Assembly (NCBI RefSeq): GCF_009828855.1
Contig: NZ_WUAG01000002.1
Span: forward strand, 1,116,001 to 1,180,000
Origin: Psychromonas sp. L1A2
Lineage (GTDB): Bacteria > Pseudomonadota > Gammaproteobacteria > Enterobacterales > Psychromonadaceae
Reading direction: 5' to 3'
DNA: 64,000 nt
The position numbers and the translations under genes are program-made. The notes under the pieces are model-generated. The model made no database searches. It was not told the DNA's origin and was given only the letters and a program-made list of their open reading frames with translations. Below, piece by piece: positions 1-64,000 of the stretch. Each line of letters begins with the position of its first letter. The first letter of the stretch is position 1.

Positions 1-40
1 ACTAACCTTAAAGCTGTTTATCAACAAAGACAATTTAATC

Positions 41-1027
41 ATGCAAATAGCTAATACTTTTAAATCCCTTTTACTCTTAAGCACCCTATTATTATCTGCT
101 TGTGAGCAATACTCACAACCCTCACAGCAATTTGAACATGCTGTACAGGGCGCGTTTAGTACGGATATCTCTCAAAATGGAGATTATTCGCTTATTTCTT
201 CCATTCACCACGGTATCAGTCTGTGGGATAACCGTAACAATAAACTACTATTTAATTGGTATCACCATAACAATCAAAATAATGATGTTTTTATTGTACG
301 TTTATCTTCAAATAATAGCGTTGCCTTGTCTGCAAGCCGCAATGAATTTGCCCTTTGGGATACCAAAACAGGGAAATCGTTGGGTTTTTATAAAGTCTCA
401 GACTCACCAATCCGAGATATCCAATTATCTGAGAACGGCCAATATGTAGTATATGGACAGGTTAACGGTAAGTTAGTTCATATAAACCTACGTAACGGGC
501 GACGTTTAGAAGTACCTTTACATCGAGAAAAAATAAATAGTATTGATATGTCGAGCAATGGTCGTTATGTCTTATCTGGCGGTAATGATCATCAAGCGTT
601 TTTATGGGATACAGAAACAGCACAGGTAATACAACAATTTCAATTTGACCAACGTATTAGTAGGGTGAGATTAGAAAAAAATGGACGCTTTGCTTTTATC
701 GCTGACACGCAAAAAGCATCGCAAATATGGGATTTAAAAACGGGTAAGCTAAAAAGCACACTTATTTATCATGCACGCCAGTCAATATTTTCATCGGTAC
801 GTTTTGTCAAAGACGGGCAATATTTATTAACAGGAAATGCGACTAAGTCTGTTGTGCTATGGGATACCAATACAGGTTTAAAAGTACAAGACTGGACTGT
901 GACCCCAAGAAAAGAAACACGCCCTAAAACAGCTGTAGTATACTCTGCAACATTATGGAGCGATTCAGCTATTGTAACTGAGAGTTCTGCAGGATTATTA
1001 GAAATTTGGCCACTAGCGCCTTTATAA
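41..1027 (+). CDS. WD40-repeat lipoprotein
   Basis: A 328-residue protein that starts with a lipoprotein signal: a positively charged start, a leucine-rich stretch and the lipobox LLSAC, with the lipidated cysteine at residue 21. The rest contains repeated WD40-type blades, visible as recurring 'LWD' or 'IWD' ends (SLWDNRNNK, ALWDTKTGK, FLWDTETAQ, QIWDLKTGK, VLWDTNTGL) spaced about 40 residues apart. It should form a beta-propeller anchored to a membrane facing the periplasm, probably as a protein-interaction scaffold. The partner is unknown. Its stop lies 8 bases before slyX, so the two are probably co-transcribed. Related WD40 lipoproteins next to slyX occur in other marine gammaproteobacteria (recalled, not searched). 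Confidence 0.85.
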   Translation: MQIANTFKSLLLLSTLLLSACEQYSQPSQQFEHAVQGAFSTDISQNGDYSLISSIHHGISLWDNRNNKLLFNWYHHNNQNNDVFIVRLSSNNSVALSASRNEFALWDTKTGKSLGFYKVSDSPIRDIQLSENGQYVVYGQVNGKLVHINLRNGRRLEVPLHREKINSIDMSSNGRYVLSGGNDHQAFLWDTETAQVIQQFQFDQRISRVRLEKNGRFAFIADTQKASQIWDLKTGKLKSTLIYHARQSIFSSVRFVKDGQYLLTGNATKSVVLWDTNTGLKVQDWTVTPRKETRPKTAVVYSATLWSDSAIVTESSAGLLEIWPLAPL

Positions 1028-1035
1028 GAGAGACC

Positions 1036-1260
1036 ATGAATAGCACACAAATAGAATTAGAAGATCGTATCGAACAATTGGAAATGAAAGTGGCTTTTCA
1101 AGAAGATAATATCGATACATTAAATAAAGAAATCTTTGAACAACAACGACGTACACAACAACTTATTGAACAAGTTGCTTTATTGGCTGTTAAATTAAAA
1201 GAGAGTGAACCGAACCAACTAGCCTCTGAAAAAGAAGAGATGCGCCCACCTCATTATTAA
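1036..1260 (+). CDS. slyX: SlyX family protein
   Basis: A 74-residue, almost entirely alpha-helical protein (ELEDRIEQLEMKVAFQEDNI) with heptad-like hydrophobic spacing, matching the usual size of about 72 residues and the coiled-coil character of SlyX. The start at 1036 is preferred over the in-frame ATG at 1006 because that one lies inside the WD40 gene and because AAGAGAGA precedes 1036 at ribosome-binding distance. The C-terminus ends in a short polar tail (MRPPHY), as in other SlyX proteins. The function of SlyX is not firmly known. It is often found near the FKBP-type isomerase slyD. Confidence 0.9.
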   Translation: MNSTQIELEDRIEQLEMKVAFQEDNIDTLNKEIFEQQRRTQQLIEQVALLAVKLKESEPNQLASEKEEMRPPHY

Positions 1261-1273
1261 ATCTAATGGCTAA

Positions 1274-1297
1274 AAATGAACCGTTAACCGTTCATTT
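1274..1297 (+). terminator. hairpin after slyX
   Basis: AAATGAAC, an 8-base loop, then GTTCATTT. The stem is 8 bp and AT-rich, and no long T tract follows, so it may be a weak terminator between slyX and the convergent NRDE gene. Confidence 0.4.
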
Positions 1298-1346
1298 CAA
1301 CTGGCTCTATGCTTCCCTAATAACTTGCTCTCTTTGTTAACCATAT

Positions 1347-2087
1347 TTAGAGAGTAAGTGATAATACGTTATCAGAAAGCGGCATTAGATAATCGACGTA
1401 TTCAACATTTATTTTATTACCTAAACTTTTTTCTTGGTTTACTTCTATCTGTGTAAAACTCACTGTTTTTGCATCTTCTCGATACATTTTAACTGAACAC
1501 TTCCCTGATTCACCTTGATGCTGATGGTAATTGATATAGTCAGCAGCTGTTGCTTGTTTTGTACTAATTAAATGATTGAATTGTTGTTGTCGATAAACTG
1601 AAACTGTTTCAAAATCCACTCCTGATGAAGTGATCGGTAATGACGTTTCAGCGGATAATGCTGCGAAAGTAAGTTGTTGCCCATCCCAAATATATTGATA
1701 AGCTTTTTCTCTTTTATTATCTTGAATAGATAAATCACTATTGAAAACACATAATTGAAACGCTTGGTATACACTTAAATCCATAGTTAATAATTGCTGA
1801 TGAATATCATCAATATGAGATAACAAATGAGGAATGATAACGCCACGGCTAACAAAATTTTTGAAGGATGGATCAATTTGAGCTTGGTAATAATTTAATA
1901 ATGCTAAACTTACACCATTTTCATGAACCGCAATCCATGTTCCACCACCAGTAGGATCAATAGGATAAACAGATTTCAACAATGTATTTTTGGTAGGCTG
2001 GATAGCTTGTGGGCGAGTACGTTGTTCATCTCGATTAAAAAAGAGTTGGTAACCCTGTTCGGTTAAACGATAAGTTAATGTACACAT
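1347..2087 (-). CDS. NRDE / TANGO2-family protein
   Basis: A 246-residue protein opening with MCTLTY and carrying the family-defining FFNRDEQ motif near residue 18, followed by RTRPQA. This is the NRDE domain (TANGO2 / 'Ser/Thr-rich T10' family), an Ntn-hydrolase-like fold whose N-terminal Cys2 is conserved. Further conserved elements are the GGGTWIAV segment near residues 47-54, which packs around the same site, and SRGVIIPHLL. Bacterial members are mostly uncharacterised, and animal TANGO2 has been linked to haem and lipid handling. The gene stands alone and converges on slyX. The identification is firm at family level; the reaction is unknown. Confidence 0.85.
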   Translation of the reverse strand: MCTLTYRLTEQGYQLFFNRDEQRTRPQAIQPTKNTLLKSVYPIDPTGGGTWIAVHENGVSLALLNYYQAQIDPSFKNFVSRGVIIPHLLSHIDDIHQQLLTMDLSVYQAFQLCVFNSDLSIQDNKREKAYQYIWDGQQLTFAALSAETSLPITSSGVDFETVSVYRQQQFNHLISTKQATAADYINYHQHQGESGKCSVKMYREDAKTVSFTQIEVNQEKSLGNKINVEYVDYLMPLSDNVLSLTL

Positions 2088-2095
2088 AGTGCTTT

Positions 2096-2277
2096 AACCT
2101 CAATTCTGGTTAACGAAAGCAGAATTATATTTAAAATCATAAGATACTATTTTTTATTATTTTAAATATAATTCCGTTAATTTTACGTAGTTCAAGGCGA
2201 GTTATTACGAGATAATTTAACGCAGAAATCCGCGAAAATGCGGTGTTATATCGTTTTGCTTATCCAGAACTGAGGTT
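2096..2277. repeat. 182-bp element with terminal inverted repeats
   Basis: The ends are AACCTCAATTCTGG (2096-2109) and its near-perfect reverse complement CCAGAACTGAGGTT (2264-2277), with one mismatch in 14. It fills the whole spacer between the NRDE gene and the DinB gene. The inner part has further weak self-complementarity (CCGCGAAAATGCGG at 2230-2243). The organisation resembles a MITE or other non-autonomous palindromic element. No second copy was seen in this window. Confidence 0.6.
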
Positions 2278-2279
2278 AT

Positions 2280-2780
2280 TTAACCTGTACGTAAAAAAGT
2301 CGCTGTTGCAGGTGCAATACCTAAATCGCCTTCTACTTTCACTTCTTGCGCTTGGGCAATATGCTTAATCGTAGCTAAATGGTGAACGGCATGGCTTCCA
2401 ACAAAAATGACTTCTCGTCCAAGTGTTGTATCTACAATCGCTACTTGCTTATCTACCACTGATATTTCGGTTGATAATTTAACCGTCTTTTGAAGTTGCT
2501 CTGTCGTTAATGACTTTAGAAAAGTAGATATTTCTTCAATTGCCTTTTGTGCCGCTTTCGGACAGCTTTCAACGACCCCACCACGACTACGTTTGTCGTA
2601 GTCAATTAAGCCTTCTGGAAAACCATTTATCACCGAATAATAATGGTCTAAAATATGACGCATATGCGCACCAGCAGAACTCATAAAAGTTGGCGTAATA
2701 ACTTGTGTATATTGCGACTCTGAGACAGAGGTTAAGTAAGTCTTAGCTTGCTGTAATATAATCAGTTGGCTTTCAATCAT
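2280..2780 (-). CDS. DinB-family protein
   Basis: A 166-residue DinB/YfiT-like four-helix-bundle protein. Conserved histidines expected to form the metal site appear in HMRHILDHYYS near residue 40 and in SHAVHHLATIKH near residue 130, separated by about the usual spacing. The start at 2780 is chosen over the ATG at 2822 because AAGGAA lies 8-9 bases upstream of 2780 and the extra residues would be an unusual extension. DinB-fold proteins include thiol transferases and many members without a known reaction. The stop codon lies 3 bases from the end of the 182-bp repeat, so that element probably sits in its 3' untranslated region. Confidence 0.8.
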   Translation of the reverse strand: MIESQLIILQQAKTYLTSVSESQYTQVITPTFMSSAGAHMRHILDHYYSVINGFPEGLIDYDKRSRGGVVESCPKAAQKAIEEISTFLKSLTTEQLQKTVKLSTEISVVDKQVAIVDTTLGREVIFVGSHAVHHLATIKHIAQAQEVKVEGDLGIAPATATFLRTG

Positions 2781-2899
2781 TGGCCAAACATTCCTTAAAT
2801 AAGATATGTAAATTATGGGCATTATTATTCTTTAATAGTTCAATAATAACACACTGATAATAGCTTATTTATCACAAAATCATAACATTGTTATTATTT

Positions 2900-3586
2900 C
2901 TAAAACAACGAAGCTAAGTTACTGTTATTTAGTAGATTAGCATTATCTATTTGCCCATAGCTTTGCCAACCGTTGCGACTAATAAAAAGACCTGTATCAG
3001 GATCTATAGTTGCCTGAGGAGCATCACTACCAATCGAATAATCAGATGTAGCTTGATATAAATAACTATCATAGATGGTAAACGCTCCTTCTTTATATTC
3101 TATATTAGGGTCAAAATAAATGATTTGATTAGATGATATGTTGGTTGTTACGATCGTAGGGAATAGCGTATCAGCGCTTGATAATAATGAACCTAAATTG
3201 ATTTGCTGTAAGTGCTTATAATATTGCACGTTTCCTTCGTTATTAACCCAAGAAATATCCATTTTAATTTGCTTAAAGTCATCTCCCGCATTGTATTCGC
3301 TTGCTACGTTGCTAATGTTCCATAATATAGAAAACTCAGTATTAGCCACCTGCACGTTGGCTTCTGATGAATTATGTAATGCGATTAAATCATCGGGATC
3401 AAGGAGACTAATCATTTCCTCTACCTTCGCAGTCGCCATTGAAATCGCTGAAGCATGAGCAATATTATTACCTTGTTGCTCAGCTACTTTTATTTGTAAG
3501 CCACTAATACTCACTGCAGTTAAACTCACCACTATTAATGACATTAAAATCTCTATAAATGTAAACCCTTTTACTTTTAAACGCAT
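2900..3586 (-). CDS. minor pilin, PilV-like
   Basis: A 228-residue prepilin-like protein. Its N-terminus MRLKVKGFTFIEILMSLIVV is a textbook type IV prepilin leader: a short basic peptide, cleavage between G and F, glutamate at position 5 of the mature protein, and a hydrophobic helix. The start at 3586 is preferred over 3601 because GGAGGG precedes it and because it overlaps the stop of the upstream gene as TAATG, indicating translational coupling. The body has no further motif I recognise. The ending (SRNGWQSYGQIDNANLLNNS) resembles the C-terminus of PilV/MshD-type minor pilins. It is the second gene of a two-gene operon. Confidence 0.75.
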   Translation of the reverse strand: MRLKVKGFTFIEILMSLIVVSLTAVSISGLQIKVAEQQGNNIAHASAISMATAKVEEMISLLDPDDLIALHNSSEANVQVANTEFSILWNISNVASEYNAGDDFKQIKMDISWVNNEGNVQYYKHLQQINLGSLLSSADTLFPTIVTTNISSNQIIYFDPNIEYKEGAFTIYDSYLYQATSDYSIGSDAPQATIDPDTGLFISRNGWQSYGQIDNANLLNNSNLASLF

Positions 3587-5016
3587 TAGAAGTCCCTCCA
3601 TGTGCCAGCCACTAATTGGTAATGACTTTCGGAGGGGATCATGCCTAATCGTTTATATAATAAATTTAATACATTTTTATCATAGCGAGTTGAAAAGTGT
3701 TTTGAGGCATTATTATGGTCTCCAGCAACACTTGCAGTGCAATTGTATTCACTCAATATAGAGCCACTAACTTGTATACCTGCAATATCAACATCTTGTT
3801 CTACTAGAGTTTGTTTAATGCCATCGATATAAACAGCATTACCATTGGTATCCAACACTTCATGTTTGGCCGGTATCAGATACAACATACCTACCACTGA
3901 GCTAGTGGTATTAGCAGCGGCAATAAACGTTCCGCCTTCAATAAACACCATTTTAGGATTGTCAGTTGAGCCAATCGTAAAATGATGACTATTGAGTGCA
4001 GTACCTGATGTGTTGCTAAACGAAGTATCTAAAGGATCTACAATGCAATCACCTTGGATATAAATAATATTAATATCCTCATCAATATATTGTAGCTCCT
4101 CTGAGCAACTCACAGTATTGATATCGGTCATATCAATATATTCAACTGATTCTGAATGAATAAATTGTGCTTTTGCATTCTCCCATGTCACACCAAAAGT
4201 ACTTTCAAACAAAGAACTTGCACTAGTAACATCTTCAATTGAAGTTATTCCATCAAAAATAGGACTGGTTATTGAAGCAGCAGCCCCCCATTGATTGCTA
4301 ATCACTTCTTGAAATCGAGTTGCGCCTTCTTGATCAATAAGTTGACCATTAATTGCATCTAAATCGATACTACTCCCTGTCACGGTAAGACCGTCTGAAC
4401 AAAGAGTAGATATTTCAGTAATATCTGACTCGATTTGATTATCAATATTTATATTTGCTTGATTAGTCATTGGTTCGTTAGAAATAGGTTGGCTAATAAT
4501 TACTTTTTTGGCCATATTTCCAGGGGAACGACATTCCGATATAGATAAACCATCACACCCATCGTTGATAGAATCAAAACCGTTAATTTTTAAGTTTCCG
4601 TTACTAAGGAGCGGTGCAATGGGTGTTTCAAAATCAATATAGTAATAAACATCTACTGAAATGTTACGTAATGCAGAACCATCCACCGAATATCCAATAG
4701 AGGATACGTGTAATTTATTGGTTGTTAGCGCAGTAACAGAGACTTGATAAAGTGTCGTAGGCGTTACTTGGGCTGGATAAGTAAAAGGAAGGTTATCGAG
4801 CATGTCGATAGCAATGGTCACTGTATTTAATTTACTCAAAATTAAATTGATACCTGACTCAGCGTTTGCAAAAGCTTCGTTATTTCGATAGTAATTAGCC
4901 AACACTTTATTATCAATTAATTGCAAATAAGCCATATGAGTCGTGTAGGCAATCCCTGCGATACTTAATATAACGACGGTCGTTAATACTGCAAAACCCT
5001 GTTGTTGCTTTCTCAT
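3586..5016 (-). CDS. PilX-like pilus assembly / minor pilin protein
   Basis: A 476-residue protein with an N-terminal class III-like pilin leader (MRKQQQGFAVLTTVVILSIA), then a PilX-type helix (YYRNNEAFANAESGINLILS) that matches the PilX N-terminal domain, in which an alanine/glutamate-rich stretch follows the membrane helix. The remaining 400 residues are acidic, rich in Ser, Thr and Asp and contain several cysteines, as expected for a large secreted or pilus-tip domain. It is longer than typical PilX (about 200). It is translationally coupled to the PilV-like gene downstream. Neither pilW, fimT nor pilY1 is adjacent, so these two probably join a machinery encoded elsewhere. Confidence 0.65.
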   Translation of the reverse strand: MRKQQQGFAVLTTVVILSIAGIAYTTHMAYLQLIDNKVLANYYRNNEAFANAESGINLILSKLNTVTIAIDMLDNLPFTYPAQVTPTTLYQVSVTALTTNKLHVSSIGYSVDGSALRNISVDVYYYIDFETPIAPLLSNGNLKINGFDSINDGCDGLSISECRSPGNMAKKVIISQPISNEPMTNQANINIDNQIESDITEISTLCSDGLTVTGSSIDLDAINGQLIDQEGATRFQEVISNQWGAAASITSPIFDGITSIEDVTSASSLFESTFGVTWENAKAQFIHSESVEYIDMTDINTVSCSEELQYIDEDINIIYIQGDCIVDPLDTSFSNTSGTALNSHHFTIGSTDNPKMVFIEGGTFIAAANTTSSVVGMLYLIPAKHEVLDTNGNAVYIDGIKQTLVEQDVDIAGIQVSGSILSEYNCTASVAGDHNNASKHFSTRYDKNVLNLLYKRLGMIPSESHYQLVAGTWRDF

Positions 5017-5406
5017 TCGCCAGCCCCCCTAACACTTTAGTTTAATCATATAAACTAACGCCCTTAGGTTTCTCCGCTAAAACAACTTTAAAGCAACTAA
5101 AGGTGTCATTACAGCTTAGTTGTAAAAATTAAAAACGTTAGTAAAAAACAAAATAATATATTTAGCTATCGTTAACTTTTTATTGATATTGATCTCAAAA
5201 TTACAGCTAAGCAGGTGAGTTTTAACATTTATTTAACAACAGAGGCATTCCTCACAATAACGGTTTAATCTCTCAATTAGAATAAAATGATGATTTATTA
5301 AACAGTACCAATAGCAACACGAGTAACAGTATGAGTAACAACGTTAACAACGACACAAATAATAAAAATATGAGTATTTGATTAATATGTAATAACGGAG
5401 CGAACA
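5017..5406. other. intergenic region upstream of acs and the pilin operon
   Basis: A 390-base divergent spacer that holds the promoters for the pilin operon (minus) and acs (plus). It is very AT-rich, with an irregular run of AGTAACA/AACGTTAACAACG units at about 5310-5365. The acs ribosome-binding site is probably CGGAG at 5396-5400. I found no convincing operator or small gene here. Confidence 0.5.
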
Positions 5407-7356
5407 ATGAGCGGAAATAATATTTACCCTGTTTCACCAGAACTAGCAGCAAATAGCTTGCTAACTAATGACCAATACTTATCTGAATATAAAGCATCTA
5501 TCGAAGATCCAGAGGCATTTTGGGGTGAGAAAGGTAAAATTTTAGATTGGATAAAACCTTACACTAAAGTGAAAAACAGTTCTTACGCTCCTGGTAATGT
5601 CAATATTAAATGGTTTGAAGATGGGGAGTTAAATGTTTCTGTTAACTGTATCGATCGCCACTTAGCCAGTAAAGGGAATCAGGTAGCCTTATTATGGGAA
5701 GGTGACTCTCCAGACCAAGATGCAAAAATCACTTATCAAGAGCTATATACCCAAGTATGTCAGTTTGCCAATGCTTTAAAAGAATTAGGTATTAAAAAAG
5801 GTGATGTGGTTTGTTTATACATGCCGATGACACCGGAAGCGGCTATCGCAATGCTAGCTTGTACACGTATAGGCGCAGTACATTCAATTGTTTTTGGAGG
5901 TTTCTCACCTGATGCAATTGCTGGTCGAGTTGTTGATAGTAGCGCTAAGTTAGTGATCACTGCTGATGAAGGTCGACGTGGTGGTCGAACAGTGCCATTA
6001 AAGGCGAATGTTGATGAAGCATTAACTCGTGATGGTACTGATTGCGTTGAGCATGTCATTGTATTTAAAAATACGGGTGGTGACGTTAATTGGATTGAAG
6101 GTCGAGATTTAGATTGGACAGCAGTAACACAATCACAACCAACAGATTGCGAACCAGAAGCAATGAATGCTGAAGATCCACTGTTCATTCTTTACACCTC
6201 AGGCTCTACTGGTACACCAAAAGGTGTATTACATACGACAGGTGGGTATTTAGTGTATGCCGCAATGACCTTCAAATATGTATTTGATTACCAAGAAGGT
6301 GATATTTACTGGTGTACTGCCGATGTAGGTTGGATAACAGGGCATAGTTATTTAGTTTACGGACCATTAGCGAATGGCGCGACCACGTTATTATTTGAAG
6401 GCGTACCAAATTATCCAACGCCAGCACGCATGAGTGAAGTGGTTGATAAACATCAAGTGACTTTGCTATATACCGCGCCAACAGCAATCCGAGCATTAAT
6501 GGCTAAAGGTGACGAAGCAATACAAGGCACAAGTCGTAAATCATTACGTATCTTAGGTTCAGTAGGTGAACCAATTAACCCTGAAGCATGGCAGTGGTAC
6601 TACGATAAAATTGGTAATAAACAATGCCCAATTGTTGATACATGGTGGCAAACAGAAACTGGCGGTATATTAATTACTCCGCTACCCGGTGCAACTGATC
6701 TCAAACCTGGTTCAGCAACACGTCCATTTTTTGGTGTGCAGCCTGCATTAGTTGATAATGAAGGTGTCATCCTAGAAGGTGCGATTGAAGGCAACTTAGT
6801 CATGTTGGATAGCTGGCCGGGTCAAATGCGTACGCTTTATGGCAATCATGATCGTTTTGAACAAACTTATTTCTCTACTTTCCAAAATATGTACTTTACA
6901 GGTGATGGTGCCCGTCGTGATGAAGATGGATATTACTGGATCACTGGACGTGTAGATGACGTATTAAATGTGTCTGGACACCGTATGGGAACAGCTGAAA
7001 TAGAAAGTGCGCTAGTTTCACATCCTAAAATTGCTGAAGCTGCTGTCGTCGGTGTGCCACATGCGATTAAAGGACAAGGTATTTATGCTTATGTCACACT
7101 AAATTCAGGTGAATATTCTTCACCTGAATTATATGCAGAAGTAAAGCAATGGGTCCGTAAGGAAATTGGAGCCATTGCCACCCCTGATATTTTACATTGG
7201 GCAGAAGGCCTACCTAAAACGCGCTCAGGTAAAATTATGCGCCGTATATTACGTAAAATTGCAACGGGTGAAAGTGATCAGCTTGGTGATACATCAACGC
7301 TCGCGGATCCAAGCGTTGTAGATAAACTGATCAAAGAGAACCAAGAAATTAACTAA
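5407..7356 (+). CDS. acs: acetyl-CoA synthetase
   Basis: A 649-residue AMP-forming acetate-CoA ligase, the usual length (E. coli 652). It activates acetate with ATP to acetyl-AMP and then to acetyl-CoA in the cytoplasm, allowing growth on low acetate. Visible motifs: the P-loop-like [12 protein letters not shown], the WWQTETGG substrate motif, [20 protein letters not shown], and the C-terminal [11 protein letters not shown], whose lysine is residue 609, the position acetylated in well-studied enzymes to switch the enzyme off. It stands alone, preceded by a 390-base regulatory spacer and followed by a strong terminator. Confidence 0.98.
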
Positions 7357-7379
7357 GTGTGGTTTTTCTGGTTATACTA

Positions 7380-7417
7380 AACGCCTCGATAACGATTCTG
7401 TTATCGAGGCGTTTTTT
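7380..7417 (+). terminator. intrinsic terminator of acs
   Basis: AACGCCTCGATAAC, a six-base loop (gattct) and GTTATCGAGGCGTT, followed by a T run. It is a perfect 14-bp stem and one of the clearest terminators in the window. Confidence 0.95.
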
Positions 7418-7462
7418 ATGTGGCCTAATTTTTATGTGGTCTAAGTTAAGCAGGAGCAGAAA

Positions 7463-7903
7463 GTGAAAGTATTAGTATTAAATGGACCTAACCTTAATTT
7501 GCTGGGTAAACGAGAGCCAGAAGTTTACGGTAGCCAGACCTTAACAGATATTATTGAATCCCTTCACTTAGAGGCCGCTGACTTAAATATTCAATTATCA
7601 CACCTTCAATCTAATCGTGAATATGAACTCATTGAGAGAATTCATGAGAGTGCTGGAGAAATTGATTTTATTATCATCAATCCTGCTGCTTTTACTCATA
7701 CAAGCGTAGCGCTTCGTGATGCCTTATTGGGTGTTGCTATTCCTTTTGTAGAAGTACATTTATCTAATATCCATAAACGTGAAAAATTTAGACATCACTC
7801 ATATCTATCTGATATCGCTTGTGCAGTTATTTGTGGAATGGGTGCAAAGGGTTATTCATTTGCTTTACAAAGCGCAGCACAATTTACTCCATCAAAAGAT
7901 TAA
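7463..7903 (+). CDS. aroQ: 3-dehydroquinate dehydratase, type II
   Basis: A 146-residue type II dehydroquinase that converts 3-dehydroquinate to 3-dehydroshikimate in the shikimate pathway. It forms a dodecamer in the cytoplasm. Family motifs: [17 protein letters not shown] with the catalytic tyrosine in [55 protein letters not shown] with the catalytic histidine, and CGMGAKGY. Some positions usually seen as QSNHEGEL or NPGAYTHTS are changed ([14 protein letters not shown]), but the catalytic Tyr, His and Arg are present. In many relatives aroQ is followed by accB-accC; here it is followed by a terminator and a sensor kinase. Confidence 0.96.
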
Positions 7904-7953
7904 AATGCTTACAAAATGATCAAAAAATGCATTAAAATAGTATATGATTCAAA

Positions 7954-7973
7954 AACTACCCGATCGGGTAGTT
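7954..7973. promoter_or_regulatory. perfect 20-bp palindrome
   Basis: AACTACCCGATCGGGTAGTT is perfectly self-complementary and GC-rich in the centre, in an otherwise AT-rich region 51 bases after the aroQ stop. No T run follows, so it is not an obvious terminator. It could be a binding site for a dimeric regulator or the hairpin of a short transcript. Confidence 0.5.
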
Positions 7974-8101
7974 ACTTTATGATAAGGCTTGAGGCATTGT
8001 ATAACTGTCTTAAGGAATTGAGGCATAGTAGTACACCCACTTTGATGCCAATTAAATGGATTTTTTATTCAAATTTGTAATAAAAAGACATATTACAGGC
8101 G

Positions 8102-8128
8102 AGCCTAACTTTGTTAGGCTTTTTTTTA
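8102..8128 (+). terminator. intrinsic terminator between aroQ and the sensor kinase
   Basis: AGCCTAAC, loop ttt, GTTAGGCT, then eight T residues. It is strong. It lies 199 bases after aroQ, so it ends either a long aroQ 3' untranslated region or a separate small RNA starting in the spacer. I saw no good promoter that would decide between these. Confidence 0.9.
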
Positions 8129-8255
8129 CCTATCATTTATCAATCAATTCAATGATTACCTTTAGCAATACCTAATATTGAGATCTTAAAGCTTGGAAAT
8201 CGTAATAAATATAGGTATAAAAATTAATTAACTAATAGTGAAAATAGAGATCGTA

Positions 8256-9926
8256 ATGCAGGAAGCAATACCAACACAAAGCCAACTTAGATGGCAATCA
8301 TTACGCCCTTTTAATGTCATCATACTATGCTCTTTTGTTTTCTTTTTCCTAATTGGAATAGGTCAAAGCTATACTATATTCGACACTTCACCAACGTTTA
8401 TCATGCCATTTTTTATTCCCGTCATCATTCTATTACTCAGTATAGCGAACCTAATTGGTGTCATCTTAAAAAAGGACAAAATAGCACAAATATTAATGCC
8501 AATTAATTGCTTATCAATTACCTTTTTTGTAACAATAAATAGCCACTTTCAAGAACATCTATACGTCACTAGCTTCTTATACTTAGTCTTATTACTGCCT
8601 CTTTTTTATTCTTACTTATTTGCTTACAGCACAACACATTTAGCCACCAACAATATATTTTTGGTCGTCTGCTATATAGTTGCAGTCATTGTTGGTACTA
8701 CAGATGCCCTCGCTTTTTTATTCAATAGCACGTTTTTAATAACAATGTGTTACCTCACCATTTTTACGCAATTACGCAGCAATAAAAAAGCAAATAAACA
8801 GCCAGTAGAAATAAGAAATGAACAACCCAATATAATTAATCAAAAAACTGGAGATTATTTAAAACGTATTATCCACGATATAAGGCAGCCATTGAGTAGC
8901 TTGTCTCTATACGGTCATTTATTAGAAAATAAACTAACCGGTACGCCTCAATTACAATTAGCCAAGAATATTAAACTGGCATCAGAAGAGTTGGATAGGT
9001 GGCTATCTAGCTTACTAGATTTAGCTCGTATGGATAGTGATACCACCGTTCCCCAAATAAGTGAATTTACGTTAGCATCAACATTGTTGCCTTCGATCAA
9101 AAAATACCAATTTCAAGCATTTGAACTCGGTATTCAGATTATTACTCGCTTACCAAATTTAACTATTAAAACCGATAAACGACTGTTTATAGAGATAATA
9201 GAAACCTTACTAAATAATGCAATTATCCACGGTAGCCAGAAAAAAGGGACACAAATATTATTAAGTGTTCGTCATTATCAAGGCAAAGCATTAATTCAAG
9301 TTTGGAACCAAGGAGCAAAAATTGAAACTTCTCTTTTAGGTAATTTATTTGATGAAATATCGTTAGCAGATAACCCTTTGCATAATAAAAGTAAAGGTAT
9401 TGGTTTAGGCTTACCCATTGCACAACGTAAAGCGATATTATGCGATACAAAAATTGAAGTCATCAGCAATCAACGCGGGAGTCGTTTTAGCTTCGCAGTG
9501 AACATTGCCGAAAACACTAACAAACCTATAAATTTAAATAAGCTTTCTAACCATTCTATTGACTACAAAATCCTGTTAATCGATGATGATCAAGGGATCC
9601 TACATGCCTTAAGTATGCTACTTGAAAATTGGGGATATACGGTAGAATGTGCCGATACCGCTGAAGAGGGCTTAGAAAAATACTACTTAAATAATTATGA
9701 TTTAGTAATATCTGATTATCGTCTACCAAACCAAAAGACTGGACTCGATGTCATTAAAAAAATTAAAGAGCAAGATGATATACCAGCAGTATTATTAACA
9801 GGCGAAGCTGACCCTGGTAAATTAAAAGAAGTACAAACAACAGGTAAAGAAATAAACTATAAAATTCTTAATAAACCAGTGAAGCCTGCCTCATTGAGGT
9901 TTTTACTAAAGCAATTATTAAAGTAG
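8256..9926 (+). CDS. hybrid sensor histidine kinase (membrane)
   Basis: A 556-residue kinase with five or six hydrophobic segments in the first 170 residues, a short cytoplasmic linker, a HisKA domain with the phospho-histidine in IIHDIRQPLSS (residue 207), an HATPase domain (N box TLLNNAIIHGS, G box SKGIGLGLPIAQ) and a C-terminal receiver with the acceptor aspartate in ISDYRLP (residue 487). It should autophosphorylate at the membrane and pass phosphate internally. The ATG at 8256 is preferred over GTG at 8238 because AGAG lies 6-7 bases upstream. It is convergent with a NarL-type regulator, the likely partner. No separate periplasmic ligand domain is seen, so sensing is probably within the membrane. 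Confidence 0.88.
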   Translation: MQEAIPTQSQLRWQSLRPFNVIILCSFVFFFLIGIGQSYTIFDTSPTFIMPFFIPVIILLLSIANLIGVILKKDKIAQILMPINCLSITFFVTINSHFQEHLYVTSFLYLVLLLPLFYSYLFAYSTTHLATNNIFLVVCYIVAVIVGTTDALAFLFNSTFLITMCYLTIFTQLRSNKKANKQPVEIRNEQPNIINQKTGDYLKRIIHDIRQPLSSLSLYGHLLENKLTGTPQLQLAKNIKLASEELDRWLSSLLDLARMDSDTTVPQISEFTLASTLLPSIKKYQFQAFELGIQIITRLPNLTIKTDKRLFIEIIETLLNNAIIHGSQKKGTQILLSVRHYQGKALIQVWNQGAKIETSLLGNLFDEISLADNPLHNKSKGIGLGLPIAQRKAILCDTKIEVISNQRGSRFSFAVNIAENTNKPINLNKLSNHSIDYKILLIDDDQGILHALSMLLENWGYTVECADTAEEGLEKYYLNNYDLVISDYRLPNQKTGLDVIKKIKEQDDIPAVLLTGEADPGKLKEVQTTGKEINYKILNKPVKPASLRFLLKQLLK

Positions 9927-9970
9927 TCATTATCTATTGTTAAGACATTCGTTATTAATAATTTTTGAGG

Positions 9971-10020
9971 AAAAACACTCATTAAATATATTATATTAAA
10001 ACATATAATTAATAAGTGTT
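9971..10020. terminator. bidirectional terminator between kinase and regulator
   Basis: A long AT-rich inverted repeat: AACACTCATTAAATATAT on the left and ATATAATTAATAAGTGTT on the right, with about 18 paired bases and two mismatches. A-rich and T-rich flanks serve both converging genes. Confidence 0.7.
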
Positions 10021-10064
10021 TACTGAATAAATCTATTAGTAACCGGGGTGAAAATTGCGGTTAA

Positions 10065-10703
10065 TTAAACTTTAAGTAGGCCAATTGATAATGCTTTTTC
10101 AACGGCTTTTAATCGGCTCGAAGAACCTGATACTTCTAATGCCGTATATAAACCTTTCTGATGGAATTTAACAGTATCTTTCGAAATACATAGTTCATCA
10201 GCAATTTCTCGGTTCTTTTTCCCTGCATAGATTAATTGTAGAATTTGTATCTGCCTTTCTGACAAATGAAAAGATTTTTTATTCTGTTCTTCCAACGAAG
10301 CAATGCTTTCAATTTCTAATCGGATATTTTCAGGTACAAAAATTTCACCTGTAAAAACTGTTTGTAAAGCATTTAGCATATCTGTAGGCGCATAAGATTT
10401 TGGAATAAAACCCATTGCACCTTTTTGTAAAGCATAATGGACATCCAAATAATCTTCGCAGGCAGACAAAACCACTACTGGAGAAGCAATCTCAGCTTCT
10501 GTTAATGCTTCAATTATTGCTAACCCATTCATTTCTGGCATATATAAATCCATCAAAATCAGATCTGGCTGAATATTTTTTATTTCTGCCAATGCTTTAA
10601 TTGGGTTATCAAACGTTGTCACCACGTTATTTTCATTTTCTAAGGTTAATTTTAGGCCATATAAGAATAACTGGTGATCATCAATAATCACTATTTTGTT
10701 CAT
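10065..10703 (-). CDS. NarL/FixJ-family response regulator
   Basis: A 212-residue regulator. The N-terminal receiver has the acidic pocket IIDDHQ (D8, D9) and the phosphorylation site in LILMDLYMPEMNG (D52). The C-terminal LuxR-type helix-turn-helix is in LSERQIQILQLIYAGKKNRE and IADELCISKDTVKFH. The start at 10703 is preferred over 10733 because AAAGGG lies 8 bases upstream and the family begins with MNKIVIIDDH-like sequence. It faces the hybrid kinase and shares its terminator, so the two probably form one signalling pair, although the kinase's own receiver implies a phosphorelay or a competing sink. Target genes are unknown. Confidence 0.9.
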   Translation of the reverse strand: MNKIVIIDDHQLFLYGLKLTLENENNVVTTFDNPIKALAEIKNIQPDLILMDLYMPEMNGLAIIEALTEAEIASPVVVLSACEDYLDVHYALQKGAMGFIPKSYAPTDMLNALQTVFTGEIFVPENIRLEIESIASLEEQNKKSFHLSERQIQILQLIYAGKKNREIADELCISKDTVKFHQKGLYTALEVSGSSSRLKAVEKALSIGLLKV

Positions 10704-11078
10704 CGAAATACCCTTTTCGTAACAAGCCGTCATTTTTAATGATAATACTAATCTTATTCAAGACTTACTTCATCATACTGGGTTAAAACAAACTATTTAT
10801 TAAAATTTTATAAAATAAAACAATCCCTTAAGTAAATTAAGGTAATTGATATATAAAAATAGCTTCTAATATAAAAATTATTACCAACGCTATTTTACGG
10901 TATACGAATACAAAAAAGAGTTTCGTTGAAGCAGAATTGTCTATAGAGCAGCAATTATAAGTAAGGTTTTTGAACTTACACACACTAACTAGAATACTTA
11001 CCCAACGGCTATATTAATTTATTAATTCCCTGTATTCTTGCCCCCCTATCTATCTACCCCAATAAAAAAGAGAAAATC
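10704..11078. other. intergenic spacer upstream of prmA
   Basis: A 375-base AT-rich spacer carrying the divergent promoters for the response regulator and prmA. A C-rich stretch, TTGCCCCCCTA, lies at 11038-11048, just before prmA. I saw no conserved operator or gene. Confidence 0.5.
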
Positions 11079-11963
11079 ATGCCTTGGATCCAGCTTAAAT
11101 TAAATGCAAATAACATAAATGCAGAAGAAATTGGCGAATTACTAATGGATAATGGAGCTCTATCGGCAACCTTCACTGATTCGCAAGACACGCCTATTTT
11201 TGAACCTATGCCAGGAGAAACTCGTTTATGGGGCGATACGGACGTCACGGGGCTGTACGAAGCAGAAACAGACATGTTACCGGTAATCGCATTATTAAAA
11301 ACCAGTGAATTACTATCTGAAGACTTTGCTTTTAAAATAGAACAATTAGAAGATAAAGACTGGGTTCGCGAATGGATGGATAATTTCCATCCAATGAAAT
11401 TTGGTGAACGCCTATGGATTTGTCCAAGTTGGAAACCAGTCCCAGATGAGAATGCAGTTAATGTCATGTTAGATCCAGGCCTTGCTTTTGGTACAGGCAC
11501 TCACCCAACAACAGCACTTTGTTTAGCTTGGTTAGATGCACAAGATCTACAAGATAAAGTGGTCATCGATTTTGGTTGTGGCTCAGGTATATTAGCCATT
11601 GCTGCGCTTAAATTAGGTGCAAAACGTGTTATCGGTATTGATATTGACCCACAAGCGATTACTGCTAGTCGTGATAATGCACAACGAAATAATGTATCAG
11701 ACCAGCTTGAACTGTACTTACCTGAAGATGCCCCAAAAGATATTATTGCAGATGTTGTCGTTGCTAATATATTGGCGGGTCCATTACGTGAACTATCAAC
11801 GAGTATTGAATGCTTAGTTAAAGCTAATGGTAAATTAGCGTTATCAGGCATTTTAGAGCAACAAGCCGATGAATTACTGACTGTCTACGGTCAATGGTTT
11901 GATATGGATACTGCAAAAATCAAAGATGAATGGGCGCGTTTATCGGGAATTAAGCACGCTTAA
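11079..11963 (+). CDS. prmA: ribosomal protein L11 methyltransferase
   Basis: A 294-residue SAM-dependent enzyme that trimethylates several amino groups of ribosomal protein L11. The N-terminal L11-recognition domain begins [11 protein letters not shown]. The Rossmann methyltransferase domain shows [15 protein letters not shown], the glycine-rich SAM loop [20 protein letters not shown] and the [10 protein letters not shown] catalytic-loop motif (NPPY-like position). Length equals that of E. coli PrmA (293). An unusually AT-rich loop of 23 bases with flanking AACTGAG/CTCAGTT arms follows at 11977-12002, before dusB. Confidence 0.97.
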
Positions 11964-12100
11964 AATGATTATAAATAACTGAGAACAAAGTGTTGCTCAG
12001 TTTGCAAGCAAAATAATTTCGAAATGGTTAATTATTAACCTTTATTCTGATTGAAAAAATGCGTAGACTACGCCGCCTTAACTTAGAGAACGCTTAGAAT

Positions 12101-13063
12101 ATGCGCATTGGAAAGTATCAATTAGACAATAATCTTATTTTAGCGCCGATGGCAGGTGTTACCGATCGTCCATTCAGAGAACTTTGCCGTAAGCAAGGTG
12201 CTGGATTGGCAGTTTCAGAGATGCTGTCATCGAATCCTCGTGTTTGGAATAGCACTAAATCTAAGTTACGAATGGACTACCATGATGAATCAGGTATTCG
12301 TTCTGTACAAATTGCTGGCGCAGAACCGCTAGCAATGGCCAACGCTGCACGATTGACCGTACAGCTAGGTGCTCAGATCGTTGATATTAATATGGGTTGT
12401 CCCGCCAAAAAGGTGAATAAGAAGAAAGCAGGCTCGGCATTACTTCCGCACCCTGAATTAGTGAGAGCTATTTTAGAAAGTGTAGTTGATGCAGTTGATG
12501 TGCCTGTCACTTTGAAAATCCGTACTGGCTGGGATCCGGAAAATAGAAATGGATTAGAGATTGCACAGATCGCTGAACAATCTGGTATCCAAGCACTATC
12601 AGTGCATGGTCGTACACGTCAATGCCTGTTTAAAGGTGAAGCCGAGTACGACACAATAAAAACAATTAAAGAAAGTATATCAATCCCTGTGATTGCAAAT
12701 GGTGATATTACTTCAGTTGAAAAAGCCAAGTATGTGCTGGATCATACAGGAGCGGATGCCATCATGATTGGACGAGGCGCACAAGGTGCGCCTTGGATAT
12801 TCAATGAAATTAACCATTACTTAAACACCGGGCAATATGCTCAGCGTTTAGCACAAATGGAAATTACAGAAATACTGTTAAACCATGTACAAGCTTTACA
12901 TGGTTTTTATGGTGATGTAATGGGCCCTCGAATCGCTAGGAAGCACGTCGGGTGGTATTTACAGGAGCAAGACAGGTTAGGTAATTTTAAGCGAAAATTT
13001 AATGCCATAGAAAGCTCTAGCGAGCAACTAAATGCATTAGAAACTTATTTAAATCAATTGTAA
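12101..13063 (+). CDS. dusB: tRNA-dihydrouridine synthase B
   Basis: A 320-residue flavoprotein (E. coli 321) that reduces uridine 17 in the tRNA D-loop using NADPH. Motifs: [15 protein letters not shown] for FMN binding, [19 protein letters not shown] with the catalytic cysteine in GCP, VHGRTR, and VIANGDITS followed by [12 protein letters not shown] for the phosphate. It is 18 bases upstream of fis; dusB-fis is the classic operon in enterobacteria and vibrios, in which dusB translation helps fis expression. Confidence 0.97.
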
Positions 13064-13081
13064 TTAAAAGAGTTAATACCC

Positions 13082-13381
13082 ATGTTTGAACAAAATATTT
13101 CTCAAGAAGCACTGACAACAACGACTAGTATTCCAGCTACAGGGCAAATAACTCAACGTCCACTACGTGACTCAGTACGTCAAGCTGTATCTGGTTATGT
13201 GGCAAAATTGAACGGTCAAGATACCACTGAATTATATGAATTAGTATTGGCGGAAGTTGAAGCACCGATGCTAGATATTATTATGCAGTACACTCGTGGT
13301 AATCAAACACGTGCAGCAACCATGTTAGGTATTAACCGTGGCACATTACGCAAAAAATTAAAAAAATACGGCATGGGCTAA
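13082..13381 (+). CDS. fis: DNA-binding protein Fis
   Basis: A 99-residue nucleoid protein (E. coli 98). The C-terminal helix-turn-helix is nearly identical to the family ([20 protein letters not shown], then KKYG). The N-terminal beta-hairpin region is more variable, as usual. Fis bends DNA, activates stable-RNA promoters and shapes supercoiling in early exponential growth. It is the second gene of the dusB-fis operon and is followed by a strong terminator. Confidence 0.97.
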
Positions 13382-13402
13382 GCCCTACCCTATTTAGATC
13401 CT

Positions 13403-13431
13403 AAAAAAGCGACTCAATGAGTCGCTTTTTT
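13403..13431 (+). terminator. intrinsic terminator of dusB-fis
   Basis: AAAAAAGCGACTC, loop aat, GAGTCGCTTTTTTT. The perfect GC-containing stem is flanked by A and T tracts, so it can act in both directions. Confidence 0.95.
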
Positions 13432-13693
13432 TATACCTTCATTTTATATAAACAACCAAGTCATTATGCGAATATCACTTTTGTTATCAATAGAAAGGGT
13501 GAAACGTTCCGGCTTTCATTACACTCGATATATTGCCTCAAGATTAAAAGCCCTTAAGTCTGTAGTTTCCCTCTAAAATTCAATTTAACTGCCATTATCT
13601 TTTGATAAATAAAAGAAATAATTAAATATCTAAAGACAGTTATTAAATTAGCCTATAATCTTAGCTTCTTTTAAAGGTACAAATAGGACGACT

Positions 13694-14272
13694 ATGCTAT
13701 CTCTTTCCATCAATGATCAACTTACAAACTTACAGGCTTGGCAACAAAGCGTATTTTGTATGGCATTAGCTGAGCAAAATATCACTCACTTTAAAATGTT
13801 CAGTCAAGCAATTGAAAGTGAACATGATGTTATAGCAGACAATATCTTACAGCTTTTTTGGGAAAAGCTGACGGTAAAAGGCGCAAAAATTAACTTTACT
13901 ATCCAAGAAGAAAATTTTGATGCGATTATTCCAGAGACTAGCGATCATGAATTTTATGGTGTTTACCCTGCTGTAGATTATTGTGTTATTACCAATTGTA
14001 TTTTTAATTCCTTCACAAGTAAGTCTAAAGAAGAAGCATTAAATGCAAGTCAAACTAGCTTTGCAACGATTGCTAGTTTTATAGAATTACAGACAGATGA
14101 AGAAATTGATGAAACAACCTTAGTGGAAGAACCGTTATTTATTGAGCAGTTAGAAGTACAAAAAACAATCTTAAAAATGCTAGATAATGAGCGTACCCCT
14201 GACCTCATCAAGTCAATTCGTACTTACATACGATCACTTGAAAGTACTAATATTGGCATATCAACATCATAG
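13694..14272 (+). CDS. yjaG: YjaG family protein (DUF416)
   Basis: A 192-residue DUF416 protein recognised by its length, by the motif WQQSVFCMALAEQNITHF near the N-terminus, by the YPAVDYCVI segment in the middle, and by its position immediately before hupA, the same order as in E. coli and vibrios. Its biochemical function is unknown. The protein is acidic and predicted soluble, with no signal peptide. A poorly conserved acidic tail (ELQTDEEIDETTLVEEP) follows the core. Confidence 0.9.
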   Translation: MLSLSINDQLTNLQAWQQSVFCMALAEQNITHFKMFSQAIESEHDVIADNILQLFWEKLTVKGAKINFTIQEENFDAIIPETSDHEFYGVYPAVDYCVITNCIFNSFTSKSKEEALNASQTSFATIASFIELQTDEEIDETTLVEEPLFIEQLEVQKTILKMLDNERTPDLIKSIRTYIRSLESTNIGISTS

Positions 14273-14442
14273 AATCAGCCTTTAAATGTTATAATTTTGT
14301 GATTTTTGGCACAATAAAGTAAATAAATTGCTACTTTCTTCATTTTTAAGCGGATTATGCTTTACTTGCTAGGAATGAATGCAATACATTAATTAAGTGT
14401 TTAAATTCTTATGCATTTTTTTATACTAACGGAAGTCAAATA

Positions 14443-14718
14443 ATGAACAAAACTCAACTTGTAGCAGACATCGCAGAAAAAGCTGACCTAACTAAAGTAC
14501 AAGCTAAAGCAGCTCTAGAGCAAATTTTAGCTAGCGTGACTGACAGTCTAAAAGATGGCGAACCAGTTCAACTAATCGGCTTTGGTACATTCAAAGTAAA
14601 TCATCGTGCAGCACGTACAGGTCGTAACCCACAAACAGGTGCAGACATTCAAATTAAAGCAGCTAACGTTCCTGCTTTTGTTGCTGGTAAAGCTCTTAAA
14701 GAATCTGTAAACAAATAA
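14443..14718 (+). CDS. hupA: DNA-binding protein HU-alpha type
   Basis: A 91-residue HU protein (family 90). It has the N-terminal helical dimer core ([20 protein letters not shown]), the conserved GFGTFKV turn and the DNA-binding arm [17 protein letters not shown] ending in [15 protein letters not shown] bends and compacts DNA. Location after yjaG suggests the HupA rather than the HupB paralogue. It has its own 170-base upstream region and a strong terminator. Confidence 0.96.
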
Positions 14719-14763
14719 TACTATTTGTTTCATGTAATCTTATAACTTTTAAAAAGTTAGTTT

Positions 14764-14787
14764 AAGCCCTCTTCTGAGGGCTTTTTA
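14764..14787 (+). terminator. intrinsic terminator of hupA
   Basis: AAGCCCTC, loop ttct, GAGGGCTT, then T residues: a perfect 8-bp GC-rich stem. Confidence 0.95.
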
Positions 14788-14984
14788 TATACTCACTTTT
14801 AGTTTTAATCATTAACCTTAATGATTGGTATTAAGTCATATTTTAACGACCCCTTTCTAATATACCTTCAGTCAATTTTCTATAAAAACTACGCTCATAT
14901 AATATTCATTGCTTCGATAATGTGATCTAATAGAAATTAAGCAATTAACATTTGAATGGTTATCAGCTTATTATCTAACGTAAT

Positions 14985-15191
14985 ACCAATTATATTAAAT
15001 AAATGTTCTATATTTTGCGATGGGAAAAAGCTTAGTTTAAAGCGTAAGTTAAGACCTTTTGAAGATTAACTTCGTTACTCTTCTGTTGGAGAATTAACTA
15101 AAAGAAGATAATGCTTTAATGGTTGCTCCCTTTACGTAACTTACAACAAAGAAACAAGTTATTTTAACCAGTAAAATAGAACAGTTAATAA
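14985..15191 (-). repeat. diverged copy of the 159-bp TACCAA element
   Basis: It starts TACCAATTATATTAAATAAA and ends near AACAGTTAATAATA. Read on the minus strand its second half (GTTAAAATAACTTGTTTCTT and GTAAAGGGAGCAACCA) matches the copy at 16327-16485. An extra ~45 bases in the middle, around GAAGATTAACTTCGTTACTC, make it about 200 bp. It abuts the next copy directly. Confidence 0.55.
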
Positions 15192-15350
15192 TACCAATGG
15201 AATTAAATAAGTAATCAAAGATTACGCAGGAAAAATTAACACTAATAAGGCGTGAGTTGTAGGGGATAGTTGTTCTCACTTCAAAACTCACAACGCAGTT
15301 AGGGGTGATTTTAACCAGCAAGAATGATCACCTTATTAATCCTTTTGGTA
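15192..15350 (+). repeat. 159-bp TACCAA element, copy B
   Basis: Begins TACCAATGGAATTAAATAAG and ends CTTATTAATCCTTTTGGTA. The two ends are imperfect inverted repeats of about 26 bases, and inner arms (GCGTGAGTT and AACTCACAACGC) are also complementary, so the single strand can fold into one long hairpin. By hand count it differs from the copy at 47697-47855 at 10 of 159 positions with no length change. No real coding sequence is present inside. Confidence 0.8.
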
Positions 15351-15419
15351 TAAGTATGATTGGTATGACATGTAGAAATTAAACGTTTCAATTTACCCAC
15401 GATCCAACAAGGAAAAATC

Positions 15420-16169
15420 ATGCGCCAAAAAGTAAAATTCACTAATGGTACTCATATGCTCAGTGGTTTATTAGAAACTCCTGAATCTGACATTGTATGT
15501 TACGCACTATTTGCCCACTGTTTCACATGCGGTAAAGACGTTGCAGCTGCAACACGCATTAGCAGAGCATTAACCGCGAAGGGCATTGCTGTGTTGCGTT
15601 TTGACTTTACAGGCTTAGGTAACAGCGATGGTGACTTTGCAAATACTAACTTTTCTTCAAATATTCAAGACTTAAACGCTGCTGCAGATTTTCTTCGTCA
15701 AGAATATAACGCACCAAAATTACTTATCGGACATAGTTTAGGGGGGGCAGCAGTATTAGCCGTGGCAGCTAAAGTTCCTGAATCTAAGGCAGTGGTAACA
15801 ATTGGTTCTCCATCTGATGCTGCTCACGTTGCACATAACTTTTCAGCTCATATTGATGATATTAATGAAAAGGGAGAAGCTGAAGTTAGCTTAGCAGGGC
15901 GGAAATTTACAATACAAAAACAATTCTTAGAAGATATTAATCGCTACGATACGAGTCATATTAGAACATTAAAAAAAGCATTATTAGTTATGCACTCACC
16001 TATTGATAGTATTGTTAATATTTCCGAAGCTGAAAAAATCTATCAAGCAGCCGTTCACCCTAAAAGCTTTGTCAGTTTAGATAAGTCAGATCACCTATTA
16101 ACTGACAAAAAAGATTCTGAATATGCTGCAGAAGTTATTGCGGCATGGGTAAGCAGATATATAAGTTAA
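15420..16169 (+). CDS. alpha/beta hydrolase, stand-alone
   Basis: A 249-residue alpha/beta-hydrolase. The nucleophile elbow GHSLGG lies at about residues 104-109; the oxyanion segment [10 protein letters not shown] is near residue 30; the acid is probably in MHSPIDSIV and the histidine in SLDKSDHLL. The sequence closely resembles the hydrolase half of hydrolase-OsmC fusion proteins common in proteobacteria, but the C-terminal OsmC peroxidase domain is absent: the gene ends cleanly after AAWVSRYIS. Substrate is unknown. A hairpin (ACGGAAAG...CTTTCCGT, 16197-16226) follows. Confidence 0.85.
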
Positions 16170-16326
16170 CAATTAATTATATTCAGGGTCTTTAATACGG
16201 AAAGCTGAACTATTTTAACTTTCCGTTATTCATTAACTTAATCCAAGAATCAATAAATTTATTCACTCCTCAAAAATAAATAACCTTATCTTCCGCCTCA
16301 AAGCTAAACAACTTAGATAATAATCA

Positions 16327-16485
16327 TACCAACCACACTAATTAAGTTATCTATTTTACTTGTTAAAATAACTTATTTCTTCGTTGTAAATTTCGTAAAG
16401 GGAACAACCATTTAGCTAAATTTTCGCCTTGAACTAAGTCATTTTTCCTGCGCAAAATTGAGATTACTTATTTAATGTAATCGGC
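16327..16485 (-). repeat. 159-bp TACCAA element, diverged copy D
   Basis: On the plus strand it begins TACCAACCACACTAATTAAG and ends TTATTTAATGTAATCGGCA. Read on the minus strand it lines up end to end with the copy at 15192-15350, sharing ATTAAATAAGTAATC, GCGCAGGAAAAAT and CAAGGCG-like blocks. It occupies most of the spacer before the glutamate-synthase-like gene. Confidence 0.55.
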
Positions 16486-16646
16486 ATCACTATTCAACGA
16501 CATTAATCTACAAATTCTTTTTATTTATTCATTTTTGATGTAGCGGATGAAATTTACCCTCGATTTTTTAGGTCTCTTAATTAACAAAGATTTTTAAAAT
16601 ACTTACTATACTCAATGTATACATACAAAAATAAGGACATTACATT

Positions 16647-18230
16647 ATGACAATGCGACAAGCTTTCGTCAGATTTACTTTTATATCCCTCATTCTAATT
16701 ATTGGGTTATCCATGATCTCTCTTAATTGGTTATGGACATTAATTATCTTAATTCCTGTGATCATGATTGGATCATATGACATGCTTCAAAACAAACAAT
16801 CTATTCGTCGCTTATACCCTATATTCGGCAGATTTAGATACCTATTAGAATCTGTTAGACCAGAGATACAGCAATATTTTGTAGAATCAGATACAAGCGG
16901 CGCGCCTATTCCAAGAGAATTTAGATCGTTAATTTATCAACGTGCAAAAGGAGACCGAGATACACGCCCTTTTGGCACCATTTTCGATACAAACCGTGCA
17001 GGATATGAGTGGGTAAACCATTCAATGCAACCTAAACACCCAACAGACTTAGACCCTAAAGTTAAATTTGGTGGTCCTGACTGTCTTAAGCCGTATATGG
17101 CATCACCCTTAAACATTTCAGCAATGAGTTACGGCGCATTAAGTAAAAACGCAATTATGGCCCTGAATAAAGGCGCTAAGATTGGTGGTTTTTCCCATAA
17201 TACTGGTGAAGGAAGTATGAGTCCGTATCATTTAGAACATGGCGGCGATATCGTATGGCAGATTGGTACTGGTTATTTTGGATGTCGGGATGATATGGGG
17301 AACTTTAACCCTGAAACATTTAAAAAGAATGCATCTAATGACGTTGTTAAAATGATAGAAATAAAAATGTCACAAGGTGCAAAACCAGGTCATGGTGGTA
17401 TTTTACCTGCGGCAAAATTAACAGAAGAAATAGCAGCCATTCGTCACGTACCAATGGGACAAGATGTGGTTTCACCTCCTGCTCATAGTGCATTTTCAAC
17501 ACCGATAGAATTATTACATTTTGTCAAACAATTACGTGATTTATCAGGTGGCAAACCTGTTGGCTTCAAACTTTGTATAGGCCGACATGATGAATTCTTA
17601 GCGATTTGTAAAGCCATGATAGAAACCAATATCTACCCAGACTTTATTACTGTTGATGGCGGAGAAGGTGGAACAGGTGCAGCACCCACTGAAATGACTA
17701 ACTCTGTAGGAACGCCTATTCGTGATGCGTTAATTTTTGTAAACAATACTCTAATCGGTTTTGGATTAAGAGATCATATACGCATCATTGCTTCTGGGAA
17801 AATGTTTACCGCATTTCATATATTAAGAGCAATCGCTTTAGGCGCAGATACAGTTAATTCAGCACGAGGCATGATGTTATCTTTAGGTTGTATTCAAGCT
17901 CGAACTTGTAATACGGACAACTGCCCAACAGGCATTGCAACACAAAACCCTTCTCGTAATAAAGCGATTGTTGTAACAAACAAAGCACAGCGTGTGGCTA
18001 ACTTCCATCGAGAAACAGTTGCCAACTTAGTTGAGCTAGTAGCAGCAACAGGACTTAATGGTATTCATGAACTAAAACCTAAACATATCAATCGTCGAAT
18101 ACAGGGAACGGATGTTCAAAATTACGCTCAGCTTTATCCAACCATAGCAGAGAACGCGTTGTTAGATGAGACCACGATACCTGAAAGCTGGCGTTATGAT
18201 ATGCAAGAAGCTAACGCAGCATCTTGGTAG
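16647..18230 (+). CDS. FMN-binding glutamate synthase family protein
   Basis: A 527-residue protein with two N-terminal membrane segments (residues ~8-50) followed by the FMN-binding barrel of the glutamate synthase large subunit. Typical motifs are SAMSYGALSKNAIMALNKGA, GEGSMSPYHLEHGGD, KPGHGGILPAAK, VDGGEGGTGAAPTEM and the cysteine motif CIQARTCNTDNCPTGIAT that holds the iron-sulphur cluster. The glutaminase domain of GltB is missing, so ammonia from glutamine is not its source. Physiological role is unproven; this membrane-anchored family is widespread and usually unlinked to gltBD. AAGGA sits before the start. A terminator separates it from the next gene. Confidence 0.88.
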   Translation: MTMRQAFVRFTFISLILIIGLSMISLNWLWTLIILIPVIMIGSYDMLQNKQSIRRLYPIFGRFRYLLESVRPEIQQYFVESDTSGAPIPREFRSLIYQRAKGDRDTRPFGTIFDTNRAGYEWVNHSMQPKHPTDLDPKVKFGGPDCLKPYMASPLNISAMSYGALSKNAIMALNKGAKIGGFSHNTGEGSMSPYHLEHGGDIVWQIGTGYFGCRDDMGNFNPETFKKNASNDVVKMIEIKMSQGAKPGHGGILPAAKLTEEIAAIRHVPMGQDVVSPPAHSAFSTPIELLHFVKQLRDLSGGKPVGFKLCIGRHDEFLAICKAMIETNIYPDFITVDGGEGGTGAAPTEMTNSVGTPIRDALIFVNNTLIGFGLRDHIRIIASGKMFTAFHILRAIALGADTVNSARGMMLSLGCIQARTCNTDNCPTGIATQNPSRNKAIVVTNKAQRVANFHRETVANLVELVAATGLNGIHELKPKHINRRIQGTDVQNYAQLYPTIAENALLDETTIPESWRYDMQEANAASW

Positions 18231-18260
18231 TTATTAACATTAGTTCTAGTTTACATATAA

Positions 18261-18287
18261 AGAGAGCTTAACAGCTCTCTCTTTTTT
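18261..18287 (+). terminator. intrinsic terminator of the FMN protein gene
   Basis: AGAGAGCT, loop taac, AGCTCTCT, followed by CTTTTTT: a perfect stem with a T run. Confidence 0.9.
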
Positions 18288-18310
18288 AACTCCTATTAAT
18301 TGGATTCATT

Positions 18311-19213
18311 ATGCTGTTAAGTCTTGTTCTATTAGCAGTTGTTGCTTTAGGTTACCTTTCCCAAGCGACTGGTTTGTGTATGTTTAAAGGTGTTAACGAA
18401 TGGAAACAAGGCAATAAAGAACACTTAATGGCCATTCTGTTTAGTGGCGTATTAGTTTGGGTGTCTACCTTATTTGCATACTTAGCTGATATCCCCTTTC
18501 ATTTCAGAATTTATGAAATCAATACGTGGTTTCTCTGTGGTGGTTTTTTCTTTGGGCTAGGTGCTGCTTTTAATAAAGGCTGTGGTATATCAACCTTAAG
18601 CAAACTCGCAAAAGGCGATATTAAAATGCTAGCAACCATTTCGGGTTGGTTAGTTGGTTGGACGTTATTTGCTTTTTGGTCGCCGGAAAGAAATTTAACA
18701 CAACTTCCCATCCACAACTTCTCCCATTATTTATTCTTTAGTTCTATTTCCATTGGTCTTATTATTTGGGTTAGTCTTGGTAATAAAAAAAGAAAAAAGT
18801 TTTGGTTCAGTATGCTCAGTATCGGCCTTCTATCTGGTTTTATTTACCTTTATCAACCTAAATGGTCACCTAATGCTTTATTAAGTAACTTGAGTAAGGC
18901 TTTCCTTGATAGCCAAACACACAGTTGGCCTTCACTAGAACAATATCTATTTTTTATTGCAATACTTATAGGTATGTTTTTAGGTGCATGGAATCGAAAT
19001 AAATTTTCATTTTTATCTTCAAGTTTCAAATACTGGGTCATACATCTACTGGCAGGGACATTAATGGGCGTAGGTGCTTCATTAGCACTAGGTGGTAATA
19101 GTGTTCAATTACTATTAGCAATACCTACACTTTCCCCAGCCGGCTTTGTTTCTGTTGCAGGCATATTAATGGGAATTTGGAGTGGAATACATATTCAAAA
19201 GTATATTAAATAA
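18311..19213 (+). CDS. YeeE/YedE family transporter
   Basis: A 300-residue integral membrane protein with about nine hydrophobic helices. It carries the two conserved cysteine-centred motifs of the YeeE/YedE (DUF395) family: ATGLCMFKGV near residue 20 and GGFFFGLGAAFNKGCGISTLSKLAKGD near residues 77-103, plus a related GVGASLALGGNS motif in the second half. Members move small sulphur compounds such as thiosulphate through a cysteine relay (characterised in TsuA). Here no tusA-like partner or sulphur gene is adjacent, so the substrate is inferred only from the family. Confidence 0.85.
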   Translation: MLLSLVLLAVVALGYLSQATGLCMFKGVNEWKQGNKEHLMAILFSGVLVWVSTLFAYLADIPFHFRIYEINTWFLCGGFFFGLGAAFNKGCGISTLSKLAKGDIKMLATISGWLVGWTLFAFWSPERNLTQLPIHNFSHYLFFSSISIGLIIWVSLGNKKRKKFWFSMLSIGLLSGFIYLYQPKWSPNALLSNLSKAFLDSQTHSWPSLEQYLFFIAILIGMFLGAWNRNKFSFLSSSFKYWVIHLLAGTLMGVGASLALGGNSVQLLLAIPTLSPAGFVSVAGILMGIWSGIHIQKYIK

Positions 19214-19340
19214 TGCATTAATTAATTTTTGAAATTATTTGTAGGAGTTATTTGTAGGAATTATTATGAGAGTTAATTTTCGAAATGACTTTTTAAAATA
19301 AACACTAAAAAATACAAAAATACAAAAATACAAAGTAATA

Positions 19341-19363
19341 AAAAAGCACCCGTAGGTGCTTTT
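19341..19363. terminator. bidirectional terminator between YeeE gene and purD
   Basis: AAAAAGCACC, loop cgta, GGTGCTTTT. The stem is flanked by A and T runs and serves the two converging genes. Just upstream is a small AAAATACA repeat (19308-19333). Confidence 0.9.
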
Positions 19364-19425
19364 CTATTATTCACAACGACTATTTGCAAAGCTCATTTAT
19401 AAACAAAGACTTAACAGAAAACAAC

Positions 19426-20712
19426 TTACTTGTTATTTTCACGTGCAATCGCACGATAAGCGATATCATTACGATGGAACATACCGTCCCAACTAATCTC
19501 TTTAACTAGCTCATAGGCCTTCTGTTGCGCTTCTGTCACGGTATTACCTAATGCAGTAGCACAAAGTACACGACCGCCGCTTGTCACGACTTGACCGTCT
19601 TTCTCAGCAGTACCAGCATGAAACACTTTAAGTCCTTCAGTTGCTTCAGGAATACCTGAAATAACATGGCCTTTAGTGTAATCAGCAGGGTAACCGCCAG
19701 CCGCTAATACAACACCAATCGCAGCACGCGGATCAAACTCAGCAACCATATCTTCAAGTTCGCCATTAACACCGGCTAAACATAAAGTAACGATGTCAGA
19801 CTTCATACGTAACATAATTGGTTGTGTTTCAGGGTCACCAAAACGACAGTTGTATTCAATGACTTTAGGTGTTCCGTCAGCCATGATCATAAGACCAGCG
19901 TATAAGAAACCTGTGTACGTATTGCCTTCAGCAGCCATACCTTCAACCGTAGGGCGAATAACTAAGTCCATAATACGATCATGCATTTCAGGTGTTACGA
20001 CTGGTGCCGGAGAATAAGCGCCCATACCACCAGTATTTGGACCTGTATCACCATCACCAACACGTTTGTGATCTTGGCTTGTTGCCATTGGTACAATATT
20101 CTTGCCATCAACCATGACGATGAATGATGCTTCTTCGCCATCTAAGAACTCTTCAACGACCACGCGATGCCCAGCTTCACCAAAAGCATTACCCGCTAGC
20201 ATATCTTGAATCGCGTCTTCAGCTTCTTGTAAGGTCATCGCAACGATCACGCCTTTACCAGCGGCAAGACCATCTGCTTTGATGACAATTGGTGCACCTT
20301 TTTCGCGTACATAAGCCAACGCAGGCTCAATTTCAGTGAAGTTTTGGTACCAAGCCGTTGGAATGTCATGACGCGCTAAAAAGTCTTTAGTGAAAGCTTT
20401 AGAGCCTTCTAACTGTGCTGCGCCTTTGGTTGGACCGAAACAAGCTAACTTAGCTTCACGGAACGCATCAACCACACCAATAACTAAGGGTGCTTCTGGC
20501 CCTACAATCGTTAATTCAACATTGTTTTCTTTTGCGAAAGCCACCAAAGCATCGATATCTTCAACACCGATATTAACGTTTTTAACTTTATTTTCTAACG
20601 CGCTACCCGCATTACCAGGTGCAACAAAGATATTTTTAACTTGTTCATTTTGTGCCACTTTCCATGCCAAAGCATGTTCACGACCACCATTACCAATAAT
20701 CAGTACATTCAT
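19426..20712 (-). CDS. purD: phosphoribosylamine-glycine ligase
   Basis: A 428-residue GAR synthetase (E. coli 429), the second step of purine synthesis, joining glycine to phosphoribosylamine with ATP. ATP-grasp hallmarks are visible: MNVLIIGNGGREHALAWKV at the start, KADGLAAGKGVIVA, EEFLDGEEASFIVMVDG, DGDTGPNTGGMGAYSPAP and EYNCRFGDPETQ. It lies downstream of purH on the same strand, the standard purHD order, but with a 312-base repeat-bearing spacer in place of the tight spacing of enterobacteria. Confidence 0.98.
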   Translation of the reverse strand: MNVLIIGNGGREHALAWKVAQNEQVKNIFVAPGNAGSALENKVKNVNIGVEDIDALVAFAKENNVELTIVGPEAPLVIGVVDAFREAKLACFGPTKGAAQLEGSKAFTKDFLARHDIPTAWYQNFTEIEPALAYVREKGAPIVIKADGLAAGKGVIVAMTLQEAEDAIQDMLAGNAFGEAGHRVVVEEFLDGEEASFIVMVDGKNIVPMATSQDHKRVGDGDTGPNTGGMGAYSPAPVVTPEMHDRIMDLVIRPTVEGMAAEGNTYTGFLYAGLMIMADGTPKVIEYNCRFGDPETQPIMLRMKSDIVTLCLAGVNGELEDMVAEFDPRAAIGVVLAAGGYPADYTKGHVISGIPEATEGLKVFHAGTAEKDGQVVTSGGRVLCATALGNTVTEAQQKAYELVKEISWDGMFHRNDIAYRAIARENNK

Positions 20713-20751
20713 TCGTTTTCCTCACGTAAGACAGTCCGTCACTATTTAATG

Positions 20752-20810
20752 CTATTTCAGCGTCAAAAGTACTCATTTAGCGCGCTAAACTCCGTGCTTT
20801 TTCCTTAAAC
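20752..20810 (-). repeat. inverted repeat copy 1 in the purH-purD spacer
   Basis: Read on the minus strand it has AAGGAAAAAGCACGGAGTTT and ACTTTTGACGCTGAAATAG. The same blocks, slightly changed, occur in the opposite orientation at 20941-21000. Each copy is itself a small imperfect palindrome (TTTAGCGCGCTAAA in the centre here). Confidence 0.6.
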
Positions 20811-20940
20811 TAACACTAAATAGCTTAGTTCTGACTCACTGCAATTATTCAAAAGACTAAAAGTTAATTATGTTTTAAAGGACTTTAAAACATAAGAACA
20901 GTTAACTCATTAATTTGTTATATCAACGTCTGTTGGTTCG

Positions 20941-21000
20941 AGGTCAAGGAAAAGGCACGGAGCTTGCAACTGCAAGTGAGCACCTTTGACGCAGAGATCG
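20941..21000 (+). repeat. inverted repeat copy 2 in the purH-purD spacer
   Basis: AAGGAAAAGGCACGGAGCTT, centre TGCAACTGCA, then CACCTTTGACGCAGAGATCG. It faces copy 1, with an AT-rich hairpin (TTATGTTTTAAA and its complement, 20867-20894) between them. The pair can fold as a large structure in the purHD transcript. Confidence 0.6.
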
Positions 21001-21024
21001 AATCTACAGACTAAGATATAAAGA

Positions 21025-22617
21025 TTAATGGCGGAAGTGGCGCATCCCTGTAAATACCATTGCCATGTTGTGCTCATCTGCTGCTGCGATAACTTCATCA
21101 TCGCGCATTGAACCACCTGGTTGGATAACACAACTAATGCCAGCTTCTGCTGCTGCATCGATACCATCACGGAATGGGAAGAACGCATCAGATGCCATAA
21201 CAGAACCTTCAACGACTAGATTTTCATCTGCAGCTTTAATACCTGCAATTTTAGCACTGTAAACACGGCTCATTTGACCTGCGCCAACACCAACTGTTGC
21301 ACTGTTTTTAACGTAAACAATCGCATTTGATTTAACAAATTTAGCCACTTTCCAGCTAAATAATAAATCCGTCATTTCTGACTCTGTTGGTTGACGTTTA
21401 GAAACAACTTTAAGGTCTGCTATATCAACCATACCTTGGTCACGATCTTGTACTAATAAACCACCGTTAACACGTTTGATATCAAACTCAGTTGTTTGGT
21501 CAGCCCATTCGCCACACACTAATAAGCGTAGGTTCTTTTTAGCAGCAATAATAGCAACGGCTTCATCACTTACTGATGGTGCGATAATCACTTCAACAAA
21601 TTGACGTGATGTAATTGCTTCAGCTGTTGCAGCGTCTAATTCACGGTTGAATGCGATAATACCGCCAAATGCAGACGTTGGGTCTGTTTTGTAAGCACCT
21701 TCGTATGCATCAAGAATGTTTCCAGCAACGGCAACACCACATGGGTTTGCATGTTTAACAATCACACAAGCTGGCTCTGAAAATTCTTTAACACATTCTA
21801 ATGCAGAATCAGTATCAGCAATGTTGTTGTAAGATAATGCTTTACCTTGTAACTGCGTTGCTGTTGATACAGAGGCTTCTTGAACGTTGTTTTCAACATA
21901 AAAAGCAGCTGCTTGATGAGAGTTTTCACCGTAACGCATGTCTTGTTTCTTTTGGAATTGCGCATTGAAAGTACGTGGGAATTTTGATTCTTCGTCACCT
22001 TCTTTGTTTTCACCGTAACTTGGTACCATCGTACCGAAGTAGTTAGCAATCATGCCATCATATTGAGCTGTATGCTCATAAGCAGCAATCGCTAAATCAA
22101 AACGCGTTTTATAAACTAAGCTACCGTCGTTTTCTGTCATTTCAGACAAAATACGTGAATAGTCAGATGCATTTACAACAATGGCTACGTCTTTATGGTT
22201 TTTTGCCGCAGCACGAACCATTGTAGGACCGCCGATATCGATATTTTCAATCGCATCTTCTAATGTACAATCTGGGTTAGCTACTGTTGCAGCAAATGGA
22301 TATAAGTTAACAACAACCATATCAATCGCTTGGATATCGTTTGCAGACATAATTGCTTCATCGATACCACGACGTGCAAGAATACCGCCATGAATTTTAG
22401 GATGTAATGTTTTTACACGTCCATCCATCATTTCAGGGAATCCAGTGTAATCAGATACTTCTGTTACTTTGATATTATTTTCAGCTAATAATTTACAAGT
22501 ACCGCCTGTTGATAAAAGCTCAACGCCTTTATCCGCTAATTCACGTGCAAATTCTACAATACCAGTTTTATCAGAAACACTGATCAGTGCGCGTTTAATT
22601 GTTCGGTTATTTTCCAT
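21025..22617 (-). CDS. purH: bifunctional AICAR transformylase / IMP cyclohydrolase
   Basis: A 530-residue enzyme (E. coli 529) that performs the last two steps to IMP. The N-terminal cyclohydrolase domain shows [40 protein letters not shown] and VVVNLYPF. The C-terminal transformylase has [33 protein letters not shown] and the ending [19 protein letters not shown] with [12 protein letters not shown]. The start at 22617 is preferred over 22752 because GGAAG lies just upstream and the protein begins like other PurH sequences ([16 protein letters not shown]). It is the first gene of purHD. Confidence 0.98.
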
Positions 22618-22795
22618 TATCTTCCACATTCCTCGGTTAATGTTTTCATGGGTGAAAAACTCAAATGACTGGAGTTTTTTTATAAAGTTAAACTTGGGCG
22701 GCATTCTACCCGAATTGAAATGACTTTTATTCGTTTTGTTGAATAAAAACACAAAAAATTGAACTATTTATGCAAAATAATCGATAACTACGTGT

Positions 22796-23290
22796 TTAAT
22801 GAGTTTTATGTAAATAACTGTCAATGCCTCGACAAGTAATTGCTTTAATTTTTTCAAAGTTCAAATCAGCCATTAATTGAGTGCTAAATTGATTGTTTTT
22901 CGCCACGACAGCTTGTAGATAAGGCAATTGGTATAAAACAATTAATTGTTTTATAAACGGTTGTAATACAGGGAGTAGATCTTGATGGTAATGGAAATCA
23001 GGTAAAAGACGAAGAATAAATGAAGGCTCTACTGTTTCATCAATAAAACAATCCTGTAAGCCAGTACAACCAATGACTGTTCCATTGTTTAGATCTTCAA
23101 TGGCATACATTTTATGTTTTTTATTACTCATGAACATATTGAAGCAGTCATCGGCCTGTTGTTTTGATAACACACCAGTAATGCTATATTTCATACAAGC
23201 TCGGTGTTGTAAAATATCGATAAAGTCACTTTTATCTGATTCAACAAAAGGTCGAATACTAAGTTGATGATGCTTTACAAAAATCGTCAT
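22796..23290 (-). CDS. GNAT-family acetyltransferase (divergent)
   Basis: A 164-residue protein with the layout of a RimJ/RimL-type GNAT: LSIRPFVESDKSDFIDIL at the start, YAIEDLNNGTVIGCTGLQDC as the core strands, and NNQFSTQLMADLNFEK, the usual 'N.AS..l...lGF.' motif in altered form. The canonical acetyl-CoA loop (Q/R-x-x-G-x-G/A) is not clear, so binding may be altered. Substrate is unknown. It stands alone upstream of purH. Confidence 0.7.
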   Translation of the reverse strand: MTIFVKHHQLSIRPFVESDKSDFIDILQHRACMKYSITGVLSKQQADDCFNMFMSNKKHKMYAIEDLNNGTVIGCTGLQDCFIDETVEPSFILRLLPDFHYHQDLLPVLQPFIKQLIVLYQLPYLQAVVAKNNQFSTQLMADLNFEKIKAITCRGIDSYLHKTH

Positions 23291-23464
23291 CTTACCTCCA
23301 TTTATAGTGCTGACATTGTCACTTACAAGTGGTGAATAGGCATCAGTATATCGTTCATTTTATGTACAAATCCATTAAATATTTAAAACAGTGAAGTAAC
23401 AACAAGATACAAAAAAGTAACGTTAGCGTCAGAAACAAAAAAACATGCCGAAGCATAATGCCGT

Positions 23465-23958
23465 TCACTTAAGATGAACGGCATATTTGCTTTTAGCAAC
23501 TGGATATCGATTCTTAGAGGCTTTTAAACACCTAGGATAACTTCGTTCTCGCTTTCCCTCCTGCTTAAACTAGGCGGCATTTCTTTCTATATCAATCACT
23601 ATCTTTGGGACATTTCTTGGTGTATATATCGGCATCATGGTCAGAGTATGAATAATACGGGAAGACGCATCTCTGAAGCTCAATTGATTAGCAAAAACAC
23701 CTTTAAATAATTTCGCCATCAGTATCATTTTGTAACGAATTAAATGATAAGCAAGTAAAACACCCCATCACTCTTGAGCAATTAATTCAGGTAGATTGGT
23801 ACGTAATGTAAAACGGCTTTCAAGCATATGCGCTTTCACTTCGCGATAACCTGATTCAATTCCCTAACGATAAGTATATCGATCATAAGCTTATACGCTT
23901 AGGCAAGATTCAATAATGTATGGCTCTAAGATGTCTGACAAAGAAGAAAATTCGGTAA
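23465..23958 (-). pseudogene. decayed, internally deleted IS4-family transposase
   Basis: Minus-strand translation shows two IS4-type transposase pieces in broken frames. A short N-terminal piece (TEFSSLSDILEPYIIESC, about 23958-23888) is joined almost directly to the C-terminal part GIESGYREVKAHMLESRFTL, then RTNLPELIAQE, a stop, WGVLLAYHLIRYKM, FRDASSRII and RERSYPRC before the natural end at 23465. IS4 transposases have ELGYREMK, TLRSK.PE and QEVWGVLLAYNLVRYQM at these places. The catalytic middle is missing and there are at least two in-frame stops and a frameshift. It is an old insertion whose ends I could not fix. Confidence 0.8.
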
Positions 23959-24001
23959 AACAATTAATCTAAGTGCGAGCGAGTGCTTCTGAAAACCCCA
24001 T

Positions 24002-24038
24002 AAAAAATCCCATGACCTTTTGAGTCATAGGATTTTTA
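24002..24038 (-). terminator. intrinsic terminator downstream of norZ
   Basis: On the minus strand AAAATCCTATGAC, a 7-base loop, GTCATGGGATTTT then more T. There is one mismatch in a 13-bp stem. It lies 144 bases after the nitric oxide reductase stop codon, between it and the transposase remnant. Confidence 0.85.
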
Positions 24039-24181
24039 TCTTATTCAGCTAACAATAAACTAACTTTCATGAACTGATCGGCATTACGCTAACAAGCGTC
24101 ATTTTTATTCATTATAACGTTAATTGGTATCATGACTTTTAAGCAATACAAACGTCGCAACACCAATCAAAGAGGCTTAAG

Positions 24182-26443
24182 TTAACATTTCGATTTCACT
24201 ATTTTTTCTGGCGAAAAAAAGACACCTTTAGTCACTTGCCAAGTGACCGCTAATGCACCAATCATAAACACGATGTCACCGATGGTACGTGCCCAACGCA
24301 ATGTAACTAATGTATCACTTTGCATAACGGCTTCACTACGCGCATACCAAAGCCCCTCTGATGCACTCGCAATAAATTGAATAATGCCAATGGGTAGTAA
24401 ACTAGTAAATAACATCAATGCTAAGCCTATATTCATCCACCAAAAAGAAACCTTCATTAAACGCTCATTAAATTTCAAATGAGGGCGAATGTATCTTAAT
24501 ACCAATAAGGTAAAGCCGAGCGCTAAGAAACCGTACACACCAAATAATGCAGCATGTGCATGGGTTGCCGTCGTATTAAGACCTTGAATGTAATATAAAG
24601 AAATTGGCGGATTAATCATAAACCCTAATACGCCAGCACCTAACATATTCCAAAAAGCAACAGCAACAAAGTACATAATAGGCCATTTCACACTGTCCAT
24701 CCAAGGCGCACGATTTTGCAACTTATAGTGCTCCCAAGCTTCGTATCCAAGCACAATTAGTGGCACAACTTCGAGTGCACTAAAGGTTGCACCAACTGCC
24801 ATAACAGGTGTGGTTGTACCAGAAAAATACAAATGATGGAAAGTACCCGGAATCCCCCCTAACATAAATAATGAGGCAGATGCTAATGAAGCCACTGTCG
24901 CCATACGTTGAGAAACTAATCCCATATTAAAGAAAATAAATGCCAACGCAGTAGTAGCAAAAACTTCAAAGAAACCTTCAACCCATAGATGTACAATCCA
25001 CCAACGCCAATATTCCATCACAGAGAGATGTGTTCTTTCACCGTAGAAGAAACCTGCCCCATAAAATAAACCAATCGCGATACATGAGAACATAAATAAA
25101 ACTAATAAGTTTTTATCACCTTTCTGTTTCAACGTCGGCGTAATACAACGCATCATCAACGTTAACCACAATACCAGCCCAATAAATTTACCAATTTGCC
25201 ATAATCGTCCTAAATCAACATATTCATAACCTTGATGGCCTAACCAAAAATTTAAATGTGCTGGCATTATTTGCGCAATCGCTAAGTAATTGCCTATAAA
25301 TGAGCCAGCAACAACTAGAACCAGTGCCCAAAAAAGCACATCAACACCAAGTTTTTGGAATCTAGGATCTTTACCTCCATTGATGATTGGTGCTAAAAAT
25401 AATCCTGCCGCTAAAAAGCCACTAGCGATCCAAAATAAAGCAGATTGAATATGCCAAGTACGCACTAAACTATAAGGAAACCATTCTGAAGTTTGAATAC
25501 CGTAAAAGCCTTGACCTTCAACGGTATAATGCGCGGTGAGTGCCCCCATAAAAATTTGAAAAGTAAATAAAGCCACAACCAGAAATAAATATTTGCCTAA
25601 TGCTTTTTGCGAAGCTGTTAACGCGAAAGATAAGATAGGATCATTGAGTGGCGCAACAGGTTCACTTTCATCTTCTTTTCGTAAAAATGCCCAAGCCCAT
25701 ACTAAAGCACCAATACCGGCAACCAACAATACAATACTCACAACAGACCATAAAATATTTTCAGTAGTGGGTTTATTATCGATTAATGGTTCATGCGGCC
25801 AATTATTTGTATAAGTTGCATTACCGTCACTACGTTCAGTTGAGGCAGCCCAAGCGGTCCAAAAAAAGAATTCAGTTAAACGCTCCCTTCTCTCTGCACT
25901 TGGTAATGTCACCTCTTTCATGGCATAATTTTCACGCGTTTTTTGTAATTCAGGTGCACCGCCAAAGAGCGCATTATAATATTCACCCGTTTGCTCAATC
26001 GCTTGCAGACGCCTTACTGATAACGTGACTGTATTTTTATCATGATCATAGGTATTTGTTCTGTAATCATTTTTAAGTTTATATTGTAATGTGTTTTGCT
26101 GCTCTCCGGTTAATCGATCAAAAGGTTTAGCAAACTCATCCATTGCAGCTAAATCCAACCAATTAACAAGTTCTCGATGTAACCAATCCGCTGTCCAATC
26201 GGGCGCTTGATAAGCACCATGGCCCCATATTGATCCTAGCTGCATCCCACCGACTGATTGCCAAGCCGTTTGACCGTCTAATATTTTTTCTTCCGTTGTA
26301 AAAATATCACCACGTTCAGAAACAAATGATGCTGGTATCGGTGGTGCGGTACGATAAATTTCTGTTCCGTAGTAACCTAATAATGAAAAGGTAATGGCAA
26401 GCACCCCTAAGAGGGTCCACCACAATTTTTTATACTCTCCCAT
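24182..26443 (-). CDS. norZ: quinol-dependent nitric oxide reductase (qNOR)
   Basis: A 753-residue single-subunit nitric oxide reductase. An N-terminal membrane anchor and periplasmic extension with GGMQLGSIWGHGAYQAPDWT precede a 12-helix NorB core. Metal-binding residues are visible: HIQSALFWIA (haem histidine), RWWIVHLWVEGFFEVFATT (His and Glu of the haem b3/non-haem iron site), FHHLYFSG (two histidines) and TATHAHAALFGVYG. It reduces 2 NO to N2O with electrons from the quinone pool, usually for NO detoxification when, as here, no nir or nos genes are adjacent. Two NsrR-type operators lie upstream and nsrR is divergent. Also annotated norB in many genomes. Confidence 0.95.
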   Translation of the reverse strand: MGEYKKLWWTLLGVLAITFSLLGYYGTEIYRTAPPIPASFVSERGDIFTTEEKILDGQTAWQSVGGMQLGSIWGHGAYQAPDWTADWLHRELVNWLDLAAMDEFAKPFDRLTGEQQNTLQYKLKNDYRTNTYDHDKNTVTLSVRRLQAIEQTGEYYNALFGGAPELQKTRENYAMKEVTLPSAERRERLTEFFFWTAWAASTERSDGNATYTNNWPHEPLIDNKPTTENILWSVVSIVLLVAGIGALVWAWAFLRKEDESEPVAPLNDPILSFALTASQKALGKYLFLVVALFTFQIFMGALTAHYTVEGQGFYGIQTSEWFPYSLVRTWHIQSALFWIASGFLAAGLFLAPIINGGKDPRFQKLGVDVLFWALVLVVAGSFIGNYLAIAQIMPAHLNFWLGHQGYEYVDLGRLWQIGKFIGLVLWLTLMMRCITPTLKQKGDKNLLVLFMFSCIAIGLFYGAGFFYGERTHLSVMEYWRWWIVHLWVEGFFEVFATTALAFIFFNMGLVSQRMATVASLASASLFMLGGIPGTFHHLYFSGTTTPVMAVGATFSALEVVPLIVLGYEAWEHYKLQNRAPWMDSVKWPIMYFVAVAFWNMLGAGVLGFMINPPISLYYIQGLNTTATHAHAALFGVYGFLALGFTLLVLRYIRPHLKFNERLMKVSFWWMNIGLALMLFTSLLPIGIIQFIASASEGLWYARSEAVMQSDTLVTLRWARTIGDIVFMIGALAVTWQVTKGVFFSPEKIVKSKC

Positions 26444-26537
26444 AACATGCTCCTTTTGATGAGTATTTAGCCTTTAATTAACAACCTTAAACTCAAAAAC
26501 CTCTAAAATAAAAACCCTTTATTTAACTTACAAATTA

Positions 26538-26560
26538 AAGATGCATTTTAAATGAATCTT
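26538..26560. promoter_or_regulatory. NsrR-type operator 1
   Basis: AAGATGCATTTTAAATGAATCTT is an imperfect 23-bp palindrome with the 11-1-11 layout and AAGATG/CATCTT-like ends of the gammaproteobacterial NsrR box. It is 95 bases upstream of norZ and 145 bases upstream of nsrR. Confidence 0.8.
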
Positions 26561-26588
26561 ATTTGAGGCGATTTTACATACAAAATTA

Positions 26589-26611
26589 AAGATGTAAACT
26601 ATATGTATCTT
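26589..26611. promoter_or_regulatory. NsrR-type operator 2
   Basis: AAGATGTAAACTATATGTATCTT: the same palindrome type, also 23 bp, 51 bp from operator 1 centre to centre (nearly five helical turns), so both could be bound on one DNA face. It is nearer nsrR and probably gives autoregulation. Confidence 0.75.
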
Positions 26612-26704
26612 TTAAATCGATGTATTTAAAATAATTCTTTAAGATATTAAGGCGGTAAAGACAAAATAATGCCATTATTAAATATCATCACATAGGTGCT
26701 TTAT

Positions 26705-27154
26705 ATGAACATTTCTCGTTTTACCGATTACTCATTACGAGTATTAATTTACCTTGCGGCTGCAAAAGAAACTTCCCACATTATTACTATTAAAGAAGTC
26801 GCTGAGCGATATCAAATATCAAAAAATCATTTGATGAAAGTAGTGCAGGAACTTAGTGCCAACAATCATATCAATGCAACCCGGGGGAAAAATGGAGGAA
26901 TAAAGCTTAATACCGCGCCTGAAAATATAAATATAGGCCAGTTGGTACGCTCTATAGAACAAGGTTCAACATTGGTTGAATGCTTTGGAAAAGATAACCA
27001 ATGTGTGATCACGTCAAGTTGCCAGTTAAAAAGAATGTTTGCACAAGCAATGGAATCTTTCTTTGATTGTTTAGATCAATACACGTTAGCTGATTTAATC
27101 AAAGGAGAGAATAAAGCAGCACTCAGGCAGGTACTTATGATTCCAATAGAATAA
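26705..27154 (+). CDS. nsrR: nitric-oxide-sensing repressor NsrR
   Basis: A 149-residue Rrf2-family regulator. The winged helix N-terminus is MNISRFTDYSLRVLIYLAAA, with the recognition region SKNHLMKVVQEL and the wing ATRGKNGGI. Three cysteines in ECFGKDNQCVITSSC are the [Fe-S] ligands that NsrR uses to sense NO, with the family spacing. It represses NO-detoxification genes until its cluster reacts with NO. The ATG at 26705 is preferred over an in-frame GTG at 26696, because AGG lies 8 bases upstream and the family starts MNxxxFTDY. It is divergent from norZ with two matching operators between. Confidence 0.93.
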   Translation: MNISRFTDYSLRVLIYLAAAKETSHIITIKEVAERYQISKNHLMKVVQELSANNHINATRGKNGGIKLNTAPENINIGQLVRSIEQGSTLVECFGKDNQCVITSSCQLKRMFAQAMESFFDCLDQYTLADLIKGENKAALRQVLMIPIE

Positions 27155-27247
27155 ACGGCTATTTTCAAAAGAAAAGAATACCTTAACCGACAATCAATAT
27201 TAGGATGCCGTGCATAACCATATGATGAATAAGCAGTGATTAGAAAC

Positions 27248-27276
27248 AAAAAAACATACCGAAGTATGTTTTTTTA
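27248..27276. terminator. terminator between nsrR and hemE
   Basis: A run of A, then ACATAC, loop cgaa, GTATGT and a T run. It can serve both hemE (minus) and nsrR (plus). A half-decayed look-alike, AAAAAAACATGCCGAAGCAT, lies at 23439-23458. Confidence 0.85.
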
Positions 27277-27298
27277 GTGAATAAAATATTAACAGTTT

Positions 27299-28363
27299 TT
27301 ATTTGTGATAAGGCGCACTTAACTCATGCACTGCATCAACAAACACTTTCGCATTTTCAGGTGGCACATCTAAATGAATACCATGACCTAAATTAAACAC
27401 ATGGCCATTACCTGTTCCAAAACCTTCTAAGATAGTCGCCACTTCTTGGCGAATACGTTCAGGTGATGCATATAGCATTGATGGATCCATGTTACCTTGA
27501 AGTGCAACACGCGACCCAACACGTGCTTTCGCTTCTTTAATATCAATTGTCCAATCTAAGCCAATTGCATCACAACCAGTATCGGCGATCTGTTCGATCC
27601 ATTGGCCACCATTTTTTGTAAATAAAGTAACCGGAATTTTTTGACCATCATAGTTACGCGTTAAACCATCCACTATTTTATGCATATATTGCAATGAGAA
27701 GTCTTTATAATCGCGTGGCGATAAAATCCCACCCCAAGTATCAAATACCATTACAGACTGAGCACCTGCGGCAATTTGCGCATTCAAGTAATCAATCACA
27801 GAATCGGCTAATTTGTCTAATAAAAGATGCAATGTTTGTGGTTCTGCAAATGCCATTTTTTTAATTTTAGTGAAGAATTTTGAACCGCTTCCTTCAACCA
27901 TATAAGTCGCTAACGTCCACGGGCTACCAGAAAAACCAATTAATGGCACTTCGCCTTTTAAATCACGACGAATGGTACGAACCGCATTCATTACATACTG
28001 AAGTTCACCTTCAGGATCTGGCATGATTAGATTATCAACATCTTTCTTACAGCTAATAGGACGCTCAAATCGAGGGCCTTCACCTTCAGAGAAATATAAA
28101 CCTAAGCCCATTGCATCGGGGATTGTTAAAATATCAGAAAATAGAATCGCTGCATCTAAATCAAAACGACGTAAAGGTTGTAAAGTCACTTCACAAGCTA
28201 AATCAGCATTACGACATAAAGACATGAAATCACCTGCTTGAGCACGTGTTGCTTTATATTCTGGTAAATAACGACCTGCTTGACGCATCATCCACACGGG
28301 AGTTTTATCTACTTCTTTGTTTAGCAAAGCGCGAATATAACGATCATTTTTTAATTCTGTCAT
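27299..28363 (-). CDS. hemE: uroporphyrinogen decarboxylase
   Basis: A 354-residue cytoplasmic enzyme (E. coli 354) that decarboxylates uroporphyrinogen III to coproporphyrinogen III in haem synthesis. Motifs: [16 protein letters not shown] near the N-terminus with the catalytic arginines, [13 protein letters not shown] with the catalytic aspartate, [24 protein letters not shown], and [17 protein letters not shown]. Order rsd-nudC-hemE is conserved in gammaproteobacteria; nudC is 131 bases upstream on the same strand. Confidence 0.98.
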
Positions 28364-28494
28364 TTGTAACCTTATCCTGTTTTAGCTATTGATAGCCTAT
28401 CGAGTAATCATTTCCATCTATTGATAGAATATACCTTATCTCTTCGCATAAATAAATTTGGTATTACCTATCGCTTCGATACCTAAAATTAAAT

Positions 28495-29301
28495 TTAACG
28501 GCATCGCTTTACTGTTTTTTCAATTAATTTTCGCGCGATTGTCCCATGTTTTGGTACTAGAGGTAAATCATCGATATCGTACCAATTTGCTTCAATTAAC
28601 TCTTCGGGCTGAATTTTTATTTCGCCTGATGCGTAATCAGCGGTAAATCCCATCATTAACGAATGAGGAAATGGCCAAGGTTGACTGGTAACATATTGAA
28701 TATTTTTAACCTTAAGGCCGACCTCTTCAAAAACTTCACGCGCTACACAAGCTTCTAAGGTTTCACCTGCTTCAGTAAATCCAGCTAAGGTTGTGTAAAC
28801 AGGGTAATTGTCTTTTTGATGGCGGTTATGTAAAGCCAAAAGGATCTTTTTTTGCTTACGAATCGCCACAATAATACAAGGAGACACTCGCGGATAAGCA
28901 CGATGTTGACAGTGATAACATTTCATCGCAACTTCCCAATCAATCTCTTGCATTGGATTGCCACATTGGCCGCAAAAACGATGGGTTTTATAAAATAAAG
29001 CAACTTGAAATGCACGCCCTGCCATCTCAAATAACAAATCCTGAACTTTTCCTAATAATGAACGTAAGCTAACATATTCGCCTAACCCCATATCTAAATG
29101 ATTATCGACTTCTACTAAATAACACGAGTAACTATTATAGGTTCCTAATAAACGCTTATTATCTGTAACGTGATCAGGAAAAGGTAATTCTTCAATACAC
29201 CCAAAAGGGATCAGCTCTCCTTTATCTAAGGCAACTAATTTTCCTTCTGATAAAACAAACCACCATGCGCTGTCGTGTAACGCGGTTTTTAACTCTGACA
29301 T
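28495..29301 (-). CDS. nudC: NAD+ diphosphatase / NAD-RNA decapping NudC
   Basis: A 268-residue Nudix hydrolase (E. coli 257). It has a central zinc ribbon with four cysteines (FCGQCGNPM and KCYHCQHRAYPRVSP), the Nudix box GFTEAGETLEACVAREVFEE followed by VGL, and the NudC-specific SQPWPFPHSLM motif that selects NAD(H). It splits NAD(H) to NMN and AMP and removes NAD caps from RNA. It sits between hemE and the divergent rsd. Confidence 0.96.
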   Translation of the reverse strand: MSELKTALHDSAWWFVLSEGKLVALDKGELIPFGCIEELPFPDHVTDNKRLLGTYNSYSCYLVEVDNHLDMGLGEYVSLRSLLGKVQDLLFEMAGRAFQVALFYKTHRFCGQCGNPMQEIDWEVAMKCYHCQHRAYPRVSPCIIVAIRKQKKILLALHNRHQKDNYPVYTTLAGFTEAGETLEACVAREVFEEVGLKVKNIQYVTSQPWPFPHSLMMGFTADYASGEIKIQPEELIEANWYDIDDLPLVPKHGTIARKLIEKTVKRCR

Positions 29302-29589
29302 TCTGAATACTCATTTTCGGGAGTGATAAATAATATAGTGCAATATCAAGCCGCTATTGAACAAGCGTTATTTTTATCTTATCAAGGTAACAACACATTA
29401 ATCTTACAAATTAAAAGTCATAACAACGATTAATGTAAAATATGTGTATTTCAAGCTATTACATTGGGTATAAGCTCACAGTAATGATGTGGTTACCTAT
29501 ATAAACTAAATTTATATTGACGGATGCCGCTATTTGACTTAATTTTTACCTAGTTAATTTTATAGCTAGTTCATTTAAAAGAGGTTTTT

Positions 29590-30063
29590 ATGCTTAAAAA
29601 AATAAAGCAAGCAAAAGAAGAATGGGGTGGCACACTTGCTGTTTTAGATAACTGGCTAGATGAGCGCCAAAAATTGGTTATTTTATACTGTAAACTAGCA
29701 GGGCTACCGCCATATCAAAAAGAAAAACAAGGCTTACCAAATCAAGCCTTAATCACTGAATTCTGCCAAGGTTTATTAGATTATGCTTCAACAGGCCACT
29801 TTGAAGTTTATGAACAAATCATTGAAAAATCTAAATTAAGTGGCGAAGAGAATTTAAAAATAGCACAAGAGCTATACTCTAGAATCACCACAACAACTGA
29901 TACAGCTTTAAATTTTAATGATACTTATGCAGAAAATGCATCTGATAAAACGCTATTAAACTTTGATAGAGATTTATCTGAGCTGGGTCAAATAATGGAA
30001 AGTCGATTCGAACGAGAAGATCAATTATTGGAAGTCGTACACCTAAACCATACTCTTGCATAG
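29590..30063 (+). CDS. rsd: regulator of sigma D / AlgQ family
   Basis: A 157-residue protein matching Rsd (E. coli 158): LDNWLDERQKLVILYCKLAG at residues ~19-38, then LCQ-like ITEFCQGLLDYASTGHFEVYEQI. Rsd binds region 4 of the housekeeping sigma factor RpoD and sequesters it as growth slows. It is divergent from nudC-hemE, the conserved arrangement. A GAGG site precedes the start. An intrinsic terminator follows 60 bases downstream. Confidence 0.93.
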   Translation: MLKKIKQAKEEWGGTLAVLDNWLDERQKLVILYCKLAGLPPYQKEKQGLPNQALITEFCQGLLDYASTGHFEVYEQIIEKSKLSGEENLKIAQELYSRITTTTDTALNFNDTYAENASDKTLLNFDRDLSELGQIMESRFEREDQLLEVVHLNHTLA

Positions 30064-30123
30064 TAAATCGAATAATTTTGTTTTCATGATGAAGCTGAGA
30101 TTTAAAAAGTAATGAATTGAAAC

Positions 30124-30153
30124 TAAAAAACAATCTATGCAGATTGTTTTTTA
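30124..30153. terminator. bidirectional terminator after rsd
   Basis: CTAAAAAACAATCT, loop atgc, AGATTGTTTTTTAG: a fully symmetric 14-bp stem with A and T runs, serving rsd and the converging DUF3802 gene. Confidence 0.93.
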
Positions 30154-30210
30154 GTATTTGAATTCAAGTAATAAGCTAAAGGCTTATACCACAAAAAACA
30201 AGTGTTCTTC

Positions 30211-30552
30211 TTACAAGTGTGGTACTTGAGAATCTAAGCTATTTTTAACTAATAAAAAATATTCTTTAATAAAAAGCGCTTGTTCCTCTGAAGCACAATT
30301 TTCCCAGCATTTACCTAGTATTTGTTCCATATCATCAACAATTCTATCGCCTTCAGCAACGACTACTAAGCGCGTTTCATTACTCAACTGAGGTTGTTGC
30401 TGACAAAATGTCATCAATAAATTCGCTACTTCATCTAATACGATATCGGCAATAACTTGCCCATTCCCAGAGCTTGCAGCCCCTTCGAAGATATTTAAAT
30501 TATCAGCAAAATAACCTATACAAGATTCGTATGCTTCACTTTTTAATAACAT
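30211..30552 (-). CDS. DUF3802 family protein
   Basis: A 113-residue acidic, helical, cytoplasmic protein. Its size and segments (YFADNLNIFEGA, VADIVLDEVANLLMTFC, RIVDDMEQIL) match my memory of the DUF3802 family found in Vibrio and Alteromonadales near hemE/rsd or metK. No catalytic motif is visible and no function is known. The family assignment rests on memory of related sequences and should be checked by a profile search. Confidence 0.65.
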   Translation of the reverse strand: MLLKSEAYESCIGYFADNLNIFEGAASSGNGQVIADIVLDEVANLLMTFCQQQPQLSNETRLVVVAEGDRIVDDMEQILGKCWENCASEEQALFIKEYFLLVKNSLDSQVPHL

Positions 30553-30629
30553 AACTACTAAGCTCTATCTGTTATAAACCATTAATAAACAATGCTTAAT
30601 ATTCATCATTAAGCATTGTCATGTATTCG

Positions 30630-31958
30630 TTAAAGTTCACCCATTTCACGTAAAGAAAGATCTCTACGAGCATTAAATGCTTTTAACTCTTTTTTAGGCA
30701 CTTCTTGTGACAATGGTAGATCAACTGTCATCGCATTAACCGGTTTATTATAGACATGGAACTCATAGTGCAGATGCGCACCTGTCGAGCGTCCTGTATT
30801 ACCGGACTTAGCAATTAATTGGTCTATCGCAACACGCTGCCCTTTATGCACTAATATTTTACTTAAATGCAAGAAACGAGTCGTATATTTACGGCCATGT
30901 TTAATCACAATATAGTTACCTGCTGCAGGGTGATAACCAGCACGAAGTACAACCCCATCACCAGTAGCATATACATTTGTACCTACAGGCACAGCAAAGT
31001 CAGTTCCATTATGTGGACTAACACGTTTTGTTATAGGGTGTAGTCGCTTAGGATTAAAACGAGAACTAATACGAGGTTTACCATTCACTGGGTAACGGCG
31101 GTAAGCTTTACTTAAACCCCTGCCCTTTTTATCATAATAACGACCATCTTCATTTAAAAATGCCGTGTAATTGCGTGAACGAGTTTTAATAATAATAGCT
31201 AATACTTCACTATCAAAACTATAAGCGCCTTCAATATATTGCTTTGCAACTAACACGTGGAAAGTATCACCAACACGTAACTGACGATTAAAATCGAACT
31301 GCTCTGATAATGCACTTGATATTTGTTGAATTTGGCTAGCCGATAGACCACTTTTTTTAGCACTGACATAAAAGCTACCAGTTACACTACCCTGATAATA
31401 GCTATTACGCCATTCGCCTTCCTTTATTTCTAGGTTGGAAGTGTAGACACCATCCTTCAAAACAAAACTTAAGGTATTAGCACGGTCAATAATGATTTTT
31501 AATGCGAGTAATTGATTATCGGGACTAACCAATAATTGTACGACTTGACCGGGTATTAAATTAGCAAGACGTAAATATTCAGTATCCGCTTCTAATAACT
31601 CTTGTAAAACGGCTGCTGAAATACTTTCATTAGAAAAGATCTCACTTAACGTATCGCCAGAGGAAATGGTTATTTCAACTTCACGATTACCAGAGAAATC
31701 AGGAAATAATTTATCGCTATTATCTCGAATTACATTCTGAGGTTCTGCGATAGCATACCCACCTTTCAATGAATCGCTAATTGGTAAGGTTAGCTCCCTC
31801 TTAATGTTTTTATTACTATGATCGCTAGGCGGTATCAAGCTCACAAACAATAAGAAAAAGAACAGCGCAATAATGGCCCAAAAATGTAGGCGAGGAAGAT
31901 TATTAATAAAAAAAAGTGCTTTTCTAAACATGTTTTTACATTGAAACAATAAAGGCAT
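30630..31958 (-). CDS. M23 metallopeptidase, MepM/YebA-like
   Basis: A 442-residue cell-wall endopeptidase (E. coli MepM 440). An N-terminal membrane anchor (residues ~25-45, WAIIALFFFLLFVSLI) is followed by an OapA/LysM-like region (SGDTLSEIFSNESISAAVLQ), an inner beta domain and the C-terminal M23 domain. Zinc ligands are in PHNGTDFAVPVG (His and Asp) and HLHYEFH. It should cut D-Ala-mDAP crosslinks so that new peptidoglycan can be inserted. The start codon has a poor ribosome-binding site; ATG at 31931 is an alternative but looks no better. It is divergent from metK. Confidence 0.9.
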   Translation of the reverse strand: MPLLFQCKNMFRKALFFINNLPRLHFWAIIALFFFLLFVSLIPPSDHSNKNIKRELTLPISDSLKGGYAIAEPQNVIRDNSDKLFPDFSGNREVEITISSGDTLSEIFSNESISAAVLQELLEADTEYLRLANLIPGQVVQLLVSPDNQLLALKIIIDRANTLSFVLKDGVYTSNLEIKEGEWRNSYYQGSVTGSFYVSAKKSGLSASQIQQISSALSEQFDFNRQLRVGDTFHVLVAKQYIEGAYSFDSEVLAIIIKTRSRNYTAFLNEDGRYYDKKGRGLSKAYRRYPVNGKPRISSRFNPKRLHPITKRVSPHNGTDFAVPVGTNVYATGDGVVLRAGYHPAAGNYIVIKHGRKYTTRFLHLSKILVHKGQRVAIDQLIAKSGNTGRSTGAHLHYEFHVYNKPVNAMTVDLPLSQEVPKKELKAFNARRDLSLREMGEL

Positions 31959-32146
31959 AAAGGATCTCGATTAGACAGGGAAAACATAACCGCAAAATTA
32001 AAATGAGTGCGAGTATAACCCATAGACAAAGTATCTTTAAGAAAATAAAACAGTAATTTTAAGCAACTTCGACCATCAATGTAGGTAATCAGTTCTATCT
32101 TATTTAAAAAGAATAGGGTGTTATCCGTCACAAAAAAATGTAAGAT

Positions 32147-32170
32147 GGACGTCTAGATGTAAAAACATCT
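32147..32170. promoter_or_regulatory. MetJ-type operator (three met boxes)
   Basis: Three adjacent 8-mers, GGACGTCT, AGATGTAA and AAACATCT, resemble the MetJ consensus AGACGTCT at 7, 5 and 6 of 8 positions. They lie 38 bases upstream of metK, where E. coli metK carries its met boxes. This suggests that metK is repressed by MetJ with S-adenosylmethionine, the product of MetK itself. Confidence 0.75.
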
Positions 32171-32207
32171 AAAATAATTTAATTAAATAGCCCGAATAGG
32201 AGTTCAC

Positions 32208-33356
32208 ATGTCACGTGACTTATTTACCTCAGAATCTGTTTCTGAAGGTCATCCAGATAAAATTGCCGATCAAATTTCTGATGCCGTACTTGATGCCATT
32301 TTAAAACAAGATACTAAAGCACGTGTTGCTTGTGAAACCTACGTAAAAACCGGAATGGTTATGGTTGGTGGTGAAATCACTACTGATGCATGGGTTGATA
32401 TTGAACAAATCACACGTGATACCGTACGTGAAATTGGTTACACAAGCTCAGAAATGGGTTTTGATGCAGATTCTTGTGCCGTTTTGAATGTAGTAGGTAA
32501 ACAATCTCCTGATATTAATCAAGGTGTAGACCGTTCTGATCCTCGTGAGCAAGGTGCTGGTGACCAAGGTTTAATGTTTGGTTATGCAACCAATGAAACA
32601 GAAGTATTCATGCCTGCTCCTATTACTTACGCTCACCGTCTTGTTAAAAAACAAGCTGAAGTACGTAAAAGTGGTCAACTAGATTGGTTACGCCCTGATG
32701 CAAAAAGCCAAGTAACATTTGCTTATGACCAAGGTAAAATTGTTGGTATCGATGCTGTTGTACTTTCAACACAACACCGTGAAGATATTAAGCAATCAGA
32801 TTTAGTTGAAGCAGTAATGGAAGAAATCATTAAGCCAGTTTTACCTGCTGAATGGTTAACTGAACGTACTAAATTCCACATTAATCCAACAGGTCGTTTC
32901 GTGATCGGTGGTCCAGTAGGTGACTGTGGTTTAACAGGCCGTAAAATTATCGTAGATACTTACGGTGGTACAGCACGTCACGGTGGTGGTGCATTCTCAG
33001 GTAAAGATCCATCAAAAGTTGACCGTAGTGCCGCTTATGCAGCTCGTTACGTAGCAAAAAATATTGTTGCTGCTGGTTTAGCAGATCGTTGTGAGATTCA
33101 AGTATCTTACGCAATTGGTGTTGCAGAGCCTACATCAATCAGTGTTGAAACATTCGGTACTGAAAAAGTAGCAAAAGGTTTAATCGTTAGCTTAGTAAGC
33201 GAACATTTTGACTTACGTCCTTACGGCTTAATTGAAATGTTAGATTTGATCAAACCTATCTATAAAGAAACGGCTGCATACGGTCACTTTGGTCGTGAGC
33301 ATTTCCCTTGGGAAGCGCTAGACAAAGTTGAAGCGCTAAAAGCAGCAGCATTTTAA
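32208..33356 (+). CDS. metK: S-adenosylmethionine synthase
   Basis: A 382-residue enzyme (E. coli 384) that makes SAM from methionine and ATP. Signature motifs: [20 protein letters not shown] at the start, [12 protein letters not shown], and [16 protein letters not shown] with the phosphate-binding lysine. It is a cytoplasmic tetramer using Mg2+ and K+. It is preceded by a MetJ-type operator and followed 35 bases later by sprT, which is likely co-transcribed. Confidence 0.98.
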
Positions 33357-33391
33357 TTAACCGTTTTATAAAAACGATTTAATGTTTAATT

Positions 33392-33880
33392 ATGCTTACG
33401 TTTGAAGATAAAAAAGCACTCGCAGTGAAAGGTGAAGATTGTTTCATTTTAGCCGAGTGCTTTTTTGATCGCGCTTTTCCCCGTCCTAGTTATTTATTTA
33501 ACCAACGAGGTCGTAGTGCTGGCTCCGCTCATCTACAAAAAAACCTGATCAAATTTAACCCTATCTTGTACCTGCAAAATAAAACTATTTTTATAGAGCA
33601 CGTAGTGGCACATGAAATTGCCCATCTAATCACGTATCAGCTATTTGGAAGAGTCCGACCTCACGGTAAAGAATGGCAAAATATTATGACTCAAGTATTT
33701 AAATTACCTGCGAATACTACCCATCAGTTAGATATTAGCGATGTACAAGGACAATTATTTCCCTATCGTTGCTTATGCTCAGAACATCAATTGACCATAC
33801 GTCGACACAATAATATTAAAAAAGGTACAAGCTACCTGTGCAGGAAATGCAAATCCCCTCTTACCCCTTCTAACGAATGA
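33392..33880 (+). CDS. sprT: SprT family zinc metalloprotease
   Basis: A 162-residue SprT-domain protein. The active-site motif HEIAHLITYQLFG (HExxH) lies near residues 73-85 with a further histidine in RVRPHGKEW. The C-terminal zinc ribbon has CxC (RCLCSEH) and CxxC (YLCRKCKSP). It resembles the protease domain of eukaryotic Spartan, which removes DNA-protein crosslinks; the bacterial role is not established. It follows metK as in many gammaproteobacteria, though endA and rsmE, often next, are absent. Confidence 0.92.
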   Translation: MLTFEDKKALAVKGEDCFILAECFFDRAFPRPSYLFNQRGRSAGSAHLQKNLIKFNPILYLQNKTIFIEHVVAHEIAHLITYQLFGRVRPHGKEWQNIMTQVFKLPANTTHQLDISDVQGQLFPYRCLCSEHQLTIRRHNNIKKGTSYLCRKCKSPLTPSNE

Positions 33881-33960
33881 AATGTATTAAAACTTTAGTT
33901 GCTGCCTTAGAAGACGAGCTTAAAAAGGTAAAAGTCAAACGAGGTAAAGTAACCGGATAG
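33877..33960 (+). CDS. possible 27-residue ORF overlapping the sprT stop
   Basis: ATG at 33877 overlaps the sprT stop as ATGA, a typical coupling arrangement, and encodes a basic peptide (MKCIKTLVAALEDELKKVKV and seven more residues) ending at TAG. The composition is protein-like, but the ORF is short and not recognised. It could be a remnant, a leaderless translated tail or chance. Confidence 0.25.
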   Translation: MKCIKTLVAALEDELKKVKVKRGKVTG

Positions 33961-34304
33961 AAGTTAGTAGTATTCAAAGTAAGCTGTAACGAAAATAAAT
34001 ATAGAAAGAAGTTAAGTTATAGGAAATATAGAAGATAGTTAGCGATGTTAAACATGAATATGGGATTAATATTGCAACTACTCCAACCCCCCGCCTTTAT
34101 AGCTGCAATATTAATTTACCATTTTACTTTTTTACTTTTTACTACTCACCAACAGGTGGCTTTTAACCTGCGGTGTAGATACGCTTTTTCATCATCAAAA
34201 GCCTACCTTAATGACCAAGCTTTCACTGTGCGATGAAAGTCAGTCTCATCATCCATTATCAACGGCAATAGAAACCGAAATGAATAATGATGGTTTCTGA
34301 TAAT

Positions 34305-34465
34305 GAAAAAAGAATAGGACGATTCCTATCATTACCACGGACAAAGAATACTTAATCTTGTTTATTCAACACTGAACTATATTCATTTTCACTTCTTCTG
34401 GACGAAAGAAATATAAAATGACTGAACAATAATAAACAAGAAAGTGTGTCTCTCTGCCAACAACT
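34305..34465 (-). ncRNA. candidate Fur-controlled small RNA
   Basis: On the minus strand a promoter-like TTGACA (34492-34497), 15-base spacer and TATTAT (34471-34476) is covered by a Fur-type palindrome. About 135 bases after the expected start is a terminator: GATAGGA, loop atcg, TCCTATTC, then six T (34306-34330). No protein gene starts in this direction before sprT, which converges. The predicted transcript is about 160 nt without a good ORF. This is the architecture of RyhB-type RNAs, but I do not see the RyhB core sequence, so homology is not claimed. The 15-base spacer is short for sigma-70. Evidence is positional only. Confidence 0.4.
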
Positions 34466-34466
34466 T

Positions 34467-34489
34467 AATGATAATAGATATCATTATCA
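34467..34489. promoter_or_regulatory. Fur-type operator
   Basis: AATGATAATAGATATCATTATCA is nearly palindromic and contains the GATAAT/ATTATC hexamers of the Fur box (consensus GATAATGATAATCATTATC). It lies in a 975-base region with no recognised protein gene. Confidence 0.65.
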
Positions 34490-34603
34490 CATGTCAACAT
34501 TTTAGATAAAGTTTTTTTAATAAATGATAAATAAAGTGAACAAACAATGATCAAAAATCCAGATAAAATAGTCATAAAGCATTGAATATACGGATTTAAA
34601 ACG

Positions 34604-34636
34604 AAAAAAATCCGACACTTGAGATCGGATTTTAAT
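34604..34636 (-). terminator. terminator downstream of the SpoU methyltransferase gene
   Basis: AAAATCCGA, 9-base loop, TCGGATTTT. On the minus strand the stem is followed by a long T run (TTTTTTTCG), so it ends transcripts coming from the methyltransferase gene about 220 bases upstream; the plus side has a weaker T tract. Confidence 0.85.
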
Positions 34637-34855
34637 ATGAGTATTTATTAATGACGTTAGCGATAAAAACTTCACTTTCAATAAAAAGACATGTGCATGG
34701 TTGATAATAGATTTTTAGAAATTAATATTTAAGGCCTTTGATTTAACATTTTTTAATTTACCGTCTGTACTCTGAAAGTATCTTTTTCATATCTGCTTTT
34801 TAATAACGGTTTTTTAATGACTGCTTTTTAGCATCTATTTTTTAACGCCTATTGT

Positions 34856-35599
34856 TTATCGCATAAAGTTATCTAAAATAATGCCAGTGGCCATCGCTAC
34901 ATTTAATGACTCAGCTTGACCAAAATTAGGGATAGTTATTTTATCCGTAATAAATCTACTAACACTTTCAGAAATACCATGAGACTCACTACCCATCACA
35001 ATAAATGCACTATTAGGTAATTGGCTTTTATGGAGGTTTTCTCCCTCTAAAAATGCACCGTAGACAGGTTTATCTTGTGACGATAGATATTCACACAAGT
35101 CAGCATGACTAACCTGCACGCGTACGAAAGATCCCATTGTCGCCGCAATCACTTTAGGATTATAAAGGTCTGCACAGTCAGCACTACAAATAATATGTTT
35201 AATACCGTACCAATCAGCGACGCGAATAATAGTCCCTAAATTACCTGGATCACCGACCTGATCTAACACCAAAATTAACTCATCATTATTAATCGTTGGC
35301 GTTTCATAAGCTTTACACTTAACAATGGCTATAACGCTATTATTAGTTTTCAACGTGCCTGCTTTCTGTAATTCTTCTACTGTACTTTCAACAGTTAAAC
35401 TAACCAATTGTTGAGCACTTAATGACGCGGCATATTTATTAATATATTCCGTTGTTGCAAATATATTCACTATTTCAAAATCAGAATTAAATAACTCACC
35501 CACATTTTTCTCGCCTTGTACTAAAAATAGGCCAGACTTTTTACGTTGTTTTTTTTGCTCTAATGAGTGAATAAGCTTTAACTGATTTTTAGATATCAT
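34856..35599 (-). CDS. SpoU/TrmH-family RNA 2'-O-methyltransferase
   Basis: A 247-residue SPOUT methyltransferase. The N-terminal substrate-binding part (KLIHSLEQKKQRKKSGLFLV, QGEKNVGELFNS) precedes the three knot motifs: LDQVGDPGNLGTIIRVADW, FIVMGSESHGIS and IPNFGQAESLNVAMATGIIL. It methylates a ribose in rRNA or tRNA using SAM; the exact target is unknown. The overall style (MISKNQ.KLI.SL.QKK, VQGEKN, DLYNPKVIAATMGSF.RV) recalls the short TrmH proteins of Bacteroidetes more than gammaproteobacterial RlmB or TrmH, which may indicate gene transfer. That impression needs a tree. Confidence 0.88.
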   Translation of the reverse strand: MISKNQLKLIHSLEQKKQRKKSGLFLVQGEKNVGELFNSDFEIVNIFATTEYINKYAASLSAQQLVSLTVESTVEELQKAGTLKTNNSVIAIVKCKAYETPTINNDELILVLDQVGDPGNLGTIIRVADWYGIKHIICSADCADLYNPKVIAATMGSFVRVQVSHADLCEYLSSQDKPVYGAFLEGENLHKSQLPNSAFIVMGSESHGISESVSRFITDKITIPNFGQAESLNVAMATGIILDNFMR

Positions 35600-35608
35600 G
35601 AAATTTCC

Positions 35609-35745
35609 AATTATAAATAACAGCGCATGGCTGTTTATAAGTTACAACACATGCTTATTATAAGCACAACACATAGCTGTTTTAAGTAGCAACACATGTT
35701 TGTTATAAGTAACAACACATAGCGTTTATAAGTAACAACACATAA
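35609..35745. repeat. degenerate 22-24 bp tandem repeat, about six units
   Basis: Units contain TTATAAGTAACAACACAT, e.g. at 35631-35653, 35654-35676, 35677-35700, 35701-35722 and 35723-35745, with a more diverged first unit at 35611. The array fills the spacer between the methyltransferase gene and rimI and runs into the 3' end of rimI, where it supplies the final codons (CCYL) and stop. Confidence 0.8.
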
Positions 35746-36217
35746 TAAGGGCATCTTCACGGCCGTTATGTGTGGGGTAATAAGCAGCTCGTACATCAAC
35801 TTCAACGAAATCTAAATTTTCATAAAGTTTAATGGCAGTTTGATTTGAGGCTCTGACCTCAAGCCAGATTTCTTCTTGCGATAACGTACTAGCAAATGTT
35901 TTTAAATAAGATAATAAAGCACGCCCAACACCTTGCCCTTGATGAGAAGGAGAAACAGCAATATTTAATAACGTCACTTCACCAGCAACATAACTCGCAA
36001 TGAAATAACCAACAATTTCTTGATCGAGCATCATTACATGGTTGATATAACGTTTACCAAAGTTACTTAAAAACAGCTTTTCTGACCATGGATGACTATG
36101 CGCAGAAGATTCGATAGCAAATACTGCCGGTATATCTGTCACCGCCATCGCGATAATAGATTGATTACTGTTGATAGGCACAGAATTGCTTCCAAAGTAC
36201 TTTTTTAGCATTACCAT
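35726..36217 (-). CDS. rimI: ribosomal-protein S18 alanine N-acetyltransferase
   Basis: A 163-residue GNAT enzyme that acetylates the N-terminal alanine of S18. Motifs: AIESSAHSHPWSEKLFLSNF near the N-terminus, VSPSHQGQGVGRALL for acetyl-CoA, LEVRASNQTAIKLYENLDF and YYPTHNGREDALIM. The C-terminal CCYL is encoded by a tandem-repeat unit and replaces the usual short tail. The N-terminus is ~20 residues longer than E. coli RimI; ATG at 36211 is an alternative, and neither has a clear ribosome-binding site. It overlaps the end of holD by 53 bases, so its translation is probably coupled. Confidence 0.92.
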   Translation of the reverse strand: MVMLKKYFGSNSVPINSNQSIIAMAVTDIPAVFAIESSAHSHPWSEKLFLSNFGKRYINHVMMLDQEIVGYFIASYVAGEVTLLNIAVSPSHQGQGVGRALLSYLKTFASTLSQEEIWLEVRASNQTAIKLYENLDFVEVDVRAAYYPTHNGREDALIMCCYL

Positions 36218-36560
36218 TAACTGCTAGCGTCGCTAAAGAGGGAGAATGTAACAACTGATGTGCTACTGAAGTTTCAATTTCACCGATGGTTGACCAAATT
36301 AAATTGGGCAATGTCCCTTGTTGGCTTTCAAATTGAGCAAGAGAACAATACACAACACTATCAGCGTTAATATTAAAGGCATTGAGAATAGCAGGCATCA
36401 ATTCATGACTTTTATCTGCCTCTGTACACACCACAAGTAATTTACAAACAGAAAGGTTTAATTGCTTAAGCATTTCCTCTGTTTTAAATAATGTTGGTTT
36501 TCTTACTTGCCAGTGGGTAATACCCATTTCTTGTAAAAAAACTGCTTGTTGGTGTTTCAT
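36165..36560 (-). CDS. holD: DNA polymerase III psi subunit
   Basis: A 131-residue protein (E. coli 137). It has the family N-terminus FLQEMGITHWQVRKPTLF, which in E. coli includes the segment for binding chi and SSB contacts, and a core LLVVCTEADKSHELMPAILN. Psi links the clamp loader to chi and to SSB-coated DNA. holD-rimI is the conserved gammaproteobacterial gene pair. The sequence is diverged, as psi usually is. Confidence 0.9.
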   Translation of the reverse strand: MKHQQAVFLQEMGITHWQVRKPTLFKTEEMLKQLNLSVCKLLVVCTEADKSHELMPAILNAFNINADSVVYCSLAQFESQQGTLPNLIWSTIGEIETSVAHQLLHSPSLATLAVNGNAKKVLWKQFCAYQQ

Positions 36561-36993
36561 AACGAGCCTAAATAAAAATAATTAAAAGCAAAGGGTGAAT
36601 ATAACATTGAATAGGAATGAATCGAAGTGTTATAGGTTTTGAATCTAATTAAGCAATCAAATTTTGCAAGTCGAACATAAAAAATGACAGCTTAAAAATT
36701 AAGTAAATAAATAGTATCAAAGATGAATTAACTAACCATTCAGTCAACTATTAGCAATTAAAATCATAATTACGAACAAAAAAGATAATTTATTACTTTT
36801 ATTTTTGACCAAGTAGTCAAAAATAGTATTTAATAATTGTAGATGTGGATCACATAAATTAAGGTGATCGATTGAAAATTATGACACTTAGTTAGATAAA
36901 GGGCGTGAGAAATGTGTTTCAAATCACAAAAAAATATAAATATGCAAGGCTTTATCAAACAAAAGTCCTTTCACATAGTAAGGGATTACTAAC
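36561..36993. other. divergent spacer upstream of the peptide ABC operon
   Basis: 433 bases, strongly AT-rich. It includes GATCACATAAATTAAGGTGATC (36848-36869), a 5-bp inverted repeat with a 12-base gap, and paired TATTTTTGACC/GGTCAAAAATA-like stretches near 36798-36827 (TTTTTGACC AAG TAGTCAAAAA). These may be regulator sites. The start of the ABC operon has only a weak ribosome-binding site. No gene is seen. Confidence 0.4.
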
Positions 36994-38700
36994 ATGGCAT
37001 TATTAGAAGTTAAAGACTTACGCATAGAATATCCATCACGCTTTGGTACACATATAGCCGTAAAGTCACTTTCTTTCTCTATTAACCGAGGAGAAATAGT
37101 CGGTGTTGTTGGCGAATCTGGCGCAGGTAAATCTACCGTAGGCAACGCCATCATCGATTTACTAAGCCCACCAGGTATTATCGCTGGTGGTGAAGTGTTT
37201 TTAGACGGTGAAAAAATTTCAGGCTTAACGTTAGAGCAAATGCGTAAAGTCCGTGGTAATAAAATTGGCTTTATTTTTCAAGATCCAATGACATCGCTAA
37301 ATCCCCTCTTCACTGTTGAGCATCAATTACTTGAAACTATCCATGCAAATCTTAATGTCAGTAATGAAGAAGCCTTAAAACGTGCCATTAATTTAATGCA
37401 ACAAGTCGGCATTCCAGAAGCAGAAGTACGCATCAAACAATATCCACATCAGTTTTCTGGCGGTATGCGCCAACGAGTTGTTATTGCGATCGCATTATCA
37501 GGTGAACCTGATTTAATTATTGCTGATGAACCAACCACCGCATTAGACGTTTCAATTCAAGATCAAATCCTCACCTTGATTCGTAATCTTTGTATCGAAA
37601 AAAATGTAGGTTGTATGTTGGTAACCCACGACATGGGCGTTGTTTCAAATGTAACGGATAAAGTGGCGGTAATGTATCGCGGTGATCTGGTTGAGTTTGG
37701 TGAAACAGCTAAAGTACTCGGTGATCCAGATCATGAATATACACGAAGCTTGATTTCTGCTGTACCACGCTCAGATAGGAAGCTAGACCGCTTTCCATTA
37801 GTAAGCTACATCGAAGAAGCAAAAGAGCATCAAGCGTTAGATATTAAAAACCATTGGTTAGGGCAAAGCGAAGAACAGCGCAGTTACGATGGCCCCCTAT
37901 TAAATGTTGAAGATGTCAGTTTGCGTTTTATCACTAAAGACTCGTTCTTTGAAAGTAAGCGTGAATACGTGCAAGCCAACAAAAATGTTAGCTTTAGCAT
38001 TAATGAAGGTGAGACCTTTGGTTTAGTCGGTGAATCAGGATCAGGTAAATCAACAATTGCACGAGTCATTACTGGTTTATATCCGCCTAACGAAGGTAAA
38101 ATAACCTTTGAAGGAATAGATTTAACCGCTATAAAATCAGAACGCGAACGACGACCTTTCCGACGCCAAATGCAAATGGTATTTCAAAATCCATACACCT
38201 CAATGAATCCTCGTATGAAGATTTACGACATTATCGCCGAGCCAATTCGCTTTCATAAACTAGCAGCCAATGAATCCCAAATACAAAGCATTGTATTCGA
38301 TCTATTAGACCATGTTGGGTTAGGAAGAATGGCCGGTGTTAAATACCCTCACGAATTTTCTGGCGGACAACGTCAACGTATTTCTATTGCACGTGCTTTA
38401 GCAACGCGTCCACGCTTATTGATTTGTGATGAGCCAACGTCTGCATTAGATGTATCAGTACAAGCGCAAATCCTTAACTTACTAAAAGATTTGCAAGATG
38501 AGCTAAACCTTACCATGTTGTTTATTAGCCACGATTTACCAGTAATACGTCAAGTATGTGACCGTATCGGTGTTATGCAACAGGGTAAGTTATTAGAAGT
38601 AAATGAAAGTGAGCAATTATTTACACAGCCTCAACACCCTTATAGCAAGCATTTAATTTCATTAATGCCTGAGTTTAAAGGATTAAGAAGCGTTATTTAA
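36994..38700 (+). CDS. peptide-type ABC transporter, fused double ATPase
   Basis: A 568-residue protein made of two Opp/Dpp-type ATPases in tandem. Walker A motifs are GESGAGKST (~residues 42-50) and GESGSGKST (~348-356); signatures are FSGGMRQR and FSGGQRQR; Walker [13 protein letters not shown] and [12 protein letters not shown]. Each half has the C-terminal oligopeptide extension ([24 protein letters not shown]). It powers uptake by the two permeases downstream. The order fused ATPase, binding protein, permease, permease is that of the E. coli glutathione system gsiABCD, but similar layouts serve other peptides, so the substrate is left open. Confidence 0.92.
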
Positions 38701-38776
38701 AATTAACAAAACTAATTAAAACAGCATTAATTAAAAATTAAATATCGAACATTGTTTTTCATAAAAGGAGTTATAA

Positions 38777-40327
38777 ATGAAGTTTTTAAAAACAAAATTA
38801 GCGATTGCATTACTTGCTACAGGTTTGAGCTTTTCAGCCGCTGCAGCTGATATCACCATTGCCTACAGTTCAGATCCAGTAACACTTGATCCACATGAAC
38901 AGCTTTCAGAGGGTGTGTTGCAAATGTCACACATGTTATTTGATCCGCTACTCCGTTTCACTCAAGAGCTTAAATTTGAACCTCGTTTAGCTGAAAAATG
39001 GGAACGTATTGATGAAAAGACATTTCGTTTTACTTTACGTAAAGGCGTGACTTTCCATTCAGGAAATAAACTTACAACAGATGATGTTGTATGGACATTT
39101 AACCGTTTAAAAACGTCTGCAGATTTTAAAGCTATCTTCGAACCATTTGAAAAAGTAGCTAAAATTGACGATTACACTTTCGACTTAGTGTCTTATGAAC
39201 CATTCCCGCTAGTTTTACATACTGCAACTTATTTATTCCCAATGGATAGTAAATTCTATTCAGGTAAAGTCGATGGTATCGATAAATCAATCATTGTTAA
39301 ACACGGTAATTCTTTTTCATCAACACATGTGTCAGGTACAGGTCCGTTTATCGTGACTTCTCGTGAGCAAGGTGTGAAAGTAGAATTCAAACGTTTTGAT
39401 AAATACTGGGATACAAACTCACCAGGTAACGTTGATAATTTAACATTAATGCCAATTAAGGAAAACGCAACCCGTGTTGCAGCCTTATTATCGGGCGATG
39501 TAGATATGATTTATCCAGTCGCACCGAATGATCAAAAACGAGTAGAGCAAACTAAAAACATCGATTTAGTAACGCTACCAGGAACACGTATTATCTCGCT
39601 ACAGATGAACCAAAACTCAAATGAAGCATTAAAAGATGTACGCGTTCGCCAAGCAATTGTTTACGCAATTAACAATGACGCTATCGTTAAAAAAATAATG
39701 AAAGGTTTTGCAACAACGGCTGGTCAACAAGGCCCTGAAGGTTATGCTGGTTACGACGCAAGTTTAGTACCGCGTTACGACTTGAAAAAAGCAAAACAAT
39801 TGATGAAAGAAGCGGGTTACGAGAAAGGCTTTAAATTATCAATGATGGCACCTAATAACCGTTACGTTAACGATGCTCAAATTGCTCAAGCAGCAGCGTC
39901 TATGTTAGCTAAAATCGGTATTACTGTTGATTTAAAAACCATGCCTAAAGCACAATACTGGCCTGAGTTTGATAAATGTTCTGCAGATATGATGATGCTC
40001 GGTTGGCATGCTGATACTGAAGATTCAGCAAACTTTTCAGAATTCTTAACTATGACTCGTAATACAGAAACAGGTAAAGGTGCATATAACTGTGGCCATT
40101 ACTCAAATGCTAAAGTAGATGAGTTAGTAGAGAAAGCAAATGTTGAAACCGATCCTGCAAAACGTGGAGCGATGTTACAAGAAGTTGAAAAAATTCTTTA
40201 TAACGAAGCAGCATTTGTTCCGCTTCATTGGCAGAACCTTGCATGGGGTGCAAAATCTAACGTAAATATTACACCTATCGTTAACTCAATGAACTTCCCA
40301 TACCTTGGTGACTTAGTTGTTAAATAA
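38777..40327 (+). CDS. peptide-type ABC transporter substrate-binding protein
   Basis: A 516-residue family 5 solute-binding protein. A Sec signal peptide (MKFLKTKLAIALLATGLSFS, cleavage after AAA at about residue 23) leads into DITIAYSSDPVTLDPHEQ, the mature start typical of this family, followed by LAEKWERIDEKTFRFTLRKG and DDVVWTFNR. It delivers peptides or similar ligands in the periplasm to the permeases. Residues that would define the ligand cannot be judged by eye. AAAGGAG precedes the start. A strong hairpin without a T run follows the stop. Confidence 0.93.
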   Translation: MKFLKTKLAIALLATGLSFSAAAADITIAYSSDPVTLDPHEQLSEGVLQMSHMLFDPLLRFTQELKFEPRLAEKWERIDEKTFRFTLRKGVTFHSGNKLTTDDVVWTFNRLKTSADFKAIFEPFEKVAKIDDYTFDLVSYEPFPLVLHTATYLFPMDSKFYSGKVDGIDKSIIVKHGNSFSSTHVSGTGPFIVTSREQGVKVEFKRFDKYWDTNSPGNVDNLTLMPIKENATRVAALLSGDVDMIYPVAPNDQKRVEQTKNIDLVTLPGTRIISLQMNQNSNEALKDVRVRQAIVYAINNDAIVKKIMKGFATTAGQQGPEGYAGYDASLVPRYDLKKAKQLMKEAGYEKGFKLSMMAPNNRYVNDAQIAQAAASMLAKIGITVDLKTMPKAQYWPEFDKCSADMMMLGWHADTEDSANFSEFLTMTRNTETGKGAYNCGHYSNAKVDELVEKANVETDPAKRGAMLQEVEKILYNEAAFVPLHWQNLAWGAKSNVNITPIVNSMNFPYLGDLVVK

Positions 40328-40431
40328 GAGTTATTAAGTAAGGGTTGTTCAATAAAGAGGGTTAAATAGAGGTCGTTGAATAAAGGCCTCTACATAAACA
40401 ACTTCTTTTCAATCAATGTTAATCAATACAA

Positions 40432-40454
40432 AACGGCCCAATGTTTGGGCCGTT
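40432..40454 (+). promoter_or_regulatory. intercistronic stem-loop after the binding-protein gene
   Basis: AACGGCCCAA, loop tgt, TTGGGCCGTT: a perfect 10-bp GC-rich stem 24 bases before the first permease start, with no T run. Such hairpins commonly protect the 3' end of binding-protein mRNA and lower readthrough into permease genes. It is therefore read as a processing/attenuation element, not a full terminator. Confidence 0.75.
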
Positions 40455-40477
40455 AATCATTTTATAGGAAACAACTA

Positions 40478-41455
40478 ATGTTTACCTTTTTGGTCCAGCG
40501 ACTTTTCCAAGCATTAATAGTAATGTTTGTGATCAGCCTAGTCGCATTTTCAATCCAAGATAACCTAGGCGATCCACTTCGAGAAATGGTAGGCCAATCC
40601 GTATCAGAAGCAGAGCGACAAGTTTTACGAGATGATCTTGGGTTAAATGACCCATACATAACAAAATATACCCGTTTCATTACCAGCGCATTACAAGGAG
40701 ATTTAGGCAACTCATATTTCTTTAAACGTCCTGCTGTTGATGTTATTTTAGATAAATTACAAGCCACATTAGAGCTGGTTTTGGGTGCAGCTATTATCAT
40801 TGTTGTAGTATCTATTCCGCTCGGTGTTTATTCTGCGATCCATCCCAAAAGCGTGTGGACAAAAATGATCATGGCACTCAGTAGTGTCGGTATTTCCATT
40901 CCGGTTTTTTTAACTGCAATCATTTTAATGTATATATTTGCAATTGAATTACAGTGGTTACCTTCCTATGGTCGAGGCGAAACTGTTTCAATACTTGGCT
41001 GGGAAACAGGCTTTTTAACAACCGATGGTTTATTGCATTTAGTGTTACCTTGTATTTCATTGGCTTCTATTATGTTGCCGTTGTTTATTCGTTTAGTGCG
41101 TTCAGAAATGTTAGAAGCATTAAGCTCAGAGTACGTGAAATTTGCGACCGCTAAAGGGTTAGCAATGAATAAAATTTATTATCAGCATGCCTTAAAGAAC
41201 ACCATGTTACCGGTATTAACGGTTGGCGGTGTACAAATTGGAACGATGGTCGCTTATACCATTTTAACGGAAACCGTTTTTCAATGGCCAGGTACCGGTT
41301 TCTTATTTTTAGAAGCGATTAACCGTGTTGATACGCCCCTTATTACAGCTTACGTTATTTTTGTTGGGCTTCTTTTTGTGGTTACTAATACTATCGTTGA
41401 TTTGTTATACGGCGTGGTTAACCCAACCGTCAACATCACTGGTAAAGGAGCATAA
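40478..41455 (+). CDS. peptide-type ABC permease (DppB-like)
   Basis: A 325-residue inner-membrane permease. The N-terminus MFTFLVQRLFQALIVMFVIS and the DDLGLNDPY segment are typical of DppB/GsiC-type subunits. The cytoplasmic coupling motif for the ATPase is RLVRSEMLEALSSEYVKFAT with KGL. Six transmembrane helices are apparent. It pairs with the next permease, which starts one base after its stop codon. Confidence 0.93.
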   Translation: MFTFLVQRLFQALIVMFVISLVAFSIQDNLGDPLREMVGQSVSEAERQVLRDDLGLNDPYITKYTRFITSALQGDLGNSYFFKRPAVDVILDKLQATLELVLGAAIIIVVVSIPLGVYSAIHPKSVWTKMIMALSSVGISIPVFLTAIILMYIFAIELQWLPSYGRGETVSILGWETGFLTTDGLLHLVLPCISLASIMLPLFIRLVRSEMLEALSSEYVKFATAKGLAMNKIYYQHALKNTMLPVLTVGGVQIGTMVAYTILTETVFQWPGTGFLFLEAINRVDTPLITAYVIFVGLLFVVTNTIVDLLYGVVNPTVNITGKGA

Positions 41456-41456
41456 T

Positions 41457-42404
41457 ATGACTAGCTTAACTCAAGAGAACAGAGTGCCTTCACGCTGGAA
41501 ACGATTAAAAGATTCAGATTTCATTTATCACTTTAAGCGTGACAAAGTCGCGATGTTTAGCTTTGCATTATTCTTAACTTTTTTTCTTGCTGCGTTGTTT
41601 GCACCAATCATTGCACCAACTAATCCCTATGATTTAATGTCCATCGACCTGATGGACTCAGAGTTACCACCATCATGGTTAGAGGGCGGCGAAGAGCGAT
41701 TCTTATTAGGGACTGATGACCAAGGTCGCGATATCTTGTCGACCATTTTATATGGTTCAAGATTGTCTTTAACGATTGGCTTTTTAGCCGTGGCAGTACA
41801 GCTAACATTAGGTATTGTGATTGGTTTATCAGCAGGTTATTTCGGTGGACGTATTGATAGCTTCTTAATGCGTTTTGCCGATGTGCAGTTATCATTTTCA
41901 ACCATGATGGTCGCGATCATTATTACCGCTATTTTTAAAGCCAGTTTCGGTGCAGAATTTTTTGCTGATTACGCAGTGATCATGTTGGTGGTGATTATTG
42001 GGGTTGCTGAATGGCCTCAATACGCACGTACTATAAGAGCCTCAGTGTTAGCTGAAAAGAAAAAGGAATATGTTGAAGCTGCACAAGTAATGGGTTTTAG
42101 GTCGATGCGTATTATGTTCCGCCATATCCTACCTAACTGTCTATCACCGATTCTAGTGATATCAACAGTACAAGTGGCGAATGCTATCATGTCAGAAGCG
42201 GCGCTATCCTTTTTAGGTCTTGGTTTACCAGTAGACCAACCTTCATTAGGTGCGCTGATCAGCATCGGCTTTAAATACATATTCTCTGGTGCATGGTGGA
42301 TAACCATCTTCCCAGGTATTGTATTAATCAGCCTAGTCTTGGTGATTAACCTATTAGGGGATTGGTTACGTGATGTATTTAATCCAAAAATCTACAAAGG
42401 TTAG
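41457..42404 (+). CDS. peptide-type ABC permease (DppC-like)
   Basis: A 315-residue permease with the N-terminal cytoplasmic segment and periplasmic loop of DppC/GsiD-type subunits (LLGTDDQGRDILSTILYGSR) and the coupling motif RTIRASVLAEKKKEYVEAAQ with VMGF. The start at 41457 follows AAAGGAG and the TAA of the preceding gene; longer in-frame readings from 41325 overlap the first permease and are rejected. It completes the four-gene transporter. Confidence 0.93.
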   Translation: MTSLTQENRVPSRWKRLKDSDFIYHFKRDKVAMFSFALFLTFFLAALFAPIIAPTNPYDLMSIDLMDSELPPSWLEGGEERFLLGTDDQGRDILSTILYGSRLSLTIGFLAVAVQLTLGIVIGLSAGYFGGRIDSFLMRFADVQLSFSTMMVAIIITAIFKASFGAEFFADYAVIMLVVIIGVAEWPQYARTIRASVLAEKKKEYVEAAQVMGFRSMRIMFRHILPNCLSPILVISTVQVANAIMSEAALSFLGLGLPVDQPSLGALISIGFKYIFSGAWWITIFPGIVLISLVLVINLLGDWLRDVFNPKIYKG

Positions 42405-42421
42405 TTAATCATTAACATTGC

Positions 42422-42459
42422 CACTAACTTAGTATGTTTTTACGTACTGAGCTAGTGGT
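42422..42459 (+). terminator. hairpin at the end of the ABC operon
   Basis: CCACTAACTTAGTA and TACTGAGCTAGTGG pair with two mismatches (both G-U compatible in RNA) around a 10-base loop; TTTATTTC follows. It is a probable terminator for the transporter operon. Confidence 0.6.
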
Positions 42460-42589
42460 TTATTTCATTATTAATAAGTGCTTATGCTTAGCGGCTATTT
42501 ACTAATAGCATTGCTTAAGCCACGGTGGCTTAGTAGTAATATACAAACCTCATTACTTAACAACTTTTCACAAGACGATTTAAACAACA

Positions 42590-42886
42590 TCACTTTGCTA
42601 CGACGAGCTTCACCTGTTTATTCATATCTTTTAAATTAATGTCCACTGCTGCTAGCTTATTAAAGATCAGTTTCTTTAATACCGTGTCTTGTTGTTCACG
42701 CTGTAACTGCTCGATTGCATCATCTGATGTAAATCCACAACTGACTTGCAAAGAAGCCGGAAAGGCATCGTATTTCACCGTATGGGTTATCCATTGGTAA
42801 CCTGGTATCGTCTCCAAAGCAATATCACAGACATCGGTTAATACACCACGTAATTTGTTGTCGATTTTTTTATCTGTCTTTCTCAT
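42590..42886 (-). CDS. conserved small protein (often labelled 'Fis family')
   Basis: A 98-residue cytoplasmic protein starting MRKTDKKIDNKLRGVLTDVCDIAL. I recognise this start from conserved hypotheticals of Vibrio and Shewanella that databases sometimes label 'Fis family regulator'. I see no Fis helix-turn-helix in it, so that label is doubtful. It has mixed alpha/beta character and one or two cysteines. Function unknown. It is followed by no clear terminator and stands alone. Confidence 0.65.
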   Translation of the reverse strand: MRKTDKKIDNKLRGVLTDVCDIALETIPGYQWITHTVKYDAFPASLQVSCGFTSDDAIEQLQREQQDTVLKKLIFNKLAAVDINLKDMNKQVKLVVAK

Positions 42887-43267
42887 GTTTATCCTGTTTT
42901 ATCACTCATAAAGAATGATATTAAATAATGTAGATATTCTGCCTTATCTTTCATTAGCTTGTTCGTTACTGAGGTTAACTGCAAGTAATTTACTTCGCAC
43001 CAAAACAAAATTACACCCTAAAATGAGTGGTTTAAAATAGGAATGAATAATAGATAAACCAATGATAACGGTTAATTACAGCAGATTGATATTAGTTAGA
43101 ACAATTTTGTATTATCGCTTTCCACTCAGCTTGTTAATAATAGACACCGTTCGCTAAGTTGCGTAGTAAAGTTATATGTTCAAACTACATACTTAAACTA
43201 CATAGTAAGGCGGCATTCGTAAGCAACATACTAACAACAGCATTTAACACAACCGATAGAAGTATTT

Positions 43268-43426
43268 ATGTTTAAAGCACAACTTATCATTACTTTGGTG
43301 ATCATATCGATCATCGTCGCTATTTTAAGCCATGGCATTATTGCCGCTGCATTTTCATTACTGGCTTTTTCACTGTTATTTTATTTTGTCAGCACACAGA
43401 AAAGTGATCAATCACCACACGAATAA
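43268..43426 (+). CDS. small membrane protein, 52 residues
   Basis: A 52-residue ORF: MFKAQLIITLVIISIIVAIL, SHGIIAAAFSLLAFSLLFYF and a polar tail VSTQKSDQSPHE. Two hydrophobic helices joined by a short turn and then a charged C-terminus are typical of small inner-membrane proteins. The ribosome-binding site (GATAGAAG) is weak. It lies in a 617-base spacer and is convergent with the channel gene. No homologue is recognised. Confidence 0.45.
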   Translation: MFKAQLIITLVIISIIVAILSHGIIAAAFSLLAFSLLFYFVSTQKSDQSPHE

Positions 43427-43503
43427 CCAAACAGAAACAGCGCCCTTTAATGAACGCTGTTGTAACTTTTTCTGCTGCTTCTATCTCTACTGATGACTTT
43501 AAC

Positions 43504-44355
43504 TTACTGCTTTTTCAATAGCGCTTTGATTTCAGCAAGCTCTTCTTTCAATTCAAGTAGTGTAGGTTGTTCAGAGACTTTATTTTCTATATCGGCTTCT
43601 AATTGACGTTCTTGCTCCAATACATTTACCACAATACCAATCACCATATTCAAGAAAGCAAAAGCAGTAAAGAAGATGAAGCTCAAATAAAAGCTCCACG
43701 ATAACGGATAAACCGCCATGGTTTCATACATAACATCAGTCCAATCCTCAAAGGTCATGACTCGAAATAACGTTAATAAACTAACTGCAATATCGCCCCA
43801 TAAAGTAGGGTTGATGTTAGCAAAGAAAGTTGTGCCGATAGCCGCGTAAATATAAAAAATGATGAACATCAGTAACATCACATAACCTAATTGCGGCAAG
43901 GCTTTGATCAAAGAGTTAATCAAAATACGTAGTTCAGGAATGATAGAAACCATACGTAACACACGGAAGATACGGACTAATCGACCTAATATAGCCAACT
44001 CACTATCTTCAATTGGAATCAAACTGACTAAAACAATGAAAGTATCAAAGACATTCCAAGCATTATGGAAGAAACGTTTTTTATTAGGTTCTCCGATGAA
44101 ACGAATAATGATTTCGACTAAAAATATAACCGTAATGGCGACATCTAATACCGATAAAAACTGTAGTGTAGTAGAGGAAACTTCGTAGCTATTTGCGCCA
44201 ATCATCAATGCAGAGAAAATAATAATTCCAATAACAAACAGTTCAAAAACTTTGTTATTGCGAATTTCATAAAAGCGACGTTCTAAGTTACTCAAACCTG
44301 ATTCTGGCTTTAGTTCGTTATTTTGTTTATCGTTGCTTTTTTCTATTTTTGTCAT
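43504..44355 (-). CDS. bacterial voltage-gated ion channel (NaChBac type)
   Basis: A 283-residue six-helix channel subunit. S1 to S4 occupy residues ~35-150, with the S4 voltage sensor LGRLVRIFRVLRMVSIIPEL carrying arginines every third residue. S5, the pore loop and S6 follow (~155-255). The selectivity segment is TLFRVMTFEDWTDVMYE, where NaChBac has TLESWAS and NavAb TLESWSM. A C-terminal coiled coil (LLELKEELAEIKALLKK) should hold the tetramer together. An acidic FEDWTD filter could shift selectivity between Na+ and Ca2+; this is inference. A strong hairpin covers the region just before its start codon. Confidence 0.9.
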   Translation of the reverse strand: MTKIEKSNDKQNNELKPESGLSNLERRFYEIRNNKVFELFVIGIIIFSALMIGANSYEVSSTTLQFLSVLDVAITVIFLVEIIIRFIGEPNKKRFFHNAWNVFDTFIVLVSLIPIEDSELAILGRLVRIFRVLRMVSIIPELRILINSLIKALPQLGYVMLLMFIIFYIYAAIGTTFFANINPTLWGDIAVSLLTLFRVMTFEDWTDVMYETMAVYPLSWSFYLSFIFFTAFAFLNMVIGIVVNVLEQERQLEADIENKVSEQPTLLELKEELAEIKALLKKQ

Positions 44356-44356
44356 G

Positions 44357-44391
44357 ATGCTAGTACCCTAAATGATAATTAGGGCTAGCAT
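44357..44391 (-). promoter_or_regulatory. hairpin covering the channel gene's ribosome-binding site
   Basis: ATGCTAGTACCCTAA and TTAGGGCTAGCAT are complementary (13 bp plus a two-base bulge), ending one base before the ATG at 44355. On the mRNA the only Shine-Dalgarno-like AGGG, 10 bases upstream of the start, lies inside the stem. Confidence 0.6.
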
Positions 44392-44421
44392 AAAATGAAT
44401 CCTAGTCAGTGTCTAGACATA

Positions 44422-45372
44422 TTATGACGGGTTAAATTGAATATAAGCCAGAACGACTGTTGCTACCGTTACCCATAATAAAATACCTAATAACATCGGT
44501 TTGTAACCTGCACTTTTAATGGTTTTTATCGTGATTCCACAACCAATTAAAAATAAGCAAAGCACAAGCAAACGTTTACTAGCAAAAAATAGGTTTTGGT
44601 ATAAACCATCAAACTGCGGTAAAAAATGTGCCACTGCAATCGCCACACAATAATAGATAATAAACATCGGCACAGTAATCTTCTTGCTATCACCTTTGAA
44701 AATAAGTGCACTAATAAAAGCGACTGGAATTATCCATAACGCGCGAGCTAATTTTACCGTTGTTGCAATTTGTAGTGCTTCATCACCGTAAGCTGAGGCA
44801 GCACCAACAACGGAAGAAGTATCATGAATCGCAATCGCACTCCATAAACCAAAATTATATTGGCTCATTCCTAGCGCATGTCCAACCAATGGAAATACAA
44901 ATAAAGCGATACTATTAAGAATAAACACCGTTGCCAAAGCATGTGATGTTTGTTCATTATTAGCTTGAATAGCTGGTGCAACAGCAGCAATCGCACTACC
45001 ACCACAAATAGCCGTACCAGAAGCAACTAAGTGCCCTGTCTTAGCATCTATTTTAAATAACTTAGTTAATAGCATGCCGATTAATAGCGTACTAAAAATA
45101 GAACCAACAATTAAACCAATATTAGCAGAGCTAGCTTCAATCGCTTGGTCAACATTAATACCAAATCCTAAACCAACGATTGATAGCGCCAATAGTTTTT
45201 TAGTCAACTGACCAATATCGATTTGTGAAGGGACTAAACCAAGAGTCGCAACAGTGAATCCAAGTACTAATGCAATAGGCGAGGAGATAACAGGAAATAA
45301 ACATAAAGTTGCTAATACACTAAATAGAATAAAGTGTTTATTAAATTGTATTTTGCTAATATCAGCTATCAT
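44422..45372 (-). CDS. YeiH/UPF0324 family putative sulfate exporter
   Basis: A 316-residue membrane protein with about ten helices. It has the internally repeated architecture of the UPF0324/PSE family: LLALSIVGLGFGINVDQAI in the first half, SGTAICGGSAIAAVAPAIQA in the middle, and WSAIAIHDTSSVVGAASAYG in the second half. The name 'sulfate exporter' is a family prediction with little direct proof. A small positive-strand spacer separates it from the dCMP-deaminase-like gene. Confidence 0.85.
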   Translation of the reverse strand: MIADISKIQFNKHFILFSVLATLCLFPVISSPIALVLGFTVATLGLVPSQIDIGQLTKKLLALSIVGLGFGINVDQAIEASSANIGLIVGSIFSTLLIGMLLTKLFKIDAKTGHLVASGTAICGGSAIAAVAPAIQANNEQTSHALATVFILNSIALFVFPLVGHALGMSQYNFGLWSAIAIHDTSSVVGAASAYGDEALQIATTVKLARALWIIPVAFISALIFKGDSKKITVPMFIIYYCVAIAVAHFLPQFDGLYQNLFFASKRLLVLCLFLIGCGITIKTIKSAGYKPMLLGILLWVTVATVVLAYIQFNPS

Positions 45373-45503
45373 ATATTACCTCCTCATTTTCATGATCAGA
45401 TAATATAAAAACACTAAGATTAAATATATTCGAAAGAATTTAATTAGTCGTTAAGAAAAACTTAACATAAAGTTCAAACTAACTACGCGAGCTAATAGCA
45501 AAA

Positions 45504-45689
45504 ATGTAATATATACCCGTTACCGTTCAAGGTGCAAAAAATCAGCAAGTCGTGAGGTAAACAGATTCTAGGCATAAAGGTAAAGATTTAACCGGTATAG
45601 TTTATGCAAAATGCATAGACACCGATCCGCACATAGCAGAGCAAGACAAAGCAATGCGACATAACGACACACTAATGATAAAAGGTTAA
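45504..45689 (+). pseudogene. possible decayed short gene
   Basis: One frame reads ATG, stop, YIPVTVQGAKNQQVVR, stop, TDSRHKGKDLTGIVYAKC, IDTDPHIAEQDKAM and RHNDTLMIKG, stop, ending 7 bases before the next gene. The composition is protein-like and the layout fits an operon partner, but two in-frame stops and no recognised family make this tentative. The longest open stretch is about 43 codons, which chance can produce. Confidence 0.25.
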
Positions 45690-45696
45690 ATTGCAT

Positions 45697-46137
45697 ATGA
45701 TTTCTAAATGGGCACTACGATTCATTCAAATGGCAGAACTTGTTGCATCATGGAGTAAAGATCCATCGACTCAAGTTGGTGCAGTGATCACCGAACATAA
45801 CCGTATTGTTTCACTAGGTTTTAATGGTTACCCACAAGGTATTTCAGATAGTGCTGAAACTGATAATCGAGAAATTAAGTTACTCAAAACCTTACACGCG
45901 GAAGAAAACGCAATACTCTATGCCAAACGAGATTTAAGCGGCTGTGAAATTTGGGTTACGCATTTTCCATGTCCAAATTGCGCAGCAAAAATAATACAAA
46001 CAGGGATTAAAGCAGTGCATTGCCCAGCACAAAGTGAAGACTTTTTATCACGTTGGGGAGACAAAATTAAACTCAGTGAAGAGATGTTTACTCAATCAGG
46101 CGTGACCGTAGATTGGCTGCCGCTAGAAGACCAATAA
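45697..46137 (+). CDS. dCMP deaminase-like zinc enzyme
   Basis: A 146-residue cytidine/deoxycytidylate deaminase-fold protein. The zinc motifs are LHAEENAIL (His and catalytic Glu) and PCPNCAAKI (two cysteines), with PSTQVGAVI and GFNGYPQGI as in dCMP deaminases. It probably deaminates dCMP to dUMP, supplying dTMP synthesis. ATG at 45697 matches the family start (MISKWA); an in-frame TTG at 45691 sits better placed relative to AAAGG (45681-45685) and could be the true start, adding two residues. Confidence 0.85.
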   Translation: MISKWALRFIQMAELVASWSKDPSTQVGAVITEHNRIVSLGFNGYPQGISDSAETDNREIKLLKTLHAEENAILYAKRDLSGCEIWVTHFPCPNCAAKIIQTGIKAVHCPAQSEDFLSRWGDKIKLSEEMFTQSGVTVDWLPLEDQ

Positions 46138-46209
46138 TAACTAACATAACAGTCGTTTAAGATTGAGCGACTGTTCGATAAGCTCACCTGATGAGGTAAT
46201 GCATTTAAT

Positions 46210-46998
46210 ATGCAAACAAGTATCGATATAAGTTGGTTACAACTCGGGCTATTTAGCTTATTACTGTTTATCCCTATTGTTATTAATGCTCACTTCAAAC
46301 TCGGTATTAACAAAAGTACCGTCATTGCATTAGTACGACTATTTTTACAGCTATTGTTGGTTGGCTTTTACCTCGAATATATATTTGAACTCGATAGTAT
46401 TCTATTAAATACTGGCTGGCTGATTGTCATGATCACAGTCGGTAGCTACAGCATTATCACCAAAAGCGGCTTAAATAACCGCTACTTATTTATTGCGAAT
46501 AGTATTGCGCTTAGCTGTGCAGTACTCCCTATTTTATTAGTGTTATCCTTACTCATTATCCAACCAGCACCTTGGTACAGCGCTCAATATATGATCCCAT
46601 TAGCAGGCATGTTATTAGGGAATAGTTTGAGCGCTAACATCGTGGCATTACAACATCTATTTGGCGCTTTTAAACAACAGCAAGATGAATATGAAGGAGC
46701 ACTTGCTTTAGGCGCGTCTCCTTATCAGGCCGCTTTTCCTTTTTTACAACAATCATTAAAAAAAGCACAAGCCCCAATCTTAGCAACAATTGCAACGACG
46801 GGAATTGTTTCTTTACCAGGTATGATGACAGGGCAAATACTCGGTGGCGTAACGCCAATGGTAGCAATTAAGTATCAACTGCTTATATTTATCGCGATGT
46901 TAATCATGTTAAGCATCTCTCTTACCATTAGCCTATTATTAACATTAAGAATTTCGCTAGCAAAAAATGGTCTCATCAAAATCAAGCTTAACAACTAA
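46210..46998 (+). CDS. FetB-like ABC permease (UPF0014)
   Basis: A 262-residue membrane protein (E. coli FetB/YbbM 259) with seven hydrophobic segments. Conserved parts: VIALVRLFLQLLLVGFYLEY, PLAGMLLGNSL, YEGALALGASPYQAAFP for contact with the ATPase, and TTGIVSLPGMMTGQILGGV. In E. coli FetB works with the ATPase FetA to export iron. No fetA-like gene is adjacent here, so either the ATPase is elsewhere or this protein acts differently. Confidence 0.85.
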   Translation: MQTSIDISWLQLGLFSLLLFIPIVINAHFKLGINKSTVIALVRLFLQLLLVGFYLEYIFELDSILLNTGWLIVMITVGSYSIITKSGLNNRYLFIANSIALSCAVLPILLVLSLLIIQPAPWYSAQYMIPLAGMLLGNSLSANIVALQHLFGAFKQQQDEYEGALALGASPYQAAFPFLQQSLKKAQAPILATIATTGIVSLPGMMTGQILGGVTPMVAIKYQLLIFIAMLIMLSISLTISLLLTLRISLAKNGLIKIKLNN

Positions 46999-47103
46999 AT
47001 ATCTTTTTTATAAACATATTGTTTGAAAATAAAACAAATAAAACTAGCTATTTAAAAAGTAATCCATTATTATTCATTTCGCTCTGGAAAATCAGAGTTA
47101 TTA

Positions 47104-47223
47104 ATGTCAAATAAAGTCCAAGTTATCCTCAGTTACATCGTCACCGTTGTCCTTAGTATTATCTTTAACTTCTCAAACCATTCAATAATTCCAACTTCAG
47201 CGCACGCAATTTTTGCACAATAA
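47104..47223 (+). CDS. possible 39-residue hydrophobic ORF
   Basis: MSNKVQVILSYIVTVVLSII followed by FNFSNHSIIPTSAHAIFAQ: one hydrophobic helix and a short tail. The ribosome-binding site is weak. It could be a small membrane peptide or chance. No homologue recognised. Confidence 0.25.
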   Translation: MSNKVQVILSYIVTVVLSIIFNFSNHSIIPTSAHAIFAQ

Positions 47224-47346
47224 TATTTATAACTATTCCGTTACTAAAATACCGCGTAATAATATGACGGTTACAACGGAAATTGCCAACACCGAACATT
47301 AGACATTCTATTTTAGGTAATTGGTATTAACTCCATAAGGAAATAT

Positions 47347-47445
47347 ATGGCTCGCTCTACAGGTAGAAAAAGATTTTGGTTCCAACAGAACAAAGACGAA
47401 GATCAGCAACAAGTAAATGAACAGAAAGATACATCAGAAAAATAG
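47347..47445 (+). CDS. possible 32-residue polar ORF
   Basis: MARSTGRKRFWFQQNKDEDQ followed by QQVNEQKDTSEK. A good Shine-Dalgarno (AAGGA) lies 5 bases upstream. A basic aromatic head and a Gln/Asp/Glu tail suggest a disordered peptide. No homologue recognised. Confidence 0.4.
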   Translation: MARSTGRKRFWFQQNKDEDQQQVNEQKDTSEK

Positions 47446-47696
47446 TAGAAGTATATCAACGCTTTTAACGAGAGCAGAATAGCCCCGCTCGGTTAACAAT
47501 CAGGCTGAATAGACAATATCAGTGCTGAATAAATATTTTTATATATGTAAATAAAATAAGGTCCCTCTAACCTTATTACCTTTCTCAGAAAGACTTATCA
47601 CGATTCAATCTTCATAGAACTCGCACTACCATTAAGGTGCGAGATTAAATGTGCTGCTTCATAAGTAGCACGATTAACATGCTTTATAACTATTTA

Positions 47697-47855
47697 TACC
47701 AATGGAATTAAATAAGTGATCAGGGATTGCGCAGGAAAAATTAACACTAATAAGGCGTGAGTTGCAGGAGATAGTTGTTCTCACTTCAAAACTCACAACG
47801 CAGTTAGAGGTAATTTTAACCAGCAAGGATGATCACCTTATTAATTCTTTTGGTA
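47697..47855 (+). repeat. 159-bp TACCAA element, copy E
   Basis: Same length and ends as copy B (TACCAATGGAATTAAATAAG ... TTTTGGTA). It is about 94% identical to the copy at 15192-15350 by hand count; all ten differences are transitions. Its terminal arms (AATAAGTGATCA and TGATCACCTTATT) pair slightly better than in copy B, so it may be the more intact copy. Confidence 0.8.
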
Positions 47856-48172
47856 TTATTACAATAATAATTCCACTCAATACCTTACAGGTTAATCCTC
47901 TATCGTATACTGACTGGAATTAGTATTAGCGTTGTTTAAAACATATAAAACCTCCAGCTTTCTAAAGTCCTAAATCTTCTAAACCTATAAACCTTCTAGA
48001 TCTTCTAGACCTTCTAAATCTAAAATCTATAAATTGAACAGCTCTTCATGTTGATGATTAATATCACCTAGAAAACACCATCCATATGCGCTCTACCTCA
48101 ATATATTCAGAAGTTAGTTTAAACGGTTAACAGCGATTGATTGGTGATCTATATGTTCACTTTTTTTAAAGC

Positions 48173-48206
48173 AAAAAAAATGGCGAATCTTTTCAGATTC
48201 ACCATT
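48173..48206 (-). terminator. intrinsic terminator of the cold-shock gene
   Basis: On the minus strand AATGGTGAATC, loop tgaaaa, GATTCGCCATT, then a T run: an 11-bp stem with one mismatch. Confidence 0.9.
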
Positions 48207-48249
48207 CTCTTAGAATTATTAGTGCTTTAATGCACTAAAATATCAGAGC

Positions 48250-48456
48250 TTATAGAGCTACGATATTTTCTGCTTGCGGGCCTTTAGGACCTTGGCTTAC
48301 AGTGAATTCTACTTTTTGGCCTTCAGCTAAAGTTTTGAAACCTTCGCTTGCAATTGCACTGAAGTGTGCGAATACGTCTGGACCAGACGCTTGCTCGATG
48401 AAACCAAAACCTTTAGACTCGTTAAACCACTTAACCGTACCTTGAACTTTAGACAT
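48250..48456 (-). CDS. CspA-family cold-shock protein
   Basis: A 68-residue OB-fold protein with both RNA-binding motifs KGFGFIEQ and DVFAHFSAI. It binds single-stranded RNA and DNA and melts mRNA structure. Sequence resembles CspD/CspE-type or CspA-type members equally, so no paralogue name is given. The gene has a long 5' leader, as cold-inducible csp genes do, and its own terminator. Confidence 0.95.
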
Positions 48457-48608
48457 AATAATATCCTGTAAAATTTAATAAAAATTGCCTTCAATAGGCT
48501 TGAATAGCGTAAAATTAGACTGGAACTTAAAAACTTCAGACGAGGTATTATTAATAAGACAACGTAATGGAGAATGTAAACAATAGGCTTTATTTCTGCT
48601 GAGTTCAA
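48457..48608 (-). promoter_or_regulatory. long 5' leader of the cold-shock gene
   Basis: About 150 bases of leader-like sequence precede the start. The minus strand contains AGCCTATTG twice (near 48594 and 48503), one as part of the small hairpin GCCTATTGAAGGC, and AGGATATT next to the start. Long structured leaders that refold at low temperature control cspA in E. coli; the same is plausible here but not shown. Confidence 0.45.
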
Positions 48609-48756
48609 TAGTATAGAATTCCTAGATTAAGTCAACAGATCATTAGGATAAAAAGCATTAAATATCAGATATAAACTCGATTTATATAAGTTGCTTTATC
48701 TCCTGACTATTTCAACTAAGCTAGTCACCTCACTCTCAATAAAGTGATGGTGCGTT

Positions 48757-49185
48757 ATGAGTCGGTTTGTAGTCATATCTAACTATTCATTTCTTTTGGA
48801 TGCACATATAACTAAAGCAAGTTTAGAGAGTGAAGGTAACCTGCGCATCTAGCTGATGAACACACGGTTAATATGCAATGGCTTTATTCTGATGCTATAG
48901 GGGGACTTAGGTTATACGTGCCTGAGGAGTTTGAAGTTGGAGCAAAGGCTATCTTAGCATTAAACTTTTCAGAGGATGTAGATTCTGCTTTCGAAGAAAC
49001 ACCAGAACACTGCACGCAATGTCAAAGTACTAATTTAGTCAACTATTACCAACTACACCAACTACACCAACTACACCAAAGGTAAGAAGCCAGCTTTCAT
49101 TCTCTTTATATTCTTAGGATTTACGTTATTTTTTTATAAACACGGTAGAAAATACACGGACTGTGGGTGGTTTAAAGAAGCGTAA
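48757..49185 (+). pseudogene. frameshifted DUF2007-type zinc-ribbon membrane protein
   Basis: Three successive frames together give one recognisable protein. Frame 1: MSRFVVISNYSFLLDAHITK, ASLESEG. After a small deletion near 48835, frame 2: PAHLADEHTVNMQWLYSDAI, GGLRLYVPEEFEVG and the zinc-ribbon half HCTQCQSTN. After a nine-base repeat tract (ACCAACTAC, 49048-49079), frame 3: GKKPAFILFIFLGFTLFF then YKHGRKYTDCGWFKEA. Intact DUF2007 proteins read ...EGIPA.LADEHT.NMQWLYS.A.GG..L.V and end with a membrane segment and a second cysteine pair. Both frame breaks fall inside the gene, so it is probably dead unless the breaks are sequencing errors. Confidence 0.75.
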
Positions 49186-49254
49186 TAAGCGCAGACAAGC
49201 CAATACTAAAAGCCCCTAAAGTGAATAATAGAAAATAACTCATCGATAAGTAGG

Positions 49255-49287
49255 CGAGGCAACATCAAGAATGACGACATTGCCTCG
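49255..49287 (-). terminator. hairpin downstream of the urease cluster
   Basis: CGAGGCAA, 17-base loop, TTGCCTCG: 8-bp GC-rich stem with no T run. It lies 28 bases beyond the last gene of the cluster and may protect the end of the long mRNA. Confidence 0.5.
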
Positions 49288-49314
49288 TCAACAAAAGACT
49301 AATTAAACAATTTT

Positions 49315-49497
49315 TTATTGCTTAGACTTTTTCTTGTTTTTAAAATAAAGCACACCTTTCACTGCTACAACAGCAAATAATCCCCAAAAAACAGCATGGT
49401 AAAGTAAATGTATTGCACCTTCGCCTAGTGCATGGTCTGTATGAGCAAAAGCTTGAGTGCTTAGTAACAAGGTAAAAATTAAAGTAAAAAATTTCAT
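49315..49497 (-). CDS. small exported/membrane protein at the end of the urease cluster
   Basis: A 60-residue protein with a signal peptide (MKFFTLIFTLLLSTQAFA, cleavage after AFA), a short periplasmic HTDHALGEG segment with two histidines, a transmembrane helix (YHAVFWGLFAVVAVKGVLYF) and a basic tail KNKKKSKQ. AAGGAAT precedes the start. It lies 38 bases after ureG on the same strand. Its position suggests a link to nickel or urea handling, perhaps through the His/Asp segment, but the family is not recognised. Confidence 0.7.
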   Translation of the reverse strand: MKFFTLIFTLLLSTQAFAHTDHALGEGAIHLLYHAVFWGLFAVVAVKGVLYFKNKKKSKQ

Positions 49498-49535
49498 GGT
49501 TATTCCTTTCCAAAATAATAGATATAAAATGGTGC

Positions 49536-50147
49536 TTATTTGAGCATACCTTGCGTTTCAATAAACTCGATGATCTCAGCTAACCCTTGTTGTGTTTTCA
49601 TGTTACTGAAAATAAATGGTTTATCACCGCGCATCTTCTTCGCGTCTCGATCCATTACTTCCAATGACGCACCAACCAAATCAGCAACATCAATTTTATT
49701 AATGATCAACAAATCAGACTTAGTAATACCTGGGCCACCCTTACGTGGAATTTTATCACCTGCAGACACATCAATCACGTATAAAGTTAAGTCTGATAGT
49801 TCAGGGCTGAATGTTGCACTCAAATTATCGCCGCCGCTTTCCACTAATACAAAATCTAAATCAGGGTGACGTTCATGTAATTCATCAATAGCAGCTAGGT
49901 TCATTGAGGCATCTTCACGGATTGCCGTATGCGGACAACCACCTGTTTCTACGCCAATAATACGGTCAGCCGTTAACGCATCATTACGTGTTAAAAATTG
50001 TGCATCTTCATGTGTGTAAATATCGTTCGTGACGACAGCCATTTCATATTTGTCGCGCAGTGCTAAACACAATTGGCTTAATAAAGCGGTTTTACCTGAA
50101 CCGACTGGACCACCAACACCGATACGTAATAATTGTTTTTTTCTCAT
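49536..50147 (-). CDS. ureG: urease accessory GTPase UreG
   Basis: A 203-residue SIMIBI GTPase (Klebsiella 205) that delivers nickel to urease. P-loop [14 protein letters not shown], the metal-binding CPH motif in [35 protein letters not shown] and [12 protein letters not shown] are all present. It works with UreE, UreF and UreD. It starts 73 bases after the ureF stop. Confidence 0.98.
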
Positions 50148-50220
50148 TATATGTCTCTCATATTTCTAAAATTACTTTAAACACTTAAAACAGATAACTG
50201 CTTAAGCCTAAGCTGTTACT

Positions 50221-50916
50221 TTAAGAACGGAACAGTCGCGTATATTGTGTTTCATGCCAAGCACTTGCCATCGCCAATCGCGGTAAGCTTGCGCCGATAT
50301 CATCATCTTCAATCTGGTTGGCAACATTGATAGCCCCTTCCACTTTATCGCTTAATTCAAACAGTAAATTTTGTGCTTGAGTTTGCCCTAATGGCACCAG
50401 CTTTGTTGCAGCTGCTACTTGGTTATCAAGGTACGTCCAGCAATAACCACTTTGCGCTGAGATTAAATCTAATTTAAAAAGGTACGCTGCAATCGCAAAC
50501 ACACTGACAAAACTACTCTCTGGCTGTTGAAATAGTTCGCTATAAGGTTCGCTATCAACGCTATCTAATTGCTTTAATAAACGAATCAATGCTTTGCCCA
50601 TTGCGACATCGGCAAGACGTAATTCACTACTCTCACGACAAGCAATTAAATGCTGGTTATGCAGTTTAAAGTTGTCAAAATCATTATTTTCTAAGGCGAG
50701 ATACAATCGTTTTAATAAGGCTAAATCAGTACGGGCAATGGATTCATTGAGGTTTAACTCAATCCACTCAAAAGTCGTTTTTTGATTGTTTATCCAGCTC
50801 ATTTCAATCGCGTATTCCAACCCTTGTGAAAATGAAAAACCGCCAACCGGTAGATTGGCACTGCATAATTGCAGCAGCCGATTAAGCTTAACTGGACTGG
50901 CCATATTAATGTTCAT
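50221..50916 (-). CDS. ureF: urease accessory protein UreF
   Basis: A 231-residue helical protein (Klebsiella 224) that bridges UreD and UreG in the activation complex. Motifs: [25 protein letters not shown] and the ending [21 protein letters not shown], typical of UreF. The start at 50916 ([11 protein letters not shown]) overlaps the ureE stop by 11 bases; longer readings to 50994 would run through the ureE His tail and are rejected. Confidence 0.95.
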
Positions 50917-51400
50917 GGCGATGCTCTGAATCTGAATGTTCATGAGAGTGAGAGTGTCCATGCGAATGCCCACTACGCTTACCGTAAGCACCATTTTCAG
51001 GCGTAAATACCGCCGGTGTTTTATCGATTGTTAAGCCATAGTTTTCAGCAAGTTCTTCTAACACGTGATCCGGTTTAAAACGTACCCATAACTCACCGAC
51101 TTGCAATGTCGTATGGCGATTTCCTAAGTGATAGCAGACTTTGCTAAAGGTTAACCAATCTGTGCTAAGCGCAGTTGAAACGGCTTCCGCTTGGCCCTTT
51201 ACTTCAATCAATAAACCACATTCTGTTTTTAATATTTCACCAACTAACAAAGGATGTCCACGCTCTACAAAAATACCAATATCTGCACCTTTGTCTGTAA
51301 CCCCTTTGATACGTGATTTCTTACGCGTATCATGATCCAATGTAATCGAATCATTAATCTCATCATGCGTATGATCCAACCTTTCAAATACTTGTAACAT
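50906..51400 (-). CDS. ureE: urease accessory nickel chaperone UreE
   Basis: A 164-residue nickel carrier. The N-terminal peptide-binding domain ([20 protein letters not shown], then VGEILKT) precedes the metal-binding domain with CYHLGNRH, whose histidine is conserved, and [17 protein letters not shown] His-rich tail ([20 protein letters not shown]) holds about ten histidines for nickel storage. It is separated from ureC by a 184-base spacer with a large palindrome. Confidence 0.97.
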
Positions 51401-51455
51401 TGTTTATCTCTTTTTCTTTTTCGCTAAAACCAATGTAATAACTTTTAATCTACTT

Positions 51456-51587
51456 ACTCTTTTTACACAGTAGGAGGGCTTTAGGCAAAGCCGTCAAACT
51501 TTTATTTTATGAGCATATGTTCCATATGTGATTCAAATAAAAGTGCAGACAATGCAGACTAAAGTTCTCCTACGCAGTAAAAAGTTA
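51456..51587. repeat. large imperfect palindrome between ureC and ureE
   Basis: The arms, about 64 bases each, are centred on a three-base gap between two CATATG hexamers (51514-51519 and 51523-51528). Well-paired blocks are TTTTTAC/GTAAAAA, GTAGGAG/CTCCTAC, CTTTAG/CTAAAG and CTTTTATTTTATGA against TCAAATAAAAG. It begins at the ureC stop codon. No gene lies inside. Confidence 0.8.
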
Positions 51588-53288
51588 GAATAAGCAGTAT
51601 CGCTGTGCAAGAGGTAGCTCTGTCGCCGGCTCACACGTCAATAACTCACCGTTTGCACGCACTTCATAGGTTTGAGAGTCCACTTCAATATTCGGCATCC
51701 AATCATTATGGATCATGTCTTTTTTGCCAATATTACGGGTGTTTTTACACACACCGACTAAACGTGTCATTCCCGCTATTTCAGGTACATTTTTATCAAT
51801 CGCCGCTTGCGATAAAAAGGTCATTGACGTTTGTGCTGCTGCGCTGCCAAATGAACCAAACATTGGGCGATAATAAACTGGTTGTGGTGTTGGGATTGAT
51901 GCATTCGCATCACCCATTGGTGCTGCGGCAATAAAACCAGATTTTAAAATCATCGAAGGTTTAATACCAAAGAAGGCGGGTTTCCATAACACTAAATCGG
52001 CCATTTTTCCTATTTCAATCGACCCCACTTCATGGCTAATACCATGGCTAATGGCCGGATTAATTGTGTATTTGGCAATGTAACGTTTAGCACGGAAGTT
52101 ATCATTGCGCTCTGTATCAGGTGCTAACGGACCACGTTGTTGTTTCATCTTATGGGCAGTTTGCCAAGTGCGTGTGATCATTTCACCAACACGTCCCATG
52201 GCTTGTGAGTCAGACGAAATCATACTGATTGCACCTAAGTCATGCATTATGTCCTCTGCGGCAATACTTTCTTTACGAATACGCGAATCGGCAAAGGCAA
52301 CATCTTCAGGAATAGATGGGTTGAGATGATGACATACCATCAACATATCTAAATGCTCATCAATGGTATTAATCGTATACGGGCGCGTTGGGTTAGTTGA
52401 TGAAGGTAATACATTTGGCTCACCACAAGCACGGATAATATCAGGAGAATGACCGCCACCAGCACCTTCAGTATGGTAAGTATGAATAGTGCGACCTTTA
52501 AATGCGCCTAATGTATCTTCTAAAAAACCTGACTCATTTAACGTATCAGTATGAATCGCAACTTGTACATCATAACGCTCAGCAACCGACAAACAGTTAT
52601 CAATCGCAGCTGGTGTTGTGCCCCAATCTTCATGCAGTTTTAAACCACACACCCCCGCTTCAATTTGTTCTTCTAATGCTTTCGGTAAGCTGACGTTACC
52701 TTTGCCTAAGAACCCAAAATTCATTGCGAAGTCATTAGTTGCTTGCAGCATTTTATGGATATTCCAAGGGCCAGGAGTACAGGTAGTCGCTTTGGTACCT
52801 GTCGCAGGGCCAGTTCCACCACCGATCATGGTCGTGACGCCTGACATTTGTGCTTCTTCAATTTGCTGTGGGCAAATAAAATGGATATGTGCGTCTATGC
52901 CACCAGCCGTTAAGATTTGGCCTTCGCCTGCAATGACTTCTGTACCTGCACCAATTTCGATATCAATATTGTCTTGAATATCAGGGTTACCGGCTTTACC
53001 GATAATAGCGATACGGCCGTCTTTAATACCCACATCCGCTTTTACAATACCCCAATGATCAAGGATCAAGGCATTAGTGATCACAAGATCAACGGTCTCA
53101 GAACAAGCTGCTTGGCTTTGTCCCATTCCATCACGAATCACTTTTCCGCCACCAAAAGTGACCTCTTCACCGTATTCAGTAAAATCTTTTTCTACTTCTA
53201 TCCATAAGTCTGTATCAGCTAAACGAATACGATCGCCGACCGTTGGACCGAACATATGTGCGTAAGAATGTTTATCAATGCTAGCCAT
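51585..53288 (-). CDS. ureC: urease alpha subunit
   Basis: The 567-residue catalytic subunit (Klebsiella 567). Urea is split into ammonia and carbamate at a dinickel centre. Nickel ligands visible include the HIH pair at residues 134 and 136, carbamylated lysine 217 in GLKLHEDWG, histidines in VAIHTDTLN and [11 protein letters not shown], and the active-site flap with MVCHHL. It lies just after ureB (2 bases) and is followed by a palindrome and then ureE. No truncation or missing ligand is apparent. Confidence 0.99.
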
Positions 53289-53290
53289 GA

Positions 53291-53632
53291 TTATTGTTCT
53301 CCCTCAATGCTACTTTTAGTCTCGACTTGGAGGTCGCCTTGAATATCACCACGGAAACCAAATACACGGCGCTTACCGCGATAAGGTATCAGCGTAACGT
53401 CTCGCTTTTGTCCCGGTTCAAAACGAACCGCAGTACTTGAGGTAATATCTAAACGATAACCTTTAGTGATTTCACGATCAAAAACCAACGCTCTGTTTAC
53501 CTCATAAAAGTGATAATGCGAGCCAACTTGAATCGGTCTGTCACCTGAATTTGCAACCGTCACTTTTAACTGCTCACGGCCAACATTGAGTTCTCTATTA
53601 CCGCTATCCGTTTTTATTTCGCCGGGGATCAT
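53291..53632 (-). CDS. ureB: urease beta subunit
   Basis: A 113-residue subunit (usual 101-106, so a short C-terminal extension). The core [40 protein letters not shown] and [19 protein letters not shown] is canonical. It packs with UreA and UreC in the (UreABC)3 enzyme. It starts 11 bases after ureA. Confidence 0.98.
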
Positions 53633-53643
53633 AAGCTACTCCA

Positions 53644-53946
53644 TTAAATAATTGGGTTATGGATAGTGACTAACTTCGTCCCATCAGGGAAGGTTGCTTC
53701 AACTTGTACTTCAGGAAGCAACTCAGCAATGCCATCCATCACTTGGTCACGGGTTAATAACGTACGCCCGTAATCCATCATTTCAGCCACGGTTTTTCCG
53801 TCACGTGCACCTTCCATGATTTCCATAGAGATGTAAGCCATCGCTTCAGGATAATTTAGTTTTACACCACGTTTTAAACGACGCTCTGCTAGCAATGCGG
53901 CAGTAAAAAGCAGTAATTTGTCTTTTTCTCTTGGTAATAAATCCAT
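53644..53946 (-). CDS. ureA: urease gamma subunit
   Basis: A 100-residue subunit, the standard length. Motifs [40 protein letters not shown] and [20 protein letters not shown] are conserved throughout the family. It begins the structural ureABC block, 65 bases after ureD. Confidence 0.98.
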
Positions 53947-54010
53947 ATCATTTTCTCTTTTAATTTAGGCCAAGCTATTAATAAGCTCTCTTCTTTATAC
54001 AAAAGTCTTT

Positions 54011-54943
54011 TTAGGTATGCCAGATTCTCGGTTGTATCGCGATTTTATCGATCAATAAAGGCCGTAATACTTCCCATAAACTAATGAATAATTGTTTGCA
54101 TTGTTGTGCATGAGCACCCAGATAGCGGATTACTAATAAACCATCAATATCACTAATGCTGATCAATGACTGTGCGTTTTGCTCCATTACTGTGTCACGT
54201 AATAAGGCCACCAACTCGGCGCGTTGCTGTGGTTGTTTTAATGTTTGCGGCGCATAAGCTAAAAAAGTCGCAAATACGCTGTTGTTGGCTAACCCAGCGG
54301 GATGCGTTAAAAGTTGATTAGCGGGAGATAACGCAATGCGGTCATGGTAAATTAAGATGTCATCGCAATATAAGCGATTTAATTGACAGTATTTTCCGTC
54401 TACAAAGGGTTCATCTGAATCAGGTAATCCAAGGCAAGTAATATCCCAACCAAGGTAAACACTGCTGCTAGTGAGCTTGATATCAACAGTATTAAAACCA
54501 TCGGCTCCTTCGTAAACAATGGTTTCCTGCGGGAAGTTTTCACACTTAGCGTTAGCCTCTAAGGTTAACTGAGTGATTTGTGCTTGTTTTGTATCGCCGA
54601 TATCAAGGTTGGTTCGAGCACGATAAAAGCGCCCCGCTCCAGGTGTGGTAAACAGTAAATGAGCATCTTCCTTTACTGCCACACTAATACGTAATTCATC
54701 ACCAGATACAATGCCAGCAGGTGGATGTAACAAGTAAATATGCGCACAATCTCGTCCTTCTGGGTAAAAGGCTTTTTGAACTGAAAGCGGCCCTTTACGT
54801 TGTGTACGAGTCAATTGTGTTCCGACGGGAGTGTTACTGAATTCTAAGAGCAAATGAGCAAGCCAGTGATTTTTCACTGGCTTGCTAGCGTTGATATTCG
54901 TCGCTACGGTAGCAGCTGAAGAGAGTGGCGCGGTTGTAATCAT
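54011..54943 (-). CDS. ureD: urease accessory protein UreD/UreH
   Basis: A 310-residue accessory protein that binds apo-urease first and recruits UreF and UreG for nickel insertion. Family marks: KGPLSVQKAFYPEGRDCAHI with LLHPPAGIVSGDELRI, TTPGAGRFYR and QETIVYEGA. The N-terminal 25 residues (to KPVKN) vary from the usual start at about LLLEFSN and may be partly non-native. It lies between urtE and ureA. Confidence 0.95.
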   Translation of the reverse strand: MITTAPLSSAATVATNINASKPVKNHWLAHLLLEFSNTPVGTQLTRTQRKGPLSVQKAFYPEGRDCAHIYLLHPPAGIVSGDELRISVAVKEDAHLLFTTPGAGRFYRARTNLDIGDTKQAQITQLTLEANAKCENFPQETIVYEGADGFNTVDIKLTSSSVYLGWDITCLGLPDSDEPFVDGKYCQLNRLYCDDILIYHDRIALSPANQLLTHPAGLANNSVFATFLAYAPQTLKQPQQRAELVALLRDTVMEQNAQSLISISDIDGLLVIRYLGAHAQQCKQLFISLWEVLRPLLIDKIAIQPRIWHT

Positions 54944-54993
54944 TGTTCCCTTATTTTAACTTATATTGACATTAGCGATTCAGCTTCACCGTT

Positions 54994-55689
54994 TTAAACG
55001 GCGAGATACTTACTGACTAATTCATCATCAAGTTCATCCATTGGACCCGATGCTATTACTTGACCTTTTTCCATTAAGTGGAAGTTTTCTCCCACTGCGC
55101 GAGCAAAAGGTAACTTCTGCTCCACTAAAATAATGGTCATGCCTTGTTCTTTATTTAACTTTAATAACACATCTCGAATTAATTGCACAATATTAGGTTG
55201 AATACCTTCATTGGGCTCATCTAATATCAAGATATCCGGATTCAGCACTAAAGCACGTCCAATCGCTAACTGCTGTTGTTGGCCACCAGACAGGTCACCA
55301 CCACGGCGATGCAACATTTCTTCCAGTACAGGAAAAAGCTTAAAGATATGATTTGGAATTGTTTTACTTTTTTGTCTTGAGCAATTTAAACTGATTTTTA
55401 GATTTTCTTCAACCGTCAATTGCGGAAAGATATGACGCCCCTGTGGCACATACCCAACGCCAATCTCAGGGCGTTGCTCAACACTGCTTTTACTCATATC
55501 TTTGTCATTAATTACAAGATTACCTGAGCTAATAGGCAATAATCCCATAATGGTTTTTAATAACGTGGTTTTACCCACACCGTTACGCCCCATGATGCAA
55601 GTACGAGAGCCTTTCTTAATCTTAAGGTCGAGATCCCATAGGATCTGTGTGCCACCATATTTTTGATTTACTGCGGTTAATTCAATCAT
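54994..55689 (-). CDS. urtE: urea ABC transporter ATPase UrtE
   Basis: A 231-residue LivF-like ATPase. Walker A MGRNGVGKTTLLK, signature LSGGQQQQLAIGRAL, Walker B ILILDEPNEGIQPN and switch histidine replaced by VEQ in ILVEQKLPF, all as in UrtE/LivF. The RHIFPQLTVEENL Q-loop region is typical of this family. It powers urea import together with UrtD. Confidence 0.96.
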   Translation of the reverse strand: MIELTAVNQKYGGTQILWDLDLKIKKGSRTCIMGRNGVGKTTLLKTIMGLLPISSGNLVINDKDMSKSSVEQRPEIGVGYVPQGRHIFPQLTVEENLKISLNCSRQKSKTIPNHIFKLFPVLEEMLHRRGGDLSGGQQQQLAIGRALVLNPDILILDEPNEGIQPNIVQLIRDVLLKLNKEQGMTIILVEQKLPFARAVGENFHLMEKGQVIASGPMDELDDELVSKYLAV

Positions 55690-55691
55690 GA

Positions 55692-56501
55692 TTAAGCTTG
55701 CTCCTCACCTAAATAAACTTCACGTACATCTTTATTTGCTTGGATTTCATCCATCGACCCTTCCGCTAACACGCTCCCTTGATGTAATACCGTCACTTTA
55801 CGTGCAATAGAACGCACAAAGGCCATATCATGCTCAACTACCACTACTGAATGCTTGCCTGCAAGTGATGTTAATAGCTCAGCTGTACGCTCGGTTTCCT
55901 GTGCGGTCATACCAGCAACAGGTTCATCAACTAACAATAAACGCGGCTCAGCGGCTAATAACATACCAATTTCTAGCCATTGTTTTTGGCCATGAGATAA
56001 ACGCCCTGCTGGATAATGCTGCTCGACTGTTAAACCAATGGTTTGTAAGACTTCATCTATTTTATCTTGTTGTTCGCCACTCAATTTATGAAACAACGCA
56101 CTCCAAATACCTTTATCGCCAGACAAACTTAACTCGATATTTTCAAAGACACTGAGTGCTTCAAATACCGTTGGTTTCTGAAATTTACGGCCGATACCTG
56201 CACGTGCTATTTCAGATTCATCGAGTGTTAATAAGTCAATTTGCTGACCAAAATCCACCTTCCCTTTGTCAGGACGCGTTTTACCAGTAATAACGTCCAT
56301 TAGCGTGGTTTTACCTGCGCCGTTTGCACCGATTAAACAACGTAACTCACCATCACCAATATAAAGATTAAGGTCATTTAACGCTTTAAAACCATCAAAA
56401 CTCACACTGACATCTTCCACGTATAAAATCATACCGTGGCGTGTATCTGGCTTTAAATTATCAACTGATGACAGCGGTGAACCATGTTTATCTACAATCA
56501 T
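55692..56501 (-). CDS. urtD: urea ABC transporter ATPase UrtD
   Basis: A 269-residue LivG-like ATPase. Walker A IGANGAGKTTLMD, KFQKPTVFEALSVFENIELS, signature RLSHGQKQWLEIGMLL and Walker B LLVDEPVAGMTAQE match UrtD. The N-terminal ~25 residues (MIVDKHGSPLSSVDNLKP) are an extra tail found in many UrtD proteins. Its start overlaps the end of urtC by one base and it ends two bases before urtE. Confidence 0.96.
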   Translation of the reverse strand: MIVDKHGSPLSSVDNLKPDTRHGMILYVEDVSVSFDGFKALNDLNLYIGDGELRCLIGANGAGKTTLMDVITGKTRPDKGKVDFGQQIDLLTLDESEIARAGIGRKFQKPTVFEALSVFENIELSLSGDKGIWSALFHKLSGEQQDKIDEVLQTIGLTVEQHYPAGRLSHGQKQWLEIGMLLAAEPRLLLVDEPVAGMTAQETERTAELLTSLAGKHSVVVVEHDMAFVRSIARKVTVLHQGSVLAEGSMDEIQANKDVREVYLGEEQA

Positions 56502-57706
56502 TATTTATTCTCCACTGCTAGTGTTGCATCATCCGACTTACTTTTATTAAAGTCGTTTTTATCAGAGCTGCTCGGTTTCTTTTCTGTTGCTGGTGGATCT
56601 ATTTTATCCATTAAGTTTGTCACTAACCCTGCAAGGCCTTTTGGTAGTAACAAAGTAACCAATACAAACAAACCACCTAATCCAAATAACCATGCTTCTG
56701 GCATAATCGCAGTAAAACGCGTCTTGGCATAACTCACCACAATCGCGCCCACTAATGCGCCGTATAAAGTACCTCGTCCACCAATTGCCACCCAAATAAC
56801 AATCTCAATGGAATTTAATGGAGAGAATTCACCCGGATTAATAATGCCCACTTGTGGTACATAAAGCGCACCTGCTACACCCGCTAACATTGCTGATACT
56901 ACGAAGATCCATACTTTATAATGTTGCGGTTTATAACCTACAAAACGCACACGATCTTCTGAATCACGAATCGCAGTGACCACACGGCCCATTTTTGAAT
57001 TAACAATAAAGTGACTGAGCGCATAACCAATGGCTAACATTACTGCTGTCGCCACAAATAAAGCCAACTTAGTATTCGGTGACTGTAATGAGAATCCAAA
57101 GATTTCTTTAAAATCCGTTAAACCATTGTTACCACCAAATCCCATTTCATTACGGAAAAAAGACAGTAGCAATGCATAAGTCATCGCTTGTGTCATGATG
57201 GATAAGTACACACCACTTACACGTGAACGGAATGCTAACGTACCAAAGATGAAAGCTAATAAACCAGGACCAGCAAAGACTAATAAAATCATCACCAAGG
57301 CGTTATCAGATCCCGCCCAATACCAAGGTAATTCAGTCCAGTTCAAGAACACCATAAAATCGGGCAGTTCAGGGTTACCGTAAACGCCACGATCACCAAT
57401 TTGACGCATTAAATACATGCCCATCGCGTAGCCACCTAAGGCAAAGAATGCGCCGTGGCCTAAACTTAAAATACCGCAATATCCCCATACCAAATCAACC
57501 GCTAAGGCGAGTAAGGCATAACAAAGATACTTACCTAATAAACTCACCGTGTAATCACTCACATGCAGTAGTGAGCCCTCGGCAAACATCAAGTTACACA
57601 CGCTGACATACAATGTTGAGACAAATAAGATCGCAATAACAAAATGCAAACTACTCATTTTTTTAGTTATGTTTTTCACGCTAGGTGAATTCAGTAAAGT
57701 ATTCAT
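56501..57706 (-). CDS. urtC: urea ABC transporter permease UrtC
   Basis: A 401-residue LivM-type permease with about ten helices. Conserved parts: DLVWGYCGILSLGHGAFFAL, MTQAMTYALLLSFFRNEMGF, FGGNNGLTDFKEIFG and NPGEFSPLNSIEIVIWVAIG followed by GRGTLYGALVGA. The C-terminal tail is polar and Lys/Ser/Asp-rich. Start and stop codons overlap both neighbours by one base, showing tight translational coupling in the urt operon. Confidence 0.96.
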   Translation of the reverse strand: MNTLLNSPSVKNITKKMSSLHFVIAILFVSTLYVSVCNLMFAEGSLLHVSDYTVSLLGKYLCYALLALAVDLVWGYCGILSLGHGAFFALGGYAMGMYLMRQIGDRGVYGNPELPDFMVFLNWTELPWYWAGSDNALVMILLVFAGPGLLAFIFGTLAFRSRVSGVYLSIMTQAMTYALLLSFFRNEMGFGGNNGLTDFKEIFGFSLQSPNTKLALFVATAVMLAIGYALSHFIVNSKMGRVVTAIRDSEDRVRFVGYKPQHYKVWIFVVSAMLAGVAGALYVPQVGIINPGEFSPLNSIEIVIWVAIGGRGTLYGALVGAIVVSYAKTRFTAIMPEAWLFGLGGLFVLVTLLLPKGLAGLVTNLMDKIDPPATEKKPSSSDKNDFNKSKSDDATLAVENK

Positions 57707-59403
57707 TATTCTGCAGATCTCCCTTTTTGCGGAAACAGTCCTTTAGGTCGCTTTTGAATGAACAACACTAAACTGACTAAAACAATAATATTGGCAAGCA
57801 CTGGCCCCATTGATGGTTCTAGTATTTTGTTAAATGTTCCCATGGTCATTGCTGCTACTAACGTGCCCCATAAGTTACCTACACCACCGAATACCACCAC
57901 TAAGAATGAATCGATGATATAAGCCTGTCCTAAGTTCGGTCCAACATTCGTCAACTGACTTAATGCCACACCTGCAACCCCCGCAATACCAGAACCTAAC
58001 CCAAAGGTAATCGCATCAACCCATGAGCTTTTAACACTCAATGCTCTTGCCATATCTCGGTTTTGAGAAACAGCGCGAACGTGTAACCCTAATGAAGAAT
58101 TTTTCAAAATCATTAACAGTGAGAAGAACACCATTAACGCAAATAAGATGATGTATAAACGGTTATAGGTTAACGACAAGATAGGGTTAATTTCTAACGA
58201 ACCACTCATCCATTGTGGTGCTTCAACTTGGCGGTTAAGTGGAGAGAACACACTACGTACTAGTTGTTGTAAAATTAAGCTAATACCAAAAGTAGCCAGT
58301 AAGGTTTCTAATGGGCGGCCTTTTAAGAAACGAATCACACCACGTTCAATTAATACACCAACAAAACCAGATACAAGGAATGCAGCAGGTACAGCCATTA
58401 ATAACGAGTATTCAATTAAATGAGGGAAAGTTTGTTGGATAACATAAGTGGTATAAGCACCTAACATCATCATTTCACCGTGCGCCATATTGATAACACC
58501 CATCACACCAAAGGTGATAGCAAGACCAATCGCCGCCAGTAATAAGACGGATCCAAGACTTAACCCAAAAAATAAATTTTCAGCTAAGCTAAACACACTC
58601 GCTTGTTGTTCAATGCTGCTTATGGCATTGGTTAATACTGTTTTAAGTTCTTTTGTTTCTGCACTTTGTGCTTCTACGCTGCTAGATTCAGTGTCAGTAG
58701 ATGTTGAACTAGTAGAAGCTGAATCGGCAGAGATGCTATCTAACTCTTTAACTCTATCTAACTCTTTAACTAAGGCATTCTTAACAGTCGGTTCTAAACG
58801 ATCTGACAGTTGTTTAGCCGCAGACAATTTCTCCGACGTTGAACCCGTTTCTAATTGATCAACTAATAAGATAACTGACATCAATTCACGAGCATCATCA
58901 TCTTTCTCGCTTTTGATTAATTTATTAACCGCAGTCAAACCGGTTTGGTTTGGGTTATCTAATAATTGTTTTAAAGCGGTAATACGGGTATCAGCATCAG
59001 TACTTGTTAAATCAAGGTTGGCTAATAAGTCACGAATTTGGCCACGTAAACGGTTATTGGTTCTTACTTTTTTAATCGCTGATTTACTCACCGCAGGTAA
59101 CACTTCAGCAGTTAACACATCCGTCAGTTCATATTGTTTTTGTTGGTTTTTAAAGACAGAGACAACGCGTTTATCGGCTTTAAGGTAATACAGATCGCCG
59201 TCCATCAAAGGTTGTAAAATATTACTGACTTGTGGTGTTGATGTCGCCGCGATTTGTTCAATCAGTGACGCCATTTTGTTTAATTTAGTATTTGGTAACT
59301 GCTCTACTAATGCAGGAAGAGCTGATTGTTGTGTTTCACTAACAGCGGCTGAGGCGTTGAATGACATAACAAAGAAAAGTAAAAGGGGAAATAGACGCAA
59401 CAT
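57706..59403 (-). CDS. urtB: urea ABC transporter permease UrtB with long N-terminal extension
   Basis: A 565-residue protein: a signal peptide (MLRLFPLLLFFVMSFNASAA), then ~260 residues of helical periplasmic sequence (LADLTSTDAD..., DNPNQTGLTAVNKL, VSVILLVDQLE-like HEAT-type helices) with a Ser/Thr-rich linker, and then a LivH-type permease (FGVMGVINMAHGEMMMLGAY, GRPLETLLATFGISL, RAVSQNRDMARAL, GVGNLWGTLVA). Only the last 290 residues are needed for a LivH fold. Long-form UrtB proteins are known in proteobacteria. ATG 59403 is preferred over 59463 because AAGGA lies just upstream. Confidence 0.94.
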   Translation of the reverse strand: MLRLFPLLLFFVMSFNASAAVSETQQSALPALVEQLPNTKLNKMASLIEQIAATSTPQVSNILQPLMDGDLYYLKADKRVVSVFKNQQKQYELTDVLTAEVLPAVSKSAIKKVRTNNRLRGQIRDLLANLDLTSTDADTRITALKQLLDNPNQTGLTAVNKLIKSEKDDDARELMSVILLVDQLETGSTSEKLSAAKQLSDRLEPTVKNALVKELDRVKELDSISADSASTSSTSTDTESSSVEAQSAETKELKTVLTNAISSIEQQASVFSLAENLFFGLSLGSVLLLAAIGLAITFGVMGVINMAHGEMMMLGAYTTYVIQQTFPHLIEYSLLMAVPAAFLVSGFVGVLIERGVIRFLKGRPLETLLATFGISLILQQLVRSVFSPLNRQVEAPQWMSGSLEINPILSLTYNRLYIILFALMVFFSLLMILKNSSLGLHVRAVSQNRDMARALSVKSSWVDAITFGLGSGIAGVAGVALSQLTNVGPNLGQAYIIDSFLVVVFGGVGNLWGTLVAAMTMGTFNKILEPSMGPVLANIIVLVSLVLFIQKRPKGLFPQKGRSAE

Positions 59404-59482
59404 GAGCTGTTCCTTAATATTGATTTCTTCAGTGCATAAAAATGGGAGGGCTGAGCCTCCCATCTAATCGTTCTTACATTTA

Positions 59483-59556
59483 GCTACATGAACTTAACTA
59501 TATGAACTTAACTATATGAATTTAACTACATGAATTTATTAAATAAGTTAAATAAG
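59483..59556. repeat. short tandem repeats between urtA and urtB
   Basis: Four 14-bp units (GCTACATGAACTTA, ACTATATGAACTTA, ACTATATGAATTTA, ACTACATGAATTTA; 59483-59538), then two TTAAATAAG units (59539-59556). They fill the urtA-urtB spacer. They may tune expression between the abundant binding protein and the permease. Confidence 0.85.
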
Positions 59557-59592
59557 TTAAATAATTTAAATTAGTAAGTTAGAACGTTATGA

Positions 59593-60876
59593 CTAAAATT
59601 GTTGACCAGAACATTTTGCAGTAGTGACATCAAAGTTGCCGCATTTGATTGGAGCAGTCCAATCAGAGACTAGGTTTTTCGAGCTTGGTAAGAAATCTGA
59701 CCATGCATCACCAATCACAGTATCAGGCGTAGACCAAACCACTTCAAACTGACCGTCTTCTTGGATTTCACCAATTAATACAGGCTTAGATAAATGGTGG
59801 TTAGGATTCATTACCGCAATACCGCCCGTTAAGTTAGGTACAGCGATACCGATCATTGCTTGCTCAACTGCATCAACATCAGTAGTACCGGCTTTCTCAA
59901 CAGCCTTAACCCACATTTTGAAACCAATGTAAGTTGCTTCCATTGGGTCATTTGTTACACGTTTGTCATCACCAATGTATTTTTTCCATTGTGCGATAAA
60001 CGCTTCATTCTCTTCTGTTTCAACACTTTGGAAGTAGTTCCAAGCGGCTAAATGACCTACTAACGGTTTAGTATCAAAACCAGATAGCTCTTCTTCACCA
60101 ACAGAGAACGCAATAACAGGGATATCTTCAGCAGAAATACCTTGGTTACCTAACTCTTTGTAGAATGGGATATTTGCATCACCGTTTACTGTTGAAACTA
60201 CAGCTGTTTGTTTGCCTTCAGAACCAAAGCGTTTTACTTCAGCTACAATATTTTGCCAATCTGAATGACCAAATGGCGTGTAGTTAATCATGATATCTTC
60301 AGACTTTATGCCTTTAGACATCAAGTATGCTTCTAATATTTTGTTAGTAGTACGTGGATAAACATAATCAGTACCTAACAAGACAAAGCGCTCAGCACCA
60401 AGATCATTAATCAAGTAATCAACAGCAGGAATCGCTTGTTGGTTTGGCGCAGCACCGGTATAGAATACGTTTTTAGAAGACTCTTCACCTTCGTACTGAA
60501 CTGGGTAAAACATTAAGCCGTTAAGCTCTTCAAGCACAGGCAATACTGATTTACGAGAAACTGAAGTCCAGCTACCAAAAATAACATCGACTTTATCTTT
60601 TGCTAATAATTCACGGCCTTTCTCTGCAAATAATGGCCAGTTTGACGCAGGGTCAACCACCACAGGCTCAATTTTCTTACCTAATAAACCGCCCTTTGCA
60701 TTTTGCTCTTCAATCATCATCAATACAGTGTCTTTTAGTGTTGTTTCACTAATTGCCATTGTGCCTGATAAAGAATGTAAAACACCGACTTTGATGCTAT
60801 CAGCAGCATAAGCAAAGTTAGTCATTAAGCCAGTTGCAACAATCGAACTTGCAACAATTAGTTTCTTCAGTTTCAT
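59593..60876 (-). CDS. urtA: urea ABC transporter substrate-binding protein UrtA
   Basis: A 427-residue periplasmic protein with a signal peptide (MKLKKLIVASSIVATGLMTN, cleavage near AYA). Mature start DSIKVGVLHSLSGTMAISE and motifs FGSWTSVSRKSVLPVLEELN, FYPVQYEGEESSKNVFYTGA and NYFQSVETEENEAF are typical of UrtA, which binds urea (the family also includes the amide sensor AmiC-like fold). Start at 60876 follows AAAGGAA. It is the first gene of the cluster and begins opposite the NCS1-kinase. Confidence 0.96.
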   Translation of the reverse strand: MKLKKLIVASSIVATGLMTNFAYAADSIKVGVLHSLSGTMAISETTLKDTVLMMIEEQNAKGGLLGKKIEPVVVDPASNWPLFAEKGRELLAKDKVDVIFGSWTSVSRKSVLPVLEELNGLMFYPVQYEGEESSKNVFYTGAAPNQQAIPAVDYLINDLGAERFVLLGTDYVYPRTTNKILEAYLMSKGIKSEDIMINYTPFGHSDWQNIVAEVKRFGSEGKQTAVVSTVNGDANIPFYKELGNQGISAEDIPVIAFSVGEEELSGFDTKPLVGHLAAWNYFQSVETEENEAFIAQWKKYIGDDKRVTNDPMEATYIGFKMWVKAVEKAGTTDVDAVEQAMIGIAVPNLTGGIAVMNPNHHLSKPVLIGEIQEDGQFEVVWSTPDTVIGDAWSDFLPSSKNLVSDWTAPIKCGNFDVTTAKCSGQQF

Positions 60877-61137
60877 AGATAGTTCCTTTCCCTTTTTAGT
60901 ATCCAATGATTAATCTTTTTAACGGAATAAAAATCTCAATCCCAACCTATTTCAAGTGGGATTAGTATCCAGTAATTAGAGCAAGCATTAAATGCGCAAA
61001 AGCGCGCAATGGACTACGTAATTATGCGCATATAAAAACAACAACTATTGAAGTAAGGTACGCGCGCACGATATGCTAAGAGCTGAGTAGTTATTAGTAC
61101 GGGTACGGATAGCCAATAAATAGCGAAAGAAGCGGTC
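60877..61137. promoter_or_regulatory. divergent control region between urtA and the NCS1-kinase gene
   Basis: 261 bases. A minus-strand promoter TTGAAA (60950-60955), 17-base spacer, TTTTAT (60927-60932) is placed ~50 bases before urtA. A direct repeat TAGTATCCAATGATTA (60897-60912) and TAGTATCCAGTAATTA (60963-60978), 14 of 16 identical, flanks it. AATCCCA...GTGGGATT forms a hairpin across the promoter. Three GCGC-rich blocks (60993-61008, 61024-61031, 61060-61069) stand out in AT-rich DNA. No sigma-54 site with GG-N10-GC spacing was convincing. Confidence 0.5.
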
Positions 61138-64000
61138 ATGCAATCAAACCAAAAAATAATTAAAGCACGCAGAACTTATAACAAGCTTGTTGCCAATGAG
61201 ATGATGGAAGATTTTGCGCTGCGCTTTACCGCTAAACGCGCAAGAAAGTGGTCATTAAACCGCATTTCAATGACGGCGCTTGGGATAGTTTCGTTTCTTG
61301 TTTTAGAAGCGATTGGCGGTGCAATCACCCTTCAATATGGCTTTGAAAATGCCGCTTGGGCGATTTTAGCGGTCACCTTAATTGTATTCTTAACCGGCCT
61401 GCCTATTAGTTATTATGCCGCCAAATATGGTGTCGATATCGACTTACTCAGCCGAGGTGCTGGTTTTGGTTATATTGGTTCCAGTATCGCCTCACTTATT
61501 TACGCCTCCTTTACCTTTATCTTTTTTGCGCTTGAAGCTGCGATTATGGCGATGGCATTAAAAATACTATTTGGCTTGCCCTTACCCGCAGGGTATATCG
61601 TCAGTACCTTATTAATTATCCCCTTAGTGACCCACGGCATTACCTATATCAGTCGCTTTCAAGTCTGGACGTCACCGATTTGGGTGGCACTGCAACTACT
61701 ACCATTGTTCTTTGTGTTTACTCACAACGATACGCAATTCAGCGATTGGATCAGCTTTACAGGTGAAGCTGGCGAATCAGGCAGTTCATTTAATCTATTA
61801 TTATTTGGTGGCGCTTCAGCCGTTTTATTAGCGTTAGTCGCGCAAATCGGTGAACAAGTCGACTTCCTGAGGTTCTTACCTGAAAAACCAAAAAAAGACG
61901 CTTGGCGTTGGTGGTTAGCACTGATTGCAGGTGGTCCAGGTTGGATGTTATTTGGCGCGCTTAAACTATTTTTAGGATCTTTCTTAGCCTACTTTGCATT
62001 AAAGCAAGGTGTTGCACCACATCTCGCCAGCGACCCTGCTCACATGTATCAACTTGCTTACAGTTATGTGTTTGATAACCCGTCGATTAGTGTCTTTGTA
62101 GCTTGTACGTTTGTGGTGTTATCACAGTTAAAAATTAACGTTGCCAATGCCTATGCAGGTTCATTAGCATGGTCTAACTTCTTTTCTCGCGTCACACACA
62201 ATCATCCAGGACGCGTAGTGTGGATGGTGTTTAATGTGGCCATTGCCCTATTGCTGATGGAACTGGGCATTTACCAAACCATCGCCAGTATGTTGTCAGT
62301 TTACTCGGTGATTGTACTGGCTTGGTTAAGCTCAGTAGTAGCAGACCTTATCATCAACAAACCCTTAGGCATCAGCCCTCGTCATATCGAATTTAAACGC
62401 TCTCACCTTTATGATATTAACCCCGTAGGTGTTGGTTCAATGTTGATTGCATCAATAGCAGGCTTTACCGCTCACATGGGTATTTATGGTGAAACCATTG
62501 AAGCGTTAGCATCTTTTATTGCGTGTTTTTTGCCATTTATAACGGTGCCTTTAATTGGCTGGTTAACCAAAGGAAAATACTATTTAGCGGCCAACCAACA
62601 ACCTGAAATCAAAACCTTTACGCAATGCCACATTTGTGAAAATAGCTTTGACCATGAAGACATCACTTTCTGCCCTGCTTATGGCAAAGCTATTTGTTCC
62701 TTATGCTGTAGCCTAGATGTGCGATGTGCAGATCAATGTCGACCAGACGCCACCCTTTCACAACAAGCCCATGATTTTTTCACGCGTTTTTTAAGTGCCA
62801 AAGTACTTAAAGTATTAACCACACCACTAATGCAATTCATCGCACTCACCTTAGGTCTTGGTTTTGTTGGCGCGGGGATCTTAGTGTTGGTATATCTACA
62901 AGTTCCACTCGATGAAGTAGAAGTGAAAGAGGTTTTTGCGAGCACCTTAATTAAGATATTTTTCCTATTAATTATCATCATTGGTATCGTCAGTTGGTTA
63001 TTTATCCTCGCGCGTCACGGCAATCACAGTGCATTAAAAGAGTTACGTTCACAGACTAAAGCTTTAGCTAAAGAAGTGGATGCTCACGAACAAACCTCAG
63101 AAGCCTTACAAAGCGCAAAAGAAGTAGCAGAGTCGGCCAATGAAGCTAAAAGTCGTTATCTTGCCGCGTTAAGTCATGAGTTACGCACCCCGCTTAATGT
63201 ACTGTTAGGTTATGCACAACTGTTAATGCGCGATGAAGTATTACCGCCAAAACAACGTGAAAGTATCTCAATTGTGAGACGTAACGGAGAGCATTTAGCC
63301 GACTTAATTGAAAGCTTATTAGAAGTCTCCAAGATTGAAGCGGGACGTGTGACCTTGCAACGTGATGAGTTTAATCTCAAAGCTATTTTGCAACAGCTGG
63401 TGGATATGTTCCAAATGCAAGCCAGTAAAAAAGGCATTAAATTCCATTATATCGCCAGCGCCAACCTACCCGATTATGTCGCCACAGATAAACAACGCTT
63501 TAGACAAATACTGATCAACTTGATCTCTAACGCCATTAAATACACAGAAAAAGGCTCAGTTACTTTTAAAGTCACCTACCGCAGTGAAGTCGCTAACTTT
63601 AGTATTATCGACACTGGCGCAGGTATCGCCAAAAGTAATCAAGATTTAATATTTAAACCCTTTGAGCAAATTCGCAATACCCATACTCAATCTATCGGTG
63701 GAACGGGATTAGGATTAACCATCTCACGTTCATTAGCTGAACTAATGGGGGGTGAAATAAGCTTAACGAGTAGTGTTGGACAAGGCTCAACCTTCAACTT
63801 CAAGCTGATGTTATTTAAGCTCAACAAAGATCCTAAAGAGCCAGAACTGACTAAATCAGAAGCAGTAGGCTATAACGGCGCGAAGCAAACCGTATTAGTG
63901 GTGGACGATAATAAAAACCAACGTGATTTAATGTTCAATTTATTAGAGCCGATCGGCTTTAAGGTGTTATTAGCCGAGCATGCACAGCAAGGTTTTGAAT
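61138..64000 (+). CDS. NCS1 permease-hybrid histidine kinase fusion (3' end outside window)
   Basis: Open to the window end (954 codons). Residues ~25-490 resemble an NCS1 cytosine/purine-type permease: about 12 helices, SRGAGFGYIGSSIASLIYAS, NVANAYAGSLAWSNFF and ISPRHIEFKRSHLYDINPVG. Residues ~497-535 form a Cys-rich module (CHICENSFDHE, TFCPAYGKAICSLCC, RCADQC) with the spacing of a metal site. Two more helices follow (~555-625), then a coiled coil, HisKA (ALSHELRTPLN, His 680), HATPase (NLISNAIKYTEKG, IIDTGAGIA, GGTGLGLTIS) and the start of a receiver (VLVVDDNKNQRD, from ~917). The start follows AAGAAG. Lying divergent from urtA, it probably senses a nitrogenous ligand. Confidence 0.88.
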   Translation, partial: MQSNQKIIKARRTYNKLVANEMMEDFALRFTAKRARKWSLNRISMTALGIVSFLVLEAIGGAITLQYGFENAAWAILAVTLIVFLTGLPISYYAAKYGVDIDLLSRGAGFGYIGSSIASLIYASFTFIFFALEAAIMAMALKILFGLPLPAGYIVSTLLIIPLVTHGITYISRFQVWTSPIWVALQLLPLFFVFTHNDTQFSDWISFTGEAGESGSSFNLLLFGGASAVLLALVAQIGEQVDFLRFLPEKPKKDAWRWWLALIAGGPGWMLFGALKLFLGSFLAYFALKQGVAPHLASDPAHMYQLAYSYVFDNPSISVFVACTFVVLSQLKINVANAYAGSLAWSNFFSRVTHNHPGRVVWMVFNVAIALLLMELGIYQTIASMLSVYSVIVLAWLSSVVADLIINKPLGISPRHIEFKRSHLYDINPVGVGSMLIASIAGFTAHMGIYGETIEALASFIACFLPFITVPLIGWLTKGKYYLAANQQPEIKTFTQCHICENSFDHEDITFCPAYGKAICSLCCSLDVRCADQCRPDATLSQQAHDFFTRFLSAKVLKVLTTPLMQFIALTLGLGFVGAGILVLVYLQVPLDEVEVKEVFASTLIKIFFLLIIIIGIVSWLFILARHGNHSALKELRSQTKALAKEVDAHEQTSEALQSAKEVAESANEAKSRYLAALSHELRTPLNVLLGYAQLLMRDEVLPPKQRESISIVRRNGEHLADLIESLLEVSKIEAGRVTLQRDEFNLKAILQQLVDMFQMQASKKGIKFHYIASANLPDYVATDKQRFRQILINLISNAIKYTEKGSVTFKVTYRSEVANFSIIDTGAGIAKSNQDLIFKPFEQIRNTHTQSIGGTGLGLTISRSLAELMGGEISLTSSVGQGSTFNFKLMLFKLNKDPKEPELTKSEAVGYNGAKQTVLVVDDNKNQRDLMFNLLEPIGFKVLLAEHAQQGFE

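Follow-up and report, generated by a model that had tools for sequence, protein, structure and literature searches.

A histidine kinase with an NCS1-like permease domain as a probable two-component sensor for urea and short-chain amides

The gene at the right-hand end of the window (the whole 64,000-nucleotide stretch of Psychromonas sp. L1A2 analysed here) encodes a permease-type hybrid sensor histidine kinase, which probably senses urea and short-chain amides as part of a two-component system and would control the divergently transcribed genes through a conserved 16-bp dyad. Computation establishes the order of its domains, the fold of its permease part, its linkage to urea and amide genes, the conservation of the dyad, and the occurrence of this dyad before urt operons that lie apart from the kinase. 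From the conserved linkage and the dyads before these separated operons, both the regulator and its operator can be predicted.

The reading frame of the kinase (61138-63999, + strand) stays open up to the end of the window, and the genome sequence beyond it, where the stop is reached, gives a full length of 1121 residues. In this single chain, a permease leads into a module of eight cysteines, a hairpin of two helices, and a hybrid histidine kinase, and the composite frame described in the first-pass annotation is borne out by the structure model, Pfam, and the motif check. The HisKA (residues 670-736), HATPase (784-891), and REC (919-1028) domains score above the Pfam cut-offs, and the kinase and receiver motifs, including the H box, are intact. 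The parts are located as follows:

61138..64000, + strand: permease-type hybrid sensor histidine kinase (its first 954 of 1121 residues; about 500 bases more lie past the window)
61225..62583, + strand: NCS1-like permease domain (residues ~30-482; AF2 model, Foldseek, profile-profile comparison)
62626..62739, + strand: eight-cysteine module (residues 497-534; conservation, weak CRIPT/zinc-ribbon matches), presumably cytoplasmic
62824..63012, + strand: two-helix transmembrane hairpin (residues ~563-625; secondary structure of the model)
63145..63345, + strand: HisKA (residues 670-736, SHELRTP at 679; Pfam and motifs)
63487..63810, + strand: HATPase_c (residues 784-891; Pfam and motifs)
63892..64000, + strand: start of the receiver domain (residues 919-1028, cut by the window end; Pfam and motifs)

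Past position 64000, the receiver is completed, and the kinase gene is overlapped downstream by a gene for a 295-residue REC-LuxR response regulator (Response_reg plus GerE by Pfam), which provides the presumed partner. A regulator gene alongside the kinase, the arrangement of a two-component system, is also present in 53 of the 55 loci of the phylum sample described below; 119 of 128 loci show the regulator's DNA-binding part, whose recognition helix is nearly constant. The source genome (two contigs, 4.34 Mb), whose nearest named relatives belong to Psychromonas, holds a single match to the sensor domain.

The identities and orientation of the genes that had been annotated as a divergent urtABCDE-ureDABCEFG cluster were confirmed. 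All five Urt proteins, as well as UreC and UreG, score above the NCBIfam cut-offs, and UreD, UreA, UreB, UreE, and UreF were identified through annotated Klebsiella genes:

59593..60906, - strand: urtA, urea ABC transporter binding protein (NCBIfam), opening the predicted target operon
54994..59463, - strand: urtB, urtC, urtD, urtE (NCBIfam)
49536..54943, - strand: ureDABCEFG urease cluster (UreC/UreG by NCBIfam, the rest against Klebsiella)

The UrtB of the window (57706-59463) has 585 residues, and its permease part begins near residue 295; this N-terminal extension of about 290 residues is missing from the 927-base urtB of formamidase-linked plasmid clusters.

The linkage between this kinase and urea or amide genes is conserved in its relatives. 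Among the 47 stretches fetched from named genomes, urtA occurs in 39, being divergent from the kinase in all of them (39/39), and at locus L060 the kinase directly faces urease genes. Neither urtA nor urease lies near the kinase in seven (L044, L049, L051, L054, L057, L071, and L073), L051 being a 3.3-kb contig. In a sample of the phylum of the window, 61 of 398 genomes hold sensor matches. The strong matches represent 55 kinase loci (omitting the window's own locus, G107, which equals L101, and weak-score rows), three of which (L158, L159, and L160) apparently repeat L031, L038, and L039. Genes for urea or amide uptake or hydrolysis adjoin 54 of these 55 kinases, the exception (L202) being a 4.8-kb contig. 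The neighbours include urtA-type genes at 45 loci (divergent from the kinase in 44), formamidase at 37, amidase at 20, and ureC at 10; a stand-alone permease gene was found at none of the 55.

Overall, 17 of 128 loci have no urea or amide gene in the fetched stretch, namely the seven named-genome loci together with L202, L092, L089, L090, L086, L080, L093, L096, L099, and L100. Upstream sequence is short in some of them: L092 starts at the kinase, L089 and L090 have less than 2 kb, and L086 has 5 kb; at L080 the kinase faces a stand-alone permease. The exceptions are L093, L096, L099, and L100 (genomes G137, G032, and G128), of which L099 and L100 both come from G137, where no match to urease was found; G032 and G128 carry urease elsewhere. 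Kinases unlinked from urea genes, which would speak against the coupling to urea uptake and urease proposed at first, are therefore few, and this coupling is strongly supported by the conserved divergent linkage, the upstream dyad, and the separated operons. At one further locus, that of Colwellia maritima (L062:10001-11921), the kinase gene and part of the urt/ure genes are broken into separate frames, possibly through sequencing errors.

The sensor also matches 535 plasmid records, 342 of them from Klebsiella. At the annotated plasmid loci, urtABCDE is accompanied by both formamidase and a zinc-ribbon protein in Chelatococcus, Azospirillum, and Methylobacterium, by formamidase in Klebsiella, and by neither in Sinorhizobium, Roseomonas, and Rhizobium. 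Two studies argue, in their accessible text, that the substrate of urt-like clusters next to formamidase is an amide different from urea (PMC3098086) or is formamide (PMC13209695).

The region between the kinase and urtA, which holds a stretch conserved in Psychromonas, contains two copies of a 16-bp dyad with the ideal form TACGTCAnnTGACGTA, and one further single match lies in the window at 43150. Neither copy is assigned to a strand:

60993..61008: predicted operator box 1, TGCGCAAAAGCGCGCA (conserved dyad)
61015..61030: predicted operator box 2, TACGTAATTATGCGCA (22-bp offset relative to box 1)

The pattern T.CGYN6RCG.A occurs no more than 400 bp upstream of the kinase at 54 of 73 loci (L062 excluded) versus 77 of 3245 control stretches (400 bp each, drawn from these loci), counts that are partly fitted since the pattern was fixed after the sequences had been viewed; mononucleotide shuffles predict 1.2 sites. 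Three of the 19 misses have less than 100 bp of upstream sequence, as is the case for L051, L092, and L102. The dyads of the phylum sample, those of the separated operons, and the kinase-less control were obtained once the pattern had been fixed. In the phylum sample, 39 of the 55 kinases are preceded by a dyad; the 16 lacking it include five of the eight urease-adjoining loci without divergent urt genes and four of the five with a Sinorhizobium-like urtA. Where two dyads lie within 60 bp, the 22-bp offset is shared by 34 of 37 pairs. This doubled form is present in 34 of 128 loci (L062 excluded, and three being repeat genomes) and, where present, appears once per locus, before the kinase or the porin-urt genes, in the 2.37 Mb scanned. 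The LuxR-type regulator is predicted to bind these dyads as its operator. A narrower pattern, TGCGYN6RCGCA with one mismatch allowed, was discarded, as its six matches in the window are not above chance (4.6 expected), and a scan with a simple sigma-54 pattern gave no match in the divergent region of 11 Psychromonas-type sequences.

In seven genomes the kinase lies far from urtA (about 7 kb in the case of L055), and urtA was found in all seven. The urt stretches of six of them carry a doubled dyad in every case, some 80-130 bp upstream of a porin gene located ahead of urtA, these distances being approximate, with porin starts extrapolated from tblastn matches. In L055, and in L046 with other genes intervening, the porin is preceded by a single perfect dyad and the kinase by a second one. 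Thus, all eight separated urt operons examined are preceded by the dyad upstream of the porin, six doubled and two single. Upstream of the kinase genes of the seven genomes, a single dyad is found in L044, L054, L055, L057, and L071, and none in L049 and L073. Among kinase-less genomes, 1 of 20 urea-type urtA genes has a dyad within 1.3 kb, in line with the proposed operator. Among kinase-bearing genomes, only 2 of 10 have one, which tells against it; three of these misses (G070, G138, and G249) have their kinase and dyad at an amide-type cluster instead. Loci for this control were obtained from 30 of the 70 urtA-matching genomes. A porin gene with a dyad upstream precedes urtA in several Alteromonadales relatives (L036:8737-9747 and L152-L157); that of L036 is of the BBP2 type, and these porins may form an outer-membrane pore for urea.

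Regarding the sensor itself, its permease part can be read as a divergent NCS1-type domain. A Foldseek search with the AF2 model of residues 1-638 (mean pLDDT 79, pTM 0.77) places CodB and Mhp1 at ranks 1-5, with E values from 8e-9 (CodB, top) to 2e-7, and other LeuT-fold families begin at 5e-6. The profile of the sensor family aligns over the whole domain with a profile built from seven NCS1 proteins at a probability of 99.7 percent, versus 0.2 percent with a profile of the SSF proteins of the source genome, both values coming from single pairwise comparisons outside any database search. The original assignment to NCS1 permeases is hence upheld by structure and profile-profile comparison, although not by the family profile PF02133, which matches by domain none of the 27 scanned sequences, the window's included (E up to 1). 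Pfam and PDB sequence searches assigned the sensor domain to no transporter family, and the lone CodB sequence gave no real alignment with the family profile, which aligned only with the seven-sequence NCS1 profile. The NCBIfam cytosine permease model PRK11017 matches 4 of 27 relatives (best E 6.5e-7, the score relative to the cut-off being uncertain). Pfam scans revealed no SSF/SLC5 domain in the family, and no STAC among the matches of a library that may be without a STAC model. Among the stand-alone relatives, that of Klebsiella, 37.5 percent identical to the sensor domain, scores 37.7 against the PF02133 cut-off of 23.5, and that of Moraxella has no PF02133 match at E 0.01.

The module behind the permease, initially credited with seven or more cysteines, holds eight (at 497, 500, 512, 520, 523, 524, 530, and 534), each kept in 125 or 126 of 128 members (L062, whose kinase frame is broken in the record, excluded). 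At each position, they are present in 47 or 48 of 50 amide-type loci versus 78 of 78 elsewhere. In Pfam, CRIPT is weakly matched by 9 of 27 sequences (best E 0.0019) and one zinc-ribbon family by 1 of 27, which suggests, by motif, that the module may bind zinc, a likelier metal than nickel. Judging by the helix count it would be cytoplasmic, and the AF2 model places two helices after it (563-588 and 594-637).

Taken as a sensor for urea and short-chain amides, the protein would bind urea or a small amide, either outside the cell or in passage, in its NCS1-like domain, and the change induced by the ligand would reach the hybrid kinase by way of the cysteine module, which probably holds zinc, and the hairpin. 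The kinase, with its motifs intact, is predicted to phosphorylate the LuxR-type regulator from the overlapping gene, and this regulator, judging by conservation, would bind the 16-bp dyads of the divergent region. It would thereby activate the urt/ure operon of the window and the fmd/ami operon in relatives, activation being the presumed direction of control, and probably its own gene as well.

The ligand had first been supposed to be a purine-type compound (allantoin, a hydantoin, or a nucleobase), with urea handling induced since purine breakdown yields urea. The nearest structures are indeed NCS1 proteins, CodB and Mhp1, and the stand-alone relatives are annotated as cytosine or allantoin permeases. 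Formamidase is not known to take part in purine breakdown, and yet it is the commonest enzyme partner of the kinase (the 37 of 55 loci mentioned above), whereas purine catabolism genes are listed around none of the seven kinases with annotated surroundings; the likely ligand is therefore urea or a short-chain amide rather than a purine. The pocket points in the same direction. In CodB, cytosine is bound by Gln105, Trp108, and Phe204, and the sodium ligands include Thr278 and Thr279; Mhp1 additionally uses Gln121, according to the accessible text of the source (PMC9379551). By profile alignment, in which one-residue shifts are possible, the five CodB residues correspond to Thr126, Phe129, Val or Ile234, Lys332, and Ile333, and Glu133 stands where Mhp1 has Gln121 (counted four residues on from the Trp). 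The aromatic sandwich is thus incomplete, with Phe129 in 40 of 41 aligned members and an aliphatic Val/Ile234 in 39 of 41, and the Na2 site of sodium-coupled NCS1 proteins is replaced by Lys332 and Ile333 in 41 of 41. The loss of one stacking aromatic and of both threonine ligands would fit a small ring-free ligand and sodium independence, proton-coupled NCS1 members having been described (PMC13390362, accessible text). Altogether, a purine-type ligand seems very improbable.

A main input through the cysteine module (nickel, zinc, or redox), tying metal supply to urease, would account for eight near-invariant cysteines between permease and kinase. However, they are equally conserved in amide-type loci, so that the nickel role once suggested is not indicated, and the stand-alone permeases of Klebsiella and Moraxella retain CxxC and CSLC only, which assigns at least four cysteines to the permease rather than to the link with the kinase; this input is improbable. 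The same holds for a general nitrogen-status sensor with urea and amide operons as one target among many: it would suit the single dyad before the kinase in five of the seven loci without a near urtA, but the restriction of the doubled dyad, within the 2.37 Mb scanned, to one site per locus before the kinase or the porin-urt genes tells against it. A bifunctional transceptor, in which the domain would in addition move urea or amides across the membrane at a useful rate, is a better candidate, albeit still on the unlikely side. CbrA both transports histidine and signals (PMC7096432, accessible text), and Glu133, Gln236, Lys332, Ile333, and Asn334 (TM3, TM6, and TM8) are identical in all 41 aligned members, stand-alone permeases among them, so that transport capacity may be kept; on the other hand, a urtA-type ABC system is also encoded at 45 of the 55 loci, and Ks-Amt5 is reported to signal on ammonium binding without transport (PMC5764959, accessible text).

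The stand-alone relatives are found close to the same enzymes. In Klebsiella pneumoniae, one annotated as a cytosine permease follows ureDABCEFG (L078:9983-11590, behind ureG); in Moraxella osloensis, another faces fmdA-fmdB; at L060, a third follows the kinase beside urease; and at L097, a further one faces the kinase and precedes fmdA, fmdB, and amiE. They look like the transporter of clusters lacking urtABCDE, and those beside urease or formamidase, including the Klebsiella ureG neighbour, are candidate urea/amide permeases. The sensor part is likewise joined to several outputs: a simple kinase without receiver at L206 and L208, both near formamidase, and other kinase outputs at L093 and L099. 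At L100:7349-11020 (G137), the permease, cysteine module, and hairpin are fused to PAS-GGDEF-EAL, and the input module may therefore drive cyclic-di-GMP turnover. In a FastTree phylogeny of 110 sequences, read by eye, amide contexts are scattered and urea contexts fall into several separate groups; no residues separating both contexts were found at the thresholds used. A broader proposal, tentative and leaning slightly towards doubt, is that of a widespread receptor module, in which an NCS1-type domain has moved from nucleobases to urea and short amides, carries a zinc module and a hairpin, and is portable between hybrid kinases, simple kinases, PAS-kinases, and PAS-GGDEF-EAL proteins; the stand-alone forms, the Klebsiella pneumoniae ureG neighbour among them, would be unrecognised secondary urea/amide permeases, sodium-independent owing to the conserved TM8 lysine.

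For the uptake of urea and amides in alpha-, beta-, and gammaproteobacteria, the analysis thus puts forward a regulator together with a candidate operator and a class of ligands, and the stand-alone relatives allow receptor and transporter to be compared. The published accounts consulted describe urea/amide transport clusters, and none proposes, in the accessible text, how the adjacent kinase and regulator act. A kinase of this family lies beside a urt-formamidase cluster on a Klebsiella pneumoniae plasmid, and the same cluster make-up has been reported for the Klebsiella ST307/CG307 lineage, where the accessible text names neither kinase nor regulator. Among the literature matches listed and in the accessible text, with few subscription journals covered, there was no NCS1-type sensor kinase and no such kinase for urea or amides. 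The closest precedent in context is the genome description of Ectopseudomonas guguanensis, which names a hybrid kinase and a LuxR regulator beside urtABCDE; its accessible text does not propose a permease domain, an operator, or a function (PMC13296017).

Several known systems share individual features with the sensor, and CbrA and Ks-Amt5 serve as models of how it may work. CodB and Mhp1 have the same fold, and both the TM3 aromatic (as Phe) and the position of TM8 Asn280 are kept; unlike them, the sensor lacks the second stacking aromatic, has Lys332/Ile333 in place of CodB Thr278/Thr279, and is fused to a kinase. MetT is likewise an NCS1 protein for a linear, ring-free nitrogen compound, likened here by description rather than by sequence, although it is a stand-alone metformin transporter (PMC13390362, accessible text). 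Ks-Amt5 also reuses a transporter fold as a receptor for a small nitrogen compound, but with an Amt fold and a simple kinase, in an anammox bacterium (PMC5764959, accessible text). As far as the accessible texts describe them, CbrA and CrbS (SLC5-STAC) combine, like the present sensor, a transporter-type sensor, a coupling segment, and a histidine kinase in one chain, with a partner regulator (PMC13022988 and PMC7096432 for CbrA). Their sensors belong to another family of the LeuT superfamily, as reflected in the negligible SSF profile probability; the present one adds an NCS1-type branch to the few transporter families known as kinase sensors. Where CbrA has STAC, the present sensor has its cysteine module and hairpin, and its context is that of urea and amides.
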